Positions 1 to 64,000 of a stretch of 64,000 bases of DNA are shown piece by piece. How positions within the stretch are numbered: the stretch's first letter is position 1; each line of letters begins with the position of its first letter. The notes under the pieces are model-generated. The model made no database searches. It worked only from the letters and a program-made list of their open reading frames with translations, and was not told the origin of the DNA. The translations under genes and the position numbers were made by a program. The stretch spans positions 1 to 64,000 of the forward strand of contig CALRDN010000005.1 of the NCBI GenBank assembly GCA_943354965.1, read 5' to 3'. The stretch is from Candidatus Peribacteria bacterium (GTDB lineage Bacteria > Patescibacteriota > Gracilibacteria > UBA1369 > UBA12463).

Positions 1-120
1 GAGCATTACCGTCTTGAATGATACATTTGTTCCCTCCTCAGCATCGAGCTTCTGGACATCGAACTTTGATCCTTTCTCTACTTTGAATTGCTGACCTGCG
101 ATTTCTACAACTGCAAACAT
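1..120 (-). CDS. rplU: 50S ribosomal protein L21, N-terminal part (cut by window start)
   Basis: The first 40 codons are visible on the minus strand, starting at the ATG at 118-120. The peptide opens MFAVVEIAGQQFKVEKG and then shows KLDAEEG, the usual L21 N-terminus (a beta-strand ribosomal protein that binds 23S rRNA in the large subunit). The rest lies outside the window. It is the last visible gene in the minus-strand order obg, pth, rplU, whereas rplU normally precedes rpmA and obg. A 120-nt gap with its own candidate promoter separates it from pth, so it may be transcribed separately. Identity is secure from the motif order; the length cannot be judged. Confidence 0.9.
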   Translation of the reverse strand, partial: MFAVVEIAGQQFKVEKGSKFDVQKLDAEEGTNVSFKTVML

Positions 121-144
121 AATAATGTGTGTTAAAGCGCGTGG

Positions 145-173
145 ATATTACGTGATATCTGTCACGAAAGCAA
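145..173 (-). promoter_or_regulatory. Candidate promoter of rplU
   Basis: On the minus strand TTGCTT and TAATAT are separated by exactly 17 nt, about 25 nt before the rplU start. The spacer holds a short inverted repeat (CGTGA, six bases, TCACG), which could be an operator or a hairpin. Both hexamers match consensus only partly, so this is a moderate call. Confidence 0.4.
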
Positions 174-240
174 GTGTTTTTTTGAGGCTGGTCTGTTTCG
201 AGTCAGCTTCGAGATTTTATCTCTTGGGGCAGGTTTTCTA

Positions 241-837
241 TTAATTGTACTGATTCATTGCTGAGGCCATTCCTTCCTTTAAGGCTAGTTCGATGGCCTT
301 TGCTCCATTTTGAATGCCTAATTCAATAACTGACTTTTCCTTGTCGGTGAATCTGCGGAGGACGAAGTCGCTGGTGTTCATCTGCTCAGGGACGCCGAAC
401 TCCTCTCCCCTGCTCTCAATGCCGATGCGGAGACGTGGGAAGGTTTTTGAGGGATAGAGCTCTTGGATAGATTTCATGCCGTTGTGTGTGCCTGCAGAGC
501 CGTCTTTGCGGAGGCGGATTTTGCCGAGTGGGAGGTCGAGATCGTCATAGCAGACCCAGAGATTTTCCGGTTCAATTTTGTAATAATTTGTCACCAAAAC
601 AACTGCTTCACCTGAAAGGTTCATGAAGGTGGTTGGTTTTACGAGGATGACATTCTTGGAATTGAACTCACCCTTTGAGATAAAGGCCTTGAGGGATTTT
701 TCTTCTTTCCAGTCTGAGGTGCTCCAGTTTTTTTGGAGTTCATCTACGAGCGTGAAGCCTGCGTTGTGGCGGGATCCTTCATACTCTTTGCCGACATTAC
801 CGAGTCCGACAATGATTATTTTTTGATTTTTTTCCAT
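241..837 (-). CDS. pth: Peptidyl-tRNA hydrolase
   Basis: The 198-residue protein has the Pth family length and motifs: GLGNVGKEYEGSRHNAGF near the N-terminus (the Asn and the general-base His, about N14 and H24), KPTTFMNLSG and YDDLDLPLGKIRLR. It cleaves the ester of peptidyl-tRNAs that drop off ribosomes, recycling tRNA in the cytoplasm. Its ATG lies inside the 3' end of obg (22-nt overlap), so the two genes are probably translationally coupled. The end is followed by a 120-nt gap and rplU. Nothing about the protein is unusual. Confidence 0.95.
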   Translation of the reverse strand: MEKNQKIIIVGLGNVGKEYEGSRHNAGFTLVDELQKNWSTSDWKEEKSLKAFISKGEFNSKNVILVKPTTFMNLSGEAVVLVTNYYKIEPENLWVCYDDLDLPLGKIRLRKDGSAGTHNGMKSIQELYPSKTFPRLRIGIESRGEEFGVPEQMNTSDFVLRRFTDKEKSVIELGIQNGAKAIELALKEGMASAMNQYN

Positions 838-2165
838 GTGGTGGCCTTGATAAATGGAATCTCCTTTTCTGCGATGACAACGATATCATTTTCTACAGCA
901 CCTTCCTTGGTAAGTGCCTGCTGGATGCCCATTTTCTTGAGGTAGTGGCGAATACGAGTCATACCATGAGGCGTATTGATATCCGTCATATTTACGAGCT
1001 GCTCGATACGTTTGCCTACGACGTCGTAGTACTTCTGTCTGTTGAGTTTTTTTACATATTTGATCGTGAAGTTTTTGGTATTTTCAAGATGTGGACGGAA
1101 GATTTTGTGAGCGGCTTCCGGTTCGATTTTCTTCTCCTTTTCTGCCTCCAATTTCTTTTCTTCTAATTTAAGTACTCTCCAAACTTCCTTCATGAGCTCA
1201 TCGGTACCGTCGTTAATTTCGGCAGAGATGAAGAATACTTTCTTCTGTTTAAGTTTTTTCTGAATGTCCTTGAGGAAGTCCTCCTGTTCTTCTGTTTGGA
1301 TCAGGTCACGCTTGTTTACAACGATGATTTGAGGTTTCTTTGCGAGGTTTTTGTCGAACTTCTTGAGCTCGTTGTTGATGACTTTGTATGATGTTGGTAT
1401 ATCCGTGTCGCTTGCATCGATCATGTGGATCAGGATCTTTGTACGTTGAACGTGCTTGAGAAACTCATGACCAAGGCCTTTTCCCTCGTGGGCACCCTCG
1501 ATAAGTCCTGGAATATCAGCTAAAACGAATGAGGCGTCTTTTTCTTTTAAAAGCCTTTCGAGTGAAACAACGCCGAGGTTTGGACTGAGGGTTGTGAAGT
1601 GGTAGGCGGCGATTTTTGGCTTTGCGTTGGATACACGGGCGATAAGCGTGGATTTTCCAGCGGATGGGAGTCCGATAATTCCGATATCGGCAATCAATTT
1701 AAGCTCAACAAATACTTCTATTTCTTCTCCATTTTCTCCGATTTCTGCGAGTTTTGGGGCTTGAAATCGGCTACTGACGAAGTGTTTATTGCCATATCCT
1801 CCACGTCCTCCTTTTGCGACGAGATAGGTGTCTCCTTCGTTTACTAAATCGGCAAGAATCTGCTTCTTGTCTTCGGTGAGGATTTGCGTGCCCGTAGGAA
1901 CGTCAATGTAAAGCGTTTCTCCGTCGCTACCGTGGCAATCAACATCACCTCCACTTCCACCGTTTTCTGCTTTGAATTTCTTGATATGACCTAGGTTTGA
2001 GAGCGTTCTCATATTTGCTCTGGCACGAAAAATAACGCTTCCACCTCGTCCACCATCGCCACCATCCGGGCCTCCTCGTGGTACGAATTTCTCTCGTCGG
2101 AAGCTGACGAGTCCACCTCCTCCTTTTCCTCCTATGCATCGTAATTGTACTTCATCGCAAATCAT
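816..2165 (-). CDS. obg: GTPase Obg/CgtA, ribosome assembly factor
   Basis: The 449-residue protein has the three Obg domains in order: a glycine-rich Obg fold (about 1-158), a GTPase domain and a C-terminal OCT domain (about 355-425). GTPase motifs are visible: GLPSAGKS (G1, about 165-172), the TT of G2 (191-192), DIPG (G3, 217-220) and NKRD (G4, 284-287). A Lys/Glu-rich linker precedes the OCT domain. Obg proteins bind the 50S subunit and link its maturation to growth state. The gene overlaps pth by 22 nt. The start is the ATG at 2163-2165, right before the conserved first strand of the Obg fold. Confidence 0.96.
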   Translation of the reverse strand: MICDEVQLRCIGGKGGGGLVSFRREKFVPRGGPDGGDGGRGGSVIFRARANMRTLSNLGHIKKFKAENGGSGGDVDCHGSDGETLYIDVPTGTQILTEDKKQILADLVNEGDTYLVAKGGRGGYGNKHFVSSRFQAPKLAEIGENGEEIEVFVELKLIADIGIIGLPSAGKSTLIARVSNAKPKIAAYHFTTLSPNLGVVSLERLLKEKDASFVLADIPGLIEGAHEGKGLGHEFLKHVQRTKILIHMIDASDTDIPTSYKVINNELKKFDKNLAKKPQIIVVNKRDLIQTEEQEDFLKDIQKKLKQKKVFFISAEINDGTDELMKEVWRVLKLEEKKLEAEKEKKIEPEAAHKIFRPHLENTKNFTIKYVKKLNRQKYYDVVGKRIEQLVNMTDINTPHGMTRIRHYLKKMGIQQALTKEGAVENDIVVIAEKEIPFIKATTWKKIKK

Positions 2166-2296
2166 ATCGTTTGGGTTTTCTGGTTTGATCTATAAGCCGG
2201 CCTATTGTAACTCATTTTTTACCCTTTGGGAAGCCCCGTTTTGGATTGTTTTGTTTTTTCTTTCGTTCTTGGATATACTTCCCTAGCTTCAGGTGT

Positions 2297-2382
2297 GCCG
2301 GAGTGGCGGAATGGCAGACGCGCTCGACTCAAAATCGAGTACTCGCAAGGGTGTGTGGGTTCAAGTCCCACCCCCGGCACCA
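2297..2382 (+). tRNA. tRNA-Leu (CAA)
   Basis: A class II tRNA with a long variable arm. The anticodon stem CTCGA/TCGAG encloses the loop CTCAAAA, giving anticodon CAA. The T arm is GTGGG TTCAAGT CCCAC, and the acceptor GCCGGAG pairs with CCCCGGC except for one A-C mismatch, as in several bacterial tRNA-Leu genes. Discriminator A and an encoded CCA are present. A protein gene may begin directly after the CCA. Confidence 0.96.
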
Positions 2383-2892
2383 ATGAGAATTATTATGAGT
2401 TTGAATATTGATACATCTCGATCAGGAGAAGATTTGGCGGCTGAGCTTGCTGAGAGGGGTAAGTTTTATGCAAAGGGCTTTGGGAGTGTTTTGGGTATTG
2501 ACGTGCTTCCTTGTATAGAAATACTTGAGGATAATTTTGAGGAAAACTGGATGTATCAAATCGTTGCTCGTCAGGGTTTGGATATTATGAGTCGATTCTA
2601 TGATCGTATTTCGTTTGGAGAGATGATCGATCATCCCGATGCGGAGCTTTTATTTGAGATTAAGTATATTATTACAGCTTTGCGCAGTGAATTTGAATTT
2701 GTCTTTTTAGGTGACTTTAGTCATAATGAAGCTGTATATGAGCATATATCAACCATTCATGATCTAGGGCAATTATATCGTGCAAGACTTCACGCTATTC
2801 AAGAGGCTTTACGTACGAAAGAAGGCTTTGAATATGTGGGATTAAAGGTTGTTGATCTGCATGGAAAGATTTGGAATTCTGCGCTGGGGTGA
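2383..2892 (+). CDS. Hypothetical protein directly downstream of tRNA-Leu
   Basis: A 169-residue soluble, acidic protein beginning MRIIMSLNIDTSRSG. I do not recognise a family; no signal peptide or membrane segment is visible. The frame stays open upstream through the tRNA, but those codons are tRNA sequence, so the start is the ATG that abuts the CCA end (2383) or the ATG at 2395. If 2383 is right, 3' processing of the tRNA would leave a leaderless mRNA. No Shine-Dalgarno sequence is visible before either start. A possible hairpin terminator follows at 2901-2955. It is probably real because of its length and ordinary composition. Confidence 0.6.
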   Translation: MRIIMSLNIDTSRSGEDLAAELAERGKFYAKGFGSVLGIDVLPCIEILEDNFEENWMYQIVARQGLDIMSRFYDRISFGEMIDHPDAELLFEIKYIITALRSEFEFVFLGDFSHNEAVYEHISTIHDLGQLYRARLHAIQEALRTKEGFEYVGLKVVDLHGKIWNSALG

Positions 2893-2900
2893 TGGTTTAG

Positions 2901-2955
2901 CATCATTGTCCAAATATACAGCAAAAAGATAGCAAAATGGACACTGATGATTTTT
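2901..2955. terminator. Possible bidirectional hairpin terminator
   Basis: CATCATTGTCCA (2901-2912) pairs with TGGACACTGATG (2938-2949) with one mismatch across a 25-nt loop, followed by ATTTTT. It lies between the end of the 169-residue gene and the convergent end of uvrC. The long loop makes this tentative. Confidence 0.35.
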
Positions 2956-2960
2956 ATTCC

Positions 2961-5252
2961 CTACAGCTGTTGTTTCAAAATCATCGCGGACTTTTTCCCT
3001 ACTACACGGGCGAGTTCGTCCATGGTGGCGTTTTTGATGGCGTGGAGGGAGCCGAAGTGGTTGAGGAGTTTTTTCTTGGAGAGTTCGCCGATGCCAGGGA
3101 GGTCGTCGAGTTCGGAGGAGATGAGAGTTTTGTTGTGGGCGAGGTTGGAGTAAGAGACGGCGAAACGGTGGGACTCGTCGCGGATGCGTTGCATCAGGTG
3201 AAGGGCGTGCGAATCTTTTGGAAGTTTGATCGACTCTGATTCGTGGGGCATGAAGATCTCTTCTTCTTGTTTGGCGAGTGAGCAGATTGGGATTTGGAGA
3301 TCCATGTTTTTGAGGACTTCTATGCCGATATTGAGCTGACCCTTGCCCCCGTCGAGGACGATGAGGTCTGGTTTTACGGAGAATTTTTTGTGTTGTTCTA
3401 TGAGTTTTCCCGTCTCGATCATGAGAAGAGAGGTATGTGGAATTTTGATGAATCCTTCTTGTTCATGTGGATTTTTTAATTCGTTGAATCCGAATTCTTC
3501 GTAGGAGTTGATGAGATCATCTGTGGCTTGTATGTACCATTTTTTTAGTGTCTTATTTTTCTCAATGAAACGGTAGAGTAGTTGATGAGAGAGTTGTTTG
3601 ATATCGAATTTTGGATCGATCCAGAGCTGTGTAATTTCTGCGGAGATTGATGAGTAGTCTTTTTTCTCGATGAAACCTGCAAGAGATTTTTCTTTTATGA
3701 AGAGCGTGAAGTTTTCGAGGTTGAGAGGTTCTTGTTTCTTGTTTTTTGCCGGTTTTTTCTGTGTTTTCTGAATGGCCTCGGTGTACTTCTTTGTGGCTTT
3801 GGCTATGGTAAATGTTGACTTGGATAGATATTTGAGACGACGGGAGAGTACCTCGCGCATAGATGCGTAGTCGTCGGGTTTGCCGTGTGGAATTGTCGTG
3901 AGTTTGAATCGTCGGTATTCTGAATTTGATGGAGTTCCATTTGTCATAACGACCATGGATGCGACGGTTGAGGTGCCGCCGAAATGAGAGATGTCGTAAC
4001 ACTCGATGCGCTTAGGAGGTTTTGGGAGGTTAAGTACTTTTGCGAGATTCTCGAGAGATTCGCGCGGAACAACCTCTTCCTTGAGCCATTTCGCCTTCTG
4101 TTGATGAGCGTAACTTTTGGCATTGGCTAGAGAGAGTTCGAGCAATTTATTTTTTTCGCCTATTTGTGGCCAGTGGATGTTTACCTTCTTCGTTCTCTTT
4201 TCCGAGAGCCATTTTTCTAAAAGTGGAATCGATTCGATATTTTCCGGAATGAGAATTTCCTCGGGTATGTTGGCGCTGGTGATGTAGTAATCGCGGAGAA
4301 TAGCCTCGGTAATTTCGCTTGTGGATGGGATTTCTTGCTTGTCGTGATTTCCGGTGAATATGAAGTTCTCCTGACCCATGATGCGACCCTCGCGGATTTG
4401 AAAGAGGTTGGTGTAGATTTTGGTATTATCAACAACGAAGTGGAAGACGTCACAGTCTTTTCTGTTGGCATCGCTGATTCTCTGCTTCTCGAACATTTCC
4501 TCGATGAGTTTGATTTTGTCGCGAGTGGCTGCGGCTTTTTCGAATTTCTTGTTAGCGGCGTGCATCATCATTTCGTCCTGAAGTTGCTTCATGAGTTCAT
4601 CTGGTTTTCCCTTGAGGAAGTTGATAACTTTTTCAATAATACCTCCGTACTCCTGAGGATTTACCTTACCGATACATGGTGCGGCGCAGCGTTTGATGTA
4701 ATGATATAGGCATGGATACTTGAGAACTTTGTTTGTAACTTCTACCTCATTTTCGTTGTTGTGGAAGCCTTTGTAGGCGATGTTGAGTCCGCAGTGACGG
4801 TATGGAAGTACTTTTCGAAGAATATCAAGTGTTTGCTTTACTTTGCGACCTGCGGTTTTTGGACCGAAGTAGAGCGCTTTATCTTTTTCTCTTCTTCTCG
4901 TAATTGTAACGCGCGGAAAATCCTCGGAAATGTCTATTTTTATATATACGAAGTTTTTGTCGTCCTTCATTAAGACGTTGTATTTCGGGCGGAACTGTTT
5001 GATCCAGTTTGTCTCGAGCATGAATGCCTCCAAGTCAGTGCCAACCTCGATATACTCGATGTCGTCGATCAGGCTCACCATATACTCCTTCCTGTCGCCG
5101 AGATCGGCTGCTTTTTGGAAGTAGCTTCGTACTCGATTACGGAGATTAATCGCCTTTCCGATATAGATGATTTTCCCTTCGACATCCTTCATCTTGTACA
5201 CGCCCGGAGATGTGGGAAGTTTGGCGAGGGTGTTTTCGAGTTTTTGATTCAT
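2961..5252 (-). CDS. uvrC: Excinuclease ABC subunit C with an extra segment in the nuclease domain
   Basis: UvrC makes both incisions in nucleotide excision repair. The 763-residue protein has a GIY-YIG domain (about 14-95), four cysteines placed like a UvrC iron-sulfur site (C154, C181, C189, C193), a UVR motif (about 218-258), an RNase H-like C-terminal nuclease (ECYDISHFGG near 420, LDGGKGQL near 635, RDESH near 695) and a final helix-hairpin-helix. About 150 residues (roughly 477-625) separate DDYASMREVLSRRL from PDLIVLDGGKG, where E. coli has about 15, explaining the long protein. An in-frame TTG lies nine codons upstream; the ATG at 5252 is preferred because the GIY-YIG fold begins there. 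Confidence 0.93.
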   Translation of the reverse strand: MNQKLENTLAKLPTSPGVYKMKDVEGKIIYIGKAINLRNRVRSYFQKAADLGDRKEYMVSLIDDIEYIEVGTDLEAFMLETNWIKQFRPKYNVLMKDDKNFVYIKIDISEDFPRVTITRRREKDKALYFGPKTAGRKVKQTLDILRKVLPYRHCGLNIAYKGFHNNENEVEVTNKVLKYPCLYHYIKRCAAPCIGKVNPQEYGGIIEKVINFLKGKPDELMKQLQDEMMMHAANKKFEKAAATRDKIKLIEEMFEKQRISDANRKDCDVFHFVVDNTKIYTNLFQIREGRIMGQENFIFTGNHDKQEIPSTSEITEAILRDYYITSANIPEEILIPENIESIPLLEKWLSEKRTKKVNIHWPQIGEKNKLLELSLANAKSYAHQQKAKWLKEEVVPRESLENLAKVLNLPKPPKRIECYDISHFGGTSTVASMVVMTNGTPSNSEYRRFKLTTIPHGKPDDYASMREVLSRRLKYLSKSTFTIAKATKKYTEAIQKTQKKPAKNKKQEPLNLENFTLFIKEKSLAGFIEKKDYSSISAEITQLWIDPKFDIKQLSHQLLYRFIEKNKTLKKWYIQATDDLINSYEEFGFNELKNPHEQEGFIKIPHTSLLMIETGKLIEQHKKFSVKPDLIVLDGGKGQLNIGIEVLKNMDLQIPICSLAKQEEEIFMPHESESIKLPKDSHALHLMQRIRDESHRFAVSYSNLAHNKTLISSELDDLPGIGELSKKKLLNHFGSLHAIKNATMDELARVVGKKSAMILKQQL

Positions 5253-5299
5253 GGGGGTGTTGAGTATTTGCCTCTGCAATCTAGTCTTTCGGCTTGAGA

Positions 5300-5328
5300 T
5301 TGTAGCATGGACGGAATTTCATTAGAAT
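5300..5328 (+). promoter_or_regulatory. Promoter giving a leaderless mRNA
   Basis: TTGTAG and TAGAAT are separated by 17 nt. The -10 hexamer ends 6 nt before the ATG at 5335, so a start site seven bases downstream of the -10 would fall on the A of the ATG. No Shine-Dalgarno sequence is present. The geometry matches promoters before 7744, 21621, 25239 and 50230. Confidence 0.6.
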
Positions 5329-5334
5329 AGATTT

Positions 5335-6228
5335 ATGGAGTCATTTCTTTCTACCGTGGCAGCTAATGGGCTTGAAAATGCTATCTACAAGACGGTTGCG
5401 TTCTTTGATGTGCTGGATTACTGCCTCACGGCTGAGGAAATTTGTAGTAGGTTGATGGGTTTTCAGGCGAATTTTGAAGAGATTTCGTTGGGTTTGGCGA
5501 TGTGTTCAACAATTGATACAGATGGGGTTTATTATTTTTTGAAGGGAAGAGGCGAGCTGGCAAAAATGAGAACTGATAGTCAGATGCATCATAATGGGAT
5601 TTGGAAGAAGGTTGAGCGATTGAAGTGGATTTTTTCTTTTACTCCTTTTTTGAAGGGTGTTTATGTTTGCAATACTCTTGCGATGACACAGGCGCGACCC
5701 GGAAGTGATATTGATGTACTTATTGTAACTGCGAGAAGTAGATTATTTATTGTGCGGACGTGGTTGCTCATTTTGACGCAGCTACTTGGGGTTCGTCGGC
5801 ATGGTGATAAAGTGGAGGGCAGATTGTGTTTGAGTTTTTTTGTGGATGAGGATCATGTGAATTTTTCTCAATTATTATTGAAACCCTATGATGTATATTT
5901 TGCGTATTGGTTGTTGTTATTGAAACCTGTCGGGAAATCCCCTTCTCTTTTGAGTTCAAATGAGTGGATGAGAGGATATTTTTCTGAGGAGATATTGGCT
6001 CGCGGTGAGCGTGTTCGTGATGTTGTGTTGAGTCGTTCTTTTTTGATGAAGTTTTGGAGTAAGGTGGAATTACTCCTTTTGGATTGGCAACTCGGGCGAG
6101 CGTGTGCGAAATTTGTGGCTATGGGTAGACCTCAAGGTGTGGTATTAGAAAAACACTGCCTGAAGTTTCATGATCAGGATATGCGGGAAATTTATCGTAA
6201 AGAGTGGGAGGAAAGAACGACGTCCTAG
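5335..6228 (+). CDS. Nucleotidyltransferase-fold protein
   Basis: A 297-residue protein. The segment ARPGSDIDVLIVTA (about 121-134) matches the GSxxDxD signature of the polymerase-beta nucleotidyltransferase fold. The N-terminal 80 residues look like a winged-helix region (DVLDYCLTAEEICSRL). Hydrophobic stretches (RTWLLILTQLLGV, YFAYWLLLLKPVG) occur, but I see no clear membrane topology. Substrate and role are unknown; related folds modify drugs, proteins or RNA. It is transcribed away from uvrC and ends convergently with der, 6 nt apart, at a palindrome. Confidence 0.7.
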   Translation: MESFLSTVAANGLENAIYKTVAFFDVLDYCLTAEEICSRLMGFQANFEEISLGLAMCSTIDTDGVYYFLKGRGELAKMRTDSQMHHNGIWKKVERLKWIFSFTPFLKGVYVCNTLAMTQARPGSDIDVLIVTARSRLFIVRTWLLILTQLLGVRRHGDKVEGRLCLSFFVDEDHVNFSQLLLKPYDVYFAYWLLLLKPVGKSPSLLSSNEWMRGYFSEEILARGERVRDVVLSRSFLMKFWSKVELLLLDWQLGRACAKFVAMGRPQGVVLEKHCLKFHDQDMREIYRKEWEERTTS

Positions 6229-6246
6229 GACGTTCTACTTTTTCTT
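6214..6246. terminator. Palindrome at convergent gene ends, possible terminator
   Basis: AGAACG (6214-6219) and CGTTCT (6231-6236) can pair, and the centre contains the perfect palindrome ACGTCCTAGGACGT, followed by a T-rich run. It spans both stop codons of the 5335-6228 gene and der. A bidirectional terminator is plausible but unproven. Confidence 0.35.
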
Positions 6247-7653
6247 CCCGGAACCTTTTTTCAAAGCGTTCTTTTTTGCTTTTCCCTTTTCCATACGGTC
6301 GTGGTGAGTTTCGCGCTTGACGCCTTCTGATTTTTTGTAGAATCGGAGGTCGATAGCGGTACCGCTGAATCCATAACGTTCACGGATTATTCGCTCAATG
6401 TAGCGCTTATAGGAGAAGTGGAATAGCTCAGGATTTGAAACCGTGACAATAAATGTAGGTGGATCTTTCTGGGTGTATTCGATGGAGTACATCGTAATCG
6501 TACGGCCATGACTTCGAGGTGGGGCGTGACGCGTGATGGCCTCGGCGATGATTGATTTGAGCTCGCCCTGATCGATGTCCTTGTTTCGCTCTTTGTGAAT
6601 TTTGACGGCAAGGTCGAAAATTTTCGTAATGTTTTTTCCAGTGAGTGCGGAGGTCATAATGATCGGGCTCCATGGGAGGAACTCGAATTTGTGCTGAAGT
6701 TTGTGCGTTAATTCCTCGGCGGCTTCTGCGGAAAGTTTATCAATTTTATTAAGAAGGATGATCAAGCCCTTTTTCTCGTCTTTGATATATCCGGCGATGT
6801 GCGAATCTTGGCTCACTATACCCTCTGATGCGTCGATGACGAGGATGGCGATTTCTGATTCTTCCAATGCCTTGATTCCACGAAGTACGCTCCAGAATTC
6901 TAGCTCTCTTCCAATTTTTCCTCTCTTACGGATACCGGCAGTGTCCTTCAGGAGAAACTTCTGGTCGTTCCAGTCAATCTCGGTATCTACCGTATCGCGC
7001 GTGGTACCTGAGATGTCGGAAACTATCATCTTGTCCTGACCAATGAGTTTGTTGAGGAGGGATGATTTTCCTACGTTTGGACGTCCGAGAATAGCAATAG
7101 TAATCGTTCCTTTTGCGACTTTGCTTACCTTTTCTTTTGCCTCTTTCTTATGTCCTAATTTCCTGAGCATTTTCTCGATGAGTGTCTCCATTTCGTCGAT
7201 ACCTGCGCCGTGATTTGCTGATATAGGGCAGATATTCTCCACGCCCATGCGGTAATACTCCCCTATTTCTATCTCATGGCTCTTCCTGTCTGTTTTGTTG
7301 GCGACACAGATATATGGCTTTTTTGCTTTGAGAATGGTTCTAATAACGTGCTGATCTTCGATGGTTGGGGGAAGTGATCCGTCCACAATGAACATGATGA
7401 AGTTGGCTTCTTGAATTGCCAAAAGTGTCTGTGCATATACGTCTCCCTCGAGACTTACTTTTTTACCATATTGAAGTCCACCCGTATCTACGAGAATCGC
7501 CTCCATATTTCCAATTTCGCATGTCTGATAAATACGATCGCGAGTTGTTCCGGCTATATCGGAGGTGATGGCAACTTTCTTTCCCACCATTCTATTAAAG
7601 AGCGTTGATTTTCCCACGTTTGGTTTTCCGATGATGGCAATAATTGGCTTCAT
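6235..7653 (-). CDS. der: Ribosome assembly GTPase Der (EngA)
   Basis: A 472-residue protein with two tandem GTPase domains and a C-terminal KH-like domain, the diagnostic Der layout. Domain 1 shows GKPNVGKST, DTGG and NKTD; domain 2 shows GRPNVGKSS, DTAGIRKRGKI and NKID. The C-terminus (RETHHDRMEKGKAKKNALKKG) is a lysine-rich tail likely to touch rRNA. Der is essential for 50S maturation. Four extra in-frame codons lie upstream (MSLY); the ATG at 7651-7653 is preferred because the first GTPase strand (MKPIIAIIG) begins there. It is transcribed divergently from the pilin-like gene. Confidence 0.95.
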   Translation of the reverse strand: MKPIIAIIGKPNVGKSTLFNRMVGKKVAITSDIAGTTRDRIYQTCEIGNMEAILVDTGGLQYGKKVSLEGDVYAQTLLAIQEANFIMFIVDGSLPPTIEDQHVIRTILKAKKPYICVANKTDRKSHEIEIGEYYRMGVENICPISANHGAGIDEMETLIEKMLRKLGHKKEAKEKVSKVAKGTITIAILGRPNVGKSSLLNKLIGQDKMIVSDISGTTRDTVDTEIDWNDQKFLLKDTAGIRKRGKIGRELEFWSVLRGIKALEESEIAILVIDASEGIVSQDSHIAGYIKDEKKGLIILLNKIDKLSAEAAEELTHKLQHKFEFLPWSPIIMTSALTGKNITKIFDLAVKIHKERNKDIDQGELKSIIAEAITRHAPPRSHGRTITMYSIEYTQKDPPTFIVTVSNPELFHFSYKRYIERIIRERYGFSGTAIDLRFYKKSEGVKRETHHDRMEKGKAKKNALKKGSGKKK

Positions 7654-7708
7654 ATACAATGACATTATGTGAGGTGCTTTCCTTGTTCCGCGCCATTTTG
7701 CCTCTTTT

Positions 7709-7737
7709 TTGCCATTTTGGCTACTCTTTGTTATGAT
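7709..7737 (+). promoter_or_regulatory. Promoter giving a leaderless mRNA
   Basis: TTGCCA and TATGAT with a 17-nt spacer, both 5/6 to the sigma-70 consensus. The -10 ends 6 nt before the ATG at 7744, placing the expected transcription start on the start codon. This supports the start at 7744 over longer frames that would begin upstream of the promoter. Confidence 0.7.
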
Positions 7738-7743
7738 GTACCT

Positions 7744-8346
7744 ATGAAAAAGAACCTTTTAGCTTTGTTTGTCGGAATTATGTTGGTTGCGACCTTCATT
7801 CCTTCTCTTGTTTTAGCCCAAGAAACGCCTGTCCAGGTCCAAGATACTACTCGGCAACCGACGAGTTTGCTCCCCTCGGATGCGGCAACGGGAATACCTA
7901 CCGGCTATAGCATTGATTGTATTCGATTCCTCAAGAGGCCAGAATTACGAAAGGAAGTTTCCGGCGATATAACCATCAATGCAAATGATACTACTAAGAA
8001 AATTTCATTTTTGGATCCATTGGGTAAAATAGTCGCTGCGGACAAACTTAGTGATTTTTCTATCAGCGCTCGTGGAACAGCCCTTTCATGTGGAATCAAA
8101 ACGGGACGAATTGATATGTGGCTCATTCCTTATTATCTTGTGAGAGTTATTGATTTTGGATTATTACTTGCCGGTCTTCTTTCGGTACTCTTCATCATTA
8201 TTGGTGGATATCATATGATTGTTGGAAGTTATACTGAAGATAAAGAAAAGGGTAAAAAAACTATTCTCTATGCGATGGGTGGACTTGTACTCTGTCTTTT
8301 GGCTTATACCATCGTTAATTTGATATTATTGTTCGTCACTGCTTAA
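7744..8346 (+). CDS. VirB2/TrbC-like pilin-type membrane protein
   Basis: A 200-residue exported protein. Residues 1-23 are a signal peptide (MKKNLLALFVGIMLV, with a likely cleavage after VLAQ). The C-terminus has two hydrophobic helices (IDFGLLLAGLLSVLFIIIGG and a segment ending in the C-terminal LLLFVTA) separated by a short charged loop (SYTEDKEKGKKT). This two-helix hairpin is the hallmark of VirB2/TrbC pilins of type IV secretion systems. The 100-residue region between is longer than in typical pilins. It is followed after 18 nt by an AI-2E-type permease. With the two VirD4-like ATPases in this window it may belong to a pilus or DNA-transfer machine, but no VirB4, VirB6 or relaxase gene is adjacent. 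Confidence 0.65.
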   Translation: MKKNLLALFVGIMLVATFIPSLVLAQETPVQVQDTTRQPTSLLPSDAATGIPTGYSIDCIRFLKRPELRKEVSGDITINANDTTKKISFLDPLGKIVAADKLSDFSISARGTALSCGIKTGRIDMWLIPYYLVRVIDFGLLLAGLLSVLFIIIGGYHMIVGSYTEDKEKGKKTILYAMGGLVLCLLAYTIVNLILLFVTA

Positions 8347-8364
8347 TTTTTTACCACCCTCGCC

Positions 8365-9585
8365 GTGAAATTAAATGATTTATTTAGAAAGACACGTGTT
8401 ATCGTAAAGAATTTACGGGATAGTGTCGCTGAGGCCAGCAAACAGCCTGATTTTGTGCATCCTATTGAGCGTGTTGAGGCACCACGAGAGGCTGCTGCTC
8501 CGCAGGAACTTGTACTTCGCATTTCCGGGCCTTCTGTGGCGAAGGCTACTCTTATTATTTTGGCTCTCTTGACGCTGGCTTATTTCATAACTGCTATTGC
8601 GGATATTCTTGTTATTTTGTTCGTCGCTTTCTTGTTGGCTGCCGTCCTTGAGCCTACTGTTGATAGCCTCAATAGTAAGTGGAGGATCCCCAGGGGCATT
8701 TCCGTGATTGTACTCTACCTTGTTTCTATTTTTGTCCTTGGATTTATCGTTTCCTATATGCTTCCTATTCTGGCTCAGCAGGTTTCTGAGTTGGCCGTGA
8801 GTCTTGGTCATTATTTGAAAAATCTTGCAGAGGGTAAGAGCTCCCTTCCTATTTCTGCGCGTTTTCAGCCGTATGTTGAGCAGTTCCTCAAGAGCGCAAA
8901 TGTTGGCGATCTCGCGGGTCAGGTAGAGAACTCTCTTAATCTTGTTGCCGATCAGCTCTTCACTATTGGAGGTAATATCTGGGAAGTGATCAAAATCGTT
9001 TCTTATGGCTTCCTTAACACGATTCTTGTTCTCATTCTCGCTTTCTTTATGGTCGTTGAGCGAAATGCCGTGGATACTTTTATTTTTGCTTTTATCCCTG
9101 TGAAGCATGAAGCTTATCTTGATCAGAAGATTCTTTTAGTTCAGAAGAAAATTGGTTTCTGGGTACGAGGTATGCTTATCATGATGCTTTCTATGGGAGT
9201 TCTCGTTTATATTGGACTTACGATCCTAGGCATCCATTATGCCGCTGTATTGGCCATTATTGCCGGTTTCTTGGAATTAGTCCCGGTTGTCGGCCCGGTT
9301 ATTGCCTGGATGATGGCTGTCCCGATTGTTCTTAATCAATCCGGTCTCAGTATACTTCTCGTAACCATTCTTTATATCGTGGTTCAGCAATTTGAGAGTC
9401 ATGTACTTTTGCCGGTTGTTATGAAAAAAATTGTCGGCCTGAATCCGATTGTGATTCTCTTTGCCTTATTGGTGGGACATCGATTCCTCGGCGTACTAGG
9501 CGCAATTCTTTCTGTTCCGGTTGCTACAATGATATCAATCTTCGTGAATGATTTCTTTGCAAAACCGAGAAAGAGGGTTTCCTAA
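8365..9585 (+). CDS. AI-2E family (PerM/YdiK-like) membrane protein
   Basis: A 406-residue multi-pass protein starting at a GTG (8365). It has the family layout: an N-terminal helix pair (LIILALLTLAYF, ILFVAFLLAAVLEPTVD), a soluble amphipathic middle region (about 130-215) and a C-terminal set of about five helices including ELVPVVGPVIAWM and PVVMKKIVGLNPIVILFALL. Members include the AI-2 exporter TqsA and sodium/proton exchangers, so the substrate is open. It lies 18 nt after the pilin-like gene, probably in one operon. Its stop overlaps the convergent glycosyltransferase stop by 4 nt. Confidence 0.85.
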   Translation: MKLNDLFRKTRVIVKNLRDSVAEASKQPDFVHPIERVEAPREAAAPQELVLRISGPSVAKATLIILALLTLAYFITAIADILVILFVAFLLAAVLEPTVDSLNSKWRIPRGISVIVLYLVSIFVLGFIVSYMLPILAQQVSELAVSLGHYLKNLAEGKSSLPISARFQPYVEQFLKSANVGDLAGQVENSLNLVADQLFTIGGNIWEVIKIVSYGFLNTILVLILAFFMVVERNAVDTFIFAFIPVKHEAYLDQKILLVQKKIGFWVRGMLIMMLSMGVLVYIGLTILGIHYAAVLAIIAGFLELVPVVGPVIAWMMAVPIVLNQSGLSILLVTILYIVVQQFESHVLLPVVMKKIVGLNPIVILFALLVGHRFLGVLGAILSVPVATMISIFVNDFFAKPRKRVS

Positions 9586-10709
9586 TCTGCTGATTTTTTT
9601 TGATGTTGCCTCCACATATCCTCAACGTAATCGAGGAACTTTGTGTTGAATGATGTGAGTGAAAATTTCTTGGCGTGTTCCCTGATTCTGTCGGGAGAGA
9701 ATTCTTTGTAATTTCGTTCGAACTCATGGACGGCTGCAATTATCCCTACAGCGGTCTGTTCTTTGAAGAAGATGCCGGTGATCCCCTCTTTTATGGTTTC
9801 GAGTGCCCCTCCTTCTTTGTAGGCTATTACGGGTCTTCCACTGGCCATGCTCTCGAGCGGTGTAATGCCGAAGTCTTCTACCTGAGGGAAGACGAGCGCT
9901 TTGGCATTGGCATATATGGTCGGGATATCTGCATCAGCGGCGTGTCCAAGGAAGATGATATTTTTCTTCGCCTTTGATTTTAAGTATTTTTCTTCGACGC
10001 CGGTTCCTACGATGACGAGAGGTTTTTCCAAAATGTTAAAGGCTTCGACGATGGTTGCAAACTTCTTGTATGGAGTTAGTCTTCCTATTGCGAGGTAGTA
10101 GTCTTTTTCTCCTTTTTCTATAGCGAATCGGTCGAGGTTTACGGGTGGATGAATAACATCGGATGTTTTTCGGTAGTATTTTTGAATGCGTTTTTGAACG
10201 AAATGCGAGTTGGTGCAATAGGCATCTACTCTTTCCGCGGCTAATCTATCCCACATTCTGAGGTGGTGCATCATTCTGTTTCCAAGTTTTTTTGCTATGA
10301 AGTTCATCTTGTACTGCGAGATGTACTCATTGTGATTGTCCCATGCGTAGCGCATAGGCGTGTGACAGTAGCAGATATGCAACGTTTTTGGTTTGGTAAT
10401 TATTCCTTTGGCGCAGCTGTGGGAGCTGGATATCACGATATCGAACTCATCCAGATTCATTGATTCAAATGCAAGAGGCATAAGCGGGAGAACAAACTGG
10501 TGATGGTTTTTGGCGAAGGGAATTTTTTGAAGAAATGAGGTATGAACTTTTGCATTTTGAAAACCTCTCACTTTCTGTGGATTATACAGTGAGGTGAATA
10601 TCGGAGCTGATGGAAAAAGCTGGTGTATGGCGAGTATTACTTTTTCTGCGCCACCATTTACGGTCAGCCAGTCGCACACGATTGCTACTTTGAGATGTTG
10701 GAGCGTCAT
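9582..10709 (-). CDS. Glycosyltransferase family 4 (GT-B fold)
   Basis: A 375-residue cytoplasmic glycosyltransferase. The N-terminal half holds the GT4 acceptor domain (VAIVCDWLTVNGGAEKVI, then CYCHTPMRYAWD); the C-terminal half holds the nucleotide-sugar site with GRLTPYKKF and the EX7E motif EDFGITPLE. The WbaZ-like mannosyltransferase group is the closest pattern I recall, but the sugar is not determinable. It is the last gene of a minus-strand operon after an RsbW-like kinase, a STAS protein and a PrsW-like protease, with 22 nt to the last of these. That setting suggests an envelope polysaccharide made under regulatory control. Confidence 0.87.
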   Translation of the reverse strand: MTLQHLKVAIVCDWLTVNGGAEKVILAIHQLFPSAPIFTSLYNPQKVRGFQNAKVHTSFLQKIPFAKNHHQFVLPLMPLAFESMNLDEFDIVISSSHSCAKGIITKPKTLHICYCHTPMRYAWDNHNEYISQYKMNFIAKKLGNRMMHHLRMWDRLAAERVDAYCTNSHFVQKRIQKYYRKTSDVIHPPVNLDRFAIEKGEKDYYLAIGRLTPYKKFATIVEAFNILEKPLVIVGTGVEEKYLKSKAKKNIIFLGHAADADIPTIYANAKALVFPQVEDFGITPLESMASGRPVIAYKEGGALETIKEGITGIFFKEQTAVGIIAAVHEFERNYKEFSPDRIREHAKKFSLTSFNTKFLDYVEDMWRQHQKKSAD

Positions 10710-10731
10710 TGCTCACATCTTAGGCTTTCAA

Positions 10732-12063
10732 TCAGCCTAAATCAAGTTTGAAGGATTCTGATTTTTCTTTCTTTGCGCGTTCTTCTTCTAGGAATTTTTT
10801 GAACTCCGGAGTGTTTTGAAAATTTTCCGGAACTCCTTTTCCTTTGTTTTTTTGTAGTTCAATCCAATGAGAGATTTTGCTTGCGTCTGTAGCTCCTTGA
10901 TTGGAGCTGAGTATGGTAGAAAGTGCTTGCTTATAAGGATCATTGCCTTCCAGCTGATCGATTGCTTTTTCTCGGAAAAGCTTGATGACGTTATTGTTTG
11001 GATCGTGCTCCAAGAGACGTTCACAGATGTGAATGACATCCACGTACCTCTTCTCGTTGAACCACATGCCTGCGAGTTCGGTTATAACATCCTCGTCTTT
11101 CTTCGCCATGATTGATGGACCGTTGCTAATATCGTTCGTAAGTATAAGGTTTCCGGCTTTTCTCTTGAGGAGAAGCATCAGATACCCAAAACTGGCGAGA
11201 ACTAATATAAGCGCAGGGGCTACAAGACCGAATCCTACGAGAGAGTTAAATACTCCATGTATACCCATTGATATGAGAAGTCCGTAAAAAATTCTCTGTT
11301 CTTTGTAGGCTTTGCTCTGGGCGACTCCGAAATATTTGTTAAGAAATTTGGCGAAATATAACTTATTTCCTTCCCAATTTGACTGCTCTCGGAAGTCGAT
11401 AGCAAACTTGCTTATACCATAGTGGTAGCCAAATATTCCCGATACGGTGATGTGCATGGCTGATGTGAAGAGACTACGTATGAAGAACATACTGATGAAG
11501 TCTTTGTTTAATCCACCGCTTAATGCTCTGAAGAAGTATGGATAAATATTTTCCATGAAAGAGAAACCGAGTGCGGCGATCATAGCGAACTTCACCGAAT
11601 CATTTACGGTCGTTACGAGGAGATATTTTTCATCTACAAATCTGAGGAATAACTGTTTGAAGACTTCTTCGAGACCGGCGAGAATGAAGGTGATTACCAC
11701 GGAGGCTACGGCGATACTCGGGATTTTGTCCGGGATCATCTCTAGGAAGTTCGTACATGGAAATGATGCAAATAGTTTTTGCATGAGGAGGAGCGGCACG
11801 ACTGTCAAGATTCCCCCGGCGAAAATAGATGATATGACGCTCTTTCTTTTTTTACTATCTGAGAAGAGAAAATACATCCAAATGAGCGTAGGAATGAGGG
11901 TGATGAATATCACGATAAAACCGTTTTTGGAGAATAATTGCGTTAGGTCATTTGAAATTTGTGAGTCTGTGACGAAGCACTGCGCAACCGCTTCCGGTGA
12001 TTCCACGAAAAATTTATTCCAAATATACCCCGGTAAAAGACTTAGTCGAGAAAGTAACGCCAT
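10732..12063 (-). CDS. PrsW-like intramembrane protease with C-terminal TPR-like region
   Basis: A 443-residue protein with about eight hydrophobic helices in residues 1-310, then a soluble tail. PrsW-family motifs are visible: GLEEVFKQ (the EExxK motif), SFMENI (FxxxE) and a helix with GIHGVFN. PrsW proteases cleave membrane anti-sigma factors. The tail (about 330-443) contains a TPR-like repeat (MWFNEKRYVDVIHICERLLEHDPNN) that could bind partners. It lies 14 nt after a STAS gene that itself follows an RsbW-like kinase, so membrane proteolysis and partner switching are encoded together. Family assignment is good; the substrate is unknown. Confidence 0.8.
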   Translation of the reverse strand: MALLSRLSLLPGYIWNKFFVESPEAVAQCFVTDSQISNDLTQLFSKNGFIVIFITLIPTLIWMYFLFSDSKKRKSVISSIFAGGILTVVPLLLMQKLFASFPCTNFLEMIPDKIPSIAVASVVITFILAGLEEVFKQLFLRFVDEKYLLVTTVNDSVKFAMIAALGFSFMENIYPYFFRALSGGLNKDFISMFFIRSLFTSAMHITVSGIFGYHYGISKFAIDFREQSNWEGNKLYFAKFLNKYFGVAQSKAYKEQRIFYGLLISMGIHGVFNSLVGFGLVAPALILVLASFGYLMLLLKRKAGNLILTNDISNGPSIMAKKDEDVITELAGMWFNEKRYVDVIHICERLLEHDPNNNVIKLFREKAIDQLEGNDPYKQALSTILSSNQGATDASKISHWIELQKNKGKGVPENFQNTPEFKKFLEEERAKKEKSESFKLDLG

Positions 12064-12077
12064 ACTCTTTGTTTAGT

Positions 12078-12836
12078 TTATTGTGCCAAATTTATAACTG
12101 GTGCTGCAGGTGTTACCTCTGGCGTTACTACCACAGGTACTTCTGCAACAGGCATCACGACAGGTACCTCTACTGGAGGAAGAACAACGGGTACTTCTAC
12201 AGCTGGGGCAGCTACTGGAGCTACAACTTCTGGAGCTGGAGTAGGAGCCGGAGTTACTACCGGTACCTCAGGGGCAACGGGAGCCACTGGTGCAACAACC
12301 TCTGGAACCGGAGTAGGTGCGGGTGTTGGAGCTGATACCGGAGCTTCAGCTACGACTGAAACTGGAACTGATGCTGGAACTTCTGGAGTAACGGGCATGG
12401 TTGGGGTTGTGTTATTGGTTGATAATACTGGTTCTGATGGCGCTGGTGTTGCTGGGGCTGGAGTGGCATTCAGGAGAGAAAACTTGGCTTCATCTAGTGA
12501 GCCAAACATAGGAATGAGCTGTGTGAGACCGATGACACTGAGAATGTCTACGATGTTTGGTTTGGCTTTTGTGATGACGAGATGACCGCCACCTTCCGTG
12601 ACTTTTCCGTACCAGTCGGTGAGATAGCCGATGGATTTACTATTCATATATTCCAATTTCTCAAAATCAAAGATGAGATTCAATCCCTTTGGGAATTGCG
12701 TAATGAGTTGATAAATTGTCTGGGACTTTTCATCAATATTGCTCTCGTCGAGTTGTCCCGAAAAGATGACTTGTTTGATAATTTTTGATGTGTCCGTACT
12801 TGCGACGTCTTCGATGAGCATAGTTGCTTCTGTCAT
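12078..12836 (-). CDS. STAS-domain anti-sigma-antagonist-like protein with Pro/Ala/Val-rich tail
   Basis: A 252-residue protein. Residues about 1-120 form a STAS domain like SpoIIAA/RsbV; YMNSKSIGYL (about 63-72) aligns with the phosphorylation loop, with S66 at the usual phospho-serine and Asn replacing the usual Asp. Residues about 125-252 are a low-complexity tail built of PAPTP, PEVVAPV and VPVV units, likely disordered or elongated. It lies between an RsbW-like kinase (40 nt upstream) and a PrsW-like protease (14 nt downstream). By family knowledge the unphosphorylated form would bind the kinase. The tail is unusual for this family and its role is unknown. Confidence 0.82.
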   Translation of the reverse strand: MTEATMLIEDVASTDTSKIIKQVIFSGQLDESNIDEKSQTIYQLITQFPKGLNLIFDFEKLEYMNSKSIGYLTDWYGKVTEGGGHLVITKAKPNIVDILSVIGLTQLIPMFGSLDEAKFSLLNATPAPATPAPSEPVLSTNNTTPTMPVTPEVPASVPVSVVAEAPVSAPTPAPTPVPEVVAPVAPVAPEVPVVTPAPTPAPEVVAPVAAPAVEVPVVLPPVEVPVVMPVAEVPVVVTPEVTPAAPVINLAQ

Positions 12837-12876
12837 GATGTGAGGGTTTTAAAGAGTTAGGATTTGTATATAGTAT

Positions 12877-13413
12877 TTATTCCGTGAGGACGAGATGTCC
12901 GGGTGCACTTACTGTTTTGGCTTGCTCTTGCGTAATTTGGTCTTGCATCTTGTCTAGATTTTTTGTGGCGGTGACTTTGAGTCCTCCACCTGAGAGATTT
13001 TCGAATGTTACTCCGTCGGACCAGTTGACGATAATGTTTGCGAGTCCTCTTCCTCTAATTCCTGTGTTTACGTATCCAGGCTTTCTTCGTTCATCAATAA
13101 GTTTCTGTAACTCGTCGGCAGTCATTTTTTTGTTTCCGGTTCCTGTATCCTCGATGCATATCGAGATTGATACTTCGGGTGTATAGGTGAGTGTTAGTTT
13201 GATGTCCTCGCCGGGGTTAGAGCCATGTTCAATGGCATTATTGCAGAGCTCGTCGACGATTGACTGGAAGCGATAGGCCCACTGCTCTGAAAAACTGGTA
13301 GCATTTTTGATGAATGTCATCGTAAAATCTCGAATGCCGGAGATGAAGTAGGCATTTGTAGGGAGAAGTATCGAAATTCGCATTGGTTGATCGGCGGTTT
13401 TTTCTTTTTCCAT
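12877..13413 (-). CDS. RsbW/SpoIIAB-like anti-sigma kinase (HATPase_c_2)
   Basis: A 178-residue ATP-binding protein of the GHKL fold. The N box is VDELCNNAIEHG (53-64), the G1 box EDTGTG (88-93) and the G2 region GIRGRGLANI (118-127). No phospho-acceptor His domain is present, as expected for Ser/Thr kinases of the RsbW type, which sequester a partner and phosphorylate a STAS antagonist. The antagonist candidate is the next gene. No sigma factor is adjacent, so the controlled target is unknown. It is the first gene of the operon and has a strong promoter 14 nt upstream of its ATG. Confidence 0.85.
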   Translation of the reverse strand: MEKEKTADQPMRISILLPTNAYFISGIRDFTMTFIKNATSFSEQWAYRFQSIVDELCNNAIEHGSNPGEDIKLTLTYTPEVSISICIEDTGTGNKKMTADELQKLIDERRKPGYVNTGIRGRGLANIIVNWSDGVTFENLSGGGLKVTATKNLDKMQDQITQEQAKTVSAPGHLVLTE

Positions 13414-13433
13414 ATTTGTTTTTAATTTGTTCT

Positions 13434-13462
13434 ATTATATCAGATTTCTGGCTTTAGGTCAA
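13434..13462 (-). promoter_or_regulatory. Promoter of the kinase/STAS/PrsW/glycosyltransferase operon
   Basis: On the minus strand TTGACC and TATAAT are separated by 17 nt, with a TG one base before the -10 (extended -10). The expected transcription start is about 14 nt before the ATG at 13413. This is one of the closest matches to consensus in the window. Confidence 0.72.
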
Positions 13463-13697
13463 ATGGCGCTTTACAATTTTGAAGCTGATTTCCTGGTATC
13501 TATTTCAAGCTTGCAAAGTAGGAGGATATTCTGTAGATTTTGTTGGCTTTCCTCCCCAAGGGACACTCTTGCTAGAGCGTGGCTTTGGCTTCTAAAGCAC
13601 TTTATATACCAGTTGTCGGCTTTCATTCTCTATTCCTCTCCATTACGGAGCCTTTAGGGGAGTCAAAGGGTCCACAGCGTTTAACCCCAAGGAAAAT
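13463..13697 (+). promoter_or_regulatory. Leader region of the rpsB operon
   Basis: About 235 nt without a credible gene precede rpsB. The region contains the hairpin motif at 13554 and ends with CCCCAAGGAAAAT before the ATG, where AAGGA is a usable Shine-Dalgarno sequence. Long structured leaders are common where ribosomal proteins regulate their own operons, so autoregulation by S2 is plausible but inferred. I could not settle on a promoter. Confidence 0.4.
13554..13579 (+). repeat. Hairpin motif copy 1, in the rpsB leader
   Basis: The 26-nt motif begins CCCCAAGGGACA and ends with a four-base stem CTCT/AGAG around TGCT, then CG. Two further copies (30390-30415 and 43734-43759) have the same loop but a CCCC/GGGG stem, so all four stem pairs are kept while two or more changed on both sides. 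This copy lies in the leader of rpsB, about 120 nt before the start codon. The translation start region of rpsB repeats CCCCAAGGA. Confidence 0.6.
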
Positions 13698-14435
13698 ATG
13701 GCTCCAGTTACCCCCGTTCCCGCAGCTCAGTCGTTACCGTCCCCTATCTCTATTTCCGCTCAGGAGCTTTTTGATGCTGCTGTTCACTTTGGTCACAAAA
13801 CCTACAAGTGGAATCCGAAAATGAGAAAGTATATCTATGGTGAAAAGTCAGGAGTTCACGTATTTGATCTCCAGAAGACTGCTAAGAATTTTGAGATGGC
13901 TCTTGGATTCCTCAAACGTTTATCCGAGGAAGGACGAGTGGTATTGTTTGTTGGAACTAAACCTCAGGCTACCAAGATCGTTTCTGATGAGGCAAAACGA
14001 GCCGATATGCCTTTTGTTACAAGCAAGTGGATTCCTGGTTTACTTACTAATTACGGAACGCTTTCGAAGAGAATCCGATACCTTCAGGATCTTAAGTCTG
14101 AATACAAACTCAATAATTTTGAAAAATATACGAAGAAAGAAGCTTCTTCTTTTAAGAAGATTATCGATAAGCTCGAGTCTTCATTGGGAGGTGTGAGCAA
14201 CATGGTTCGTATTCCGGATGCATTGTTCGTAGTCGACGTTGTTCGTGATAGACTAGCCATCAATGAGGCTAACCGCATGAAGATTCCGGTCATCGGAGTT
14301 GTCGACTCCAACGGTAATCCAGATGGTATCACCTACGTTATTCCTGGTAATGATGATGCTCTTCGTTCACTTCAGTTCTTCAGCGCGAACGTTGCAGATG
14401 CTATTCTTGCCGGTAAAAAACCTAAGAAGGCCTAA
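13698..14435 (+). CDS. rpsB: 30S ribosomal protein S2
   Basis: A 245-residue S2 protein. The motifs LFDAAVHFGHKTYKWNPKMRKYIYG, FVGTKPQA, WIPGLLTNY and IPVIGVVDSNGNPDGITYVIPGNDD are the family core. An alanine/proline-rich extension of about 20 residues precedes the first conserved helix. S2 binds late to the small subunit and contacts S1 in other bacteria. The gene heads a block with a small membrane protein, tsf, ribBA and ribD. The start is supported by AAGGA six bases upstream. Confidence 0.96.
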   Translation: MAPVTPVPAAQSLPSPISISAQELFDAAVHFGHKTYKWNPKMRKYIYGEKSGVHVFDLQKTAKNFEMALGFLKRLSEEGRVVLFVGTKPQATKIVSDEAKRADMPFVTSKWIPGLLTNYGTLSKRIRYLQDLKSEYKLNNFEKYTKKEASSFKKIIDKLESSLGGVSNMVRIPDALFVVDVVRDRLAINEANRMKIPVIGVVDSNGNPDGITYVIPGNDDALRSLQFFSANVADAILAGKKPKKA

Positions 14436-14437
14436 TT

Positions 14438-14794
14438 ATGTCAGGAGAACAAAAAGTCAGAACACTCGCGGCACTTTGCTATGTTCCTTTCGCGGCCGTA
14501 GTACCGTGCATCTTGCTCTTGTTGTGGTATCCACATAGCGATTTCGCCATGTATCATATCAAACAGGGTTTCTCCGCCTTTGTGATTTGGTTCTTGTCTC
14601 TTGTTTTTGTCTGGATGTTCCTCATGCCTGGTTTACTATTCTGGCTCGTACTGCTCTTTTATTCCATTAAAATTGGTAATGGAGCTTTTCACGGGTTGAA
14701 GCCTGTTTTCCCGGGTTTGCGAACGATCTCCCCTCTCGTACCTGCTGAGTCTGTCTACCGACATCTCACCGGAGAGGCTTTCCCTCGTCATTAA
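14438..14794 (+). CDS. Small membrane protein (Tic20/DUF4870-like) between rpsB and tsf
   Basis: A 118-residue protein with three hydrophobic segments (about 10-30, 42-62 and 63-80). The segment FAMYHIKQGFSAFVIW matches the HxKQG signature of the DUF4870/Tic20-like membrane family, whose function is not established. It starts 2 nt after rpsB and is followed 27 nt later by tsf, so it sits inside the normally tight rpsB-tsf pair. A link with translation would be inference only. Confidence 0.7.
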   Translation: MSGEQKVRTLAALCYVPFAAVVPCILLLLWYPHSDFAMYHIKQGFSAFVIWFLSLVFVWMFLMPGLLFWLVLLFYSIKIGNGAFHGLKPVFPGLRTISPLVPAESVYRHLTGEAFPRH

Positions 14795-14821
14795 ATCATT
14801 TATTTCCCTAATTTTATTACC

Positions 14822-15409
14822 ATGGCAGTTACCTTAGAATTAATTAAAGAGTTACGTGAACTTACCGGTGTCTCTACTATGACTTGTAAAAAAGTCTTGG
14901 AGGAAGCAGAGGGAAATATCGATAAGGCTATTGAGTTACTTCGCAAGCGAGGTGAGACCAAGGCCGTAGAAAGGAGCGATCGTAGCGCTTCTCAGGGAAT
15001 CATCTCTACCTATGTTCATGGAAATTTGCACTTGGGCGTAATGGTCCACATCGGATGTGAAACCGATTTCGTAGCTCGAAATACGGAGTTTGTAGAGTTC
15101 GTTCATGATATCGCGATGCATATTGCCGCTACGAATCCTTTGTATATCAAGCCTGAGGAAGTTTCCAATGAACTTCTCGAGAAGGAGAGAGAGATTTGGA
15201 AGGTTCAGTTGGCAGCTGAGGGCAAGCCAGAGGCTATCCAGATGAAAATCATGGAAGGAAAGGAGAAGAAGTTCCGCGAGGAGGCTGCTCTCATGACTCA
15301 GCCATTTGTGAAAAATCCAGATATGACGGTTGGACAGCTTCTTACGGATATGGGACTCAAGATGGGTGAGAATATCCAGGTTGTTCGATTTTCTCGATAC
15401 TCCATATAG
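14822..15409 (+). CDS. tsf: Translation elongation factor Ts, short form
   Basis: A 195-residue EF-Ts. The N-terminal UBA-like domain (LIKELRELTGVSTMTCKKVLEEAEGNIDKAIELLRKRG) and the core motif HIGCETDFVARNTEF are present, followed by MTQPFVKNPDMTVGQLL. It exchanges GDP for GTP on EF-Tu. At 195 residues it has a single core subdomain, like the Thermus protein, and lacks the second half found in E. coli (about 283 residues). No clear Shine-Dalgarno sequence is seen before the ATG. Confidence 0.95.
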   Translation: MAVTLELIKELRELTGVSTMTCKKVLEEAEGNIDKAIELLRKRGETKAVERSDRSASQGIISTYVHGNLHLGVMVHIGCETDFVARNTEFVEFVHDIAMHIAATNPLYIKPEEVSNELLEKEREIWKVQLAAEGKPEAIQMKIMEGKEKKFREEAALMTQPFVKNPDMTVGQLLTDMGLKMGENIQVVRFSRYSI

Positions 15410-15433
15410 TTTCCGCTTTTTAAAACTGTTTTT

Positions 15434-16639
15434 ATGAGTCGTTTTGCCACTATAGATCGTGCTATAGAGGAGGTTCGTGCCGGGCGCATGGTGGTTGTCG
15501 TAGACGATGAGCACCGCGAGAACGAGGGCGATCTGATTATGGCGGCAGAGATGGTTACCGGTGAGGCTATTACTTTCATGGCGAAGTTCGGAAGTGGATT
15601 AATTTGTACTCCTTTGTCTGCAAATTTGGCCCGTAAACTTGGTTTTGAGCCGATGGTAAGTGAGCCGAGAGAGCCGAAGGGATGTAACTTTACCGTGTCG
15701 GTTGATACTTCTGATGGAATTACTACGGGGATCTCCTCTGCTGATCGAGCGTATACTATTCGAAAAATGGTGGATCCTACAGCGAGCTCTGAATCATTTG
15801 TGAAACCAGGACATATCTTCCCTCTTATTAGTAAAGATGGAGGTGTTTTTATTCGTCCCGGACATACCGAGTCTGCTTGTGATTTGGCTCAGTTGGCTGG
15901 TTTTCAGCCTGCGGGCGTGATTTGTGAGATTATTTTGGATAATGGAGAGATGGCTAGAGGAGATGATTTGGATGCGTTTGCGGAGAAGCATGGATTGGTG
16001 ATGATTTCTATCGCTGATCTGATTGAGTACCGTAGTTCGCGTGAAAAATTAATTGAGAAAAGAGTTGAGGCTCACCTTCCGACGAAATATGGTGAGTTCC
16101 AGATGAGTGTGTACACGGATATATTCAGTTGGCATGAGCATGTGGCCCTCGTAAAAGGAGATGTATCCGGGAAAAAAGATGTATTGGTACGAGTTCATTC
16201 TGAGTGCATGACTGGTGATGTTTTTGGCTCACTACGGTGCGATTGTGGTGATCAGTTGAGTGCTGCGATGAAGGTTGTCGGTGAGGCCGAGGCGGGCATT
16301 GTGTTGTATTTGAGGCACGAGGGACGTGGTATTGGATTGGTAAATAAACTCAAGACGTACGTATTGCAGGACAAGGGATATGATACGGTCGAGGCGAATG
16401 CGATGCTCGGGTTTGCTGACGATTTACGCGAGTACCGTGTTGCGGCGCAGATACTGAAGGACCTGGGTGTGAAGTCTGTGGCATTACTTACGAATAACCC
16501 ACGGAAGGTTGCCGGTCTCGAGGAGCACGGTATGAGTGTGTCTAGCACCGTACCGATCCAGATCCCCTCCAATGCGACCAATGCGAAATATCTGCATACC
16601 AAAAAGGAAAAACTAGGACACACCCTCACGGAACTTTAA
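15434..16639 (+). CDS. ribBA: Bifunctional DHBP synthase / GTP cyclohydrolase II
   Basis: A 401-residue fusion. The N-terminal domain (about 1-200) makes 3,4-dihydroxy-2-butanone 4-phosphate (DDEHRENEGD near 24-33, KFGSGLICTPL, then RPGHTESACDLAQLAG). The C-terminal domain opens the GTP imidazole ring (HSECMTGDVFGSLRCDCG zinc site, LYLRHEGRGIGL, DLGVKSVALLTNNPRK). Both feed riboflavin synthesis. It starts 24 nt after tsf and ends 15 nt before ribD. Riboflavin genes are rare in the Candidate Phyla Radiation, which bears on lineage. Confidence 0.95.
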   Translation: MSRFATIDRAIEEVRAGRMVVVVDDEHRENEGDLIMAAEMVTGEAITFMAKFGSGLICTPLSANLARKLGFEPMVSEPREPKGCNFTVSVDTSDGITTGISSADRAYTIRKMVDPTASSESFVKPGHIFPLISKDGGVFIRPGHTESACDLAQLAGFQPAGVICEIILDNGEMARGDDLDAFAEKHGLVMISIADLIEYRSSREKLIEKRVEAHLPTKYGEFQMSVYTDIFSWHEHVALVKGDVSGKKDVLVRVHSECMTGDVFGSLRCDCGDQLSAAMKVVGEAEAGIVLYLRHEGRGIGLVNKLKTYVLQDKGYDTVEANAMLGFADDLREYRVAAQILKDLGVKSVALLTNNPRKVAGLEEHGMSVSSTVPIQIPSNATNAKYLHTKKEKLGHTLTEL

Positions 16640-16654
16640 TTTATTTTCTCTAAT

Positions 16655-17743
16655 ATGAAATTCACCACGTCCGATATCGCGTATATGGAACTTGCCCTTT
16701 CTCTTGCCGCAAAAGGCTTTGGGAAGACCCAGCCAAATCCGGTGGTGGGATGTGTGATCGTAAAAAATGGAAAGATCATTGGTCAGGGATATCATCAGAA
16801 GTGTGGAGGTGCACATGCAGAGGTGATCGCGCTCAAGAATTGCAAAACGAATCCTAAAGGTGCGACCGTTTATGTGACACTGGATCCGTGCAACCACGTT
16901 GGAAAAACCGGAAAATGTACGGAGGCGCTTATACAAGCCGGCGTGAAACACGTTATTTCCGCTACAGATGATCCACATGACAAAAAACATGAGGGGGAAA
17001 AATTACTTAAAAAAAATGGGATATCCTTCCAGAGAGGATTACTTAATGAAGAATCAAAATTACTTCTTCAGCCCTATTTGAAATGGGTGAGTAAGAAACT
17101 CCCCTATGTCATCCTAAAAGTGGCGACAACGCTCGATGGCAAAATTGCCACGGCAAACGGCGTCTCACGTGGAATCACCTCTGAGGCTTCTGCGAAAGAA
17201 GTCCACCGCTTACGTGCCAACGTCGACGCGATCCTGACCGGCTCCGGCACCGCCATCACCGACAATCCCCACTTGGGCGTCAGACATGTAAAAGGCAGTG
17301 ATCCTTTACGAATATTACTCGACAGCTCACTCTCTACCCCTGCCAACTCCCTGATGTTCCGTGACGAGAACTGTATTATTTATACCACCTCTCAAGCTCC
17401 AAAAACCCACATCCAGACTCTTGAATCGAAAGGTATTGAGGTGATGAATATGGGAGATTCTATCGAACTCTTACCTGTTTTGAAAGATTTATTCGCGCGA
17501 GGAGTTTATTTGTTGATGATCGAGGCCGGCTCGAGTGTGATGACAAGCTTTTTGAACGAAGGACTTGCGGACAAATATGTTCAATTTATCGCCCCGAAGT
17601 TACTGGGCGGTGAGGACTCTTTGACCGGGTTTGAGGGTGAAAATCCGGTTGATTTCTCGAGCGTTAAAGAGTTGAAAAACGTTGAATGGAAGCGGTTTGA
17701 AGAGGATATGAGGGTGGAGGGGGTTTACACGATATATTCCTGA
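16655..17743 (+). CDS. ribD: Bifunctional riboflavin deaminase-reductase
   Basis: A 362-residue RibD. The N-terminal deaminase domain has the zinc motifs GAHAEV and PCNHVGKTGKC; the reductase domain starts near residue 145 (LPYVILKVATTLDGKIA) with an NADPH-binding segment DAILTGSGTAITDNP. It performs the second and third steps of the pyrimidine branch of riboflavin synthesis. Its TGA stop shows the standard code. It overlaps the convergent toxin-like gene by 19 nt. Riboflavin synthase and lumazine synthase do not follow here. Confidence 0.94.
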   Translation: MKFTTSDIAYMELALSLAAKGFGKTQPNPVVGCVIVKNGKIIGQGYHQKCGGAHAEVIALKNCKTNPKGATVYVTLDPCNHVGKTGKCTEALIQAGVKHVISATDDPHDKKHEGEKLLKKNGISFQRGLLNEESKLLLQPYLKWVSKKLPYVILKVATTLDGKIATANGVSRGITSEASAKEVHRLRANVDAILTGSGTAITDNPHLGVRHVKGSDPLRILLDSSLSTPANSLMFRDENCIIYTTSQAPKTHIQTLESKGIEVMNMGDSIELLPVLKDLFARGVYLLMIEAGSSVMTSFLNEGLADKYVQFIAPKLLGGEDSLTGFEGENPVDFSSVKELKNVEWKRFEEDMRVEGVYTIYS

Positions 17744-18105
17744 TAGCTACCGCTTTCAATATCCTTCATGATTGCATCGATATTCTTATCAAGTATTTTT
17801 TTGAATTTTGGATTCTTGATGGTCATGTTGGAGCCAATATGTTTGTCGTTTTTCATTCGAATCATGACAAGCGCGGATTTGCAATTTCCAATTGTTAACA
17901 AAAATATAGCTCTTCCTGCGCCTGCCTTGCTTGTCAGATAAAGCTTCCTCAGAGATGTTGATGAAATCTTGTGCGAACTTTTGATATTTTCGCCTAGGCC
18001 TTCGAGTGATTTCTTGGCTGCGATTTTTATCGCTTCGAGTGGGAAGTTGTCCTCTAGTGGCTCGAATTCGTTCTTCTTAACCGATAACGTAATGATAAGC
18101 TGCAT
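17725..18105 (-). CDS. Probable toxin of a type II toxin-antitoxin pair
   Basis: A 126-residue basic protein. The segment LRKLYLTSKAGAGRAIFLL followed by MIRMKNDKHIGSNMTIKNP resembles RelE/ParE-fold proteins, but no catalytic residues can be assigned with confidence. It starts 6 nt after the ribbon-helix-helix antitoxin gene and overlaps ribD at its end. The gene order (antitoxin first), the spacing and the operator at the promoter support a toxin-antitoxin operon. RelE-type mRNA interferase activity is the working guess. Confidence 0.6.
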   Translation of the reverse strand: MQLIITLSVKKNEFEPLEDNFPLEAIKIAAKKSLEGLGENIKSSHKISSTSLRKLYLTSKAGAGRAIFLLTIGNCKSALVMIRMKNDKHIGSNMTIKNPKFKKILDKNIDAIMKDIESGSYQEYIV

Positions 18106-18111
18106 TGGTGT

Positions 18112-18327
18112 CTACCTAGAGAGTAATTTTCCGATTTTATCCATTTTCTTTTGGATTGCCGGGGTGACAGCAATTGTTTCTGCTTTACCAACGGTGAAAC
18201 TTTTGGCTTCGATGAAGTTTTTCAATGCGCTTTTGAGTACGAGCGTAAGAGGAATTCCCATTTTTTCTGCCTGATAGAAGGCCTTTTTCTTTAGGGTTTC
18301 GTCTATGCGAATAGTGAGGGTGGTCAT
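18112..18327 (-). CDS. RelB/DinJ-like ribbon-helix-helix antitoxin
   Basis: A 71-residue protein. The N-terminus MTTLTIRIDETLKKKAFYQA is a typical ribbon-helix-helix strand and helix of RelB/DinJ antitoxins, which bind their own operator and neutralise the toxin. The frame extends upstream to 18378, but that stretch includes the -10 hexamer and lies before the predicted transcription start, so the ATG at 18325-18327 is chosen. No strong Shine-Dalgarno sequence is visible. Confidence 0.72.
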   Translation of the reverse strand: MTTLTIRIDETLKKKAFYQAEKMGIPLTLVLKSALKNFIEAKSFTVGKAETIAVTPAIQKKMDKIGKLLSR

Positions 18328-18360
18328 ATGATATAATGGTAATATAATGTTGTTGATTAT

Positions 18361-18389
18361 ATTATACTGCACTAACACTGTTAGTGCAA
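18361..18389 (-). promoter_or_regulatory. Promoter and operator of the toxin-antitoxin operon
   Basis: On the minus strand TTGCAC and TATAAT are 17 nt apart. A perfect inverted repeat, GCACTAAC with a three-base spacer and GTTAGTGC (18369-18387), fills the spacer and reaches the -35 hexamer. A repressor bound there would block RNA polymerase, as expected for autoregulation by a RelB-like antitoxin. Confidence 0.65.
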
Positions 18390-18420
18390 TGTAAAATTCA
18401 TGGAAACTTCTTCAAATTCA

Positions 18421-18801
18421 CTATTCCATTCTCTCTAGAATATCTATTACATATTCATGCATGCGAATAAGCGATTTTTGAATAGACAGCATATATTCTT
18501 GGGCTTTTTTCAATACTAATTCGTCGTCACATTCTCCGAAACAGATCATGGCAACGTATCCCTTGTCATCACCTTGATAATATGAATTTTCAATAAGCTC
18601 CTGTACTCCTGGATCATATTTAAAATAAAGTTTGGCTTTTTCAATAATTTCTCGCGTAAGAGGATTGATGGATACCTCAATAAGAAGAATATTTTCCGAT
18701 ATCTCATCGTCAAAAATTTTACTCTCAAATACCAATCGAGCCCGAGAATGTGGGCCATTCTCTCCCCAAAGCCTATCCCGTTGTTTGTCGGATAATTTCA
18801 T
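18421..18801 (-). CDS. Hypothetical protein
   Basis: A 126-residue acidic protein starting MKLSDKQRDRLWGENGPHSRARLVFESK. I do not recognise a family. It has no signal peptide or membrane segment; the middle contains two cysteines (CFGECDDE). It follows the BRO-type antirepressor gene on the same strand by about 17 nt, so the two are likely co-transcribed. The frame continues five codons upstream to a TTG, but the ATG at 18801 is more likely. Confidence 0.55.
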   Translation of the reverse strand: MKLSDKQRDRLWGENGPHSRARLVFESKIFDDEISENILLIEVSINPLTREIIEKAKLYFKYDPGVQELIENSYYQGDDKGYVAMICFGECDDELVLKKAQEYMLSIQKSLIRMHEYVIDILERME

Positions 18802-18817
18802 GGAATTATGTATCAAG

Positions 18818-19624
18818 TCACCCGATTGTTCTTTCCGGGATGATTATCGGATTACCCGTTTCCTTCTCAATAGCTTTCCGCGTATTGCCAGCGATTGTGC
18901 CACCTTGTCTCGCGACTGATTTATTTTGAGGAAATGTTTTTGGCTTTTTAATTTTGGAAATTTCAGTTGTTGTGGCCTCGGCCAGCATATTAAGCACAAG
19001 CTCCAAATTCGTCATATTGTCCCGAAGACTTTCCTTTTTGAGATTTTTGTAATCCTTGTATTCGCGAACGGTTTTGCCTACCCACGCCTTGGTAATCTCA
19101 TCTGTCAAAATGGCATATTCCAGACCTTCCTTCATGCCTCTCGTCTGCCATTCATCTGTCAGATCTTTTCGTACTTCAATAGTCTTTAATCGCTGATTAA
19201 TCCATTCTTTCGGATATCCTTTCTGCTCATACATTCGCATGGCACGATCAATACTGAGCTCAGGATCTTCCATTTCCTCAATTCGCTCATAACCAACGCT
19301 GGCAAGCCATACTTTAAGAGGTTCCGCCTTCGGAGAAGGGACTGACTGGATAAGGCGTAATATGTTTTCGGTTGTTAGGCAATCGGTCGCATATTTCTTG
19401 CCGTCTGAAGCCAATAATTTCAGTTGTACGATTTTATCGTACAACTGACTTCCTTCACTTTTTACCTTTATTTTAAGGTCGCTCCAATATCGTTTCGATG
19501 AAGTTGAATCTGTTAAAACTTCAATAACATCGATAACAGAAAAATACCAAAGTTCTCCCACCGCATCCCAATGCCGGCGAACATGCTTTTGATTAAACAA
19601 TATAATTGAATGATCTTTATCCAT
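18818..19624 (-). CDS. BRO-N family antirepressor-like protein
   Basis: A 268-residue protein. The N-terminal region (about 1-110) is a BRO/antirepressor-type domain: KHVRRHWDAVGELWYFSVIDVIEVLT, then RYWSDLK and LIQSVPSPKAEPLKVWLASV. The rest (YPKEWINQRLKTIEVRKDLTDEW, AILTDEITKAW, NMTNLELVLNMLAEATTTEI) matches a stand-alone family found widely in bacteria and linked to phage antirepressors. Its role outside phages is not established. A near-perfect palindrome lies 21 nt upstream and may be its operator. It is a likely mobile or accessory gene. Confidence 0.75.
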   Translation of the reverse strand: MDKDHSIILFNQKHVRRHWDAVGELWYFSVIDVIEVLTDSTSSKRYWSDLKIKVKSEGSQLYDKIVQLKLLASDGKKYATDCLTTENILRLIQSVPSPKAEPLKVWLASVGYERIEEMEDPELSIDRAMRMYEQKGYPKEWINQRLKTIEVRKDLTDEWQTRGMKEGLEYAILTDEITKAWVGKTVREYKDYKNLKKESLRDNMTNLELVLNMLAEATTTEISKIKKPKTFPQNKSVARQGGTIAGNTRKAIEKETGNPIIIPERTIG

Positions 19625-19644
19625 AACGGAAGCATAGCGAGAAA

Positions 19645-19662
19645 ATATGGTCTATACCATAT
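19645..19662. promoter_or_regulatory. Palindromic operator candidate before the BRO-type gene
   Basis: ATATGGT and ACCATAT are perfect 7-bp arms around CTAT. It lies 21-38 nt upstream of the start at 19624. On the minus strand TATGCT ends 6 nt before the ATG and could be the -10, which would place the palindrome over the -35 region. Binding by the gene's own product is an inference. Confidence 0.4.
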
Positions 19663-19741
19663 AAAATATGCAAAAAGTGTCATCAGTTTCTGACAACAGG
19701 GATAATTTAGATATGAAAAATATTTGGCTTAGTAGATTTTT

Positions 19742-19967
19742 TTACTCTAGTTCTAAAAATATTATAGAAATTATCGCTAACGAAATTCCAATCATTTTGA
19801 AAGGAGTGAGTGTTTCTTTGAAATATAACCAGCTTACAAATGATAGGGTAACAATTGGTAAATAAAATGGTACTGTTGGTAACTACCCATTTTTTCATAA
19901 CAATATCACCTATCGTGAGTATCGATCCTCCGATGAATAGAAGTACAAATGGAAAATAATGTGTCAT
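19742..19967 (-). pseudogene. Broken small multidrug-resistance/EamA-type transporter
   Basis: The minus-strand frame from the ATG at 19967 encodes MTHYFPFVLLFIGGSILTIG then DIVMKKWVV, like the first helix of a small drug/metabolite transporter. After NST the frame loses sense. One base over, the sequence reads LPIVTLSFVSWLYFKETLTP, then FKMIGISLAIISIIFLELE and a stop at 19742, like the last helix of the same family. A one-base frameshift and loss of roughly 30 central residues explain this. The small frame opposite it is antisense to the remnant and has no support. Substrate cannot be inferred. Confidence 0.6.
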
Positions 19968-19982
19968 TAATAATTTTAGATA

Positions 19983-21578
19983 TTAATTCTCCGCCCTATC
20001 CCCCCTTATTTTCCACAGCTGATGATACTTGGGGTATTTGAGGAGCTTCAACGTGAATAAGTAGATCAGGTAGCCGATAATGGAACATCCGACTAAAATA
20101 ATTATACTTCGTAAGCGACCTGGAATGAGCATGGTTTCGAGTGTGGCTTTTGTGAGGAGGACGGAGAGGAGCATAATTATAGAGGCGATGATGATTTGAA
20201 GTTGTTTCTTGAGGTGGAGGAGGGGTCCACCAAGTGACAATTCTGCTGAACCGGTGGTGGTGAAGTCGGAGCGGATGCGGTGAAGGTAGAGGAAGAGTTG
20301 GACGTAGCAGGCGATAGAGAAGGCGGTGACGACGCCGGTGATTTGGTAGTGGAGAGTTATGCCGAGGTAGAGGGACAAGAGGGTGTCGACGGTGAGACCA
20401 GTGATGGATATTTTGACGGGGGTACGGGTGTTTTGTTGGGCGAAGAAGTAGCGGGATAGGAGAGGCATTAGGTTTTGGGCGAGGAGAGACAGGGCGAAGA
20501 TTGCGAGAAGATTTGCGGTGAGGGTGATGTCTTGCTGGGTGAATTGGCCAGCGCCGAGGAGTGTGGTGACGATTTCGGTGCGGAGGACGATGAGGCCGAG
20601 GGTGGCGGGAAGAGTGAAGAGGATGATCTGTTCGATTTTTTCCGAGAGGGTGGTGCGCATGCCGTCGTGATCCCCTGTTGCCATTTGTTGGGCGAAGATG
20701 CCAAAGGCTATTATTGCTGTGGATATGCCGATGATGCCTAGGACGACACTTTGCATGTTGTAGGCGAAGTTGAATGAGGCGATGGAGCCGGTCACGAAGG
20801 TTGAGGCGATGAGGGTGTTAATCACGAGATTAAACTGATTGACTCCCGTGGAGAAAATTCGTGGGATGGCGAGGAGGATGAACTGCTTGATGTCTGGTGA
20901 TCGGAAGTGGAAGTTGGGTTGATATCGATAGCCGAGCTGATAGATGGCCGGGAGTTGTGTGGCGGCGTGGAGGACAGCGCCAATTGCGACGGATATGGCG
21001 ATGGCGTAGACACCGTATTGTTGTGAGAAGAAGAGGGTGCCGATAATGATCGAGAGATTGTAAGCAATCGGCGCGAGGGCGAAGTAGGCGTACTTCTTTG
21101 CGGAGTTCTCGACGCCCTGGAAGATGCTGCTGAGGCCGAAGAATATCGGACTGACGAGCATGATTTGCGTTAGTTGGGTGGTGAGTTTGATTTTCTCTGG
21201 ACTGAAGCCGGGTACGAGAAGAGGAATGAGGAAGGGAGCTGCTATGAGAGTTAATGTGGAAACTATGAGCATCAGGAGGCCGATGCCGGTGAGGGTGGTG
21301 TCGAGGAATTTCCAGGCTTTTTCCTTTTGGTTTTTATGAAGATAGCCGGAAAAGATGGGGACGAAGGCGGCGGAGACGGCGCCGATTATGAGGATCTGGA
21401 AGAGCAAATCGGGTATGCGGAAAGCTGCGTAGTAGGCGTCGAGGTCGAAAATGCCGCCGCCCTGGAGGGCTCCGAAGCGTGAGGCGAAGAGGTGGTCTCG
21501 GACCACGCCGAGGACCCTACTGAGGAGCGAGGAGGCGGCCAGAATCAGAGTTGCCGAGAAAATAGCTTTCTTTGACAT
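19983..21578 (-). CDS. murJ: Lipid II flippase MurJ (MviN)
   Basis: A 531-residue MOP-superfamily membrane protein with about 14 helices. The N-terminus ILAASSLLSRVLGVVRDHLFASRFG carries the conserved MurJ arginine pattern, followed by DAYYAAFRIPDLLF and AFVPIFSGY. MurJ moves the undecaprenyl-linked peptidoglycan precursor to the outer face of the membrane. Together with murC in this window it indicates the cell makes its own peptidoglycan. It is divergent from the membrane/HEAT gene across a 42-nt gap that must hold promoters for both. Confidence 0.93.
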   Translation of the reverse strand: MSKKAIFSATLILAASSLLSRVLGVVRDHLFASRFGALQGGGIFDLDAYYAAFRIPDLLFQILIIGAVSAAFVPIFSGYLHKNQKEKAWKFLDTTLTGIGLLMLIVSTLTLIAAPFLIPLLVPGFSPEKIKLTTQLTQIMLVSPIFFGLSSIFQGVENSAKKYAYFALAPIAYNLSIIIGTLFFSQQYGVYAIAISVAIGAVLHAATQLPAIYQLGYRYQPNFHFRSPDIKQFILLAIPRIFSTGVNQFNLVINTLIASTFVTGSIASFNFAYNMQSVVLGIIGISTAIIAFGIFAQQMATGDHDGMRTTLSEKIEQIILFTLPATLGLIVLRTEIVTTLLGAGQFTQQDITLTANLLAIFALSLLAQNLMPLLSRYFFAQQNTRTPVKISITGLTVDTLLSLYLGITLHYQITGVVTAFSIACYVQLFLYLHRIRSDFTTTGSAELSLGGPLLHLKKQLQIIIASIIMLLSVLLTKATLETMLIPGRLRSIIILVGCSIIGYLIYLFTLKLLKYPKYHQLWKIRGDRAEN

Positions 21579-21585
21579 GGGTTTA

Positions 21586-21614
21586 TTGTGTTTTTAGCTT
21601 TATTATGGTATAAT
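21586..21614 (+). promoter_or_regulatory. Promoter giving a leaderless mRNA
   Basis: TTGTGT and a perfect TATAAT with a 17-nt spacer. The -10 ends 6 nt before the ATG at 21621, so the expected transcript begins at the start codon. A longer frame opening at a TTG (21588) would begin inside the promoter and is rejected. Confidence 0.68.
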
Positions 21615-21620
21615 GGTTTA

Positions 21621-24107
21621 ATGGATAAAACACAAACACAAAACACCCACCTGGAGCGTTCTTGGCTCTATAGATTGATTCGTCTCTATCCGCATGAGGC
21701 TAGTCGAACGTTTATGGTCTGGATTATTCGATTATTGTATCGTTTTGTTTTTGTGGTGAGTTGGACACTGATCGTGGCGCACGTGGCAAGTACGTACCAT
21801 ACTGAGATTGCTTTGCCGGTGTTGTTTTTGGTTCATGCTTTTCTGGTATTGCTCGGAAGCGTGATGTCTTTCTTTCTCTTTACGCGTCTTCCTTTAGAAA
21901 ATATTTTTCTCTATTCGTTGATTGCCGGAGTTTCTATTCTCTTTGGTAGCCAACTACTTGTATTTGATGAAAATATTAAGATTGGAATTCTCCTCTTTGT
22001 AGAATCATTTATTTTGGTTCAGTTGTCGATCAATATCGAGACATTTACCGAGAGATTTTTCACACCTTTTGAGAGTGCTCGTACATTTCCCGTTGTTGAG
22101 TCAGGTGACACTATTGCTATGTTACTGGCGGGATCCTTCCTCTATTTCAACGCTTCGCATCTTTCGATTACGCGTGTTTTGTGGATCGTAGTGGCAGTTC
22201 TTTCGCTTATGATTCCATTCTTTCTTCATTATCATTCGTTTCTACGATCTAATCCTGGGCTTTCTTTGTTCCGTAGGCAGCTCATTGGCGGTGTACATGA
22301 GGAGTTTCAGCCGTCATATGTTACGAAAATTATTACTCGTCATCCATACATTGTTACGTTAATTGGTGTAGTGTTGGCACAGTGGTTCTTCTCGGTCGTG
22401 TTGGAGTATCTTTTTACCTATTCCGTGGCGATGCAGCATGGTGGAAATGGTGAGTTGGTCTCTGCGACATCAGGTGGATTAGAAAATGTTTTGATAAGTG
22501 AGTTTGGTGCTTTGCAGGTTGTGTTCGCTTCCGCTGCGTTGATTTCTAACCTCTTCCTAGCGGGAAGATTTATTTCTAGCCTTGGACTTATTGGAAGTAT
22601 CTTGTTGCATCCCCTTGTTTCGCTATTGAGTTTAGCGGGTATGATCACGAATTTCGGAGCGCTGACGGCTATTGTTGCTAGGGTTAATGCTGAGGTGTCG
22701 GGTGTGATTTATCGTAATTCTTACCAGTCTACGTACTACGTGTTTGATGAGATGGAGAGCCAGTTTACGCGTATTTTTATGGATGGTATTATACGTCCTC
22801 TAGGAGCGCTACTGGGTACATCATTCTTGGTGATTTCTTATTTTCTCGTTCCTCACGGTTCGTACCTTACTTTTGTTCTTACAGGATTATTCATCGTACT
22901 ACTATTCTTTGCATTATCCGCCGTTACATTGCAAAAGCAGTATGTGCGACTGATCGTGCATCAGCTCAAGAAACCCGGCATTGGTCTGGATTTGAAGTTA
23001 AATTTACTTGAGGTATTGTCACATGCTGATTGTGCCCAGAAGTCTGCACTTTTTGATTCTATGTATCATGATTCGAAAGAATCTATTCTTTTAAAGGTAA
23101 AGATGATTGAGATTTTTGCACGTGAGCTTAGTCATTTCCCGGAGGTTATTTCAGGGCTGAGGCATACGGATCCCGCGGTGAGGTTTGCCAGTCTTTCCGC
23201 GTTGCAACGATTTTTTGATGCTCAATATTTTGATACTAATCTCTTATCCCGACGTACGGTAGTGCAGGATTTGATGCATTGCGCTGTTCACGAAACTGAT
23301 CGCAAAATTCGCTTGCTGATGCTCCTTCTCTTGGCTCGATTCAAGGATAAGGAGGTCTTGGACTTCCTCTTGGATCACCTTCAGAACGATCAGGGTGACA
23401 CCTTGAGTACTACTATTATGGCGTGCGATGTATTTAATGATCCTTCTTTCCCTCCTCTACTTGCAGATTTCCTTTACTCGTTGGATCCGAGAGTCTGGGC
23501 TCATGCGGCCGTAATTCTCTCACGTTTTGAAAGTTATCGTGAAGATGTGCATCATTTGCTGAGAGAAAAAATGAAGGATGATTCGCGTTCATCCAGGGTT
23601 GCTGTGGCATTTGTTTTGGCCCAATTATCGGATAACTTTTATGCAGATTATCTCAAGAGTAGACTCGAATATTCGGATGATATTTTGGAAAAGGTTTTTG
23701 TCTCATTTGGATTAGTGGCTCTGGGAGAGCATGAATCCGTTACTACTTTTTCTCATCTTCTTTTCAATCTTGATGTGAGTAGTATGGATGATACCTCTCG
23801 TTATTTATCTCTCGTCCCGAGTTTCATGGATCTCCTTCCTACTGCGAGTCGTTATACTGTTGAGCGATATTTGCAGCAGCATGCGCTTCATCAGCTCCAT
23901 TTGCTCATGCAGAAGATTGAACATAGTTCGCTTGAACGGTTGGACTTGGAACAGTTAAAAAAGTTACGGAATATTTATGGTATCCTGAATGCGACTGAGG
24001 AGATCCTGAAGATTGATGTCGTCATTCGCTCGCAAGATCCATCATTCCGTCCTGAAGCGCAATTTTTCGGAAAGGTTCCATTGATACTTTCGGCTTATCT
24101 ATCCTAA
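21621..24107 (+). CDS. Multi-pass membrane protein with C-terminal HEAT-like repeats
   Basis: An 828-residue protein. Residues about 25-450 contain around eleven hydrophobic helices in an arrangement reminiscent of MFS/nucleotide-translocase proteins; I cannot confirm which. Residues about 470-800 are soluble and helical, with repeat-like units such as VISGLRHTDPAVRFASLSAL and VWAHAAVILSRFESYREDV, typical of HEAT repeats. Membrane/HEAT fusions of this sort are known beside nucleotide transporters, but transport is inference. It ends 3 nt before a SpoIIE-type phosphatase gene, suggesting one signalling unit in which the membrane part senses and the repeats bind partners. Confidence 0.62.
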   Translation: MDKTQTQNTHLERSWLYRLIRLYPHEASRTFMVWIIRLLYRFVFVVSWTLIVAHVASTYHTEIALPVLFLVHAFLVLLGSVMSFFLFTRLPLENIFLYSLIAGVSILFGSQLLVFDENIKIGILLFVESFILVQLSINIETFTERFFTPFESARTFPVVESGDTIAMLLAGSFLYFNASHLSITRVLWIVVAVLSLMIPFFLHYHSFLRSNPGLSLFRRQLIGGVHEEFQPSYVTKIITRHPYIVTLIGVVLAQWFFSVVLEYLFTYSVAMQHGGNGELVSATSGGLENVLISEFGALQVVFASAALISNLFLAGRFISSLGLIGSILLHPLVSLLSLAGMITNFGALTAIVARVNAEVSGVIYRNSYQSTYYVFDEMESQFTRIFMDGIIRPLGALLGTSFLVISYFLVPHGSYLTFVLTGLFIVLLFFALSAVTLQKQYVRLIVHQLKKPGIGLDLKLNLLEVLSHADCAQKSALFDSMYHDSKESILLKVKMIEIFARELSHFPEVISGLRHTDPAVRFASLSALQRFFDAQYFDTNLLSRRTVVQDLMHCAVHETDRKIRLLMLLLLARFKDKEVLDFLLDHLQNDQGDTLSTTIMACDVFNDPSFPPLLADFLYSLDPRVWAHAAVILSRFESYREDVHHLLREKMKDDSRSSRVAVAFVLAQLSDNFYADYLKSRLEYSDDILEKVFVSFGLVALGEHESVTTFSHLLFNLDVSSMDDTSRYLSLVPSFMDLLPTASRYTVERYLQQHALHQLHLLMQKIEHSSLERLDLEQLKKLRNIYGILNATEEILKIDVVIRSQDPSFRPEAQFFGKVPLILSAYLS

Positions 24108-24110
24108 TAT

Positions 24111-25214
24111 ATGTATATGAATTTCCTTCGACGAAGTTTTACCGCCAAAATTATTCTCCTACTCCTAGGAATTGGAGCCGGTGTGAGCGGTATTATTTAT
24201 GTCTTTGGAAAGTATTACCATTTGATATTTGTTCCTCTTGAGTTTATCTATTATGGATTGATTGCAGTTTTTGTTTTATTGGCTTTTGTATTTTGGTTTA
24301 GTGTTTCTCGTCCATTGAAGGGCATTATTATGCAGATGCAAGCGCTTCTCACCGGTAGAGAGTATAAGAAGTTTTTTACCGATAGAATTGATGAGGTGGG
24401 TATCATGGCGCATTTCTTCAATGAGATTACGAGAAGTCTGAATCGTTTTTCCGGCGACGTGGCCGCAGAGAAAAAAATGACCGGTGACTTGGCGGTTGCG
24501 AGTAGGTTACAACGAGATATTCTTCCTTTGGTTGCACCACAGGTTCCCGGATTGGTCGTGGCTATGAAGACGCAGTCAGCTGCAGAAGTTGGTGGCGATA
24601 GTTTTGGATTTGTTCCTGCAAAAGATGTAACCTATTTATATATCGGCGATGCGGCTGGAGACAGTGTGGCTGCCAGTATTTTGATGACGATCGTGAACAC
24701 CCTCGTCACGGTTTATAGCGAGGTTGCTACATCACTTCAGGAAATAGTGTTTCATGTTAATAGACAGCTCAAGCAGAAAATTCATTCGACGCTTTTTATG
24801 ACGATGACTCTTTTGAAATGGGATCCTGGGTTCAAGTCTATGACTTTTGTGGGGGCAGGTCATGAGTATATTCTCACCTATAGCATGAAGACCGGACGAT
24901 GCGAGGCGACACCTTCTGGTGGAATTGCTCTCGGTATGGTTCAGGACAATTCTAAACTTATCAAGGAGCAGACTTTGGCTTTTGAGAATACGGATCTGAT
25001 TGTTCTTTATACTGATGGAGTAATTAGGTGTAAAAATACGGCTGGTGAGGAGTTTGGCTTGAAGCGACTTGACGAGGCAATCACTAAGTATGCCTCGCAG
25101 TACGCTCCTGTACCGACTTTGGATAAGATTATGGCCGATGTAGCTTCATTTATAGCTGGAACGACTCAGTTGGATGATATGACGCTGATTGCTATTCAGA
25201 GGGTTGATGGCTAA
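24111..25214 (+). CDS. Membrane-bound SpoIIE/RsbU-type PP2C phosphatase with HAMP domain
   Basis: A 367-residue protein: two N-terminal helices (about 12-30 and 40-65), a HAMP-like linker (SRPLKGIIMQMQALLTG to about 115) and a PP2C/SpoIIE domain. Metal-site motifs are visible: AEVGGDSF, IGDAAGDSVAAS, LYTDGV and DDMTLIAI. The usual GHG/GHS after GD is replaced by AGDS. Such phosphatases dephosphorylate STAS antagonists of partner-switching circuits. An RsbW-like kinase and a STAS protein lie 11 kb away, so this is their best candidate partner. It follows the membrane/HEAT gene by 3 nt. Confidence 0.83.
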   Translation: MYMNFLRRSFTAKIILLLLGIGAGVSGIIYVFGKYYHLIFVPLEFIYYGLIAVFVLLAFVFWFSVSRPLKGIIMQMQALLTGREYKKFFTDRIDEVGIMAHFFNEITRSLNRFSGDVAAEKKMTGDLAVASRLQRDILPLVAPQVPGLVVAMKTQSAAEVGGDSFGFVPAKDVTYLYIGDAAGDSVAASILMTIVNTLVTVYSEVATSLQEIVFHVNRQLKQKIHSTLFMTMTLLKWDPGFKSMTFVGAGHEYILTYSMKTGRCEATPSGGIALGMVQDNSKLIKEQTLAFENTDLIVLYTDGVIRCKNTAGEEFGLKRLDEAITKYASQYAPVPTLDKIMADVASFIAGTTQLDDMTLIAIQRVDG

Positions 25215-25232
25215 TGGAGTTTCCTGTAGGAT
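25204..25232 (+). promoter_or_regulatory. Promoter giving a leaderless queA mRNA
   Basis: TTGATG and TAGGAT with a 17-nt spacer; the -10 ends 6 nt before the ATG at 25239. The -35 lies inside the last codons of the phosphatase gene, so queA has its own promoter besides possible read-through. Confidence 0.55.
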
Positions 25233-25238
25233 TCCGCC

Positions 25239-26264
25239 ATGAATCTCATCGATTTTGATTATGTGCTGCCAAAAGAACTCATCGCACAGGTGCCTCTGGA
25301 ACCTCGGGATAGTTCTCGAATGATGGTGCTAAATAGAGCTGACGGAACATTGGGTCATTATCATTTTTCTGATCTGCCTCAATTTTTGACGTCGAATGAT
25401 GTATTGATTTTTAATCAGTCGAAGGTGATCCCCGCTCGTATTACGTTTACGTTTGGTGGGAAAGAGTGCGAGTTATTTTTCTTACGTGTTTCCGGTGAGA
25501 ATGAGTGGGAGGTGATGGTGCGTCCGGGGAAGCTTTTTCGTGAGGGGTGTAGGGTGACGATTGATGAGAATGCTTCCGTTGAGGTCGTGCGAGTCATGTC
25601 TGAGGCGGAGCATGGTCACCGCATCGTGAAGGTGAGTGATGCGCTGAAGCGCGATACTTTTGACCTGCTCGATGATATCGGTACGATTCCCCTTCCTCCT
25701 TATATTGAGACGGCCGAGGGGGCCAATCTATACCAAACGGTGTACGCGTCGGTTCCGGGGAGTGTTGCTGCGCCTACGGCGGGCTTCCATTTCACGCAGC
25801 GATTATTGGATGAGATTGCTGCGATGCATGTGCAGACGGAGTATGTGACCTTGCACGTAGGCGCGGGTACGTTCCTTCCGGTAATGGTGGATAAGATTAC
25901 CGATCACGTGATGCATCATGAGTACTATACTATTGAGCCGGAGGTCTTGAGTCGGCTTATCGAGGCGAAGAAGGCAGGTAAACGAATTATTGGTGTGGGA
26001 ACCACGGCGTGCCGTGCGATTGAGAGTTGTTTCAAGGATGTAGATCATCCTATGACGGAGGGCTCGACGAACTTATTTATTTATCCGGGTTATACCTTCA
26101 AATTTATTGATAGCTTGATTACCAATTTCCATCTGCCGAAAAGTACCCTCCTGATGCTGGTTTCTACGTTGGCCGGAATGGATGTTATCAGAAAGGCTTA
26201 CAGTGAGGCCGTTGCAGAGAAATATCGATTTTTCAGTTTTGGAGACGGGATGTTTATTATATAA
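25239..26264 (+). CDS. queA: S-adenosylmethionine:tRNA ribosyltransferase-isomerase
   Basis: A 341-residue QueA. Family motifs are visible from the N-terminus (FDYVLPKELIAQVPLEPRDSSRM), through AAPTAGFHFTQRLLD and VTLHVGAGTFLPV to TNFHLPKSTLLMLVSTLAG. It transfers and rearranges the ribose of SAM onto 7-aminomethyl-7-deazaguanine at position 34 of tRNA, forming epoxyqueuosine. No other queuosine genes are in the window, so the lineage may import or salvage the base or carry them elsewhere. Confidence 0.95.
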   Translation: MNLIDFDYVLPKELIAQVPLEPRDSSRMMVLNRADGTLGHYHFSDLPQFLTSNDVLIFNQSKVIPARITFTFGGKECELFFLRVSGENEWEVMVRPGKLFREGCRVTIDENASVEVVRVMSEAEHGHRIVKVSDALKRDTFDLLDDIGTIPLPPYIETAEGANLYQTVYASVPGSVAAPTAGFHFTQRLLDEIAAMHVQTEYVTLHVGAGTFLPVMVDKITDHVMHHEYYTIEPEVLSRLIEAKKAGKRIIGVGTTACRAIESCFKDVDHPMTEGSTNLFIYPGYTFKFIDSLITNFHLPKSTLLMLVSTLAGMDVIRKAYSEAVAEKYRFFSFGDGMFII

Positions 26265-26300
26265 GCGTTGACTGATTTTATATTTGTATTTTGACCGAGT

Positions 26301-26336
26301 AATTTCCCCGGGGAAATTTTCAGCTTTAAAAATGCC
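26301..26336 (+). repeat. Palindrome-plus-tail element, copy 1
   Basis: An 18-bp perfect palindrome, AATTTCCCCGGGGAAATT, is followed by TTCAGCTTTAAAAATGCC. A related copy lies at 52772-52807 with 30 of 36 identical positions. Within the palindrome the two copies differ at one position on each side, as a compensating pair. It lies about 160 nt upstream of the surface protein gene. Confidence 0.55.
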
Positions 26337-26444
26337 TGTTTTTTGATAAAAGTATTGTTTTGACTCTGTTTTCGTAGAAGTAAAGGTTCTTAGACCCTCA
26401 AAGTCTCGCTTATTTTGATCGTACCAGTGGATTAAAGCTGAAAA
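26317..26444 (+). repeat. Inverted repeat pair enclosing 102 nt upstream of the surface protein gene
   Basis: TTTTCAGCTTTAA (26317-26329) and TTAAAGCTGAAAA (26432-26444) are perfect 13-bp inverted arms. As RNA they could close a structured domain of about 128 nt ending just before the candidate -10 of the surface gene; as DNA they could be paired binding sites. I did not recognise a known riboswitch between them. Confidence 0.4.
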
Positions 26445-26456
26445 ATGAGGTATACT
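26428..26456 (+). promoter_or_regulatory. Candidate promoter of the surface protein gene
   Basis: TGGATT and TATACT lie 17 nt apart. The -10 is a good match; the -35 is weak. The predicted start near 26463 gives a leader of about 33 nt to the ATG at 26496. If correct, the in-frame ATG at 26445 is upstream of transcription and cannot be the start. Confidence 0.4.
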
Positions 26457-26495
26457 GCAGGGAAGTCAAAAACATATCTCTTTGATGAAATTCGT

Positions 26496-28613
26496 ATGAA
26501 CACATCTATGTCAGCTCAATCATCTTCATTTCGTTTTGTTCACATCGGTGTACTAGCGATGGTGGCTGCTCTAGCCGCTGTTGGATTTTATTCGGCATCT
26601 GCCGTGAGTAGTAATCCTACTTTGAGTGTGGCTGGTACGATTGCGGGATATGGGACTACGTTGCAGGCGGAGGGTTTAAGCTCTTTTGAGCCTGTTATCA
26701 TATCTATTATTAGTCCAAAGGATAATACGTTCCAATTGACTGCGAAGGCGGATAGCAAGGGAAATCTCACCTATACTCTGGATGATATGTATACGAGAGT
26801 GTCCGGTCGATATGGTGTTAGTCTTATTTCTAAAGGAAGTTCGGAGACGGTTGCTACCGGATCGTTTGATGTGAATGCTGATGTTAGCTCAACGGATCGT
26901 TCTGGGGTGGTGGCCTCTAAGGATGTGGTTCATACGGGTTCGTATGACTTTTCTGTGATTAATGTGAAATTGACCGATCTTATGGGGAACTCCATTGTGG
27001 ATCATTTTGTTACGGTGATTTCTAATCGTACTTCTGATTCTATCAAACCATTGAAGGCGGGAGTTACTCGCACGGATAAGAATGGCATGGTTTCTTTCGC
27101 TGTTACTTCTGTTGTTCCCGGTCAGTCTGATTATGTTGTTTATGATATGAGTACGCAGAAGGTCATTGGTGATCCGGTTCATATTTTGTACGTAGGTGCC
27201 GATCCTGTGAAGTCATCGTATCTCTCCGCAAGTGTTCTCGGAGCAGTAGGTGGAGAATATGTCGCTGCTAATACGTTGGAGGCGGGACCGGCCGAGAGTT
27301 TCAAATTTGAGGATATGCCAGCGGCTATCAAGACGAATCAACCTGTTGATTTCACAGTGACGGCTTATGATACTAATCAGAAATTGGCGGTTGGATATTT
27401 GGGAACGGTTCACTTCCAGGCGGTTGGCGCTAATGCTGTTTTTGCTAGTTTGCCTAAGGATTATACTTTTACGGCAGAAGATCTCGGTAAACATATCTTC
27501 CCTCTTGCGATGCAGTTTCAACAGGAAGGAACCTATGAAATCGATGTAACGGATACGGTGAAAAAGACGGCAACCGGTCATATTTCTCTAGTTGTAAAAG
27601 GAGGAAGTGCTGCTGCCGCTGTTGATACGAAGGTTACGGTTACTACCCCTTCACCTGGATCCTATAGTGCAAATACGCAAAATATTACCGGAACGGCTCC
27701 TGCCGGAAAGGATGTAAAACTTTTTGATGGAACGGAAAATATTGGATCTGCGGTAACGAATGTGCAGGGTCAGTATTCTTTTGTTACTCAACCTCTCGTA
27801 GATGGTGAGCATATGCTTTCTGTTTCTACGATGGATCAAAATGGTGCGATTCTTGGCACCTCAGAAAAAGTAAAAATCGTTATTGATACCCAACCTCCAA
27901 AGGTTGATTCCGTTGTCTTGACGCCAAGTTTCGATGTTACTCCGGGATTACCGGTTCAGGTGGAGCTTCAGTCAGAAGAGAAACTCAAGAAGGCTTTGGT
28001 GGATATTAATGGCACCGTTTCCGAGTTGTCCGAAGATTTAGAGAAGGCTGGTACCTATCATGGAGCTTTTGCTTCTCCGGATAAGGACGGTAGTTATGAT
28101 ATCAAATTTACGCTGTCGGATGCGCTTAGCAACGAGAGTGTGATTACCTATGCGACGAAGTTGCAAGTTACTACTGCCGGAGCCATCAAGGCTGTTCGTC
28201 AGTTGAAGGCGGTACCGGGAGCGTTTAAGATTTCATTGAGCTGGTCAGCTCCTGAGGGAAATATTTCCTCAATTGATCATTATCGTATTTTTTATGGAAC
28301 GGATGCTAATAATTTAACCGGAAAAGTTGATACCGTCGGTAATGTTTTGAGCTGGTATATTCCAAACTTGAATAATAATACTCCATACTATTTCGGTGTT
28401 GTGGGCGTAGATAAGAGCGGATATATCGGAGAGGCCGGAACGCTTGCGGTAGCCACTCCTCGTGAGGATGGCGCTATCGGTGGTGATGGTTTGCCGGTTG
28501 CTAGTTACATATCGGCGTTTGGGATGCGTGGCGATACTGGACCTGAAATATTCTGGCTCGTGCCATTGAGCGTTGCTCTTGGTGGTTTCTTGAAGCGAAA
28601 GCGCCGCAAGTAG
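26496..28613 (+). CDS. Large secreted surface protein with Ig-like and fibronectin-like domains
   Basis: A 705-residue exported protein. A signal peptide covers about 1-38 (hydrophobic VHIGVLAMVAALAAVGFY, cleavage near SASAVSS). Next come several beta-rich domains with bacterial Ig-like and transthyretin-like character (SVAGTIAGYGTTL, TRTDKNGMVSFAV, TAPAGKDVKLFDG, IDTQPPKVDSVVL), then a fibronectin type III-like domain near 590-680 (ISLSWSAPEGNISSIDHYRIFYG). The tail has DTGPE, a hydrophobic helix and KRKRRK, resembling a sortase or related sorting signal. It likely anchors to the cell wall or membrane and contacts the environment. The start choice follows the promoter; 26508 is also possible. 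Confidence 0.75.
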   Translation: MNTSMSAQSSSFRFVHIGVLAMVAALAAVGFYSASAVSSNPTLSVAGTIAGYGTTLQAEGLSSFEPVIISIISPKDNTFQLTAKADSKGNLTYTLDDMYTRVSGRYGVSLISKGSSETVATGSFDVNADVSSTDRSGVVASKDVVHTGSYDFSVINVKLTDLMGNSIVDHFVTVISNRTSDSIKPLKAGVTRTDKNGMVSFAVTSVVPGQSDYVVYDMSTQKVIGDPVHILYVGADPVKSSYLSASVLGAVGGEYVAANTLEAGPAESFKFEDMPAAIKTNQPVDFTVTAYDTNQKLAVGYLGTVHFQAVGANAVFASLPKDYTFTAEDLGKHIFPLAMQFQQEGTYEIDVTDTVKKTATGHISLVVKGGSAAAAVDTKVTVTTPSPGSYSANTQNITGTAPAGKDVKLFDGTENIGSAVTNVQGQYSFVTQPLVDGEHMLSVSTMDQNGAILGTSEKVKIVIDTQPPKVDSVVLTPSFDVTPGLPVQVELQSEEKLKKALVDINGTVSELSEDLEKAGTYHGAFASPDKDGSYDIKFTLSDALSNESVITYATKLQVTTAGAIKAVRQLKAVPGAFKISLSWSAPEGNISSIDHYRIFYGTDANNLTGKVDTVGNVLSWYIPNLNNNTPYYFGVVGVDKSGYIGEAGTLAVATPREDGAIGGDGLPVASYISAFGMRGDTGPEIFWLVPLSVALGGFLKRKRRK

Positions 28614-28640
28614 GTCGATATTTTACGTCTGAGTTATCTC

Positions 28641-28669
28641 TAGACCCCTTTCTGCTATTTTGGTAGAAT
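28641..28669 (+). promoter_or_regulatory. Promoter of the yggT-cysS pair, near-leaderless
   Basis: TAGACC and TAGAAT with a 17-nt spacer. The -10 ends 9 nt before the ATG at 28679, so a 5' untranslated region of at most about three bases is expected. Confidence 0.55.
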
Positions 28670-28678
28670 GCTCTTCGT

Positions 28679-28975
28679 ATGGCCATTATTGGAATTATCG
28701 CTATGTTCGTGTTCTTTCTGCAGCGTCTTCTGGACGTTTTGCTCTTTGCTGTTTTTGCGAGAGTAATCTTTTCCTGGTTCCCGATGCATGATATTCAACA
28801 GAATCGGATTTATAGTTTTTTCCATGATGTGACTGAGCCGCTATTTCGCTTGGTTCAGAAACTTCCCCATCGTATTGGTATGATGGATATTTCTGCTATT
28901 TATGTTTTTGTCTTGATCAATTTCCTTTCTCAAATTTTGAGTGTTGTGGCCGCTTCCTTTATCTCGTCATTGTAG
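28679..28975 (+). CDS. YggT-family membrane protein
   Basis: A 98-residue protein with two hydrophobic regions and the YggT/Ycf19 pattern: VIFSWFP, then FFHDVTEPLFRLVQKLPHRIGMMDISAI. The family is widespread in bacteria and plastids and has been tied to membrane organisation and cell division, but its biochemical role is unclear. It ends 4 nt before cysS and probably shares its transcript. Confidence 0.85.
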   Translation: MAIIGIIAMFVFFLQRLLDVLLFAVFARVIFSWFPMHDIQQNRIYSFFHDVTEPLFRLVQKLPHRIGMMDISAIYVFVLINFLSQILSVVAASFISSL

Positions 28976-28979
28976 TTCC

Positions 28980-30359
28980 ATGCTTTCGATTCACACTACC
29001 AATCATCGTAAAAAGGTTGCTTTTAAGCCCTTGGTCGAAGGTGCTGTTTCCATGTATGTCTGTGGACCAACTGTCTATGACAAGGGTCATTTGGGCCATG
29101 GGAGAAGTGCCGTAGCGTTTGATATGGTTCGCAGGTATTTGATGTATAGAAAATTCAAGGTTACGTATGTGAGTAATTATACGGATATAGACGATAAAAT
29201 GATCAACCGAGCTGCGGAAAGAGGGATCAGTGTCCCGGAACTAGCTGAAGAGATCATTCCGTTATATGTGAGGGATTTTGGTGAGTTGAGAGTTTTACCG
29301 GCGGATGTTTCACCTCGAGCCACTGAGTTTGTGCCGCAGATGATTGAGCTGATTGGCGAGCTGGAGTTAAAAGGTCTTACCTATGTGATTTCCGATGGAG
29401 TGTATTTTGATGTCTCAAAATTCGAGATGTATGGGGCACTATCCGGCCAGCAGATGGAGGATTTACAGGCTGGTGCCCGTAAAGAGGTAAATATGGAAAA
29501 GAGAAATCATCAGGATTTCGTATTATGGAAGATGGCGAAGAGTGGCGAGCCCGCATGGGCGAGTCCATGGGGTTCTGGTCGACCAGGCTGGCATATAGAG
29601 TGCTCAGCAATGGTTCGCAGTGTTCTCGGCCAGCCCATCGATATCCATGGTGGTGGTTTGGACTTAACCTTTCCGCATCATGAGTGCGAGATCGCCCAAA
29701 GCGAGGCGGCATATGGCGTGAAGTTTGCCCAATACTGGCTCCATAACGGTTTCGTTAATATCAACAAGGAGAAGATGTCGAAGTCGCTTCATAACTTCAT
29801 TACGCTTGAAGATGTTCTGAAGGTGTACGAAGGTCGTGTTATCCGTTTCCTTTATTTGCAGACACATTATCGCTCCCCTCTTGATTTTTCTGAAGAAATG
29901 TTAGAGCAGAGTAAGAACGGTTTGGCTCGTGTGGATCAGTTTATCGCTTTGTTGAGACATTATACACCAGCCGATGACGCTATCGACCTTTCCGTGTTTT
30001 TTGATCAGTACCGAGAACTATTTATCACTGCTATGGATAACGACTTCGATATGCCCGGGGCTACCGGCGTGATGTTCTCTTTTATTAATTTCTGCCAGGA
30101 TTTATTGAAGAGGAAGATTTTTTCTCAGGAAAATGTTTTGGAAGTTCTTGGTTTCATGGATGAACTTGATGCTGTCTTTGCTATTCTCTCTCGAGAAAAG
30201 CATGATATTCCAGAATCAGTTATGGTTCTCATTAATGAACGTGAACAGGTACGGAAGGATCGTAACTTCAAGCGTTCTGATGAGATTCGTGAAGAGCTCA
30301 AGACTCAGGGTTTTGAAGTCGAAGATACTTCGGATGGACCGATGGTGAAGAGAATATAG
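28980..30359 (+). CDS. cysS: Cysteinyl-tRNA synthetase
   Basis: A 459-residue class I synthetase that charges tRNA-Cys. The zinc and signature motifs are seen: MYVCGPTVYDKGHLGHGRSA (HIGH variant HLGH), YTDIDDKMINRA, WHIECSAM, HHECEIAQSEA and KMSKSLHN. The DALR-type C-terminus ends DRNFKRSDEIREEL. The start ATG at 28980 is placed 4 nt after yggT; a longer frame would overlap yggT and add residues foreign to the family. Confidence 0.96.
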   Translation: MLSIHTTNHRKKVAFKPLVEGAVSMYVCGPTVYDKGHLGHGRSAVAFDMVRRYLMYRKFKVTYVSNYTDIDDKMINRAAERGISVPELAEEIIPLYVRDFGELRVLPADVSPRATEFVPQMIELIGELELKGLTYVISDGVYFDVSKFEMYGALSGQQMEDLQAGARKEVNMEKRNHQDFVLWKMAKSGEPAWASPWGSGRPGWHIECSAMVRSVLGQPIDIHGGGLDLTFPHHECEIAQSEAAYGVKFAQYWLHNGFVNINKEKMSKSLHNFITLEDVLKVYEGRVIRFLYLQTHYRSPLDFSEEMLEQSKNGLARVDQFIALLRHYTPADDAIDLSVFFDQYRELFITAMDNDFDMPGATGVMFSFINFCQDLLKRKIFSQENVLEVLGFMDELDAVFAILSREKHDIPESVMVLINEREQVRKDRNFKRSDEIREELKTQGFEVEDTSDGPMVKRI

Positions 30360-30381
30360 TCGTTGTCGCTTTTGATTTAGA

Positions 30382-30597
30382 TGTATATCCCCCAAGGGAC
30401 ACCCCTGCTGGGGCGCAGGTAATATCCTTTCGCTTCCCTGGCTGGAGTTTATTTTAGTTGTTTTGAAATGATATCAATTTGATAGCAATTTAGTATCAAG
30501 TTGCTATGGGTTTGTATATCGTGGGATATTATTTCAAAAGTAGTATAGAAGAGGTGCCAGGAAGTGAATTAATGTATATCCCTTGATATCATTTCGA
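30382..30597 (+). repeat. Intergenic repeat element A
   Basis: About 215 bp with GTATATC/GATATC-type ends. It contains hairpin motif copy 2 (30390-30415) and a 52-nt core (30470-30521) that matches 43775-43826 in reverse complement at 50 of 52 positions. Similarity extends outward to TATCCTTTCG. The core holds an internal inverted repeat, ATAGCAA and TTGCTAT. The element fills the space between the ends of cysS and murC and appears to reach into the last codons of murC. It resembles a miniature or REP-like repeat; no transposase is present. Confidence 0.6.
30390..30415 (+). repeat. Hairpin motif copy 2
   Basis: Begins CCCCAAGGGACA and ends with the stem CCCC/GGGG around TGCT, then CG. It is identical over 26 nt to the copy at 43734-43759, and differs from the rpsB-leader copy only within the stem, where pairing is conserved. 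Confidence 0.6.
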
Positions 30598-31891
30598 TTT
30601 GTTCAGAGAGCGTTACTCCTACTTGATTTATATTTCCTGCCCCCATAGTAATAATTACATCAAATTGTGATGATATTTTTTGGCATAGAGATATGGTTTT
30701 TTCTATTGAGATACCATCCGATGCTTTTACCTCCTTTTTGCCATTTATAGCGTCTACGAGTTTTTTTACCGATATAGAGGCCTTATCCTTTGCGGTATCT
30801 CGCGCTTCATAAATATTAGGAATAATTACCTTGTCGGTTTGAGTGAAGGCGGTGGCGAAGTCCTTCAGAAAGGCCTTGGTCCGGCTGTACTGGTGGGGCT
30901 GGAAGATCGTGAGGATTTTTCCTTTTGGATAGAGCTCACGGATGGCCTCGAGAGTTGCTTTGATTTCGGTTGGATGGTGGCCGTAGTCGTCGTAGATTTT
31001 TGTTTTCCCTCTTTTACCAATGAACTCCAGGCGACGCTTGGTGCCGCTGAATTCGAGAAGGGCCTTGAGGGCAACTTTCGGATCAACGTCGAGATATTTG
31101 GCGACAGCGAGGGCGAGAGAGGCGTTTTTTTGATTATGAATACCGGGAATGTGCATTTTGATCTTTTCAATTTCTACCGGGATGGCGAGTGGATGTTTTA
31201 CTTTTTTCAGTAATTTTTCTACGGTTTTTTCTCCCTTGAGATAAATAATAGCTCCTGTTTTGGGGACCATTTTCATATACTTCAAAAAGGCTGCATCATA
31301 ACGTGCTTTGGTTTTGTAGTAATCAATGTGATCAAAATCAATATTGGTAATAATGAGAATATCCGGTGGGATATCGAGAAATGATTTCTTGTACTCACAG
31401 GTTTCGATTACGGCGAGGTGGGACGTTCCGAGATGTTCGTTTTGATTATTCAACTCCTTCACCTCTGAACCAACGATGACGGTTGGGTCTTTCTTGGCTG
31501 CGAGAAGGATACTTGCGACCATCGCCGTGGTCGTTGTCTTGCCGTGAGTACCCGAAATGCAGACTTTTGTCTTGTTCTTGAGATACTTCCCTACCGCCTG
31601 TGGGTAGGTTATTGATGTTATTTTTCTTCGTTTGGCTTCTTTTAACTCTGGATTGGTAAGTGGAATTGCCTGCGAATAAATCACCTCATCGATGTTTTTA
31701 CCGATGTGGGATGTATCGTGAGTTGGGTAGATTTCTATGCCGATTTTTCTGAGTGTCTGTTTCTTGGCGTTATCAGGTGAGGAGTCGGATCCTGAAACGT
31801 GATGTCCCATTTCTGAGAGCATACGGGCAAGGCCGCTGAGGCCGCTTCCTCCAATTCCTATGGCGAATATGTTTTTCTTTGCTGTTTTCAT
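30569..31891 (-). CDS. murC: UDP-N-acetylmuramate--L-alanine ligase
   Basis: A 440-residue Mur ligase adding the first L-Ala of the peptidoglycan stem peptide. Motifs: FAIGIGGSGLSGLARML (N-terminal UDP-binding loop), CISGTHGKTTTTAMVA (ATP P-loop), ITNIDFDHIDYY, GIHNQKNASLALAVAKYLD and DDYGHHPTEIKATLEA. The last codons (MISRDIH) lie in sequence shared with the neighbouring repeat, so its C-terminus may be repeat-derived. The ATG at 31891 is favoured over a start four codons upstream. It is divergent from the FtsB-like gene. Confidence 0.95.
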   Translation of the reverse strand: MKTAKKNIFAIGIGGSGLSGLARMLSEMGHHVSGSDSSPDNAKKQTLRKIGIEIYPTHDTSHIGKNIDEVIYSQAIPLTNPELKEAKRRKITSITYPQAVGKYLKNKTKVCISGTHGKTTTTAMVASILLAAKKDPTVIVGSEVKELNNQNEHLGTSHLAVIETCEYKKSFLDIPPDILIITNIDFDHIDYYKTKARYDAAFLKYMKMVPKTGAIIYLKGEKTVEKLLKKVKHPLAIPVEIEKIKMHIPGIHNQKNASLALAVAKYLDVDPKVALKALLEFSGTKRRLEFIGKRGKTKIYDDYGHHPTEIKATLEAIRELYPKGKILTIFQPHQYSRTKAFLKDFATAFTQTDKVIIPNIYEARDTAKDKASISVKKLVDAINGKKEVKASDGISIEKTISLCQKISSQFDVIITMGAGNINQVGVTLSEQIEMISRDIH

Positions 31892-31911
31892 CGAGCATAA
31901 CATTACTTTGT

Positions 31912-31940
31912 TTGTCGGCGCCTGACAAGTATGCTATATA
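31912..31940 (+). promoter_or_regulatory. Promoter of the FtsB-like gene, near-leaderless
   Basis: TTGTCG and TATATA with a 17-nt spacer; the -10 ends 7 nt before the ATG at 31948. The expected transcript starts within a base or two of the start codon. Confidence 0.5.
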
Positions 31941-31947
31941 TGTAGCC

Positions 31948-32385
31948 ATGAAGTTCGAGTTTCATCATGCTTCGAGAATGACGAAAATGGTACTCATTGG
32001 TGAGTTCCTGCTCGTCTCGTACCTGCTGTATGCGCTTACGACGCATATTTATAATAATTATCAGATTGATTATCACATCAATAATTTTCGTGCGATGAAT
32101 GATAAAATCACTCATGACAATAGGAAGGCGGCTGAGGATTTGGTGTATTATAAATCAGATGCTTTTATTGAAAAGATGGCTAAACAAAACTTCAATCTCG
32201 TTAATCAAGGAGAGGAGGTTATTGTGATTTCTGACGACCTACTGCAAACTCCTGTTGCCGATAGTAGTTTACCGGATAATTCCGATCAGATTTCGAAGTA
32301 TTATTCGCTCTCAAACCCGCAAAAGTGGTGGAAGTTTTTCTTTGAGATGGATCATACTTTGAAGACCGTGAAACCGGCCAATTAG
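31948..32385 (+). CDS. FtsB/DivIC-like septum formation protein
   Basis: A 145-residue bitopic membrane protein: one helix (about 14-33, VLIGEFLLVSYLLYALTTHI), a coiled coil and the short C-terminal pattern SDAFIEKMAKQNFNLVNQGEEVIVI, which matches the family's yIExxARexlglv-pGE motif. FtsB/DivIC proteins join the division complex with FtsL and FtsQ. It is transcribed divergently from murC, a fitting cell-envelope context. The segment after about 110 is longer than usual and ends in a Trp/Phe-rich stretch. Confidence 0.75.
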   Translation: MKFEFHHASRMTKMVLIGEFLLVSYLLYALTTHIYNNYQIDYHINNFRAMNDKITHDNRKAAEDLVYYKSDAFIEKMAKQNFNLVNQGEEVIVISDDLLQTPVADSSLPDNSDQISKYYSLSNPQKWWKFFFEMDHTLKTVKPAN

Positions 32386-32473
32386 TCTTTTGGCTTTGTT
32401 CTGCTTTTGACTTTCGCTTAAAATGCTCTATACTCTTGGCGTTGTTCGTCTAGCTTTGAATGTTTGCACGCGT

Positions 32474-32548
32474 CGCGGGGTGGAGCAGTGGTAGCTCGCA
32501 AGGCTCATAACCTTGAGGTCGGTGGTTCGAGTCCACCCCCCGCAACCA
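32474..32548 (+). tRNA. Initiator tRNA-fMet (CAT)
   Basis: Anticodon loop CTCATAA gives CAT. The acceptor starts with C and the opposite base is A (CGCGGGG with CCCCGCA), the C1-A72 mismatch that marks the formylmethionine initiator. The discriminator is A and CCA is encoded. The anticodon stem is CAAGG/CCTTG, so two of the three G-C pairs next to the loop are kept and the third is A-T. Confidence 0.95.
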
Positions 32549-32603
32549 GAATGATTATTTGATTAGCCGTAAGGTGTATACTCTAAGCATCTTTCTTTTT
32601 TCT

Positions 32604-32879
32604 ATGTCATTTTTTGTTTATATCCTTCGTTGTAATGATTCGACCCTTTATGTTGGATCCACAAACGACATTGTGCGGAGGTTGTATCAGCATAATAATT
32701 TGAAATCCGGGGCGACCTATACGAAGGGACGGCGACCCGTGACGCTTGTTTATTTTGAGAGCTTTAAGACGTTTAGAGAGGCACATCAAAGAGAGTATGC
32801 GCTCAAGTGCTTAACGAGGGAGGAGAAGTTGAAAGTGGTGGCAGGAGTGGGAGTTGAACCCACGACCAACGGCTTATGA
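32604..32879 (+). CDS. GIY-YIG nuclease-like protein running into an antisense tRNA
   Basis: A 91-residue UPF0213/YhbQ-type protein. It starts MSFFVYILRCNDSTLYVGSTNDI (GIY-YIG strand pair as VYI and YVG) and continues to YFESFKTFREAHQREYALKCL, the normal end of the family. The last 15 residues are translated from the opposite strand of the neighbouring tRNA gene (32836-32910), so the original stop seems lost. Stand-alone members have been linked to DNA processing, but a role here is not known. The start follows the family; longer frames reach back toward tRNA-fMet. Confidence 0.7.
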   Translation: MSFFVYILRCNDSTLYVGSTNDIVRRLYQHNNLKSGATYTKGRRPVTLVYFESFKTFREAHQREYALKCLTREEKLKVVAGVGVEPTTNGL

Positions 32880-32910
32880 GTCCGCTGCTCTACCACTGAG
32901 CTACCCTGCC
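32836..32910 (-). tRNA. tRNA with CAT anticodon (elongator Met or Ile2)
   Basis: The acceptor GGCAGGG pairs with TCCTGCC, ending in A and CCA. The anticodon stem-loop CGGAC-TCATAAG... gives loop CTCATAA, anticodon CAT. G1-C72 pairs normally, so it is not the initiator. It could be elongator tRNA-Met or tRNA-Ile2 (CAT modified to lysidine); sequence alone does not decide. It lies tail-to-tail with the GIY-YIG gene and overlaps its last 44 nt. Confidence 0.92.
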
Positions 32911-32983
32911 AAGAGTACGATTGTGGTCGCGGAAAGTGTAATGGAGGAGACTTGGAATTGCAAGTCTTAGCTTTCGTTTCTCT

Positions 32984-34015
32984 TTATTCGGCGATCCAAG
33001 CCTGAACCTGCTTCTGAATATCCTCGTAATTGCCTGTTTTTGGCAGGAGAATCCACTGACCTTGCTTGTTGTAGGTAGAGTAGACCAAGCCGGATCCTTC
33101 GATGACATGGCTCGTTTTGATCGTATAATCGGCTGTTTGTGAGGCTAGGGCCATTGCGTCTGTAAATGATACATTTGTCTTGATATTCTTGTTGAGATTT
33201 TCGTAAAGGCTGCTGAGGATGTTATAGAAATCCCCTGCCTGTAGTCGATCCTTTACGGCACTGATAACCTCCTGTTGTCGCCTGGATCGATCATAGTCAG
33301 AGGTAGATTTGCGGCTACGTGCGTATTTGAGGGCGAGAGCACCATCTAAATGATGAGGTCCTGCGCTTATAGAAAATACCTCATAATCGATTTTGTTTTT
33401 TGGGTACTGATAGTCGCGAATGGCTTTTTCGACATTAATATCAATTCCACCAATAGCATCGATAAACTGCGTGAATGCCTTCATATCTACGATAATGAAC
33501 TTGTCGAGTTTAATATTTGTAACTAGCTCAATTTTTTCCGCTAATTTTTGAATACCGAAGAATTCATAAAACTCGTTAATCTTTCTCCCATCAATGGCGA
33601 AATCTCGGGGAATGCTTATGAGGGTTACTTCTTTGTTCTTGTTGTTGAGGACGGCGATGATGATGGAATCGGTGAGCTGACTATGCTGACCGACGAGCAG
33701 ATACGCTGTGGTATCGGATGCAGGTACGAGCGATGGAGAACTTGTTGTGACCGTTTGGCTTGTCTGTTCTGTTGCTACGTCCCCTTTCGTAATTTCTTGC
33801 GATAGAGGTATTAGTCGCATTTCGTTTTTTTCAGGCGGTATTGATGTGGTTATATTTCCTGCCTTCAGATTTCCAATCTCATCTATCAGTACATTGATTT
33901 GGGCTTGTTTTAGTTTTAAGTCTTTCACGATATTAATTCCGGATACAAGCATCGTTAGCGTGGCAATTGATATTACCGTAACGAGTACTGCGAGATTTAA
34001 TTTCCAGTGTTTCAT
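32984..34015 (-). CDS. LytR-CpsA-Psr (LCP) family protein
   Basis: A 343-residue protein with one N-terminal membrane helix (about 9-28) and an extracytoplasmic LCP domain: LLVGQHSQLTDSIIIAVLN, LISIPRDFAI, FIDAIGGIDINV, HLDGALALKYARSRKSTSDYDRSRRQQEV. LCP enzymes ligate undecaprenyl-linked polymers to peptidoglycan or proteins. Its start codon overlaps the stop of the VirD4-like ATPase gene by 4 nt, so the two are translationally coupled. Pairing an LCP enzyme with a secretion-type ATPase suggests both act at the cell envelope. Confidence 0.9.
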   Translation of the reverse strand: MKHWKLNLAVLVTVISIATLTMLVSGINIVKDLKLKQAQINVLIDEIGNLKAGNITTSIPPEKNEMRLIPLSQEITKGDVATEQTSQTVTTSSPSLVPASDTTAYLLVGQHSQLTDSIIIAVLNNKNKEVTLISIPRDFAIDGRKINEFYEFFGIQKLAEKIELVTNIKLDKFIIVDMKAFTQFIDAIGGIDINVEKAIRDYQYPKNKIDYEVFSISAGPHHLDGALALKYARSRKSTSDYDRSRRQQEVISAVKDRLQAGDFYNILSSLYENLNKNIKTNVSFTDAMALASQTADYTIKTSHVIEGSGLVYSTYNKQGQWILLPKTGNYEDIQKQVQAWIAE

Positions 34016-36747
34016 TGTGGTGTTTGTGTTGGAGTTGTCGGTACTGCCGGTGCAGCTGGTTCTGGAGTGGACACGATGGGTGTTTGAGGCTCTGTAGGCG
34101 CAGGAGTTGCTTCGACTCCGAGTGTTGCTGCGAGTGCTCCTTCAGTTGTCTCCGGTGGTGTTTCCGGTTCGGCCTCGATACCGATTCTCGCCATGATTTC
34201 TTGCTCAACGAAGTCGTGTTTACGGCCGTACTTCATACGAGCGTACTCACGAACGATTGCTCCAATCTTCTTATTCTCACCCTTCTTATCCCAAATGGTT
34301 TCGAGAGAGAATGGACGGGAGGTGGTATTATTAATATTAAGTTTTACGTAGGCTTTATAGTTGGAGATACCCACGAGATCTTGCTCTGTAACGATTGGGG
34401 CAAATTCTTTTGCGAGGTATTCAGCATCTTCCGCGCCCACCTTGAAGGCGCAAATGGTACCAACGTTACCGAAGACGGCATCGCGGATTTGCGTGTTACT
34501 CGAGCCTGTTTTGGTCACTACGAGCTGACTGATATACTGATGAGCCATGATCAACGCGAGATGGTACTTACGAGCCTCAGATAGAATTGATGCAAAGCTT
34601 TCTGTGGCAAAGTTCTGGAACTCATCTACATAGAGGTAGAAGTCACGTCGTTGTTCTTCCGGGATATCGGCACGACTCATGGCTGCCATCTGAATACGAG
34701 CTACCATGATCAAACCGAGAAGCTGCGTGTTGAGGTCACCGATCTTACCCTTTGAGAGGTTCACGAGGAGAATTTTCCCGGAGTCCATACACTCACGGAA
34801 GTTAAAGGCGGACTTTGGCTGTCCAATCGTATTACGCATAATGGAGTTCGTAATAAACGGACCGAATTTTGCAGAGAAGTACGGGATCATTTCCTGCTTT
34901 TCTCTATCGCCGGTTTCGGCATACTCATGCTTCCAGAATGAGAGAACAACCGGGTTTTTCGCCTTACTGATTTTGTAATTTCTGAATTCCGTATCCACAA
35001 AGATTCTTGGGACGTCGATAAGTGTTGCACCCTCGTCCGGGTCCTCCATGAGCGTCAAGCAGGCATTACGGAAGTAGTGCTGAATACGAGGTCCAAAGAT
35101 CTCATCACCGAATAACTTGATAAAGATCTCTGTCGCCTGGCTCGAGGCGAGGTCCTGCTCTTCCGGCGTCTTGGCCTCGAGAATATTGAGACCCATAGGT
35201 CTGTCAGTATCACCGGCATCGAATATGACTACATCCTTTACTCGCTCCTTTGGAACATAGTTTAAAGCATCCTCAATCAAGTCTCCATGCGGGTCGATGA
35301 CACAGATTCCCTCTCCGTTTTTGATATCCTGACGAATCATATAACTCAAGAGCGAAGACTTACCTGAACCGGATTTACCAATGATATACTGGTGACGAGC
35401 GCGATCTTTCTTCAGGAAGACGACCGGCTTGATCACACCTCGATAACTGTTATTTCCGAGCATCATGCCTTCCATACCCATATCAGCCGGGACTGGCAGC
35501 TTCTTGTACGAGAGCCACATGATAGACGGCGTGAAGTTATACTTGCCATCCGGAAAGTGGTATACCGTTGCGAGCTCTTCTTCCGAGAGAATATTTTCCC
35601 TCTCTCCCCACCCGAAGATTCTTGTTTCCAAAATTCTTTTATTAAAGTTCCGTAACATATACATGTTATTGATGAAGTCAATTGGAATGACTCTACGAGT
35701 GTCGAATCCATTTGATCCCTCATCGTTAACGGAGTTGATAGCGATCTCCATACTACTCATCATTTTCTGTGCTTTCTCTTCGGTAGAAGAGGATGCGATC
35801 ATTCTGATGACTACGTGAAAATTAGATTGCTGGGACTTTTCACCCATTCTTTTTGCCGTGTCTTCTTTGCTCGCGATCATACGTACCATACCTCGCTGAT
35901 AATAGTCTTCTCCTTTTTCTTGCTTCTGGTCGTCCTTTCCTTTTGCGGCTAGTGAAAATAAATCTCCGATGAATCCAAGTATTGATGATCCCTTTGGATT
36001 TCCTTCACTATCTACAGGTCTTCCCTGAAATATGGCTTCACTTACTTTCAAAGCTTTGTTTGCAATTTTTTTCGCGGCAGGTCTCATGATTATTTGAATG
36101 CCCCCCACTTCATCTTCGTCCATCTTGGTGAAGATATTCGTAATAGCATTGAGCGGGTCATTTTCAATTGTTTTGAATGTTTTGATGGGGAACCAGTATT
36201 TTTCCTTTTGCTTAACGTAGAAGCATTTAATGAAATTTGTGTCGGTTTTTTTGATATAAATCGGGCTCACTGGCTCAATCTCGGCACTTGGATATAGTGA
36301 CGTAATTTGTTTTTCGATTAGTGCACTGTAACTTTCGACCGTTACGACATAGAAGTTGATTATTTTCTTTTCTACGATAATTTCAAAGGAGAATATATCA
36401 GAGTGGAAGAAGAATCTTCGTACCATGTTCATGATGTTGAGGCCGCGAAGCTCGTAGAGCGAGCGGTAGCACTGCTGCATGATGGCTATTTTTTCTTTTA
36501 GGTCCTTCTGGACTTCCTTCTCCTTATCCTTCTGCGAGTCTTCACGTGGAAGTGTTACCTTGAAATAGACATTTTTTACATGCCCTATATACAAGTATCG
36601 AAGGAACCAAGATAAAAAGTGGAGCGCAAGGGGTACTCCAATAACTACTACTATGATCGCAATTGGATTTGCTTTTGTGAAGCTCCAGACGATGTTCCAG
36701 TAGTGAGAAATGAGAGCCGTATCGATGTTTATTTTTGGAAGCGTCAT
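34012..36747 (-). CDS. VirD4/TraG-like membrane ATPase (type IV coupling type)
   Basis: A 911-residue protein. Residues about 28-55 form a membrane helix pair; about 60-430 are a beta-rich domain seen in CPR homologues; the ATPase follows with Walker A GKSGSGKSS, IDPHGDLIEDAL and a Walker B-type YLYVDEFQNFA. Further VirD4-like motifs are SEARKYHLALIMAHQY and FGNVGTICAFKVG. The tail (about 860-911) is Pro/Thr-rich. Coupling proteins feed DNA or protein into type IV channels. A paralogue begins at 62158. It overlaps the LCP gene by 4 nt. Confidence 0.85.
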   Translation of the reverse strand: MTLPKINIDTALISHYWNIVWSFTKANPIAIIVVVIGVPLALHFLSWFLRYLYIGHVKNVYFKVTLPREDSQKDKEKEVQKDLKEKIAIMQQCYRSLYELRGLNIMNMVRRFFFHSDIFSFEIIVEKKIINFYVVTVESYSALIEKQITSLYPSAEIEPVSPIYIKKTDTNFIKCFYVKQKEKYWFPIKTFKTIENDPLNAITNIFTKMDEDEVGGIQIIMRPAAKKIANKALKVSEAIFQGRPVDSEGNPKGSSILGFIGDLFSLAAKGKDDQKQEKGEDYYQRGMVRMIASKEDTAKRMGEKSQQSNFHVVIRMIASSSTEEKAQKMMSSMEIAINSVNDEGSNGFDTRRVIPIDFINNMYMLRNFNKRILETRIFGWGERENILSEEELATVYHFPDGKYNFTPSIMWLSYKKLPVPADMGMEGMMLGNNSYRGVIKPVVFLKKDRARHQYIIGKSGSGKSSLLSYMIRQDIKNGEGICVIDPHGDLIEDALNYVPKERVKDVVIFDAGDTDRPMGLNILEAKTPEEQDLASSQATEIFIKLFGDEIFGPRIQHYFRNACLTLMEDPDEGATLIDVPRIFVDTEFRNYKISKAKNPVVLSFWKHEYAETGDREKQEMIPYFSAKFGPFITNSIMRNTIGQPKSAFNFRECMDSGKILLVNLSKGKIGDLNTQLLGLIMVARIQMAAMSRADIPEEQRRDFYLYVDEFQNFATESFASILSEARKYHLALIMAHQYISQLVVTKTGSSNTQIRDAVFGNVGTICAFKVGAEDAEYLAKEFAPIVTEQDLVGISNYKAYVKLNINNTTSRPFSLETIWDKKGENKKIGAIVREYARMKYGRKHDFVEQEIMARIGIEAEPETPPETTEGALAATLGVEATPAPTEPQTPIVSTPEPAAPAVPTTPTQTPQ

Positions 36748-36784
36748 TTGTTGGTTTTGGTTTTAGCCTTTTTTACTTCTTTTC

Positions 36785-36813
36785 ATTATATCATATTTTA
36801 GCTTTGGCGGCAA
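36785..36813 (-). promoter_or_regulatory. Promoter of the VirD4-like/LCP operon
   Basis: On the minus strand TTGCCG and TATAAT with a 17-nt spacer and a TG one base before the -10 (extended -10). Predicted leader about 30 nt. No clear Shine-Dalgarno sequence precedes the ATG at 36747. Confidence 0.68.
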
Positions 36814-36901
36814 GGGTGGTGGCTTGCTTGTCACGTGATTTCTTTGGTTTTTTTTCAGCTTCAAAAAGTCACATATTATTCAAATATAGTATAATATTAG
36901 T

Positions 36902-36917
36902 TTCTGCGTGCGCAGAA
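36902..36917. terminator. Inverted repeat after the receiver gene, possible terminator
   Basis: TTCTGCG and CGCAGAA are perfect arms with a two-base centre, 9 nt beyond the stop of the receiver-domain gene. It could end the six-gene minus-strand operon, although the following run (AAACTAATATT) is not a clean T tract. Confidence 0.3.
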
Positions 36918-36925
36918 GTTGCTCG

Positions 36926-37270
36926 TTATCTACCTAATACCGCTCCAATTACCTCGTCTAGGTGACAGTATCCTTTTTTGAATACACCTGCGCACTTCAA
37001 CTTTATGTCCGGGTTGAGGCTTTCCGGAAGCGTACTGAGAACTACAACTCTGATATTTTTCTCTAGAGCAGCCTGGGCGACGGCTTCCCCATCGCCACGA
37101 TGTGGCATATGCAAGTCGGTGAGCACGGCGTCGATGTTTTCATTTTTGAGGATTTCCAGTGCCTGCTCCTTGTCTTGAGCTTCAAAAACCTCCGTGTTCT
37201 TTCGTAACATCACCGCCAGTTCGTTTCGGAGGGCGTCGTTATCTTCCGCTATGAGAATATTTTTTCGCAT
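36926..37270 (-). CDS. Single-domain response regulator (receiver only)
   Basis: A 114-residue CheY-like protein. The acidic pocket (LIAEDND), the phosphorylatable Asp in LTDLHMP, the Ser/Thr in VVLST and the Lys in FKKG are all present, so it should be phosphorylatable. There is no output domain and no histidine kinase nearby. The start ATG overlaps the stop of the methyltransferase gene by one base (TAATG), indicating coupling. A longer frame upstream would overlap that gene. Confidence 0.85.
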   Translation of the reverse strand: MRKNILIAEDNDALRNELAVMLRKNTEVFEAQDKEQALEILKNENIDAVLTDLHMPHRGDGEAVAQAALEKNIRVVVLSTLPESLNPDIKLKCAGVFKKGYCHLDEVIGAVLGR

Positions 37271-38385
37271 TACTTTGAGAGAAATGAGTAGAGATAGCAC
37301 TTGATTCCTCCATTGAATAATTTTCTATTCTTGTCGGCTGGTCGGCCAAAGAGCTGGGGGAAGTTTTCACTCGGAGTGATGATGAAGAGCGAACAGTTTC
37401 TTGATTGTGCGAACTCCTTCCCAAATTCTCGATACATTTTTTCAACAGATGGCTTATCTTCCAGTCGTTCGCCGTACGGTGGATTACAGATGAAGGTGGT
37501 GTTTTCAAACTTGGCAAAGTCGATATCGTGGAAGTCTGTGCACTGGAAGTTAATATTTCTGAAACCTGCATTGCCGGCGTTTCCCCCTGCTGTTCGAAGT
37601 ATCCCCGCGTCGATATCAAAACCATAGATTCGCAGTTTTACCTCTGATTTTTTCTCCGCTTGAGCCTCTTCATGGATGTTCTTAAACATATTTTGGTCTA
37701 TCCATGGCCACTTTTCGAAAGCAAATGTTCGATTGAGGCCGGGCGCTATATTCTGCGCCATGAGTGCCGCCTCGATGAGAATTGTTCCGCTTCCGCAAAA
37801 TGGATCGACTAACGTGCGATCAGGAGTCCAGTCCGAGAGCTTCACCATCGCCGCAGCGAGCGTCTCCTTCATTGGTGCTTCGTTGGTCTTGGTACGGTAG
37901 CCACGTTTATGGAGACTATCGCCCGAGGAGTCGATCGTAATGACGAACTGATCTTTGTTCGACTTCACCATGATCTGATAGGTGGCCCCTGAATTTTCCG
38001 AGAGAATTTCGCTCTTATGTTTCAATTGAAGTCTCTTTACTACTGATTTTTTTACAATACTTTGGATGGCCGGTTCGGAGTGGAGTATAGATTTCACACT
38101 CGTGGCGTCTACGGGAAAAGCGTCACTCTTGCCAATATACTTCTCCCATGGGAGTACTCCTACCATGTCGAATAGCTCATCAAATGTTGTCGCCTGGAAC
38201 TCCCCCATCTTTATCTGAATACGATCGGCGCAGCGGAGCCAGAGGTTGGCTTGTATCATTGCCTTCTCGTCACCCTCAAAGGTGATCCTTCCATCCTCGG
38301 TTTTGAGAATAGGCAGGCCCAGCTTCTTGAGCTCATCCTGTACGAGCTTTTCCAGTCCAAAGGCGCATGTAGCAATCAGTTCCAT
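37270..38385 (-). CDS. THUMP-domain RNA methyltransferase (RlmL/YpsC-like)
   Basis: A 371-residue protein. The N-terminal region to about 155 has ferredoxin-like and THUMP character (MELIATCAFGLEKLVQDELKKLG, GRITFEGDEKAMIQANLWLRCADRI). The C-terminal Rossmann fold has LVDPFCGSGTILIEAALMA and the catalytic NPPY motif (FICNPPYGERL). Homologues put a 2-methyl group on guanine of 23S rRNA. The length matches the YpsC/RlmL N-terminal half; the RlmK part is absent. It lies in an operon with a NUDIX hydrolase and a receiver protein. Confidence 0.85.
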   Translation of the reverse strand: MELIATCAFGLEKLVQDELKKLGLPILKTEDGRITFEGDEKAMIQANLWLRCADRIQIKMGEFQATTFDELFDMVGVLPWEKYIGKSDAFPVDATSVKSILHSEPAIQSIVKKSVVKRLQLKHKSEILSENSGATYQIMVKSNKDQFVITIDSSGDSLHKRGYRTKTNEAPMKETLAAAMVKLSDWTPDRTLVDPFCGSGTILIEAALMAQNIAPGLNRTFAFEKWPWIDQNMFKNIHEEAQAEKKSEVKLRIYGFDIDAGILRTAGGNAGNAGFRNINFQCTDFHDIDFAKFENTTFICNPPYGERLEDKPSVEKMYREFGKEFAQSRNCSLFIITPSENFPQLFGRPADKNRKLFNGGIKCYLYSFLSK

Positions 38386-38401
38386 GCGCGTACTGTACCT
38401 T

Positions 38402-38842
38402 TTATTCGGAAATTTTGAAATAGTGCTTTATACAGGCGTCCAAATCGGTAATCAGCTTCATTTGAAGCGCTTCTTGCGGAGTAACCCATTTATAATCTTT
38501 GTGCTCGCTTGGCCTTAGAATGATTTCTGGTCTTTCCGTATAGGATGTAGAAAACGAGTGATACAGAAAATCATACTCGGGATAACGAACGTGCAAACTG
38601 TCGTGAAATGTAATGTCTTGGCCTGGAATAATTAGCCCTGTTTCTTCCTGTATTTCGCGAATCATTCCTTCATGAATGGACTCACCTTTCTCTCTCTTCC
38701 CTGCCGGTAATCCCCAAACATTTGGCTGTAAATCGTCCGAGTCCTGACGGTGGAGCAGTAGTATTTTTCCATCATGTATCAAGAAGCAACTCACTACCTC
38801 GAAGCGTGGATTGAAGTCCGATGGAGATTGAGAGTGGAGCAT
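38402..38842 (-). CDS. NUDIX hydrolase
   Basis: A 146-residue protein with a full Nudix box, GKREKGESIHEGMIREIQEE followed by TGL, matching GX5EX7REUXEEXGU. It hydrolyses a nucleoside diphosphate linked to an unknown group; house-cleaning of damaged nucleotides is one option. It sits 4 nt after a gene of unknown function and 16 nt before the methyltransferase gene, in one minus-strand operon. Confidence 0.88.
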   Translation of the reverse strand: MLHSQSPSDFNPRFEVVSCFLIHDGKILLLHRQDSDDLQPNVWGLPAGKREKGESIHEGMIREIQEETGLIIPGQDITFHDSLHVRYPEYDFLYHSFSTSYTERPEIILRPSEHKDYKWVTPQEALQMKLITDLDACIKHYFKISE

Positions 38843-38846
38843 GATG

Positions 38847-39416
38847 TTATTTTTCTAATTTCTTTTGTTCAGTTTTTCCTAATCTTAGGACTCCTTCAAT
38901 CATTGACCTTCCCCATTCCACAAGCGATCTGATGGCAATTTCTGTTTTTACTGCGCTGGGTTGAGCATTGATATATCTTTTTACGGCACGCATTTTTCCG
39001 CCGCGTGATTCTTCATAAAATTTATGTACAAATGCCATACCTTCCGGAGTGTCTGCCTCAATGTGTTGCGCAATTTCTCTCGCGTTATATTTTTTTGGAT
39101 TTGAAACAATAAACATATTCTCTGCAACCGGCCTATCTTGAATTGGGGCATGTTTTACGACATCGAGAAGATCTCTTTTTGCATTTTTTAAAACTTCTGC
39201 CTTTTTCTCTCTATATAAGGTAATCAATGAGAATACGGCTGGGTCGCGTGCTGTCATTTTTCTTATGAGCTCATCTCGCGAAAATGATCCGACTCCAGGA
39301 ATTTTCATGCCTTGACTCCTGCTTAATTTGGAAATCATCGTAATCATCTTTCCGAGTTCCTCCTCGGTAACTTCTGCCATTCCTCCACTTTCTACGTCCG
39401 TTTTTGTTTCTACCAT
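38847..39416 (-). CDS. Hypothetical protein
   Basis: A 189-residue, charged, probably soluble helical protein with no family I recognise. It begins MVETKTDVESGGMAEVTEEE and has a basic C-terminus (RLGKTEQKKLEK). It lies 15 nt after the 275-residue gene and 4 nt before the NUDIX gene, so it is likely translated from the same operon. No signal peptide or membrane helix is visible. Confidence 0.6.
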   Translation of the reverse strand: MVETKTDVESGGMAEVTEEELGKMITMISKLSRSQGMKIPGVGSFSRDELIRKMTARDPAVFSLITLYREKKAEVLKNAKRDLLDVVKHAPIQDRPVAENMFIVSNPKKYNAREIAQHIEADTPEGMAFVHKFYEESRGGKMRAVKRYINAQPSAVKTEIAIRSLVEWGRSMIEGVLRLGKTEQKKLEK

Positions 39417-39431
39417 ATTTTTTTATGAGAT

Positions 39432-40259
39432 TTATAGCGCAGACTTTGCTGCAGGGTCTCTCAGGTTAGCAAACATTCTCTCCCATTCCATATCAGAATA
39501 TCCCATCTGAATTCCCAATGGAACATGTCCTAAATCTCTTTTGGCCATTGCAATGAGGTCAACTGGATTTAACGTTGAATATGTAGCCATTCTTTCCTTG
39601 TGACTTAATCCACCACCGCTGAGCCTCGTGACATCACGTCTTAAGGAAGCAAAAGTGAGATCCCCTCTATGTAAAATATTCGTCGCCAAATTTTTCAGGA
39701 TTGCATTCAGTGTCTCGGTATAATCCGGGCTAAATTGCATCAATAAATTTCGTGCTTCATCGCTGAGTAAGTCAGCATGACTCATTTCCTTATCATGCCG
39801 AAGAGTGGTTGAGAATGTTAATGTTTCGCTCCCTAGATGTAATACATCTCCTTTCCCGCCTTTTTCTTCTGCTGGTATTCCGGATCTCAGGGATAATATA
39901 TCCCAGACTGCTCCTCCTATTTTGTGTCGAAATATAATTATGAGTTTATTTGTAGAGAGTGTAGAGGCACGGGCAAGCGGTATTTCTTGATATGCGTCCC
40001 TTTCGTTACGGGCATGATTATGACGAGGTATTACCGGGACTACCTCCAAGACCTCTCGATCCACATAACTTGCTTCCTGGATTGCCATGAGGAGATTTCC
40101 GATAATGGCATTTATCTGCGCAAGAGATGTTTCAGGAATTCCAATACTATTTGCTGCACTTATGTACTGAGTATTTTTGAAATCAGAAGGCGTGACAATC
40201 TCACCCTTATCCGAAAGGCTTTTGAATTGTCCATCGAGATGTAATGATCCGTATGACAT
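39432..40259 (-). CDS. Hypothetical protein
   Basis: A 275-residue protein without a recognisable family, signal peptide or membrane segment. The N-terminus is MSYGSLHLDGQFKSLSDKGE; the middle contains LIIIFRHKIGGAVWDILSL and a Gly-rich DVTRLSGGGLSHKERM. It begins 3 nt after the small 74-residue gene and ends 15 nt before the next, so operon membership is clear. Function cannot be inferred. Confidence 0.6.
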   Translation of the reverse strand: MSYGSLHLDGQFKSLSDKGEIVTPSDFKNTQYISAANSIGIPETSLAQINAIIGNLLMAIQEASYVDREVLEVVPVIPRHNHARNERDAYQEIPLARASTLSTNKLIIIFRHKIGGAVWDILSLRSGIPAEEKGGKGDVLHLGSETLTFSTTLRHDKEMSHADLLSDEARNLLMQFSPDYTETLNAILKNLATNILHRGDLTFASLRRDVTRLSGGGLSHKERMATYSTLNPVDLIAMAKRDLGHVPLGIQMGYSDMEWERMFANLRDPAAKSAL

Positions 40260-40262
40260 GGT

Positions 40263-40487
40263 TTATAGCGTTGGATAATCATTAATCACATTCTGGAGTA
40301 ACTCTATTGCTCCTTTATTTTGCATTAATGCTATGGCCCTTCGCGCCTCACGAATATAGAGAGACCTTATATTATTTCCATCTGAATCTCCGCAGGGTTT
40401 GGCAATATGCGTAAGCAAAAAGAGTGCATGCTGCATATCTAGCAGGCTATCTTTCATTGGTTGATCTGGTGTCTCTCCTAAGCTCAT
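40263..40487 (-). CDS. Small hypothetical protein, first gene of the operon
   Basis: A 74-residue helical protein (MSLGETPDQPMKDSLLDMQH...). I do not recognise it. The tight 3-nt spacing to the next gene supports that it is real. The promoter should lie in 40488-40530, where I see no clear match to consensus. Confidence 0.5.
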   Translation of the reverse strand: MSLGETPDQPMKDSLLDMQHALFLLTHIAKPCGDSDGNNIRSLYIREARRAIALMQNKGAIELLQNVINDYPTL

Positions 40488-40528
40488 ATTTTTTCAAATA
40501 AGGAGGAGAGTGTATCAATTCCCGTGCC

Positions 40529-40557
40529 TTGAGGCAATATTTTTCATTTTGTATGAT
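40529..40557 (+). promoter_or_regulatory. Candidate promoter for the tRNA-like RNA
   Basis: TTGAGG and TATGAT with a 17-nt spacer on the plus strand. The expected start near 40564 leaves an 88-nt leader before the tRNA-like part, to be removed by RNase P-type processing. A weaker alternative (TTGCTG and TTAGAT, 18 nt apart, 40591-40620) would start nearer. Confidence 0.4.
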
Positions 40558-40651
40558 TTTGATGAATTTGCCACTATAAAATTCATGATTTTGCTGTTCT
40601 ATGTCAGCTTTTTGTTAGATCCATGGTGTAGCGTTGTAATTACCAGATTCC

Positions 40652-40722
40652 GGGGGTTTGCCGGTGCACTCACTGGACTCGTCATTCCAGTGATACGGGT
40701 TCGACTCCCGTAACCTCCACCA
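40652..40722 (+). ncRNA. 71-nt tRNA-like RNA resembling the acceptor domain of tmRNA
   Basis: The acceptor stem GGGGGTT (40652-40658) pairs with AACCTCC (40712-40718), including G3.U70, then discriminator A and an encoded CCA. The T arm is ACGGG TTCGACT CCCGT. Instead of normal D and anticodon arms there is an 11-nt stretch and an 8-bp stem, TCACTGGA/TCCAGTGA, with an 8-nt loop CTCGTCAT. G3.U70 plus A73 is the identity set of alanyl-tRNA synthetase in tRNA-Ala and tmRNA. The layout equals the tRNA-like domain of tmRNA (no D stem, P2-like helix) without tag frame or pseudoknots. It may be a degenerate or specialised tmRNA relative. A strong terminator 16 nt downstream supports a real gene. Confidence 0.6.
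40668..40683 (+). repeat. 16-nt direct repeat, copy inside the tRNA-like RNA
   Basis: ACTCACTGGACTCGTC covers the 5' strand of the internal stem and most of its loop. An identical copy lies at 40779-40794, 111 bp downstream and beyond the terminator. Confidence 0.7.
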
Positions 40723-40737
40723 GTCTGGGAGACGAAG

Positions 40738-40774
40738 AAAAAGAGCTACCTAAACAGTTAGGTGGCTCTTTTTT
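40738..40774. terminator. Strong bidirectional rho-independent terminator
   Basis: AAGAGCTACCTAA (40741-40753) pairs over 13 bp with TTAGGTGGCTCTT (40758-40770), one G-T pair, loop ACAG, flanked by A and T runs on the two sides. It can end the tRNA-like RNA on the plus strand and the glyS operon on the minus strand. Confidence 0.88.
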
Positions 40775-40778
40775 GGGA

Positions 40779-40794
40779 ACTCACTGGACTCGTC
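40779..40794 (+). repeat. 16-nt direct repeat, copy beyond the terminator
   Basis: Identical to 40668-40683. On the minus strand it lies in the 3' untranslated end of the glyS operon, between the DUF2164 stop (40814) and the terminator, so that mRNA would carry a perfect 16-nt complement of the tRNA-like RNA. A small palindrome (TGCTAT-T-ATAGCA) follows at 40797-40809. Confidence 0.7.
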
Positions 40795-40813
40795 GGTGCT
40801 ATTATAGCATATA

Positions 40814-41068
40814 TTATTTATTCTTCAAAAGATCTATATCAATCTCGAGGTTCTCGGCGTTCTGCCTAATAGTCATTTTGGCATCCTCGATAGCCCTATT
40901 ATACATATCCTTCGAGAGAGCCTCCTGGAAAAAATCTAGGATTTCCCCAGCGGCCAGCATGCCAATCTCCTCACCTCTTTCTTTTTCGAAGTAGGTTGTG
41001 ATTTCTCTGATGAAGCCTGAACGCCTTTCTTTGCTTAAGATATCACACTTTCGTTTAATGGTTGCCAT
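40814..41068 (-). CDS. DUF2164 family protein
   Basis: An 84-residue helical protein. The pattern ILSKERRSGFIREITTYFEK, EIGMLAAGEILDFFQEAL and YNRAIEDAKM is characteristic of DUF2164, a small family of unknown function. The start is taken at the ATG at 41068, where the family begins; another ATG four codons upstream (41080) abuts the previous stop. It is the last gene of the dtd-glyS operon before the bidirectional terminator. Confidence 0.75.
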   Translation of the reverse strand: MATIKRKCDILSKERRSGFIREITTYFEKERGEEIGMLAAGEILDFFQEALSKDMYNRAIEDAKMTIRQNAENLEIDIDLLKNK

Positions 41069-41080
41069 AAATATGTACAT

Positions 41081-41332
41081 TTATAATTCGGCAAACTCCG
41101 ATGGAGTGCCGTTGTGAAACTCGTCAAAACTTTCTTTTGTGACTTCCTGGAAGTTATTTATAGTAATATTCGTATCTTGTCCGGCATCTTTATCGAATAC
41201 TGCTTTTATTTTATTTTTTGCCTCGAGAATCGGAAAGAAGTTTTTGTCCGTTGAAAACACGGACATATGCGTAAAATGCTGATGCGTAGCATTTATGACG
41301 AGCGTGAAATTGACGAAGTAATATTTTTTCAT
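41081..41332 (-). CDS. Small hypothetical protein
   Basis: An 83-residue protein (MKKYYFVNFTLVINATHQHF...), possibly an alpha/beta fold with a YxVxFTLVIN strand. It is not recognised. It sits 4 nt after the 132-residue gene and directly before the DUF2164 gene, so operon membership supports that it is real. Confidence 0.5.
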   Translation of the reverse strand: MKKYYFVNFTLVINATHQHFTHMSVFSTDKNFFPILEAKNKIKAVFDKDAGQDTNITINNFQEVTKESFDEFHNGTPSEFAEL

Positions 41333-41336
41333 AGCG

Positions 41337-41735
41337 TTATACGTTTAATGAATATTTCATAATTGTAAAAGCAGATTCATCCTTCTTCTTTTCATTATAT
41401 ATGACTGAAAATGCTTCATTTACGTCGTTTACGCAATGCCCAATTACTATTCCTTGAGGAGTAATCTCTCCAAGATCACGAGTCTGCTCGAGTTTCATTG
41501 ATAGTCCACGATCTCGTAATAGGTCTGCTAGCTTAGACATTCCCAGTACTGTCTTCATGGCTTTATCTATCTCAGCACGTAATATTTTTATTTTTGATAT
41601 CTTTGTACATCGACGACAAACCTTTTCACAGCACCTATCCCGACCTTCACCTATAAGGTCTCGAAGTAGTTTTTGCTGCTTGATCATTGGGGAATCAAGG
41701 AAGTTTCGAAGGGCCGAGAGAATGTTTAGGGTCAT
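41337..41735 (-). CDS. Hypothetical protein with a cysteine cluster
   Basis: A 132-residue basic protein. CCEKVCRRC (about 35-43) could bind a metal, but a single cluster is weak evidence. I do not recognise the family. It follows glyS by 8 nt on the same strand and precedes the 83-residue gene by 4 nt. Confidence 0.5.
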   Translation of the reverse strand: MTLNILSALRNFLDSPMIKQQKLLRDLIGEGRDRCCEKVCRRCTKISKIKILRAEIDKAMKTVLGMSKLADLLRDRGLSMKLEQTRDLGEITPQGIVIGHCVNDVNEAFSVIYNEKKKDESAFTIMKYSLNV

Positions 41736-41743
41736 ATACTTAT

Positions 41744-43144
41744 TTATATCGTCAGTCCCTTCCCATTAAACCACTCTACCAACTCATCAATAGCTACTCT
41801 TTCCTGGGCCATGGTGTCGCGATCGCGTACTGTGACCTTTTTGTCTTCTACCGTGTCGAAATCAATCGTAATACAATATGGTGTACCAATCTCATCCTGA
41901 CGGCGGTATCTCTTGCCGATGGAGCCGGTTTCGTCGTATTGGCACATCCAGGACTTTTTGAGTTTGTTGGCAATTTCGTGGCCGATTGTTGAGAGGGGTT
42001 CTTTTTTGGATAATGGGAGGACGGCCATCTTGATAGGAGCGAGCTTTTTTGGGAGACGGAGAATGTATTCTTTTTCGTGAACGGTATCTTCTTCGCCGGA
42101 TCGGGCGTCGAGTTCTTCGAAGGCGGAGCAGAGGACGACCAAGAGAGTGCGGTTGAGACCCCATGTAGGTTCGATGCAGTGTGGCATGAATACTTCATTG
42201 GTGAGCGGGTCGCGGTACTGGAGGTCTTGCTTGGAGGCCTTGGAGTGGGCCTGGAGATCGAAGTCCGTACGGTAGGCGATACCGTAGAGCTCTTTGAGAC
42301 CAAATGGGAACTGGTATTCGGTGTCGACGGAGCGTTTGGAGTAGTGGGCGCGGTCTTCGGGGGCGATCTCGTGGAAGACGAGGTTTTCTGGTTTGGCACC
42401 AATGGCGGTGAGCCAGTTTTTCTGCTGATCGAGCCAGTATTCAAACCACTTTTCCCAATCGTTTGGATGGACAAAGAACTCAATTTCCATCTGCTCGAAC
42501 TCGCGGGTACGGAAGATGAAGTTTCCAGGAGTGATCTCGTTGCGGAAGGCGTGGCCGATCTGGGCGATACCGAATGGGATTCTTTGACGGCTGGTTTCTT
42601 GGATCGTCTTGAAGTCGACGAACATACCCTGGGCGGTCTCGGGACGCAGATAGACCGTGTTCTCGGCGTCGCTTGTTGGACCGAGGTGTGTCTGGAACAT
42701 CATGTTGAACTGTTTTGGCGGGGTGAGCTCGTTTCCTTTTGGAGATTTGAGGTTTATGTCCGTTGCCTTCTGTACCATATCGTCGAAAGACATGCCGTTC
42801 ACATTAACTCCTTTTTCCTCGAGGAGGTGATCGAGACGGTAGCGTTCATTTGTTTTTTTGTCCTCTACGAGTGGATCGTTGAAGTTGGCGACGTGGCCGG
42901 AGGCCTGCCAGACTTTTGGGTTCATGATGAGGGCGGCATCGAGACCGACGACGTCATCGCGTTCCTGAACGAACGTTTTCCACCAGAGTTTCTTGATGTT
43001 GTTTTTGAGTTCGACTCCGAGTGGTCCGTAGTCCCATGAGTTTGCGAGACCACCATAGATGTCGCTTCCGGGGAAGATGAATCCCCTTCTTTTACAAAGA
43101 GATGTAATTTTTTCCATAATGGAGTTTGCGTCCGGTTTAGCCAT
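41744..43144 (-). CDS. glyS: Glycyl-tRNA synthetase, homodimeric type
   Basis: A 466-residue class II synthetase of the alpha2 type (as in Thermus and eukaryotes, not the alpha2beta2 type of E. coli). Motif 1 is near SWDYGPLGVELKNNIKKLWW; motif 2 is FRNEITPGNFIFRTREFEQME; motif 3 lies near EPTWGLNRTLLVVL. The C-terminal anticodon-binding domain ends VERVAIDELVEWFNGKG-like. It charges tRNA-Gly. It lies between dtd (11 nt upstream) and a run of small unknown genes. Confidence 0.95.
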   Translation of the reverse strand: MAKPDANSIMEKITSLCKRRGFIFPGSDIYGGLANSWDYGPLGVELKNNIKKLWWKTFVQERDDVVGLDAALIMNPKVWQASGHVANFNDPLVEDKKTNERYRLDHLLEEKGVNVNGMSFDDMVQKATDINLKSPKGNELTPPKQFNMMFQTHLGPTSDAENTVYLRPETAQGMFVDFKTIQETSRQRIPFGIAQIGHAFRNEITPGNFIFRTREFEQMEIEFFVHPNDWEKWFEYWLDQQKNWLTAIGAKPENLVFHEIAPEDRAHYSKRSVDTEYQFPFGLKELYGIAYRTDFDLQAHSKASKQDLQYRDPLTNEVFMPHCIEPTWGLNRTLLVVLCSAFEELDARSGEEDTVHEKEYILRLPKKLAPIKMAVLPLSKKEPLSTIGHEIANKLKKSWMCQYDETGSIGKRYRRQDEIGTPYCITIDFDTVEDKKVTVRDRDTMAQERVAIDELVEWFNGKGLTI

Positions 43145-43155
43145 GGGGTGTTTTG

Positions 43156-43614
43156 TTATGCGTTAGATGTAGGATGATTTTTTTCGAGTGTGAATGTAGC
43201 AGGGCCGTCGTTTACGAGCGAGACCATCATATGTGCGCCGAACTCTCCTGTTTGGATGTTGAGATTTGTCGCCTTGAGAAGTTCTACTGTTTTTTCATAC
43301 AGAGGTTTTGAGTGGTCGGGCCGTGAGGCGTTAGCAAAATCAGGGCGTCGCCCCTTGTCGCATGAGCCATAGAGTGTGAACTGAGATACGATGAGGATTT
43401 CTAATTTTGCATCGAGCACCGAGAGGTCGAACTCCTGTTCTCCTTGTGGGAAGAGTCGGAGGTTCGCGATCTTCTCTACTATCCACTTCGCTTCGTCTTC
43501 AGTATCGGTTTGCGTGATTCCTAGGAAAACGAGGAGACCTTTTTGGATAGTGCCGATTGTTTGGGCGCCGACGGTTACGGAGGCGCTGTTTACTCGTTGA
43601 ATGATAGCTTTCAT
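43156..43614 (-). CDS. dtd: D-aminoacyl-tRNA deacylase
   Basis: A 152-residue DTD. The two active-site strips are seen: SQFTLYGSCDKGRRPDF (family SQFTLyad) and SLVNDGPATF (NxGP-type). It removes D-amino acids and glycine mischarged on tRNA-Ala. Pairing with glyS is sensible, since glycine is both substrate and risk. A promoter lies 17 nt upstream. Confidence 0.95.
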   Translation of the reverse strand: MKAIIQRVNSASVTVGAQTIGTIQKGLLVFLGITQTDTEDEAKWIVEKIANLRLFPQGEQEFDLSVLDAKLEILIVSQFTLYGSCDKGRRPDFANASRPDHSKPLYEKTVELLKATNLNIQTGEFGAHMMVSLVNDGPATFTLEKNHPTSNA

Positions 43615-43637
43615 AGTTCTTTCCTTATAGTGTGCTT

Positions 43638-43667
43638 ATTATAGACAGACGGCAGGGGTATTGTCGA
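43638..43667 (-). promoter_or_regulatory. Promoter of the dtd-glyS operon
   Basis: On the minus strand TCGACA and TATAAT with an 18-nt spacer; predicted leader about 17 nt before the dtd ATG. Confidence 0.6.
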
Positions 43668-43680
43668 GTGACGAAAGTGA

Positions 43681-43890
43681 TATCACTTGATATCCTTTGG
43701 TGCGGTTTCTAGCATGTCTTTTACCCTACTTTCCCCCAAGGGACACCCCTGCTGGGGCGTGAAAAGCTATCCTACGATATACAAACCCATAGCAAGTTGA
43801 TACTAAAATGCTATCAAATTGATATCATATCAAAAACACCCCAGGGATATACCACCAAGTGAACGAAAGGATATCACCTGATATACATTG
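43681..43890 (-). repeat. Intergenic repeat element B
   Basis: About 210 bp with GATATC-type ends. Its 52-nt core (43775-43826) is the reverse complement of 30470-30521 with two mismatches, and similarity reaches CGAAAGGATATC at 43861-43876. It also carries hairpin motif copy 3 (43734-43759), in the same strand orientation as in element A although the core is inverted, so the two modules are arranged differently. Confidence 0.6.
43734..43759 (+). repeat. Hairpin motif copy 3
   Basis: Identical to 30390-30415: CCCCAAGGGACA, then a CCCC/GGGG stem around TGCT, then CG. It lies inside element B. Confidence 0.6.
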
Positions 43891-44047
43891 ATCTATTTGT
43901 GATGTTCCGATCAGCGTGTCAACAATCTGAGAACTGTTGTCAGATTTGAATGACACATTTTTTAAACACACTTTTTGTTCAGGAGATGCCATTTATCCCA
44001 TGACATTCGTTAACGTAGATTTGTTATCCTTTCTTCATTTCATCATC

Positions 44048-44743
44048 ATGGCGCTACTTTTACTTCGTAATCCATTTTTTATGTACGGTGTTATTTTTAC
44101 TCGGCAATCAAATCATTTTTCTTTTACTATTGAGGGTTTTCTTCGTGAAGGCATACGGCTGGAGGTTGTAAACCCCACCTCCAATTTGCGTGAAAATGAT
44201 GTTATCTACACTTCGAGTGTTTTTCTCTTTCAAGGAGTTCTGTCTCCGGTAGATATTAACATTATCAAACTCATTCGTTTGCTCAAGCCGACGAGTTGTA
44301 TTGTTCTCCTGGATCCCGAAGAGACCAATGACTCAGAGTATGTTGATTTGATGGTAACACGACCGTTTTCTTATCCTTATCTCAGTGTGATGATTCAAAA
44401 ACATATTTGCGAGAGGCGCGAGGAGCGAAAAGGCGATACTTTAAAAATGGGTTTGATGACACTACATATTTATACGAGAATTTTGGCTACTGGAAGCCAT
44501 GAAATTATTCTTAGAAATAAAGAATTTGAGTTGGTTCGATACTTCTTTCTCAATCCGGGACGTATTGTTACTCGTTCGGACCTTCTCGAAAGTGTCTGGG
44601 ACAGAAGTTCAACTATCTCTACAAATACTATAGATGTACATATTTCCAGATTGCGTCGAAAATTGAAAGAATGCCATGTGGAAGAGCTGCTTCGAACCGT
44701 GCCATGTTTAGGTTATCAGTGGTTAGTTGGTGTTACATCATAA
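44048..44743 (+). CDS. Winged-helix (OmpR/PhoB type) regulator with atypical receiver
   Basis: A 231-residue protein. The C-terminal half (about 135-231) is an OmpR/PhoB DNA-binding domain: ILRNKEFELVRYFFLNPGRI, LLESVWDRSS and TIDVHISRLRRKL, ending GYQWLVG. The N-terminal half has receiver-like alternation but lacks the acidic pocket and the usual Asp, so it may act without phosphorylation. The start is uncertain: the ATG at 44048 is chosen, ATG 44000 is an alternative. It lies 91 nt before the first sigma4-HARE gene. Confidence 0.75.
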   Translation: MALLLLRNPFFMYGVIFTRQSNHFSFTIEGFLREGIRLEVVNPTSNLRENDVIYTSSVFLFQGVLSPVDINIIKLIRLLKPTSCIVLLDPEETNDSEYVDLMVTRPFSYPYLSVMIQKHICERREERKGDTLKMGLMTLHIYTRILATGSHEIILRNKEFELVRYFFLNPGRIVTRSDLLESVWDRSSTISTNTIDVHISRLRRKLKECHVEELLRTVPCLGYQWLVGVTS

Positions 44744-44769
44744 ATCTTTTTTTCCACAATCTCATTTCC

Positions 44770-44797
44770 TTCACACCTTCATAAATTATTCTATAAT
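44770..44797 (+). promoter_or_regulatory. Promoter of the first sigma4-HARE gene
   Basis: TTCACA (5/6) and a perfect TATAAT with a 16-nt spacer. The leader is about 31 nt and shows no Shine-Dalgarno sequence. Confidence 0.6.
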
Positions 44798-44834
44798 TTC
44801 AAACGTTAGTACATGACTTACCCCACACTCACCT

Positions 44835-45905
44835 ATGGACACCATTCAACAAAACGCGAAGGAAGTTTTCTCAAAAGTTTCTGATGTAGTAGCCGAACTG
44901 TTGCGCCTTCTTTCGCCAAAAGAACGTCTGGTTATTGAGAGACGCTATAACCTTGGTCACACCAAACGTGCCACGCTCGAAGAAATTGGTAAGGATTTCA
45001 AGGTTACTCGTGAGAGAATTCGACAAATCGAAAAGAGTGCTCTTCAAAAACTACGAAGAAACGTTTTTACTACGCCACTTTCCTCCCTCTTTACTATTGC
45101 TACGGAGGTTATGAAGGAGCATGGCGGTGTTATGCACCAGGATCTTTTCTTCAATGAATTAATTCAGAAAATTGTTGGTTCAGGAACCGTAGATCGTGAC
45201 TCTTTGGCGCTTGCTTTCGAGCTCGACTCGGCCTATGTCGTCGTCGGAAACACTATTAAGTTACATCCATATGTTAGACTGATGTTCGTGACGGATGATC
45301 TCATTACCGAAATCTGTAGCGGAGCTGTTCGACTTCTTGACGAGGACGGCGATGTCGCTATTAAGGACACTTTTGTAAAACGACTCTTTGGTATTCATCA
45401 AACAAAGGCTCACGTATCTCCTGCGTTGATTGAGTCCATTCTTCACCTCGATAAAAATTTAAAGGTACTCCCGGAGGGGTATGGTCTTTACAGCTGGAGA
45501 CATATTCACCCACGAACTCTCCGAGATAAGATTTTCTTCACGCTTCGACAGAATACCAAGCCACTTCATTTCGTTGATATTGCTAATAGAATCATTGAAA
45601 CTCATTTTGATTCTAAGCGTGTTAATCTCCAGGCGGTTCACAATGAACTTATCCGATGTGGGGATTTTGTATTGATTGGCCGAGGTATCTACGCCCTCAA
45701 AGAATGGGGATACCAGTCCGGAACGGTTCTCGATGTTATCGAGAGTGTTCTCCTCGAACACAAAGAGCTTGAACAGGAAGAGATTGTTAAGGCCGTGCTT
45801 GAGCGACGTCAGGTCAAGCGCATCACGATTCTCCTCGCACTCAAAAATGGCGAGAAGTTCACTCGTGTCGGTCGTAAACAGTATCGACTTGCCACGAAGG
45901 CTTAG
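44835..45905 (+). CDS. Sigma-70 region 4 / HARE-HTH protein, paralogue 1
   Basis: A 356-residue protein. Residues about 26-75 are a sigma-70 region 4 (LSPKERLVIERRYNLG, then TLEEIGKDFKVTRERIRQIE), which binds -35 DNA and the RNA polymerase flap. No region 2 (-10 binding) exists. The C-terminal part has a HARE-type winged helix (about 227-295: RTLRDKIFFTLRQNTKPLHF, LIRCGDFVLIGRGIYALKEW) and a second one to the end. HARE domains also occur in the RNA polymerase delta subunit. It may be a transcription factor that docks on polymerase. A paralogue lies at 53414-54493. Confidence 0.82.
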   Translation: MDTIQQNAKEVFSKVSDVVAELLRLLSPKERLVIERRYNLGHTKRATLEEIGKDFKVTRERIRQIEKSALQKLRRNVFTTPLSSLFTIATEVMKEHGGVMHQDLFFNELIQKIVGSGTVDRDSLALAFELDSAYVVVGNTIKLHPYVRLMFVTDDLITEICSGAVRLLDEDGDVAIKDTFVKRLFGIHQTKAHVSPALIESILHLDKNLKVLPEGYGLYSWRHIHPRTLRDKIFFTLRQNTKPLHFVDIANRIIETHFDSKRVNLQAVHNELIRCGDFVLIGRGIYALKEWGYQSGTVLDVIESVLLEHKELEQEEIVKAVLERRQVKRITILLALKNGEKFTRVGRKQYRLATKA

Positions 45906-45921
45906 TTTGAATATTGATGAA

Positions 45922-46851
45922 TTAGAGCGACGTAAAAGCATTCTTATTTAATGCTTGTTCGCCTTTCATTTCTTGGTAGCTTGTTGCTATCTGATTTTCT
46001 GTTTCTTCCTGAAGTTGTTTGGCGTATTTCGCTTTTGCCTGTACTGCCATATCCTTGGCGGTTTTATCGAGTGGGTCAAAATGAAGAATCTCTTCGGCTA
46101 CTTGCGCGGCTTTTTCATACTTTCCGAGCTGATAAAGTGTCTTCATATTTTCCGTCGCCTTGAGGGTGAACTCTTGCTTGTTGCTTACCTGAGATACGAG
46201 TAAGTTTTTTTTGTATTTATTGAGAAGTTCTTCTACCTGTTTATTAGTACGGTCGATTTTTTGCATCTGGTAAAGAAAATTCACGATGTCTTCGTTTTTT
46301 TCTGTTTCGAAGAGTGATTTTTTTTCTGCAATTTTTATGGTAATAATTTTGTCTCGGTAACTCTGGTGAATGGCGTTGAGTTGTGGATTCGTTAGCGCAT
46401 CACGATTTTTCTCGAGCATGAGTTTGATCATCTCGTCGTATTTTTTTTCCTGAAGAAGATTTTCCAGCTCCTGCATATAGATTGCCAGGACGTCTTTGGT
46501 TTGCGCGGCGAACTGCTTTCTATAGAGATCCTGCGCCTGGGCGAGCTGCTCTTCCAGTGGTCCGTAATGTGGCGCAAAGCGATAGAGCTCGCTGAGATTT
46601 TTTATCAGTTGATTGTACTCTCCGGCCTCCCATAGAGGTTTGAACGACTTTAGTTTTTCATCGATTGCCTGCTGGTTGAAGTTCAGCGCCGCATCAGAAA
46701 TTTTCTCCTTCATCTTTAAAGCGCCCTCGTTTTCGGGGTCGGCCTCGAGCACCTTCGTACAGAGGTTGTAGGCATCTTTGAGCTTCCCTTCACTGAGGAG
46801 AAGTCCTGCTTGAGCGGTGTACTGATTGAATACATCCTGAATATCTGCCAT
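45922..46851 (-). CDS. Tetratricopeptide/coiled-coil protein
   Basis: A 309-residue soluble, helical protein. TPR-like units are visible at the N-terminus (AGLLLSEGKLKDAYNLCTKV, then LEADPENEGALKMKEKI) and near the C-terminus (LGKYEKAAQVAEEILHFDPLD), with long coiled coils between. No catalytic motif is seen. It is likely a scaffold or binding protein; the partner is unknown. It follows valS on the same strand with about 50 nt between. Confidence 0.75.
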   Translation of the reverse strand: MADIQDVFNQYTAQAGLLLSEGKLKDAYNLCTKVLEADPENEGALKMKEKISDAALNFNQQAIDEKLKSFKPLWEAGEYNQLIKNLSELYRFAPHYGPLEEQLAQAQDLYRKQFAAQTKDVLAIYMQELENLLQEKKYDEMIKLMLEKNRDALTNPQLNAIHQSYRDKIITIKIAEKKSLFETEKNEDIVNFLYQMQKIDRTNKQVEELLNKYKKNLLVSQVSNKQEFTLKATENMKTLYQLGKYEKAAQVAEEILHFDPLDKTAKDMAVQAKAKYAKQLQEETENQIATSYQEMKGEQALNKNAFTSL

Positions 46852-46902
46852 GAGTGCGTTTTTTAGTTGAGATCTAGGTTCTGCTAGATTCCAGCTATTG
46901 TA

Positions 46903-49617
46903 TCACATTTTGGCAGCTTTTTCGAGGGATTTTTCGTGCGTGGAGAGGTTCTCGAGCTGTTCGGTGAGCTGAGCGGCCTGTTCTTTGGCTTGAGCTACCA
47001 CTTCTTTCGGGGCGTTCGCGACGAAGCTTTGGTTCCCGAGACGACCGTTGATGGCGGCGAGTTCTGATGAAATCTGCTTCTTCTCCTTGGTAATTCTCTC
47101 TAGCTCCTGCTCGAGGTTGAACATGTTCTGGAGGGGAAGGTAGATCTCCATGGGCCCGGCGAGAATTTTCAGCGCCTGCGGAATTGGCTCGCCTTTCTTC
47201 GCAATTTCCAGGTTGCTGAGGTTGCCGAGTCGCATGATGGCTTCTTTCTTCTCCCAGATCAGGTCGGTGAGCGCGCCACCGTATATTGTGGCATCGATTT
47301 TCTTCACCGGATCAATCTTGTACTCAGATTTCGTTTTTCTGATTGATGTAATAGCGGTGTAGATGTGTTCAATTTTCTTCGCTTCTGCGTTGAAGATGAG
47401 TCCAGCATCATACTGTGGCCACGCCTCGAGCATGATGAACTTCTTCTCTCCCAGCATCGACCAGATCGCCTCTGTGACGTATGGCACGAATGGATGCAGG
47501 AGCTTGAGTGTTGTCTTGAGTGCGTGGATGAGTACGGCAGGATTCTTATGCTCTCCTTTTGAGAACTCGATGTACCAGTTGCACATCTCGTTCCAGAGGA
47601 AGTCATAGATTTGTGTGCCGGCCTCGGAAAAGTTGTATTTTTCAATATGCTTCGTTGAGTCTTTTATGAGCAGCTGGAGTCGGGTCATGATCCACTTGTC
47701 TGCTGTGGAGGTGACATCTTTTTTGCTGAATTTTTTGTTCAGATCCTCGGTAGAAACATTAAGGAGGATGAATCGTGATGCATTCCAAATCTTGTTAACA
47801 AAGTTGCGATATCCGGCGATTTTCTCTTCATAGAGCCTCGTATCGTTACCTGGGGCTCCTCCGATAACCATACTCAACCTGAGAGCATCTGCTCCGTATT
47901 TCTCAATCATATCTAGTGGATCGATGCATGAGTCCGGTTTGGACTTGCTCATTTTTTCTCCGGATCGAGTGCGAATGAGACCATGGAGGTAGACTGTCTT
48001 GAAAGGTACCTCGCCGAGTGCGTAGGTTGTCATGAGAATCATTCTGGCGACCCAGAAGAATAAAATATCATAACCGGTTTCGAGAACCGATGTTGGGTGG
48101 AAGTACTCAAGTTCCTTTGTTTTCTTCGGCCAGCCGAGTGTGGAAAACGTCCATAGGCCTGCGGAAAACCAGGTGTCGAGCACGTCGGGATCCTGCGTGA
48201 TGTTTTTACTCTTACATGCCGAACATTTCGATGGCGTTTCGATGGATACGATAGGAGAACCTTTGCAATCTTTGCAATACCATACGGGAATCTGATGACC
48301 AAACCATATCTGTCTGGAGATACACCAGTTGTGTAAATTGCCCATCCAGTGTGCATATATTTTTTCGAATTTTTCAGGAAGAATTTCGATACCTCCTTTT
48401 TTTACCGCATCAATAGAGAGCTGTTTGAGTGTTTTGTTTCTTCCTGGAATTTTCTTATCAACATCAATAAACCACTGCGTAGAGAGGATAATCTCAACCG
48501 TCGTACCGCAACGATAGCATGAACCGACATTGTGTGTGATGTCCTGTACCTCCTTCATGAGTCCGTTCAGTTCCAAATACATTACCACTTCTTCTCGTGT
48601 TTCTTTCACGCTTTTGTTATCAAATTCCGTTACTACTCCCTGTTCGTTAATTACATTTTTAATTTCTCGTACGGCCTTGGAACCGGCGTGTCGTTCATAC
48701 ATCTCGAAGTCTACATGGCTATGCGCAGGGGTAATTCCCACGGCGCCTGTTCCAAATGCAGGGTCAATGCTCTTGTCGGGGAAGACCTCTATGGTGAGTT
48801 TTTTTCCTCCAGCAAATACGACATCAAATTTTTTATTCAGATATTTCTTGAATCTCTTGTCGTCCGGATGAACTGCTACTCCCGTGTCACCAAGCTTTGT
48901 CTCTGGTCGAGTTGTAGCGATTTCAAATGGGAAATTTTTATCATACTTGAATACGTATAATTTTCCTTTTGCTTCTTTGTAGTCGACCTCATCATCTGCG
49001 AGCGTGGATTGGCAACGCGTACACCAGTTAACGGTTCTATTGCCTCGATAAATTAATCCATCATCAAACATACTTTTAAAAATCGTTCGTACGGCGAGCG
49101 ATGGACCTGCATCAAGCGTATAAGATTCTCGACTCCAGTCACAGCTTGATCCCATTTTTCTCACCTGATTTCTGATGGTTGTTTTGGATGTTTCCACAAA
49201 AGCCTCAACTTCCTTCAAAAACTTCTCTCTCCCGAGGTCGTGCCTTGTGATGTTTCGAGCGGCTAGATTTTTTTCTACACGGTTCTGAGTAGCGATAGCA
49301 GCATGGTCCGTTCCTGGGAGCCAGAGGGTCTCGTCCCCTTTCATTCGGTGGTAGCGCACCATGATGTCCTCAAGTGCGAGCATCACTGCATGGCCCAGAT
49401 GAAGGGTACCTGTAGCGTTTGGCGGTGGCATAATTACCGTGAATGGCTTCTTCTTTGGGTTTACCTTTGCCTTGAAGGCGCCGGAGCTCTCCCATTTGGC
49501 ATAAATATCATTCTCAAATTTAGAGGCGTCATAGGCTTTGGGAAGCTGGTCTTCCGTGAGGTGGTTCATGATGATTGAGGGGGTCCTTGACTCTGACTTT
49601 AGCTTTGTAGGTTTCAT
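46903..49617 (-). CDS. valS: Valyl-tRNA synthetase
   Basis: A class I synthetase with HIGH motif in PPPNATGTLHLGHAV, a CP1 editing domain (TTRPETKLGDTGVAVHPDD), a zinc-binding segment with CxxC pairs (WYCKDCKGSP, CSACK), KMSKSKPDSCIDPLDMI and a C-terminal coiled coil (LEQELERITKEKKQISSEL) that clamps the tRNA, as in other ValRS. The 904-residue form starts at the ATG at 49617; an ATG 16 codons later (49569) begins closer to the conserved LPKAYD and is also plausible. Confidence 0.95.
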   Translation of the reverse strand: MKPTKLKSESRTPSIIMNHLTEDQLPKAYDASKFENDIYAKWESSGAFKAKVNPKKKPFTVIMPPPNATGTLHLGHAVMLALEDIMVRYHRMKGDETLWLPGTDHAAIATQNRVEKNLAARNITRHDLGREKFLKEVEAFVETSKTTIRNQVRKMGSSCDWSRESYTLDAGPSLAVRTIFKSMFDDGLIYRGNRTVNWCTRCQSTLADDEVDYKEAKGKLYVFKYDKNFPFEIATTRPETKLGDTGVAVHPDDKRFKKYLNKKFDVVFAGGKKLTIEVFPDKSIDPAFGTGAVGITPAHSHVDFEMYERHAGSKAVREIKNVINEQGVVTEFDNKSVKETREEVVMYLELNGLMKEVQDITHNVGSCYRCGTTVEIILSTQWFIDVDKKIPGRNKTLKQLSIDAVKKGGIEILPEKFEKIYAHWMGNLHNWCISRQIWFGHQIPVWYCKDCKGSPIVSIETPSKCSACKSKNITQDPDVLDTWFSAGLWTFSTLGWPKKTKELEYFHPTSVLETGYDILFFWVARMILMTTYALGEVPFKTVYLHGLIRTRSGEKMSKSKPDSCIDPLDMIEKYGADALRLSMVIGGAPGNDTRLYEEKIAGYRNFVNKIWNASRFILLNVSTEDLNKKFSKKDVTSTADKWIMTRLQLLIKDSTKHIEKYNFSEAGTQIYDFLWNEMCNWYIEFSKGEHKNPAVLIHALKTTLKLLHPFVPYVTEAIWSMLGEKKFIMLEAWPQYDAGLIFNAEAKKIEHIYTAITSIRKTKSEYKIDPVKKIDATIYGGALTDLIWEKKEAIMRLGNLSNLEIAKKGEPIPQALKILAGPMEIYLPLQNMFNLEQELERITKEKKQISSELAAINGRLGNQSFVANAPKEVVAQAKEQAAQLTEQLENLSTHEKSLEKAAKM

Positions 49618-49683
49618 ATATTTTTTAGTTGTATGATTTGGCTTCGAAATGATAGCATGAGCTTCATAGGGAACCCAAACTAT

Positions 49684-49712
49684 TTGACAAAGTGCAGTTT
49701 TTAGCTTATAGT
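49684..49712 (+). promoter_or_regulatory. Promoter of the 156-residue hypothetical gene
   Basis: A perfect TTGACA and TATAGT with a 17-nt spacer; predicted leader about 28 nt to the ATG at 49747. It is one of the strongest promoters in the window, yet the leader has no Shine-Dalgarno sequence. Confidence 0.75.
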
Positions 49713-49746
49713 TAGCTTGTGGACAGTTCTATCATCTTTTCGTCAC

Positions 49747-50217
49747 ATGGCAGAAAATAAACCATTATTCAACATCGCTCCCGGTCAAAATCCTGAATCT
49801 GGATCCCGTCCGGTTGCTACTCCTGATGCTTCTCCGGATCTCAGCGCTGATATTTCAAGCAGTTTGCGTGAGGTGGTTGGATCGCTTCCTGCTGAGCAAA
49901 AGAAGAGTGGTACTGCGGCTGCGGCACAACAAAAAGTTGTCAAAACACCTCAGGAACGTAAAGAAGAACTCTTGGCTCGTCTTCCCAAGGATCCTGCAAA
50001 AGCTGAGCGTTTTTTGCGACATGACCTTGAGAAGAATTTAGAAAAGACACTCGGAGAGTTAGAGCACCAGCTTCACAAGAATCCCTCTTATTTTGAGATG
50101 AATACCCTCTTGTCACGGATTCGCGAGTTCCGCGAGGTTCTTGCACAGCTTGCCTATTACGCATTTGAGCAGCTGAAGGTCCTATGGCTTCGGTTTGTGC
50201 ATAATCTTTCCATATAG
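49747..50217 (+). CDS. Hypothetical protein
   Basis: A 156-residue protein. The first 70 residues are Pro/Ser/Ala-rich and probably disordered; the rest is helical and charged (ERKEELLARLPKDPAKAERFLRHDLEKNLEK), with a last segment ending FVHNLSI. I do not recognise it. A strong promoter precedes it, so it is probably well expressed. It ends 12 nt before nadA, which also has its own promoter. Confidence 0.6.
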   Translation: MAENKPLFNIAPGQNPESGSRPVATPDASPDLSADISSSLREVVGSLPAEQKKSGTAAAAQQKVVKTPQERKEELLARLPKDPAKAERFLRHDLEKNLEKTLGELEHQLHKNPSYFEMNTLLSRIREFREVLAQLAYYAFEQLKVLWLRFVHNLSI

Positions 50218-50223
50218 TAGAAT
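50195..50223 (+). promoter_or_regulatory. Promoter giving a leaderless nadA mRNA
   Basis: TTGTGC and TAGAAT with a 17-nt spacer; the -10 ends 6 nt before the GTG at 50230. It lies inside the end of the preceding gene. Confidence 0.5.
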
Positions 50224-50229
50224 CTGGTC

Positions 50230-51201
50230 GTGACGACCTTAACTACCCATCAACTCGAGCTCATTGAGAAGATTCGTGCTTTGAAAGCCTCGAAGAATGC
50301 TCTCGTTCTTGTTCATAATTATTTGCGGCCGGAGGTGTACGAGGTTGCCGATTATATTGGCGACTCTTTAGGTCTGTGTGAGAAGGCGGCGGAAACCGAT
50401 GCCGATATTGTCGTGTTTTCTGCGGTACACTTCATGGCTGAGAGTGCGGCGCTCCTCCTTCCAACTAAGAAAGTTTTACTTCCGGATTACGATGCTGGTT
50501 GTGCGTTATCCGATATGATTACGGCGGAGCAGCTACGCGAGTTCCGGGCGCAGTATCCGAAGGCAGGAGTTGTCTGCTATATCAACTCAACCGCCGAGGT
50601 GAAGGCCGAGTCTGACGCCGTGTGCACCTCATCGAATGCGGTGGAGGTTACCCGTGCGCTGCCCTATGATCAAATACTCTTCGTTCCGGATAAAAATTTA
50701 GCTGCGTTTGTGGCGAAGCAGGTTCCCGAAAAAGAAATTATTCCATGGATGGGATACTGCCCTATTCATCACCGTATCACCGCAGATCAAGTGAGACGAG
50801 CGAAGGCAGAGAATCCGAATGCAAAGGTTATTGCGCACCCGGAGTGCCCTGAAGATGTCCTTATGATCGCTGATGAGGTAGCAAGTACCTCTGGTATGAT
50901 TTCTTATGCTGAGAAAAGCCCGGAGACAGAGTTTATCGTTTTGACTGAGTGTGGCCTGGCACAGCGAATGGTTCGTGATATGCCGAATAAGAAGTTTATG
51001 TCGGTGTGCAATCTCTGTTATGATATGAAAAAGACAACATTGGATTCTGTGTATGAGGCACTTGTGAATGAACAGTACGAGATCAAAATTCCTGAACCTA
51101 TTGCGATTCGAGCACGTGAAAGTTTCCGAAAAATGTTTGCTCTTACGAGTGTTCCGATTTCTCTCCCCTCACTTACCTCTCTAACCTCACGACATGGATA
51201 G
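50230..51201 (+). CDS. nadA: Quinolinate synthase
   Basis: A 323-residue NadA starting at a GTG. The three cysteine sites that hold the [4Fe-4S] cluster are visible: DAGCALSDM, HPECPEDV and CNLCYDMKKTTL. YINSTAEVKA and PDKNLAAF are further family motifs. It condenses iminoaspartate with dihydroxyacetone phosphate to quinolinate, the de novo NAD precursor. It overlaps nadC by 8 nt. The iminoaspartate source (nadB or aspartate dehydrogenase) is not in the window. Confidence 0.95.
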   Translation: MTTLTTHQLELIEKIRALKASKNALVLVHNYLRPEVYEVADYIGDSLGLCEKAAETDADIVVFSAVHFMAESAALLLPTKKVLLPDYDAGCALSDMITAEQLREFRAQYPKAGVVCYINSTAEVKAESDAVCTSSNAVEVTRALPYDQILFVPDKNLAAFVAKQVPEKEIIPWMGYCPIHHRITADQVRRAKAENPNAKVIAHPECPEDVLMIADEVASTSGMISYAEKSPETEFIVLTECGLAQRMVRDMPNKKFMSVCNLCYDMKKTTLDSVYEALVNEQYEIKIPEPIAIRARESFRKMFALTSVPISLPSLTSLTSRHG

Positions 51202-52171
51202 GTCAATACTGGCTCAAAAAACGCATAATCAAGGTAACCGTCTTCATCCGAGTGATGCCTTGTACAAGCAGTGGATCTTCCGTTATACCTTCTTGGAGTA
51301 CGCGAAAGATGTCGGTGAGGATGGCGATATTACTACCGAGGCGCTCTTCCCGGATCCTGTGGAGATTGACGCCTTTGTTGTTTCGAAATCGACAGGCGTG
51401 GTGGCCGGCTTACAGGAGGCGCATTATTTTCTTGTCGCTAGCGATCCTGCCTTCAAGCCACGATTGGGGCATATTACCGCCGATTTTTTGAAAAAGGATG
51501 GTGATGCTGTTGTCCCTGGAGATATTTTATTACGACTACGAGGATCTATTCAGGATATTCTGAAGGTTGAAAGAGTTTTACTGAACTTACTGCAACGCAT
51601 GAGTGGTGTGGCTACCATCACGCGTACTTATGTTGATTATCTCCGACGTCTGGGATCGGATGTTTTATTGGTTCCAACTCGCAAGACACTCTGGGGTCTG
51701 CTCGATAAGCGGGCTGTGGTGCTTGGTGGCGGTGGAACCCATCGACTTGATTTATCTGATGCTGTTCTCATCAAAGATACCCACTCCGAACTCCTTCAGC
51801 ATAATATTTCTTATATGCTTGGTGTTTGCGCCAATCGTCCCGGAAGATTTCTGGAGATTGAGGTAGAGACAAAAGAGCGTGCCGTGGAGGCGGCGAAAGT
51901 TTTCCAGAAGTTGCATACACCCGGCGGGCTGAGCGTCCCCGGTGTGATCATGTTCGACAATATGAAGCCTTCCCAAATACGTGAATCTATCGCGGCTATT
52001 CGTGAGAATGGATATGAGTCCGAGCAGGTACTCTATGAGGCATCAGGTGGAATAAATTTAGACAATCTTGAACATTACGGCCCATGCGGAGTTGATATAT
52101 TATCCGTCGGTCAAATCACCCACTCAGCTCCGAGTTTGGATTTTTCTTTGGAGATCAAAGTCCAGAATTAG
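51194..52171 (+). CDS. nadC: Nicotinate-nucleotide pyrophosphorylase-like (quinolinate phosphoribosyltransferase)
   Basis: A 325-residue NadC-family protein: an N-terminal domain with GDITTEALF and a C-terminal alpha/beta barrel with ILKVERVLLNLLQRMSGVAT. It would turn quinolinate and PRPP into nicotinate mononucleotide. The active-site strip differs from the family: RKTLWGLLDKRAV is two residues shorter than RKTTPGLRxLEKYAV, and both NH pairs are TH (GGGTHR, IKDTH). Its position right after nadA (8-nt overlap) argues for the normal role. Confidence 0.85.
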   Translation: MDRSILAQKTHNQGNRLHPSDALYKQWIFRYTFLEYAKDVGEDGDITTEALFPDPVEIDAFVVSKSTGVVAGLQEAHYFLVASDPAFKPRLGHITADFLKKDGDAVVPGDILLRLRGSIQDILKVERVLLNLLQRMSGVATITRTYVDYLRRLGSDVLLVPTRKTLWGLLDKRAVVLGGGGTHRLDLSDAVLIKDTHSELLQHNISYMLGVCANRPGRFLEIEVETKERAVEAAKVFQKLHTPGGLSVPGVIMFDNMKPSQIRESIAAIRENGYESEQVLYEASGGINLDNLEHYGPCGVDILSVGQITHSAPSLDFSLEIKVQN

Positions 52172-52172
52172 A

Positions 52173-52487
52173 TTAATGTCCGATGAGGTGGAGATGAATA
52201 TGGAAGACTTCCTGTCCTCCTTCCTTTCCGACGTTGAATTGAAGTTTATACCCCGAGAGGTTGAGCATCTGTGCTAACTTTTTTCCTGTTGTAATAAGAT
52301 GTCCTAGAAGTGGCTCTTGCTCGCCATTTGCATCCGCTACGGTTGGAATGTGCTCACGTGGAACAATCAGAAGATGGGTTTTGTCTTTTGGGTGAATATC
52401 GGCAAAGGCTACACATTTTTCATCTTCGTAGATGAGGGGTGATGGGATGGTTTGCGCGATGATTTTACAGAAGATGCAGTCGGGCAT
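52173..52487 (-). CDS. HIT-family nucleotide-binding protein
   Basis: A 104-residue histidine-triad protein. It starts CIFCKII (two cysteines, as in HIT/HINT proteins) and carries VFHIHLHLIGH at the end, the HxHxH triad. Members hydrolyse nucleotide phosphoramidates such as AMP-lysine. Its end abuts the convergent nadC end. Confidence 0.92.
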   Translation of the reverse strand: MPDCIFCKIIAQTIPSPLIYEDEKCVAFADIHPKDKTHLLIVPREHIPTVADANGEQEPLLGHLITTGKKLAQMLNLSGYKLQFNVGKEGGQEVFHIHLHLIGH

Positions 52488-52523
52488 GGGTGATTGATCA
52501 TGAATATGTTGTCCCTATTCTCT

Positions 52524-52721
52524 CTATTTTATGAATATTTCGCAATGTTCTTTATGTCCGAACAGCATCATAATTTGACCGTATCTCGCATGGTAGTCAA
52601 ACAAAAGAGTCTGACATGCACATACTTCAGCATTATCAATTATTGATAGAATAGTGGAAGTACTGGTGTCTAAAAAGACCCCAGTTTTCCCATAACCAAA
52701 ATAATGGCTTATGTTAGGCAT
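52524..52721 (-). CDS. Small open frame of uncertain status
   Basis: A 65-residue frame (MPNISHYFGYGKTGVFLDTS...) with no recognised family. It overlaps one arm of a 17-bp inverted repeat, and part of it may derive from that element. A TATAAT lies over the start codon, which argues against a transcript covering this start. Coding is doubtful. Confidence 0.3.
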   Translation of the reverse strand: MPNISHYFGYGKTGVFLDTSTSTILSIIDNAEVCACQTLLFDYHARYGQIMMLFGHKEHCEIFIK

Positions 52722-52888
52722 TATAAAATATTAAGTTTGTTGACTTAACATATTATGTTGTATGGCTCACTTCTTTTCCCGGGAAAACTTTTAGCTTTAA
52801 AAATGCCCATTATTTCAAGATAGTGTGATTAAAAACTCATATGATGAAAAATCAAGGTGCGCCAATTTTATGAAAACTGGGGTCTTTT
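52673..52888. repeat. Element with 17-bp perfect inverted ends
   Basis: AAAAGACCCCAGTTTTC (52673-52689) and its exact reverse complement (52872-52888) enclose 182 bp. Inside lie a palindrome-plus-tail element (52772-52807) and a TTAAGT/ACTTAA inverted pair around 52731-52748. No transposase is seen. It resembles a miniature inverted-repeat element, but I found no clear target duplication. Confidence 0.5.
52772..52807 (+). repeat. Palindrome-plus-tail element, copy 2
   Basis: TTTTCCCGGGAAAA is a perfect 14-bp palindrome (52774-52787) followed by CTTTTAGCTTTAAAAATGCC. It matches 26301-26336 at 30 of 36 positions. Confidence 0.55.
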
Positions 52889-52902
52889 CAGCTGGTGCCA
52901 TC

Positions 52903-53391
52903 CTATGCATAAATAAAAGACTCTAACCACTTCCTTCGTTTTTCATAATGGGCAGGATTTGGTGTTGGGCCGTTCATGCTTTCGAAGACAAAAATTCTTC
53001 CACCGTTTCCATATCCTGATCCGGTAGCGGGGCCAAAAATTTCCACTAATTTATCTCGTCCTCTATCTCCTCCGAGGTAACGAATACCTTCTACTTTCCA
53101 GCTATCCTGAATGTTAAATAGATATCCATTAGTGAAGTTGAGTCCCGTAGGTGTCGCAAAAAAATCTCCTAATGTAATCGGATCTACCGGTTCCGCCCTT
53201 ACCTCTAACAATACTTCCTTTACTCGGTACCCAAACATCGCCGCTAGGTCGGTGAGTTTCATATCAGGTTTACCGTTTTGCAAATCCTCTACTTTTCGAG
53301 CGTCTAGTGTTTTGAGCTCGTTACAGGTTCGGCTTATATCGTCGAGCGTAACTTCTGCGAGACGTTTTGGTTGCGGGGCAGATTGTGTCAT
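52903..53391 (-). CDS. Hypothetical protein
   Basis: A 162-residue soluble protein (MTQSAPQPKRLAEVTLDDIS...) with a Gly-rich stretch near 120-135 (GPATGSGYGNGGRIFVF). I do not recognise the family; no signal peptide or membrane segment is seen. It follows the second sigma4-HARE gene by 22 nt on the same strand, so the pair is probably an operon. Confidence 0.6.
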   Translation of the reverse strand: MTQSAPQPKRLAEVTLDDISRTCNELKTLDARKVEDLQNGKPDMKLTDLAAMFGYRVKEVLLEVRAEPVDPITLGDFFATPTGLNFTNGYLFNIQDSWKVEGIRYLGGDRGRDKLVEIFGPATGSGYGNGGRIFVFESMNGPTPNPAHYEKRRKWLESFIYA

Positions 53392-53413
53392 CTGATTCTT
53401 GAATGATATATTA

Positions 53414-54493
53414 CTACTTCTTCAAAGCATATACCGCTCTACCAACTCGGACGAACTCCGGGTTCTTCTGGAGGTTGAGGGAGATAGTGCCTTTCTTGAC
53501 CTGACGTTGCTTGAGAACGCCGAGGATGATGTCTTGTTTTGAGAGTGGGCTCTTCTTTTTGAGAAGACCTTCGATGATTTCGGAGACGGTTCCTTTCTTG
53601 TAGCCCCATTCTTTGAGTGCGTAGAGACCACGGCCGACGAGGACGAACTGCTCGTAACGGATAAGCTCGTTATGAACGGCCTGAACGGTTACGACTTTCT
53701 TGTCAAATCCGCTTTCGATAATCTTGTTCGCAATTTCGATGAAGTGAAGTGGGTTGCCAATTCTTTTGAGGACGATATACGCCTTGTCTCGGATACTTCG
53801 TGGATTGATATGTCTCCATGTGTTCAAACCAAAACCATCCTTGACCTTGCGAAGACGCTTGTCGACCTCGAGGCTTGAGAGAATGGCTGCAGCATCATAA
53901 TTGAGTCCTTCTTCGAGAAGCTTGTTCTTGATCTGTTCAGCAACCTGTTCGAAAGCTACCACATCGCCAGCATCCTGGAGCTTCTGTACACCGACCTCTA
54001 CCATTCGCTGTACGTCCTTCATCGGAATCTCCTTAAGTCTCCAGAAAGCGTGAATCTGATTATTTTTCTCTGACTTCACGAGTGATGGATTGATATTGAG
54101 AGAAAGTCGGATGATGTTTCCGTCGATGACATTTTCAGATCCGATAGCATTGAGAATCTCTGCAAGAATCTTGGACTCGAGACAGATACCGCCGCACTTT
54201 TTGATTGATGCGCTGGCAAGCTCGTTGATCATTTGCAGCTTAGAGTTCTGAACTGTTCGGCGAAGTTTCGTCAGGGCAATCTTCTCAATCTGTCGAATAC
54301 GTTCACGGGTAACCGCGAACTTCTGGCCGATCTTCTCAAGCGTGAGTCGTGGGCTATCATCAAGACTAAAACGCTTCACCATAACCTCCTTTTCCTTCGG
54401 TGAAAGAACAAGAAGCATTTCTTGCATGAGCTGTTCGAGATTCATTTTCTGTGAGGATGTCTTTTTTTCTTGGCTTTCTAGTGTGGTTTCCAT
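53414..54493 (-). CDS. Sigma-70 region 4 / HARE-HTH protein, paralogue 2
   Basis: A 359-residue paralogue of the 44835 gene. Region 4 lies at about 30-79 (LSPKEKEVMVKRFSLDDSPR, LEKIGQKFAVTRERIRQIE); the HARE-type winged helix at about 228-297 (RSIRDKAYIVLKRIGNPLHF, LIRYEQFVLVGRGLYALKEW), followed by a last winged helix. No region 2 exists. Both paralogues keep these blocks closely while the middle differs. It is the first gene of its operon and has two similar promoters upstream. Confidence 0.82.
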   Translation of the reverse strand: METTLESQEKKTSSQKMNLEQLMQEMLLVLSPKEKEVMVKRFSLDDSPRLTLEKIGQKFAVTRERIRQIEKIALTKLRRTVQNSKLQMINELASASIKKCGGICLESKILAEILNAIGSENVIDGNIIRLSLNINPSLVKSEKNNQIHAFWRLKEIPMKDVQRMVEVGVQKLQDAGDVVAFEQVAEQIKNKLLEEGLNYDAAAILSSLEVDKRLRKVKDGFGLNTWRHINPRSIRDKAYIVLKRIGNPLHFIEIANKIIESGFDKKVVTVQAVHNELIRYEQFVLVGRGLYALKEWGYKKGTVSEIIEGLLKKKSPLSKQDIILGVLKQRQVKKGTISLNLQKNPEFVRVGRAVYALKK

Positions 54494-54597
54494 AAGGGGT
54501 GGGTGTTACTGAGCGGGGTTTACAATATGTAGTAATGGATTCCGTGTCAAACATATCTTCTATTCTTACTTTCGGCTTTTGAGAGGATTAAGGGTTC

Positions 54598-54626
54598 ATT
54601 TTAGGCAATACTATCTTATTTGTCAA
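54598..54626 (-). promoter_or_regulatory. Promoter of the second sigma4-HARE gene, proximal
   Basis: On the minus strand a perfect TTGACA and TAAAAT (5/6) with a 17-nt spacer. The predicted start near 54591 gives a leader of about 98 nt. Confidence 0.68.
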
Positions 54627-54747
54627 GTTCTTGTTTATTCAGCTTCAGTTGGTGGAAGGGTGTGAGAGTCCAATACTCCGTTCAAGGCTATATTATACTG
54701 AGTATTGAGACCATCCATTGGCGATGAGAATATTTCTTTGTGTTATT

Positions 54748-54776
54748 AACTTAGGCAACACTATCAAATTTGTCAA
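54748..54776 (-). promoter_or_regulatory. Promoter-like copy upstream, distal
   Basis: On the minus strand a perfect TTGACA and TAAGTT (3/6) with a 17-nt spacer, in a repeat of the proximal promoter. The weak -10 may make it a degenerate copy or a site for the same regulator. Confidence 0.45.
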
Positions 54777-54850
54777 GTTAGTGGGATAATTTGTACTTTT
54801 GGCTTTAAGTTTCTTGTTGAGCGTGATACAAGTTAAAGGCTATCCAAAAT

Positions 54851-54934
54851 GCCTGGGTGGTGAAATGGCAGACACGCCAGCCTTAGGAGCTGGTATCGCA
54901 AGATGTGGAGGTTCGAGTCCTCTCCCAGGCACCA
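54851..54934 (+). tRNA. tRNA-Leu (TAG)
   Basis: Class II tRNA. The anticodon stem CCAGC/GCTGG encloses CTTAGGA, giving anticodon TAG. Acceptor GCCTGGG pairs fully with CCCAGGC, then A and an encoded CCA. It lies 16 nt before the dnaE start codon. Confidence 0.96.
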
Positions 54935-54950
54935 ATCATATACTGCTTTC

Positions 54951-57900
54951 ATGTCATTCGTTCACCTCCACTCCCATTCCTATTACAGTCTTCTGGATGG
55001 ACTCAGGTCACCGGATGCGATGGTTTTACGTGCCAAGGAGATGGGTTGTCCGGCTTTGGCCGTTACGGATCATGGGGTTATGTATGGGGCGATTGATTTC
55101 TACAAAGCCGCGAAGAAGGCTGGAATTAAGCCTATTATCGGATGCGAGATGTATGTGGCTCAGAGGACTCGATTTGATAAGTCGGCCGGTATTGATAATA
55201 AGCCGTTCCATTTGACGGTTCTGGCGACGAGCTATAAAGGATATCAGAACTTGATGCAGCTCGTGACGAAGGCGAATTTGGAGGGTTTTTATTATAAACC
55301 TCGTATTGATCATGCATTATTGGGTGTATATAAAGAGGATTTAATAGTATTGAGTGGATGTCTGAATGGTGAGGTAAGTAGGGCGATTCTGTCCGGAGAT
55401 ACGGTGAAGGCGGAGGAGATTGTGATGATCTATAAGGAGATGCTAGGACCGGATCATTATTATTTGGAGATTCAAGATAATCCGGAGTTGGAGCAGCAGA
55501 CGATTGTGAATGAGGGCATGATCGCGCTTTCGAGGAAGTTTGGAGTGGGTTTGGTGGCAACAGGAGATTCACATTATGTGAAAGAGTCTGAACACCATTC
55601 GCATGACATTCTTTTGTCGATTCAGACCGGAACAAATATTTACGATGAGAATAGGATGAAGTTTTCTGGGAATTTTGCGTTGAAGACTCCGGAGCAGATG
55701 AAGGAGGCGTTTAAGCATGTGCCGGAGGCGATTAAAAATACATTGAAGATTGCAGCGATGTGTAATATCGAGATTCCACTTCATCAGAACTTATTGCCGA
55801 ATTTTGATACGCCGAATAATGTGCCGCCCGATGAGTATTTGCGGCAGTTATGTAATGAGGGCTTGCAGGTGAGGTACAATGGCGCACCTTCAGAAAAGGT
55901 TATTACGCAGCTCGAATATGAGCTAGGAATTGTGCATCAGATGGGATTTGATGCGTACTTTCTCATCGTGTGGGATTTTATTCGGGCCGCGCGTGAGCGC
56001 GGCATCGTGGTTGGTCCGGGCCGCGGCTCCGCCGCGGGCTCTCTCCTCTCCTACGCACTTTTCATTACCCAGCTTGATCCACTTGAGCATGGGTTGATCT
56101 TCGAGCGCTTCTTGAATCCGGAACGTATTTCGATGCCTGATATCGACGTCGATTTTGCTGATGATCGTCGCGGGGAAGTTTTGGAATATGTTATCAATAA
56201 ATACGGACGAGAAAATGTCGCTCAAATTATCACCTTTGGAACGATGGCTTCTAGAGCCGCTGTTCGTGATGTTGGCCGTGCGCTTGGTTATCCATACGCG
56301 GAGGTTGATGCTGTTTCTAAGAAAATTCCACCACCGGTTCAGGGTAAACACGTCCCCCTTCGTGAATCTATCGAGAAGGATCCGGAGTTGAAAGAACTTT
56401 ATAAAAAGGATGAACGAGCTCGCGCATTACTGGATGATGCCATGGAGCTGGAGGGTACGGTTCGACATGCCGGTACGCACGCATGCGCCGTCGTTATCTC
56501 TTCCAAGCCATTAGTTCAGTATACACCGTTGCAGTTTGGCGCCGGTGGCGAGCAGAAGGATATCGTGACGCAGTATTCCATGAAACCGATTGAGGAAATT
56601 GGTCTGCTCAAGATGGACTTCTTGGGATTGAAAAATCTTACGGTCATGGAAAAGGCGTTGGGGATTATCAAACGCTCCCGTGGTATAGAAATTGATTTGA
56701 ATAATTTGCCAATGGATGACCCAAGGGCTTTTGCGCTCCTGCAGAAGGGTGAAACGACCGGAGTCTTCCAGTTGGAGTCCGGCGGTATGCGACGCTACTT
56801 GAAGGAACTTGTTCCTACAAACTTTAACGATATCGTTGCGATGGTTTCGCTTTATCGTCCGGGTCCGATGGATTGGATTCCGAGTTATATCAAAGGAAAG
56901 CATCATCCTGAATCCGTTCATTACTTGGATAAAAGTTTCGAGACGATTCTGAATGAAACCTATGGCGTAGCCGTATATCAGGAGCAGATTCTTCAGATTG
57001 CGCAGCAGTATGCAGGATTCTCGCTTGGAGAGGCTGATTTATTGCGAAAGGCTGTAGGTAAAAAAATTATGGAGTTACTTGTGGAACAGAAGGAGAAATT
57101 TCTCAAGGGAGCTGTGAAAAAAGGCCACACGAGAAAAAATGCTGAAGAGGTTTTTGAAAAAGTTATCGAACCGTTTGCGGGTTATGGTTTCAACAAAGCG
57201 CATGGCGCCTGTTATGGCATGATTGCCTACCAGACGGCATATCTCAAGGGTAACTATCCTGATGAGTTAATGACGGCGCTTCTGATGTGCGATCAGGGAG
57301 ACTTGGATCGTATGGCTATTGAGATTGAAGAGTGTGAGTCGATGGGAATTCAGGTTCTCCCACCTTCTATCAATGAGTCGGAGTCTAATTTCACCCTTGT
57401 TGATACGGGGAAGATTCGTTTTGGACTTTCGGCGGTGAAGGGTGTAGGAGAGGCTCCGGTGTTGGAGATTCTACGTATTCGTAACGAGGGAGGACCGTTT
57501 ACTTCTATCCAGAATTTTGCCGAACGCGTTCCGTCTAGCTGCATCAACAAGAAACTTTTTAGCGCGCTCGCCTACTGCGGTGCGCTTGAAGAATTCGGAG
57601 AACGCATGACCTTGATTGAAAATTTTGATCGCATCGTGCAACACTCCAAATCACATCAGGGCGGGCAGGCTCAGGGGCAGACGGGGTTATTTGATGATTT
57701 CGGATCTGATGATGGCATCCCGCAATTCTCTCTGGAGAAAGCAACCCCTGCGTCACGCACCGATTGCTTGAGATGGGAAAAAGAATATCTTGGTCTGTAT
57801 GTCTCCAGTCACCCACTTCAGGGACTTCGATCTTACTTTGGGAAAAAAGTTCTTCTCGCTGAAAAAATTACAAAGAAATATATCGGGAAGAGTGTGCAGT

Positions 57901-58568
57901 TTGCCGGACTTGTTACCAATCCTAAGAAGATCTTTACGAAGTCGGGAACCTATATGATGCAGTTCTTGCTTGAGGATCCTACTGGTAGAATTAATGCCGT
58001 AGTTTTCCCGAAGTCCTATGCGATGTTTGCAGAAAAATTAAAACAGGATCATATCGTTATCGTTACCGGTCGACTCGACTTACGCCGTAATGAGTACAAT
58101 TTAACAGTAGATGCGGTTTCAAGCATGTCACTCGAGAGTATGATCTCGAAGGCGAAAGAGCTTGGACTGTATAAGCCCGAGGAGAAGGTCCGTCGTCAGA
58201 TGATTGTTATCGCTCCCGATGAGGTGAAGAAAGAGAAGCCTGTTGTCGAAGAGGGGGAGATGCCTACGGAGGATCATGGGAATGAAGATAACCCCGTTCA
58301 TCCATCCGGTGAGGTTTCCGGTATATCCGGCCCTACTGTTAGTATAGATGGAGACACCTTGATTGTTTCTATTTTGAAAGATACTCCGGCTCCAATTATG
58401 GCTGCCATTAAAGGAATTTTGAACAAACATACCGGCGTTCATCCTACCGAGATCCACCTCCGCGATGGCCAGGAGGTACGGAAAATTCGTCTCCCGGTGG
58501 GTGTCTCTTTTGAGGGTCAGGTCAAAGAGGAGCTGGAAGCCCTTTTCCAACAACCAAAGATAGGCTAA
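54951..58568 (+). CDS. dnaE: DNA polymerase III alpha subunit
   Basis: A 1205-residue replicative polymerase of the DnaE type. It opens with a PHP domain (VHLHSHSYYSLLDG, TDHG), then the polymerase core: GPGRGSAAGS, the catalytic aspartates in PDIDVDFADDRR and the third in KMDFLGLKNL. A helix-hairpin-helix, an OB fold (VQFAGLVTNPKKIFTKSGTY) and a tail with a DnaE-type C-terminal domain follow. The ATG at 54951 begins at the PHP strand; upstream codons belong to the tRNA. It heads a run with aspS and a helicase gene. Confidence 0.96.
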   Translation: MSFVHLHSHSYYSLLDGLRSPDAMVLRAKEMGCPALAVTDHGVMYGAIDFYKAAKKAGIKPIIGCEMYVAQRTRFDKSAGIDNKPFHLTVLATSYKGYQNLMQLVTKANLEGFYYKPRIDHALLGVYKEDLIVLSGCLNGEVSRAILSGDTVKAEEIVMIYKEMLGPDHYYLEIQDNPELEQQTIVNEGMIALSRKFGVGLVATGDSHYVKESEHHSHDILLSIQTGTNIYDENRMKFSGNFALKTPEQMKEAFKHVPEAIKNTLKIAAMCNIEIPLHQNLLPNFDTPNNVPPDEYLRQLCNEGLQVRYNGAPSEKVITQLEYELGIVHQMGFDAYFLIVWDFIRAARERGIVVGPGRGSAAGSLLSYALFITQLDPLEHGLIFERFLNPERISMPDIDVDFADDRRGEVLEYVINKYGRENVAQIITFGTMASRAAVRDVGRALGYPYAEVDAVSKKIPPPVQGKHVPLRESIEKDPELKELYKKDERARALLDDAMELEGTVRHAGTHACAVVISSKPLVQYTPLQFGAGGEQKDIVTQYSMKPIEEIGLLKMDFLGLKNLTVMEKALGIIKRSRGIEIDLNNLPMDDPRAFALLQKGETTGVFQLESGGMRRYLKELVPTNFNDIVAMVSLYRPGPMDWIPSYIKGKHHPESVHYLDKSFETILNETYGVAVYQEQILQIAQQYAGFSLGEADLLRKAVGKKIMELLVEQKEKFLKGAVKKGHTRKNAEEVFEKVIEPFAGYGFNKAHGACYGMIAYQTAYLKGNYPDELMTALLMCDQGDLDRMAIEIEECESMGIQVLPPSINESESNFTLVDTGKIRFGLSAVKGVGEAPVLEILRIRNEGGPFTSIQNFAERVPSSCINKKLFSALAYCGALEEFGERMTLIENFDRIVQHSKSHQGGQAQGQTGLFDDFGSDDGIPQFSLEKATPASRTDCLRWEKEYLGLYVSSHPLQGLRSYFGKKVLLAEKITKKYIGKSVQFAGLVTNPKKIFTKSGTYMMQFLLEDPTGRINAVVFPKSYAMFAEKLKQDHIVIVTGRLDLRRNEYNLTVDAVSSMSLESMISKAKELGLYKPEEKVRRQMIVIAPDEVKKEKPVVEEGEMPTEDHGNEDNPVHPSGEVSGISGPTVSIDGDTLIVSILKDTPAPIMAAIKGILNKHTGVHPTEIHLRDGQEVRKIRLPVGVSFEGQVKEELEALFQQPKIG

Positions 58569-58607
58569 TATACCCACGATTTCACCTACATTTTCTATCA
58601 ATTCTTT

Positions 58608-60377
58608 ATGTATCGTTCTCATACCTGTTCCGAATTGCGTCCTTCCCATATTGGCAGCGAGATTACTTTGGCCGGTTGGGTTCACCGAAGACGTGACCAT
58701 GGTGGCTTGATTTTTATCGATCTCCGAGACCGATATGGACTGACACAGGTTGTCATTGATCCGTCTCAGGAAGGTGCTCACGGAATTGCAGAAGATGTGA
58801 GAAGTGAGTTCGTTTTGCAGGTGACCGGCACGGTTCGTGCTCGACCGGAGGGTTCTGAGAATAAGAATATGCCTACAGGTGGAGTGGAGGTAGCCGTAAA
58901 ATCACTTAAGGTTTTGAATCCTTCCAAAACTCCCCCATTTGAAATTGATATTGAGAAAGATGCGAATGAAGAACTCCGTTTACAGTACCGCTATTTAGAT
59001 CTCCGACGCGAGCGCATGAAGAATAATATCGTGGCTCGTCACAAGATTATTAAATCTATCCGAGACTACATGGATCGATATGATTTCGTTGAAGTTGAGA
59101 CTCCTATTTTGATCAAAGGTACTCCGGAGGGATCACGTGAGTATATTGTTCCTTCACGTGTGTATCCGGGGAAATTTTTCGTACTTCCTCAGTCTCCACA
59201 GCAGATGAAGCAGCTTTTGATGGTGGCCGGTATGGATCGCTACTTCCAGATTGCTCGATGTTTCCGCGATGAAGATCAGCGTGGTGACCGTCAGCCGGAG
59301 TTTACACAGCTCGATGTGGAAATGTCCTTTGTGGATGCTGAGGACATTATGAGCTTGAATGAGGGCTTGATGATCGAGCTTGTCGAGAAATTTGTTCCGA
59401 ATAAAAAAATGTTACAGAAGCCGTTTCCACGATTAACCTGGAAGGAGGCTATGTCTACATATGGTTCAGATAAGCCAGATTTGCGATTTGGAATGCCAAT
59501 TTGCGATGTAAGTGAGTTGGTAAAAGGATGTGGATTCAAGGTGTTCGCCGATGCGGTTGCGCAGCCGGAGGGAGTTGTATTCGCTCTTCGCGTTGAGGGT
59601 GCTGCTGGATTTACACGTAAACAGATCGACGATCTCACCGAGGTTGCGAAAATCTATGGAGCCAAAGGTTTGGCCTATATCGTCATGGAAGAAGCGGGAG
59701 TTAAATCCCCTATTGCGAAGTTTTTCTCAGAAGATGAAATGAAGAAATTGGTGGAGACAAGTGGTGCCAAGACGGGCGATATCGTCTTCTTCGGAGCCGA
59801 TACCTTCGATACCGCCGCTACCGCACTCGGACAGGTTCGATTGGCTTGTGGAGATACCTTGGGACTAAGAAAGGCCGATGAGCTCGCCTTCTGCTGGATT
59901 TATGAGTTTCCATTATTCGAGTATAGCAAGGAAGACAAGCGTTTAGTTTCCGCTCACCATCCGTTTACGGCTCCCATGAAGGAGGATATTGCGATGCTTG
60001 ATACCGACCCAAAACATGTTCGTGCTCAGGCTTACGATCTCGCTCTTAACGGCTCAGAAATTGGTGGTGGAAGTATTCGTATCCATGATGCTACTGAGCA
60101 GGCAAAGATTTTCGAGGTACTTGGCGTATCAAAAGAAGACTGCGAGATTCGTTTCGGACACATGCTGAAGGCCTTCGAATTTGGCGCTCCGCCACATGGT
60201 GGTATTGCCTGGGGCATTGATCGTCTCGTCATGATCTTCCAGAACGAACCAAATATCCGTGAGGTTATCGCCTTCCCAAAGGATCAGAAAGCCAAAGACC
60301 TGATGATGGGCGCACCTTCAGAAATCCCTGCCATACAGGTAGCCGAGATGCATATCGAGGTGATGAAGGAGGCGTAA
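58608..60377 (+). CDS. aspS: Aspartyl-tRNA synthetase, bacterial type
   Basis: A 589-residue class IIb synthetase: N-terminal OB anticodon-binding domain (LAGWVHRRRDHGGLIFIDLRD), motif 1 near VETPILIKGTPEGSREYIVP, motif 2 FQIARCFRDEDQRGDRQPEF, a GAD insertion (about 290-410) and motif 3 GGIAWGIDRLVMIF. In CPR genomes lacking asparaginyl-tRNA synthetase, such enzymes may be non-discriminating, which cannot be told here. It is 39 nt after dnaE. Confidence 0.95.
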   Translation: MYRSHTCSELRPSHIGSEITLAGWVHRRRDHGGLIFIDLRDRYGLTQVVIDPSQEGAHGIAEDVRSEFVLQVTGTVRARPEGSENKNMPTGGVEVAVKSLKVLNPSKTPPFEIDIEKDANEELRLQYRYLDLRRERMKNNIVARHKIIKSIRDYMDRYDFVEVETPILIKGTPEGSREYIVPSRVYPGKFFVLPQSPQQMKQLLMVAGMDRYFQIARCFRDEDQRGDRQPEFTQLDVEMSFVDAEDIMSLNEGLMIELVEKFVPNKKMLQKPFPRLTWKEAMSTYGSDKPDLRFGMPICDVSELVKGCGFKVFADAVAQPEGVVFALRVEGAAGFTRKQIDDLTEVAKIYGAKGLAYIVMEEAGVKSPIAKFFSEDEMKKLVETSGAKTGDIVFFGADTFDTAATALGQVRLACGDTLGLRKADELAFCWIYEFPLFEYSKEDKRLVSAHHPFTAPMKEDIAMLDTDPKHVRAQAYDLALNGSEIGGGSIRIHDATEQAKIFEVLGVSKEDCEIRFGHMLKAFEFGAPPHGGIAWGIDRLVMIFQNEPNIREVIAFPKDQKAKDLMMGAPSEIPAIQVAEMHIEVMKEA

Positions 60378-60393
60378 TTTCACATACATACCC

Positions 60394-61692
60394 ATGATTA
60401 TCGAGCAACACGAGCAGTTCGCGAAAGCGATACATTTGATGGAGGAGACACATCGTAGCGTATTCCTCACTGGTAAAGCGGGAACGGGAAAGTCGACACT
60501 GCTTACCCACTTCATGGAGCGGACGGCGAAGAAGGTTGTCGTGCTGGCGCCTACGGGTGTGGCGGCACTGAATGTGCAGGGTGAGACGATTCATTCGTTT
60601 TTTGGATTTATTCCGGGAATTACGATTGATAAGGCGAAAAAGAAGGGCGCAAAAGCGACGAAGCGAGAAATGTATCTTTCACTGACGACCATTATTATTG
60701 ATGAGGTATCGATGGTGCGTGCTGACCTCATGGACTGCGTGGATGCGTTTTTGAAATCTGCTCGAAAGAATAAAGAGCCGTTTGGTGGCGTACAAATGGT
60801 CTTTATCGGGGATCTCTATCAGCTCCCACCGATCGTAATGCGTCATGAGGAGGAGTTTTTCGCGGAGTTTTATCAGAGCCCGTGGTTCTTCCATTCGAAG
60901 TCGGTTCGCGATGAGAGGTTCTATATGGAGCTCGTTGAACTGGATAAAATTTATCGCCAAAGTGATGACGCCTTCATCGACCTCCTCAATGCTATTCGTG
61001 TGAATAGTGTCACGGATATGCAGATCAATGCCATTAATTCGAGAGTGCTCGATTCTGGTGCGCATGATTCAGACAGTATTCATCTCACCTCGACGAATCA
61101 GTTAGCGGCGGATATCAACGATGCGCGTTTATCCAAACTCAAAACTCCTGCTCATTCTTTTTCCAGTACTATCAAGGGAAGCTTCGATATGAAGCAGTAT
61201 CCGGCGGATCAAGCGCTCACGCTCAAGGTCGGAGCCCAGGTAATGTTCGCCAATAATGACATCGACGGTGAGTGGGTCAACGGAACCATTGGTCAGGTGA
61301 CCGAGATTCTTCCACGAGCGGTCATCGTACAGATACACGGAGGCAAGGAGGTGCACGTCACCTCTCATGAATGGAAACTGTATCGGTATGAGTATGACTC
61401 TTCTTCTCAGTCCCTATCTCAAAAAAGTGCCGGATCGTTCGAACAGATTCCGCTAAAGTTGGCATGGGCTATCACTATTCACAAGAGTCAGGGAAAGACT
61501 TTTGATAAGGTTGTTATTGATCTAGGAAGTGGAAGTTTCGCCTCAGGGCAGACGTATGTAGCGCTGAGTCGTTGTAGAACCTTCGGCGGTATTCGCCTGC
61601 GGAACCCAATCCGAAAGAGCGATGTGAAGGTAGATAAGCAGGTTCACAGGTTCTTTACGGAGTTTGCCAGAGAAACGTACGAGAGGATTTAA
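60394..61692 (+). CDS. Pif1-like DNA helicase
   Basis: A 432-residue superfamily 1B helicase. Motifs: FLTGKAGTGKSTLL (Walker A, about 24-37), LAPTGVAALNVQG (Ia), TIIIDEVSMVRADLMD (Walker B), FIGDLYQLPPI (III), LKVGAQVMFANND and AWAITIHKSQGKTFDKV (V), then YVALSRCR (VI). It moves 5' to 3' on DNA and helps with structured DNA and replication forks. It is 16 nt after aspS. It ends about 14 nt from the convergent small membrane gene. Confidence 0.9.
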   Translation: MIIEQHEQFAKAIHLMEETHRSVFLTGKAGTGKSTLLTHFMERTAKKVVVLAPTGVAALNVQGETIHSFFGFIPGITIDKAKKKGAKATKREMYLSLTTIIIDEVSMVRADLMDCVDAFLKSARKNKEPFGGVQMVFIGDLYQLPPIVMRHEEEFFAEFYQSPWFFHSKSVRDERFYMELVELDKIYRQSDDAFIDLLNAIRVNSVTDMQINAINSRVLDSGAHDSDSIHLTSTNQLAADINDARLSKLKTPAHSFSSTIKGSFDMKQYPADQALTLKVGAQVMFANNDIDGEWVNGTIGQVTEILPRAVIVQIHGGKEVHVTSHEWKLYRYEYDSSSQSLSQKSAGSFEQIPLKLAWAITIHKSQGKTFDKVVIDLGSGSFASGQTYVALSRCRTFGGIRLRNPIRKSDVKVDKQVHRFFTEFARETYERI

Positions 61693-61706
61693 ATCTCTCT
61701 TATGAT

Positions 61707-61982
61707 CTATTTCTTAAAAAGCTGACCATGAAGATTATCGGCGGCCCATTTTTCTACGTCACTTGCGGTTGGCAGCTGATATTTTGAAGCTTCATATGAT
61801 GCAGCTATTACTCCTGCTGCTAGGAGTAGTGCGATCACTCCACGTCTTACGTTGCCACTTCCTTTGTCAATTGACTCTGTAACTTCATCGGCTGCAGGTT
61901 TTACTCTCTCTTCTGGTGCTCGTCCATATAGTCTGCTCTCTCTGTCTGCGAGTGATAAATCTCCTTTTGGTAGGTTTGCCAT
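61707..61982 (-). CDS. Small single-pass membrane protein
   Basis: A 91-residue protein with a soluble N-terminus, one membrane helix (RRGVIALLLAAGVIAASYEA, about 48-67) and a short tail. No family is recognised. It is divergent from the second VirD4-like ATPase gene, so a role near that machine is only a guess. An ATG three codons upstream is also possible. Confidence 0.5.
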   Translation of the reverse strand: MANLPKGDLSLADRESRLYGRAPEERVKPAADEVTESIDKGSGNVRRGVIALLLAAGVIAASYEASKYQLPTASDVEKWAADNLHGQLFKK

Positions 61983-62088
61983 GTTAATCATTGGTTATGT
62001 TGTGTATATTAAAACATTTATGTTTACTGTAGTCAATACAATATATAGCTTCACGAGCTCATTCACCTCATTCTCCTGCCCAGCTAGC

Positions 62089-62117
62089 TTTCCCAAAGCT
62101 ACCTTTTCTGGTATAAT
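62089..62117 (+). promoter_or_regulatory. Promoter of the second VirD4-like gene
   Basis: TTTCCC and a perfect TATAAT with a 17-nt spacer and TGG directly before the -10 (extended -10 TGn). Predicted leader about 34 nt to the ATG at 62158. Confidence 0.65.
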
Positions 62118-62157
62118 GAATTGATGGTAGAATTCCATCGCGCAAATACATACACCT

Positions 62158-64000
62158 ATGAACCTTAATCTCGTATTCTCTCTTATCGGTATCGCTGTCG
62201 GACTTTTTGGACTTTTCCACCTCGTGGAATATCTCATTCATCATGCCATGGACCACCGACGTATGATGGATATGGTGTTTTTGCAGGTGCGCGTGCCGAG
62301 AAAGGAGTCCAAGGAAGATGTGGAAAAAGAAACACAGGCTTTTTCTGCACAGAAGAGTTTCAAGGAGATTATGGGTATCATGACGCACTTCTATGAGTCA
62401 CTTCATAGTATGTATGACAAAGGATGGAAGTATCACTTCATCGGACAGGATTATCTGTCTCTGGAATATGTTGTTATTGATGGAGAGGTCAAATTTTTTA
62501 TGGTTATGCCTCGTGATTTACTCGTCTTCGTGGAGAAACAGCTGACGAGTTTTTATCCTGACTGTCATATCGAAAAAGTTCCGGATTACAATATTTTCAA
62601 GCCGGATTCAAAGGTCTATGGATGCTATATGAGTCTCGAAGATGATTATCATATTCCTTTCAAAAATTACAATCGTCTCAACTCGGATCCGCTTAACTCT
62701 ATCGTAAATGCTTTGTCGAAGTTTGGTAAGGACGAGGGCGCGGCGATTCAGATTCTGATCAAGCCTGAATCCAATCACTGGCAACATACCGGACGCGAGT
62801 TAGCCAAGGAAAAAAGTGCTAACAAAACTCATCATGGGTTTGCTTGGTACAATCCTATTGGATGGATTGCCGCGTTGTTTGACGCTTTCATGACGAAGGA
62901 GCATAAACCTGAGGCGCAAGAGCAAAATCGTATGACGGCCGCTGGCGATGAGGAGGTCAAGGCACTTGATGAAAAAAATTCGCATCCTGGATTTGATACC
63001 ATTATTCGTATTGTGTGTACGGCTCCGAATTTGAAGGACGCCAAGATTAATGTGGCGAATATTTATCGATCGTTTGGACAGTTTTCTTTCTCCAATGCGA
63101 ACTCGTTTGAACACTCTAAATATCATCTCATTGATCCGCTTGTTCGATCATTTATTTTTAGAAAATTTCAGAGAAACTTCCTCCAGTGGATTAAGATTTT
63201 TGAGTCGAAGAGAAAGATGATTCTTTCGTCCGAAGATTTAGCAAGTCTGTATCACCTTCCAAGTATTCGATACAACATGAATCCGAATATCGTGTGGCAG
63301 AACTATAAAGTAGCACCAGCTCCAGCAAATATCCCTACTGATGGCATTCTCCTAGGACACAATACCTATCGAGGAGAGACGAAGGAGATACGCATGAAAC
63401 GCGATGATCGATTCCGTCACTTCTATGTCATTGGACAAACGGGAACGGGTAAATCTTCGATTTTGCAGGCGATGATTCGACAGGATTTGCGCAATGGTGA
63501 TGGTATCGCGATTATTGATCCGCACGGAAGTTTGATTGAGGATATTATGCCGTTTATTCCACGAGAACGTGCTGATGATGTGATTTACTTCAATCCTGGC
63601 GACATGGATCGACCGATGGGATTGAACCTACTCGAGGGTGACACCTGGGAGGAAAAAGAAATGGTCTCTATGGAGGCGATGAACATCATGATCAAGTTGT
63701 TCGGTGAAGAAATTTTCGGTCCACGTATTCAGGATTACTTCCGAAACGGTTGTTTGACACTGATGTCTGATCCGGAGGGTGGCTCTATTACTGACATCGT
63801 TCGTTTGTTTACGGATGATGAGTATGCCGCCTACAAGACGGAGAAGGTTACCAACCCTATCGTGAAGTCATTCTGGGATAACCAGATGGCGAAGACGGGA
63901 CAGCGTGAGAAACAGGAGATGATCCCGTACTTAGCCGCGAAGTTCGGTCAGTTCGTTACGAATACGATGATGCGTAATATTATCGGCCAGGCGAAGTCGG
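62158..64000 (+). CDS. VirD4/TraG-like membrane ATPase, paralogue 2 (cut by window end)
   Basis: At least 614 codons are open from the ATG at 62158 to the window end. A membrane helix (about 4-24, LVFSLIGIAVGLFGLFHLVE) precedes a beta-rich region and an ATPase core: VIGQTGTGKSSILQAMIRQD (Walker A), IIDPHGSLIEDIM, MGLNLLE, FGEEIFGPRIQDYFRNGCLT and MRNIIGQAKS. The same blocks occur in the 34012 gene (GKSGSGKSS, IDPHGDLIED, FGDEIFGPRIQHYFRNACLT). The Walker B segment and the C-terminus lie beyond the window. Confidence 0.85.
   Translation, partial: MNLNLVFSLIGIAVGLFGLFHLVEYLIHHAMDHRRMMDMVFLQVRVPRKESKEDVEKETQAFSAQKSFKEIMGIMTHFYESLHSMYDKGWKYHFIGQDYLSLEYVVIDGEVKFFMVMPRDLLVFVEKQLTSFYPDCHIEKVPDYNIFKPDSKVYGCYMSLEDDYHIPFKNYNRLNSDPLNSIVNALSKFGKDEGAAIQILIKPESNHWQHTGRELAKEKSANKTHHGFAWYNPIGWIAALFDAFMTKEHKPEAQEQNRMTAAGDEEVKALDEKNSHPGFDTIIRIVCTAPNLKDAKINVANIYRSFGQFSFSNANSFEHSKYHLIDPLVRSFIFRKFQRNFLQWIKIFESKRKMILSSEDLASLYHLPSIRYNMNPNIVWQNYKVAPAPANIPTDGILLGHNTYRGETKEIRMKRDDRFRHFYVIGQTGTGKSSILQAMIRQDLRNGDGIAIIDPHGSLIEDIMPFIPRERADDVIYFNPGDMDRPMGLNLLEGDTWEEKEMVSMEAMNIMIKLFGEEIFGPRIQDYFRNGCLTLMSDPEGGSITDIVRLFTDDEYAAYKTEKVTNPIVKSFWDNQMAKTGQREKQEMIPYLAAKFGQFVTNTMMRNIIGQAKS

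Follow-up and report, generated by a model that had tools for sequence, protein, structure and literature searches.

Alanine-type tRNA mimics and cognate antisense RNAs in Candidatus Peribacteria: a possible RNA-only toxin-antitoxin module

Several described systems stand close to the locus reported here. In the type VIII system SdsR/RyeA of E. coli, both the toxin and the antitoxin are RNAs (PMC6610125), and in CreT/CreA an RNA toxin aimed at tRNA function is held in check by RNA (PMC8501985). The tRNA-like domain of tmRNA (RF00023) is an alanine acceptor with a G3.U70 pair, a T arm, a reduced D arm and no anticodon. The tRNAOther of Bacillus cereus is a pseudo-tRNA working outside translation (PMC3399842), and the YUNR U-turn has been described in loops that serve antisense recognition (PMC4485353).

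The window analysed here, a stretch of 64,000 nucleotides from a Candidatus Peribacteria genome (contig CALRDN010000005.1), carries a predicted pair of RNAs which matches no described family and may be categorically new. As in SdsR/RyeA, two small RNAs come from one place and one is predicted to neutralise the other, and the type VIII pattern of two RNA partners from one locus with specific pairing can be predicted from the sequence. However, SdsR belongs to the ordinary regulatory sRNAs and overlaps its partner fully in cis, whereas the partners here do not overlap, with a tRNA mimic of alanine type as the sense RNA; unlike SdsR/RyeA, the module also occurs in three layouts and in many orthogonal copies. 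CreT, a tiny mRNA, sequesters a rare tRNA, and its partner CreA acts together with Cascade; here the toxin candidate is itself tRNA-like, and no ORF or CRISPR repeat was noticed in the module sequences read. The plan of the tmRNA domain is shared by the sense RNA, but the tag frame and pseudoknots are absent, a complete tmRNA is encoded elsewhere and there is an antisense partner. In comparison, tRNAOther has a Trp anticodon and lies inside a larger regulatory RNA, with neither a cognate antisense gene nor a multi-copy family of this plan described. The likeness to RNAI, CopA and Sok is the recognition of a YUNR loop by a free antisense 5′ end or loop (PMC4485353), although those RNAs act on mRNAs or replication primers and the predicted target here is a tRNA mimic.

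Judged by its fold, its Rfam tRNA score and family covariation, the mature sense RNA spans positions 40652–40722 on the plus strand. Its acceptor stem (40652–40658/40712–40718; GGGGGTT/AACCTCC) includes G3.U70 and is followed by A73 at 40719 and CCA at 40720–40722, and the T arm (40695–40711) reads ACGGG-TTCGACT-CCCGT. The middle consists of 11 nt and an 8-bp stem (40670–40677/40686–40693) capped by the 8-nt loop CTCGTCAT (40678–40685). An earlier note on this DNA had described the acceptor, G3.U70, A73, CCA and T loop correctly, and family covariation agrees with that fold. It had also stated that the D and anticodon arms were missing; the 11 nt and the 8-bp stem are indeed there, but the former are a mini D hairpin (TGC-CGGT-GCA, 40659–40668) including GG, and the latter is an elongated arm sited where the anticodon arm belongs. 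The GG of the D loop contacts the T loop in tRNA.

The acceptor, T arm and CCA are thus those of a tRNA in the sense of RF00005, under which the window copy scores 35.6 bits (gathering score 29); a normal D arm, a 5-bp anticodon stem with a 7-nt loop, the linkers and the variable region are absent. ARAGORN made no call at 40652–40722, and none of eight further family members compared with Rfam attained any gathering score. Since the isolated fold gave only a modest gain over shuffled sequences (z −3.0), it is taken as real on the strength of the family covariation. Two alternative candidate promoters precede the RNA on the plus strand: an extended −10 element TGTTAGATC at 40613–40621, aligned with that of the family, and TTGTTA-17-TGTAAT at 40612–40640. 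A leader CCAGA (40643–40647) complements a trailer TCTGG (40724–40728), giving a stem that flanks the mature RNA, and this pairing is kept in the family, with a leader-trailer run of at least 5 bp in 75% of members against 18% of mismatched controls.

The window’s genome (G000; 1.16 Mb, estimated 100% complete) holds four copies of the tRNA-like RNA, at the window locus and on contigs C1, C2 and C18, and ordinary tRNA-Ala genes are also present. A first covariance model, built from seven copies, was searched across the order; one loop base was removed from 72-nt members for model building only, MAFFT having mis-registered them. With the count limited to short matches (up to 73 nt, plus one 74-nt member), at least 83 copies were found in 29 of the 59 genomes of the order, one to six per genome, so the lack of conservation in relatives that the earlier note would have counted against its reading did not occur. 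Covariance search also found the RNA in other classes of the phylum, the occurrence there being a lower bound because 17 candidates were scored per genome. The tRNA-like RNA is a member of a large undescribed RNA family, no description of which was found in open-licence papers.

Over 82 aligned members the covariation score was 0.698 against 0.180 in shuffles, none of 500 shuffles being as high, and 94.7% of the paired cells were complementary (99.5% in the acceptor stem, 97.8% in the T stem). The D-loop GG was present in all 92 members and the mini D hairpin in 74 of them, compared to 24% in shuffled centres. The elongated arm measures 8–9 bp in many members and 6–10 bp in most, its loop 7–9 nt, and the linkers and variable region are missing in many. 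A U-turn motif YUNR occurs in 53/82 loops against 33% of shuffled ones.

The alanine-type signal, which the earlier note had read from a single sequence, extends to the family: position 3:70 is G-U in 81 of the 82 aligned members, and A73 and G2-C71 occur in all 82, with G4-C69 in 53. Pairs 4:69 to 7:66 of the acceptor change freely by compensation beside the near-fixed 3:70. Search bias as a cause of this conservation was ruled out by a control model with 3:70 masked, which gave 16 new matches, namely one ordinary tRNA and 15 further members. Thirteen of these 15 had G.U and A73 as aligned; the other two had them after a one-base register shift, one with U1-A72. The tRNA-like RNA carries the sequence determinants of the bacterial alanine identity set, which comprises A73, G2-C71, G3.U70 and G4-C69 (PMC9976931). 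The claim that G3.U70 and A73 are under selection is well supported by this comparison, and with a selected alanine identity the sense RNA is probably alanylated by AlaRS.

The loop sequence ACTCACTGGACTCGTC occurs a second time, as an exact copy, at 40779–40794 on the plus strand (two matches against 0.07 expected), where it would be the template of the 5′ end of an antisense RNA. The predicted gene, of about 59 nt, lies at 40736–40794 on the minus strand, its extent following from promoter and terminator: the RNA would begin 5′-GACGAGUCCAGUGAGUU and run into a bidirectional intrinsic terminator at 40738–40773 (arms of 16 nt with 94% complementarity between them, flanked on both sides by T runs) common to both convergent RNAs. 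Its promoter, TTGAAG-16-TATAAT with a TG before it, is located at 40801–40828 on the minus strand, its TATAAT seven bases away from the loop copy, and the 6-nt spacing places the antisense start on the first pairing nucleotide, 40794, which pairs with a C near the 3′ side of the tRNA-like loop. Nucleotides 1–16 of the antisense are the exact complement of 40668–40683, a stretch made up of 5′ arm and loop sequence. In all four copies of this genome the loop sequence is repeated downstream, past a two-strand terminator, and followed by a minus-strand −10 box. The earlier note was right to describe a free-standing tRNA-like RNA, but it did not see the exact loop copy, the terminator or the minus-strand promoter of the window locus; the pairing of every copy in this genome with a cognate antisense gene alters what the RNA probably means.

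The arrangement recurs across the family, almost all copies having a dedicated antisense gene nearby. The longest loop copy within 200 nt reached at least 10 nt at 65 of 92 loci, in comparison with 1.6% of 552 mismatched controls, and at least 12 nt at 51 of 92 loci against none of the 552. Among the 65 loci, 42 are convergent, 14 tandem and nine divergent (with the antisense upstream); the layouts differ by lineage, whereas the antisense product is one and the same. Tandem loci have their own promoter, the reverse complement of the loop on the same strand, complements of the D arm or acceptor and a terminator. An exact TATAAT precedes the antisense start at 33 of the 65 loci, compared to 2.5% in shuffles, and its modal spacing of 6 nt again implies that transcription would start at the first pairing base. 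The antisense promoter is near consensus; in front of the tRNA-like RNA, exact −10 matches were no better than background, and the extended −10 was enriched (31/92 vs 12%).

The predicted pairing is also specific. Of 89 loci, 49 had a better duplex energy than any of the 40 controls from mismatched loci, and the cross-talk tables drawn up for G000 and G001 show the cognate tRNA-like RNA as the best partner of every antisense. The pairs within one genome are mostly orthogonal; between L005 and L006 cross-talk is not negligible (−26 to −27 vs −35 kcal/mol), and the duplex test for L005 is modest by itself (z −2.6, one of 40 controls equally good). Antisense RNAs often complement the D arm or acceptor of their own tRNA-like RNA as well. 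No antisense match was found within 300 nt of L036, L065 and L090; at L034, L079, L084 and L095, which have no long loop match, the antisense candidates complement the acceptor ends instead. The three layouts, all yielding one product, establish a cognate RNA pair as far as sequence allows. As a separate observation, the antisense candidates of L007, L034, L077, L079, L084, L095 and L096 contain segments complementary to the CCA end and to the strands of the acceptor, and resemble a degenerate tRNA-like copy with its middle replaced.

We read the two RNAs as a module in which the antisense RNA would neutralise an alanine-accepting tRNA mimic, an RNA-only toxin-antitoxin system resembling type VIII, and give this reading a probability of about 0.5. 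That it represents a new kind of module, with an anticodon-less alanyl-tRNA mimic as toxin and a loop-capturing antisense, in orthogonal copies in Patescibacteria and also on viral contigs, is held at slightly less than even odds. Pairing and alanine identity are well supported, comparison between loci arguing for both RNA genes, a selected identity and cognate, specific pairing, while the toxicity of the free sense RNA is what we infer.

The first RNA would be a minimal tRNA mimic with an alanine acceptor, an elbow of GG and T loop, CCA and an elongated arm with a loop of 7–8 nt, probably loaded with alanine by AlaRS. The second would be a short antisense, transcribed from a consensus promoter, whose first nucleotides bind its own partner at the loop and along the 5′ strand of the arm and, in many loci, at the D arm or acceptor ends too, leaving the mimic unable to fold or act. 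When free, the mimic might be stable and harmful, most likely as a faulty alanyl-tRNA that ties up AlaRS, EF-Tu or the A site of ribosomes, and the antisense would serve as its labile antidote. Such a module could be used for stress arrest, defence or self-maintenance; at the few loci checked, no consistent defence or mobile gene neighbours were found.

The toxin-antitoxin reading draws on the orthogonal copies, the patchy distribution, the structured sense RNA, the strong promoter of a short antisense and a single locus that has decayed by losing its sense RNA. A consensus antisense promoter facing a weak or regulated tRNA-like promoter is the asymmetry expected of an antitoxin and a toxin. 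The decay case is L012 (G000:C7:9547 and on), upstream of murA, where the 5′ half and loop run straight into the antisense promoter, as though the 3′ half and terminator had been deleted between direct repeats and the antisense promoter kept; the genus mate G003 has a complete module at this place (L016/L022). If the reading is true, one of the least understood bacterial phyla has a dual-RNA system that puts a tRNA mimic, its alanine identity intact, under the control of its own antisense, with up to six module copies in genomes of about 1 Mb. It predicts charging by AlaRS, growth arrest and the swapping of loops between pairs.

The main rival, which we consider rather unlikely, takes the tRNA-like RNA as devoted to donating alanine in a reaction outside the ribosome, e.g., that of a FemAB-type peptidoglycan transferase, with the antisense only tuning its amount. 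An alanine identity without decoding would suit such a role, and pseudo-tRNAs working outside translation are known (PMC3399842). Moreover, a FemAB gene (G000:C2:127842–128867) ends about 100 nt upstream of the tRNA-like RNA L004 (128975–129046), FemAB occurs in 54 of the 59 genomes of the order, and the L022 copy sits upstream of murA. However, no FemAB lies beside the other copies, the module is present in G043 (94% complete) although that genome lacks FemAB, and many FemAB-positive genomes yielded no tRNA-like RNA. The partnership is therefore suggestive at one locus, while adjacency and co-occurrence fail across the order. A housekeeping role also needs no multiple copies with mutually orthogonal antisense partners. 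A search of the genome for RqcH (NFACT) as another partner gave no match.

Less probable still is a reading in which the antisense is the effector, regulating in trans, and the tRNA-like RNA soaks it up, as tRNA-fragment sponges do. The antisense would indeed present a free seed at its 5′ end, right at the transcription start. Yet the loops of paralogs differ and diverge together with their antisense, so that no common mRNA target is expected, and a sponge would not need the nearly invariant G3.U70 and A73, nor an antisense that often complements the acceptor or D arm of its own tRNA-like RNA.

AlaRS ignores the anticodon. A decoding role, in which the loop acts as an anticodon (often NGU or NGA) and alanine is inserted at Ser, Thr or Val codons as regulated mistranslation, would be compatible with this property, and part of the family has 7-nt loops with U33- and A38-like bases. 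It is nonetheless quite improbable: loops of 7–9 nt on arms of 6–10 bp in most members and the frequent lack of linkers and variable region speak against it, the triplets vary widely, and the C that follows the triplet is more readily accounted for as the pairing partner of the G with which the antisense begins.

The earlier note had named a relic of tmRNA among several options. An origin as a remnant or fragment of tmRNA, or a role in ribosome rescue without an anticodon, would account for the plan of the tRNA-like domain, the alanine identity and a weak, partial match of 32.9 bits with RF00023. This is very improbable, and the relic is rejected, since a complete ssrA lies in the same genome (C2:79705–80143, 92.6 bits), as the note had proposed to look for. 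A full tmRNA model did not fit across the locus either: the RF00023 match and the 12.9 bits obtained with the permuted model RF04321 both lie below the cut-offs of 47, and neither a tag reading frame nor pseudoknots are present. The many diverged copies with a flanking design and antisense partners of their own also argue against a relic. Finally, the loop copy could hardly be a duplicated DNA target or attachment site belonging to a mobile element instead of an RNA gene; direct repeats do flank the RNA 3′ half and terminator in the convergent layout, but this is ruled out by the tandem copies, inverted on the same transcript strand behind their own promoter, by the upstream copies of divergent loci, by a −10 box at fixed spacing and by three layouts giving one product.

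A 19-nt box, AAAAATAGCAACAATTATT, occurs in five exact copies in G000, before three intact tRNA-like RNAs, one relic and comM. The box loci are L011 (G000:C7:5090), L012, L017, L018 and L020, and it is also located upstream of L004, L006, L007, L015, L016 and L019. It often precedes the tRNA-like RNA in the genus, and in genus mates it is found ahead of secreted-protein genes as well. That the box is part of the tRNA-like RNA was rejected, since it precedes comM and other protein genes too. Because they have the box in common, the tRNA-like RNA seems to belong to a small regulon with comM and the secreted-protein genes, perhaps linked to competence.

A generic DNA pattern run over genome and viral contigs also matched ordinary tRNAs of short length and tmRNA 3′ ends, and its raw counts were therefore set aside. 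With a strict pattern, RNAs of similar plan with G3.U70 appeared outside Patescibacteria in, among others, Ruegeria intermedia, Parvibaculum, Acidobacteria and Acidimicrobiia MAGs. The same plan, with G3.U70, a D hairpin with GG and an elongated arm, was seen in Ruegeria intermedia (L242, NZ_FQVK01000014.1, 3295–3366) and, likewise outside Patescibacteria, in L155 (3310–3381), L203 (5554–5624), L138 (3547–3617) and the Acidimicrobiia loci L176, L165 and L195. These mini tRNA-Ala-like RNAs often lie just past a terminator, mostly without an adjacent antisense copy, and several of those in Acidimicrobiia have a conserved loop in common. The viral contig L304 (IMGVR_UViG_3300044698_000441) carries at 560–630 (minus strand) a tRNA-like RNA with a tandem antisense, whose 16-nt complement stands behind TATAAT, and this module adjoins a TnpB/IS605 OrfB-like gene; L311, L340 and L356 are more viral contigs with the tRNA-like plan. 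If homologous, such RNAs in other phyla and on viral contigs hint at a wider hidden class, and those without an adjacent antisense would fit poorly with an RNA that is always toxic. Elsewhere in the window, two tRNA-Met genes face each other about 290 bp apart, at 32474–32548 on the plus strand and 32836–32910 on the minus strand.
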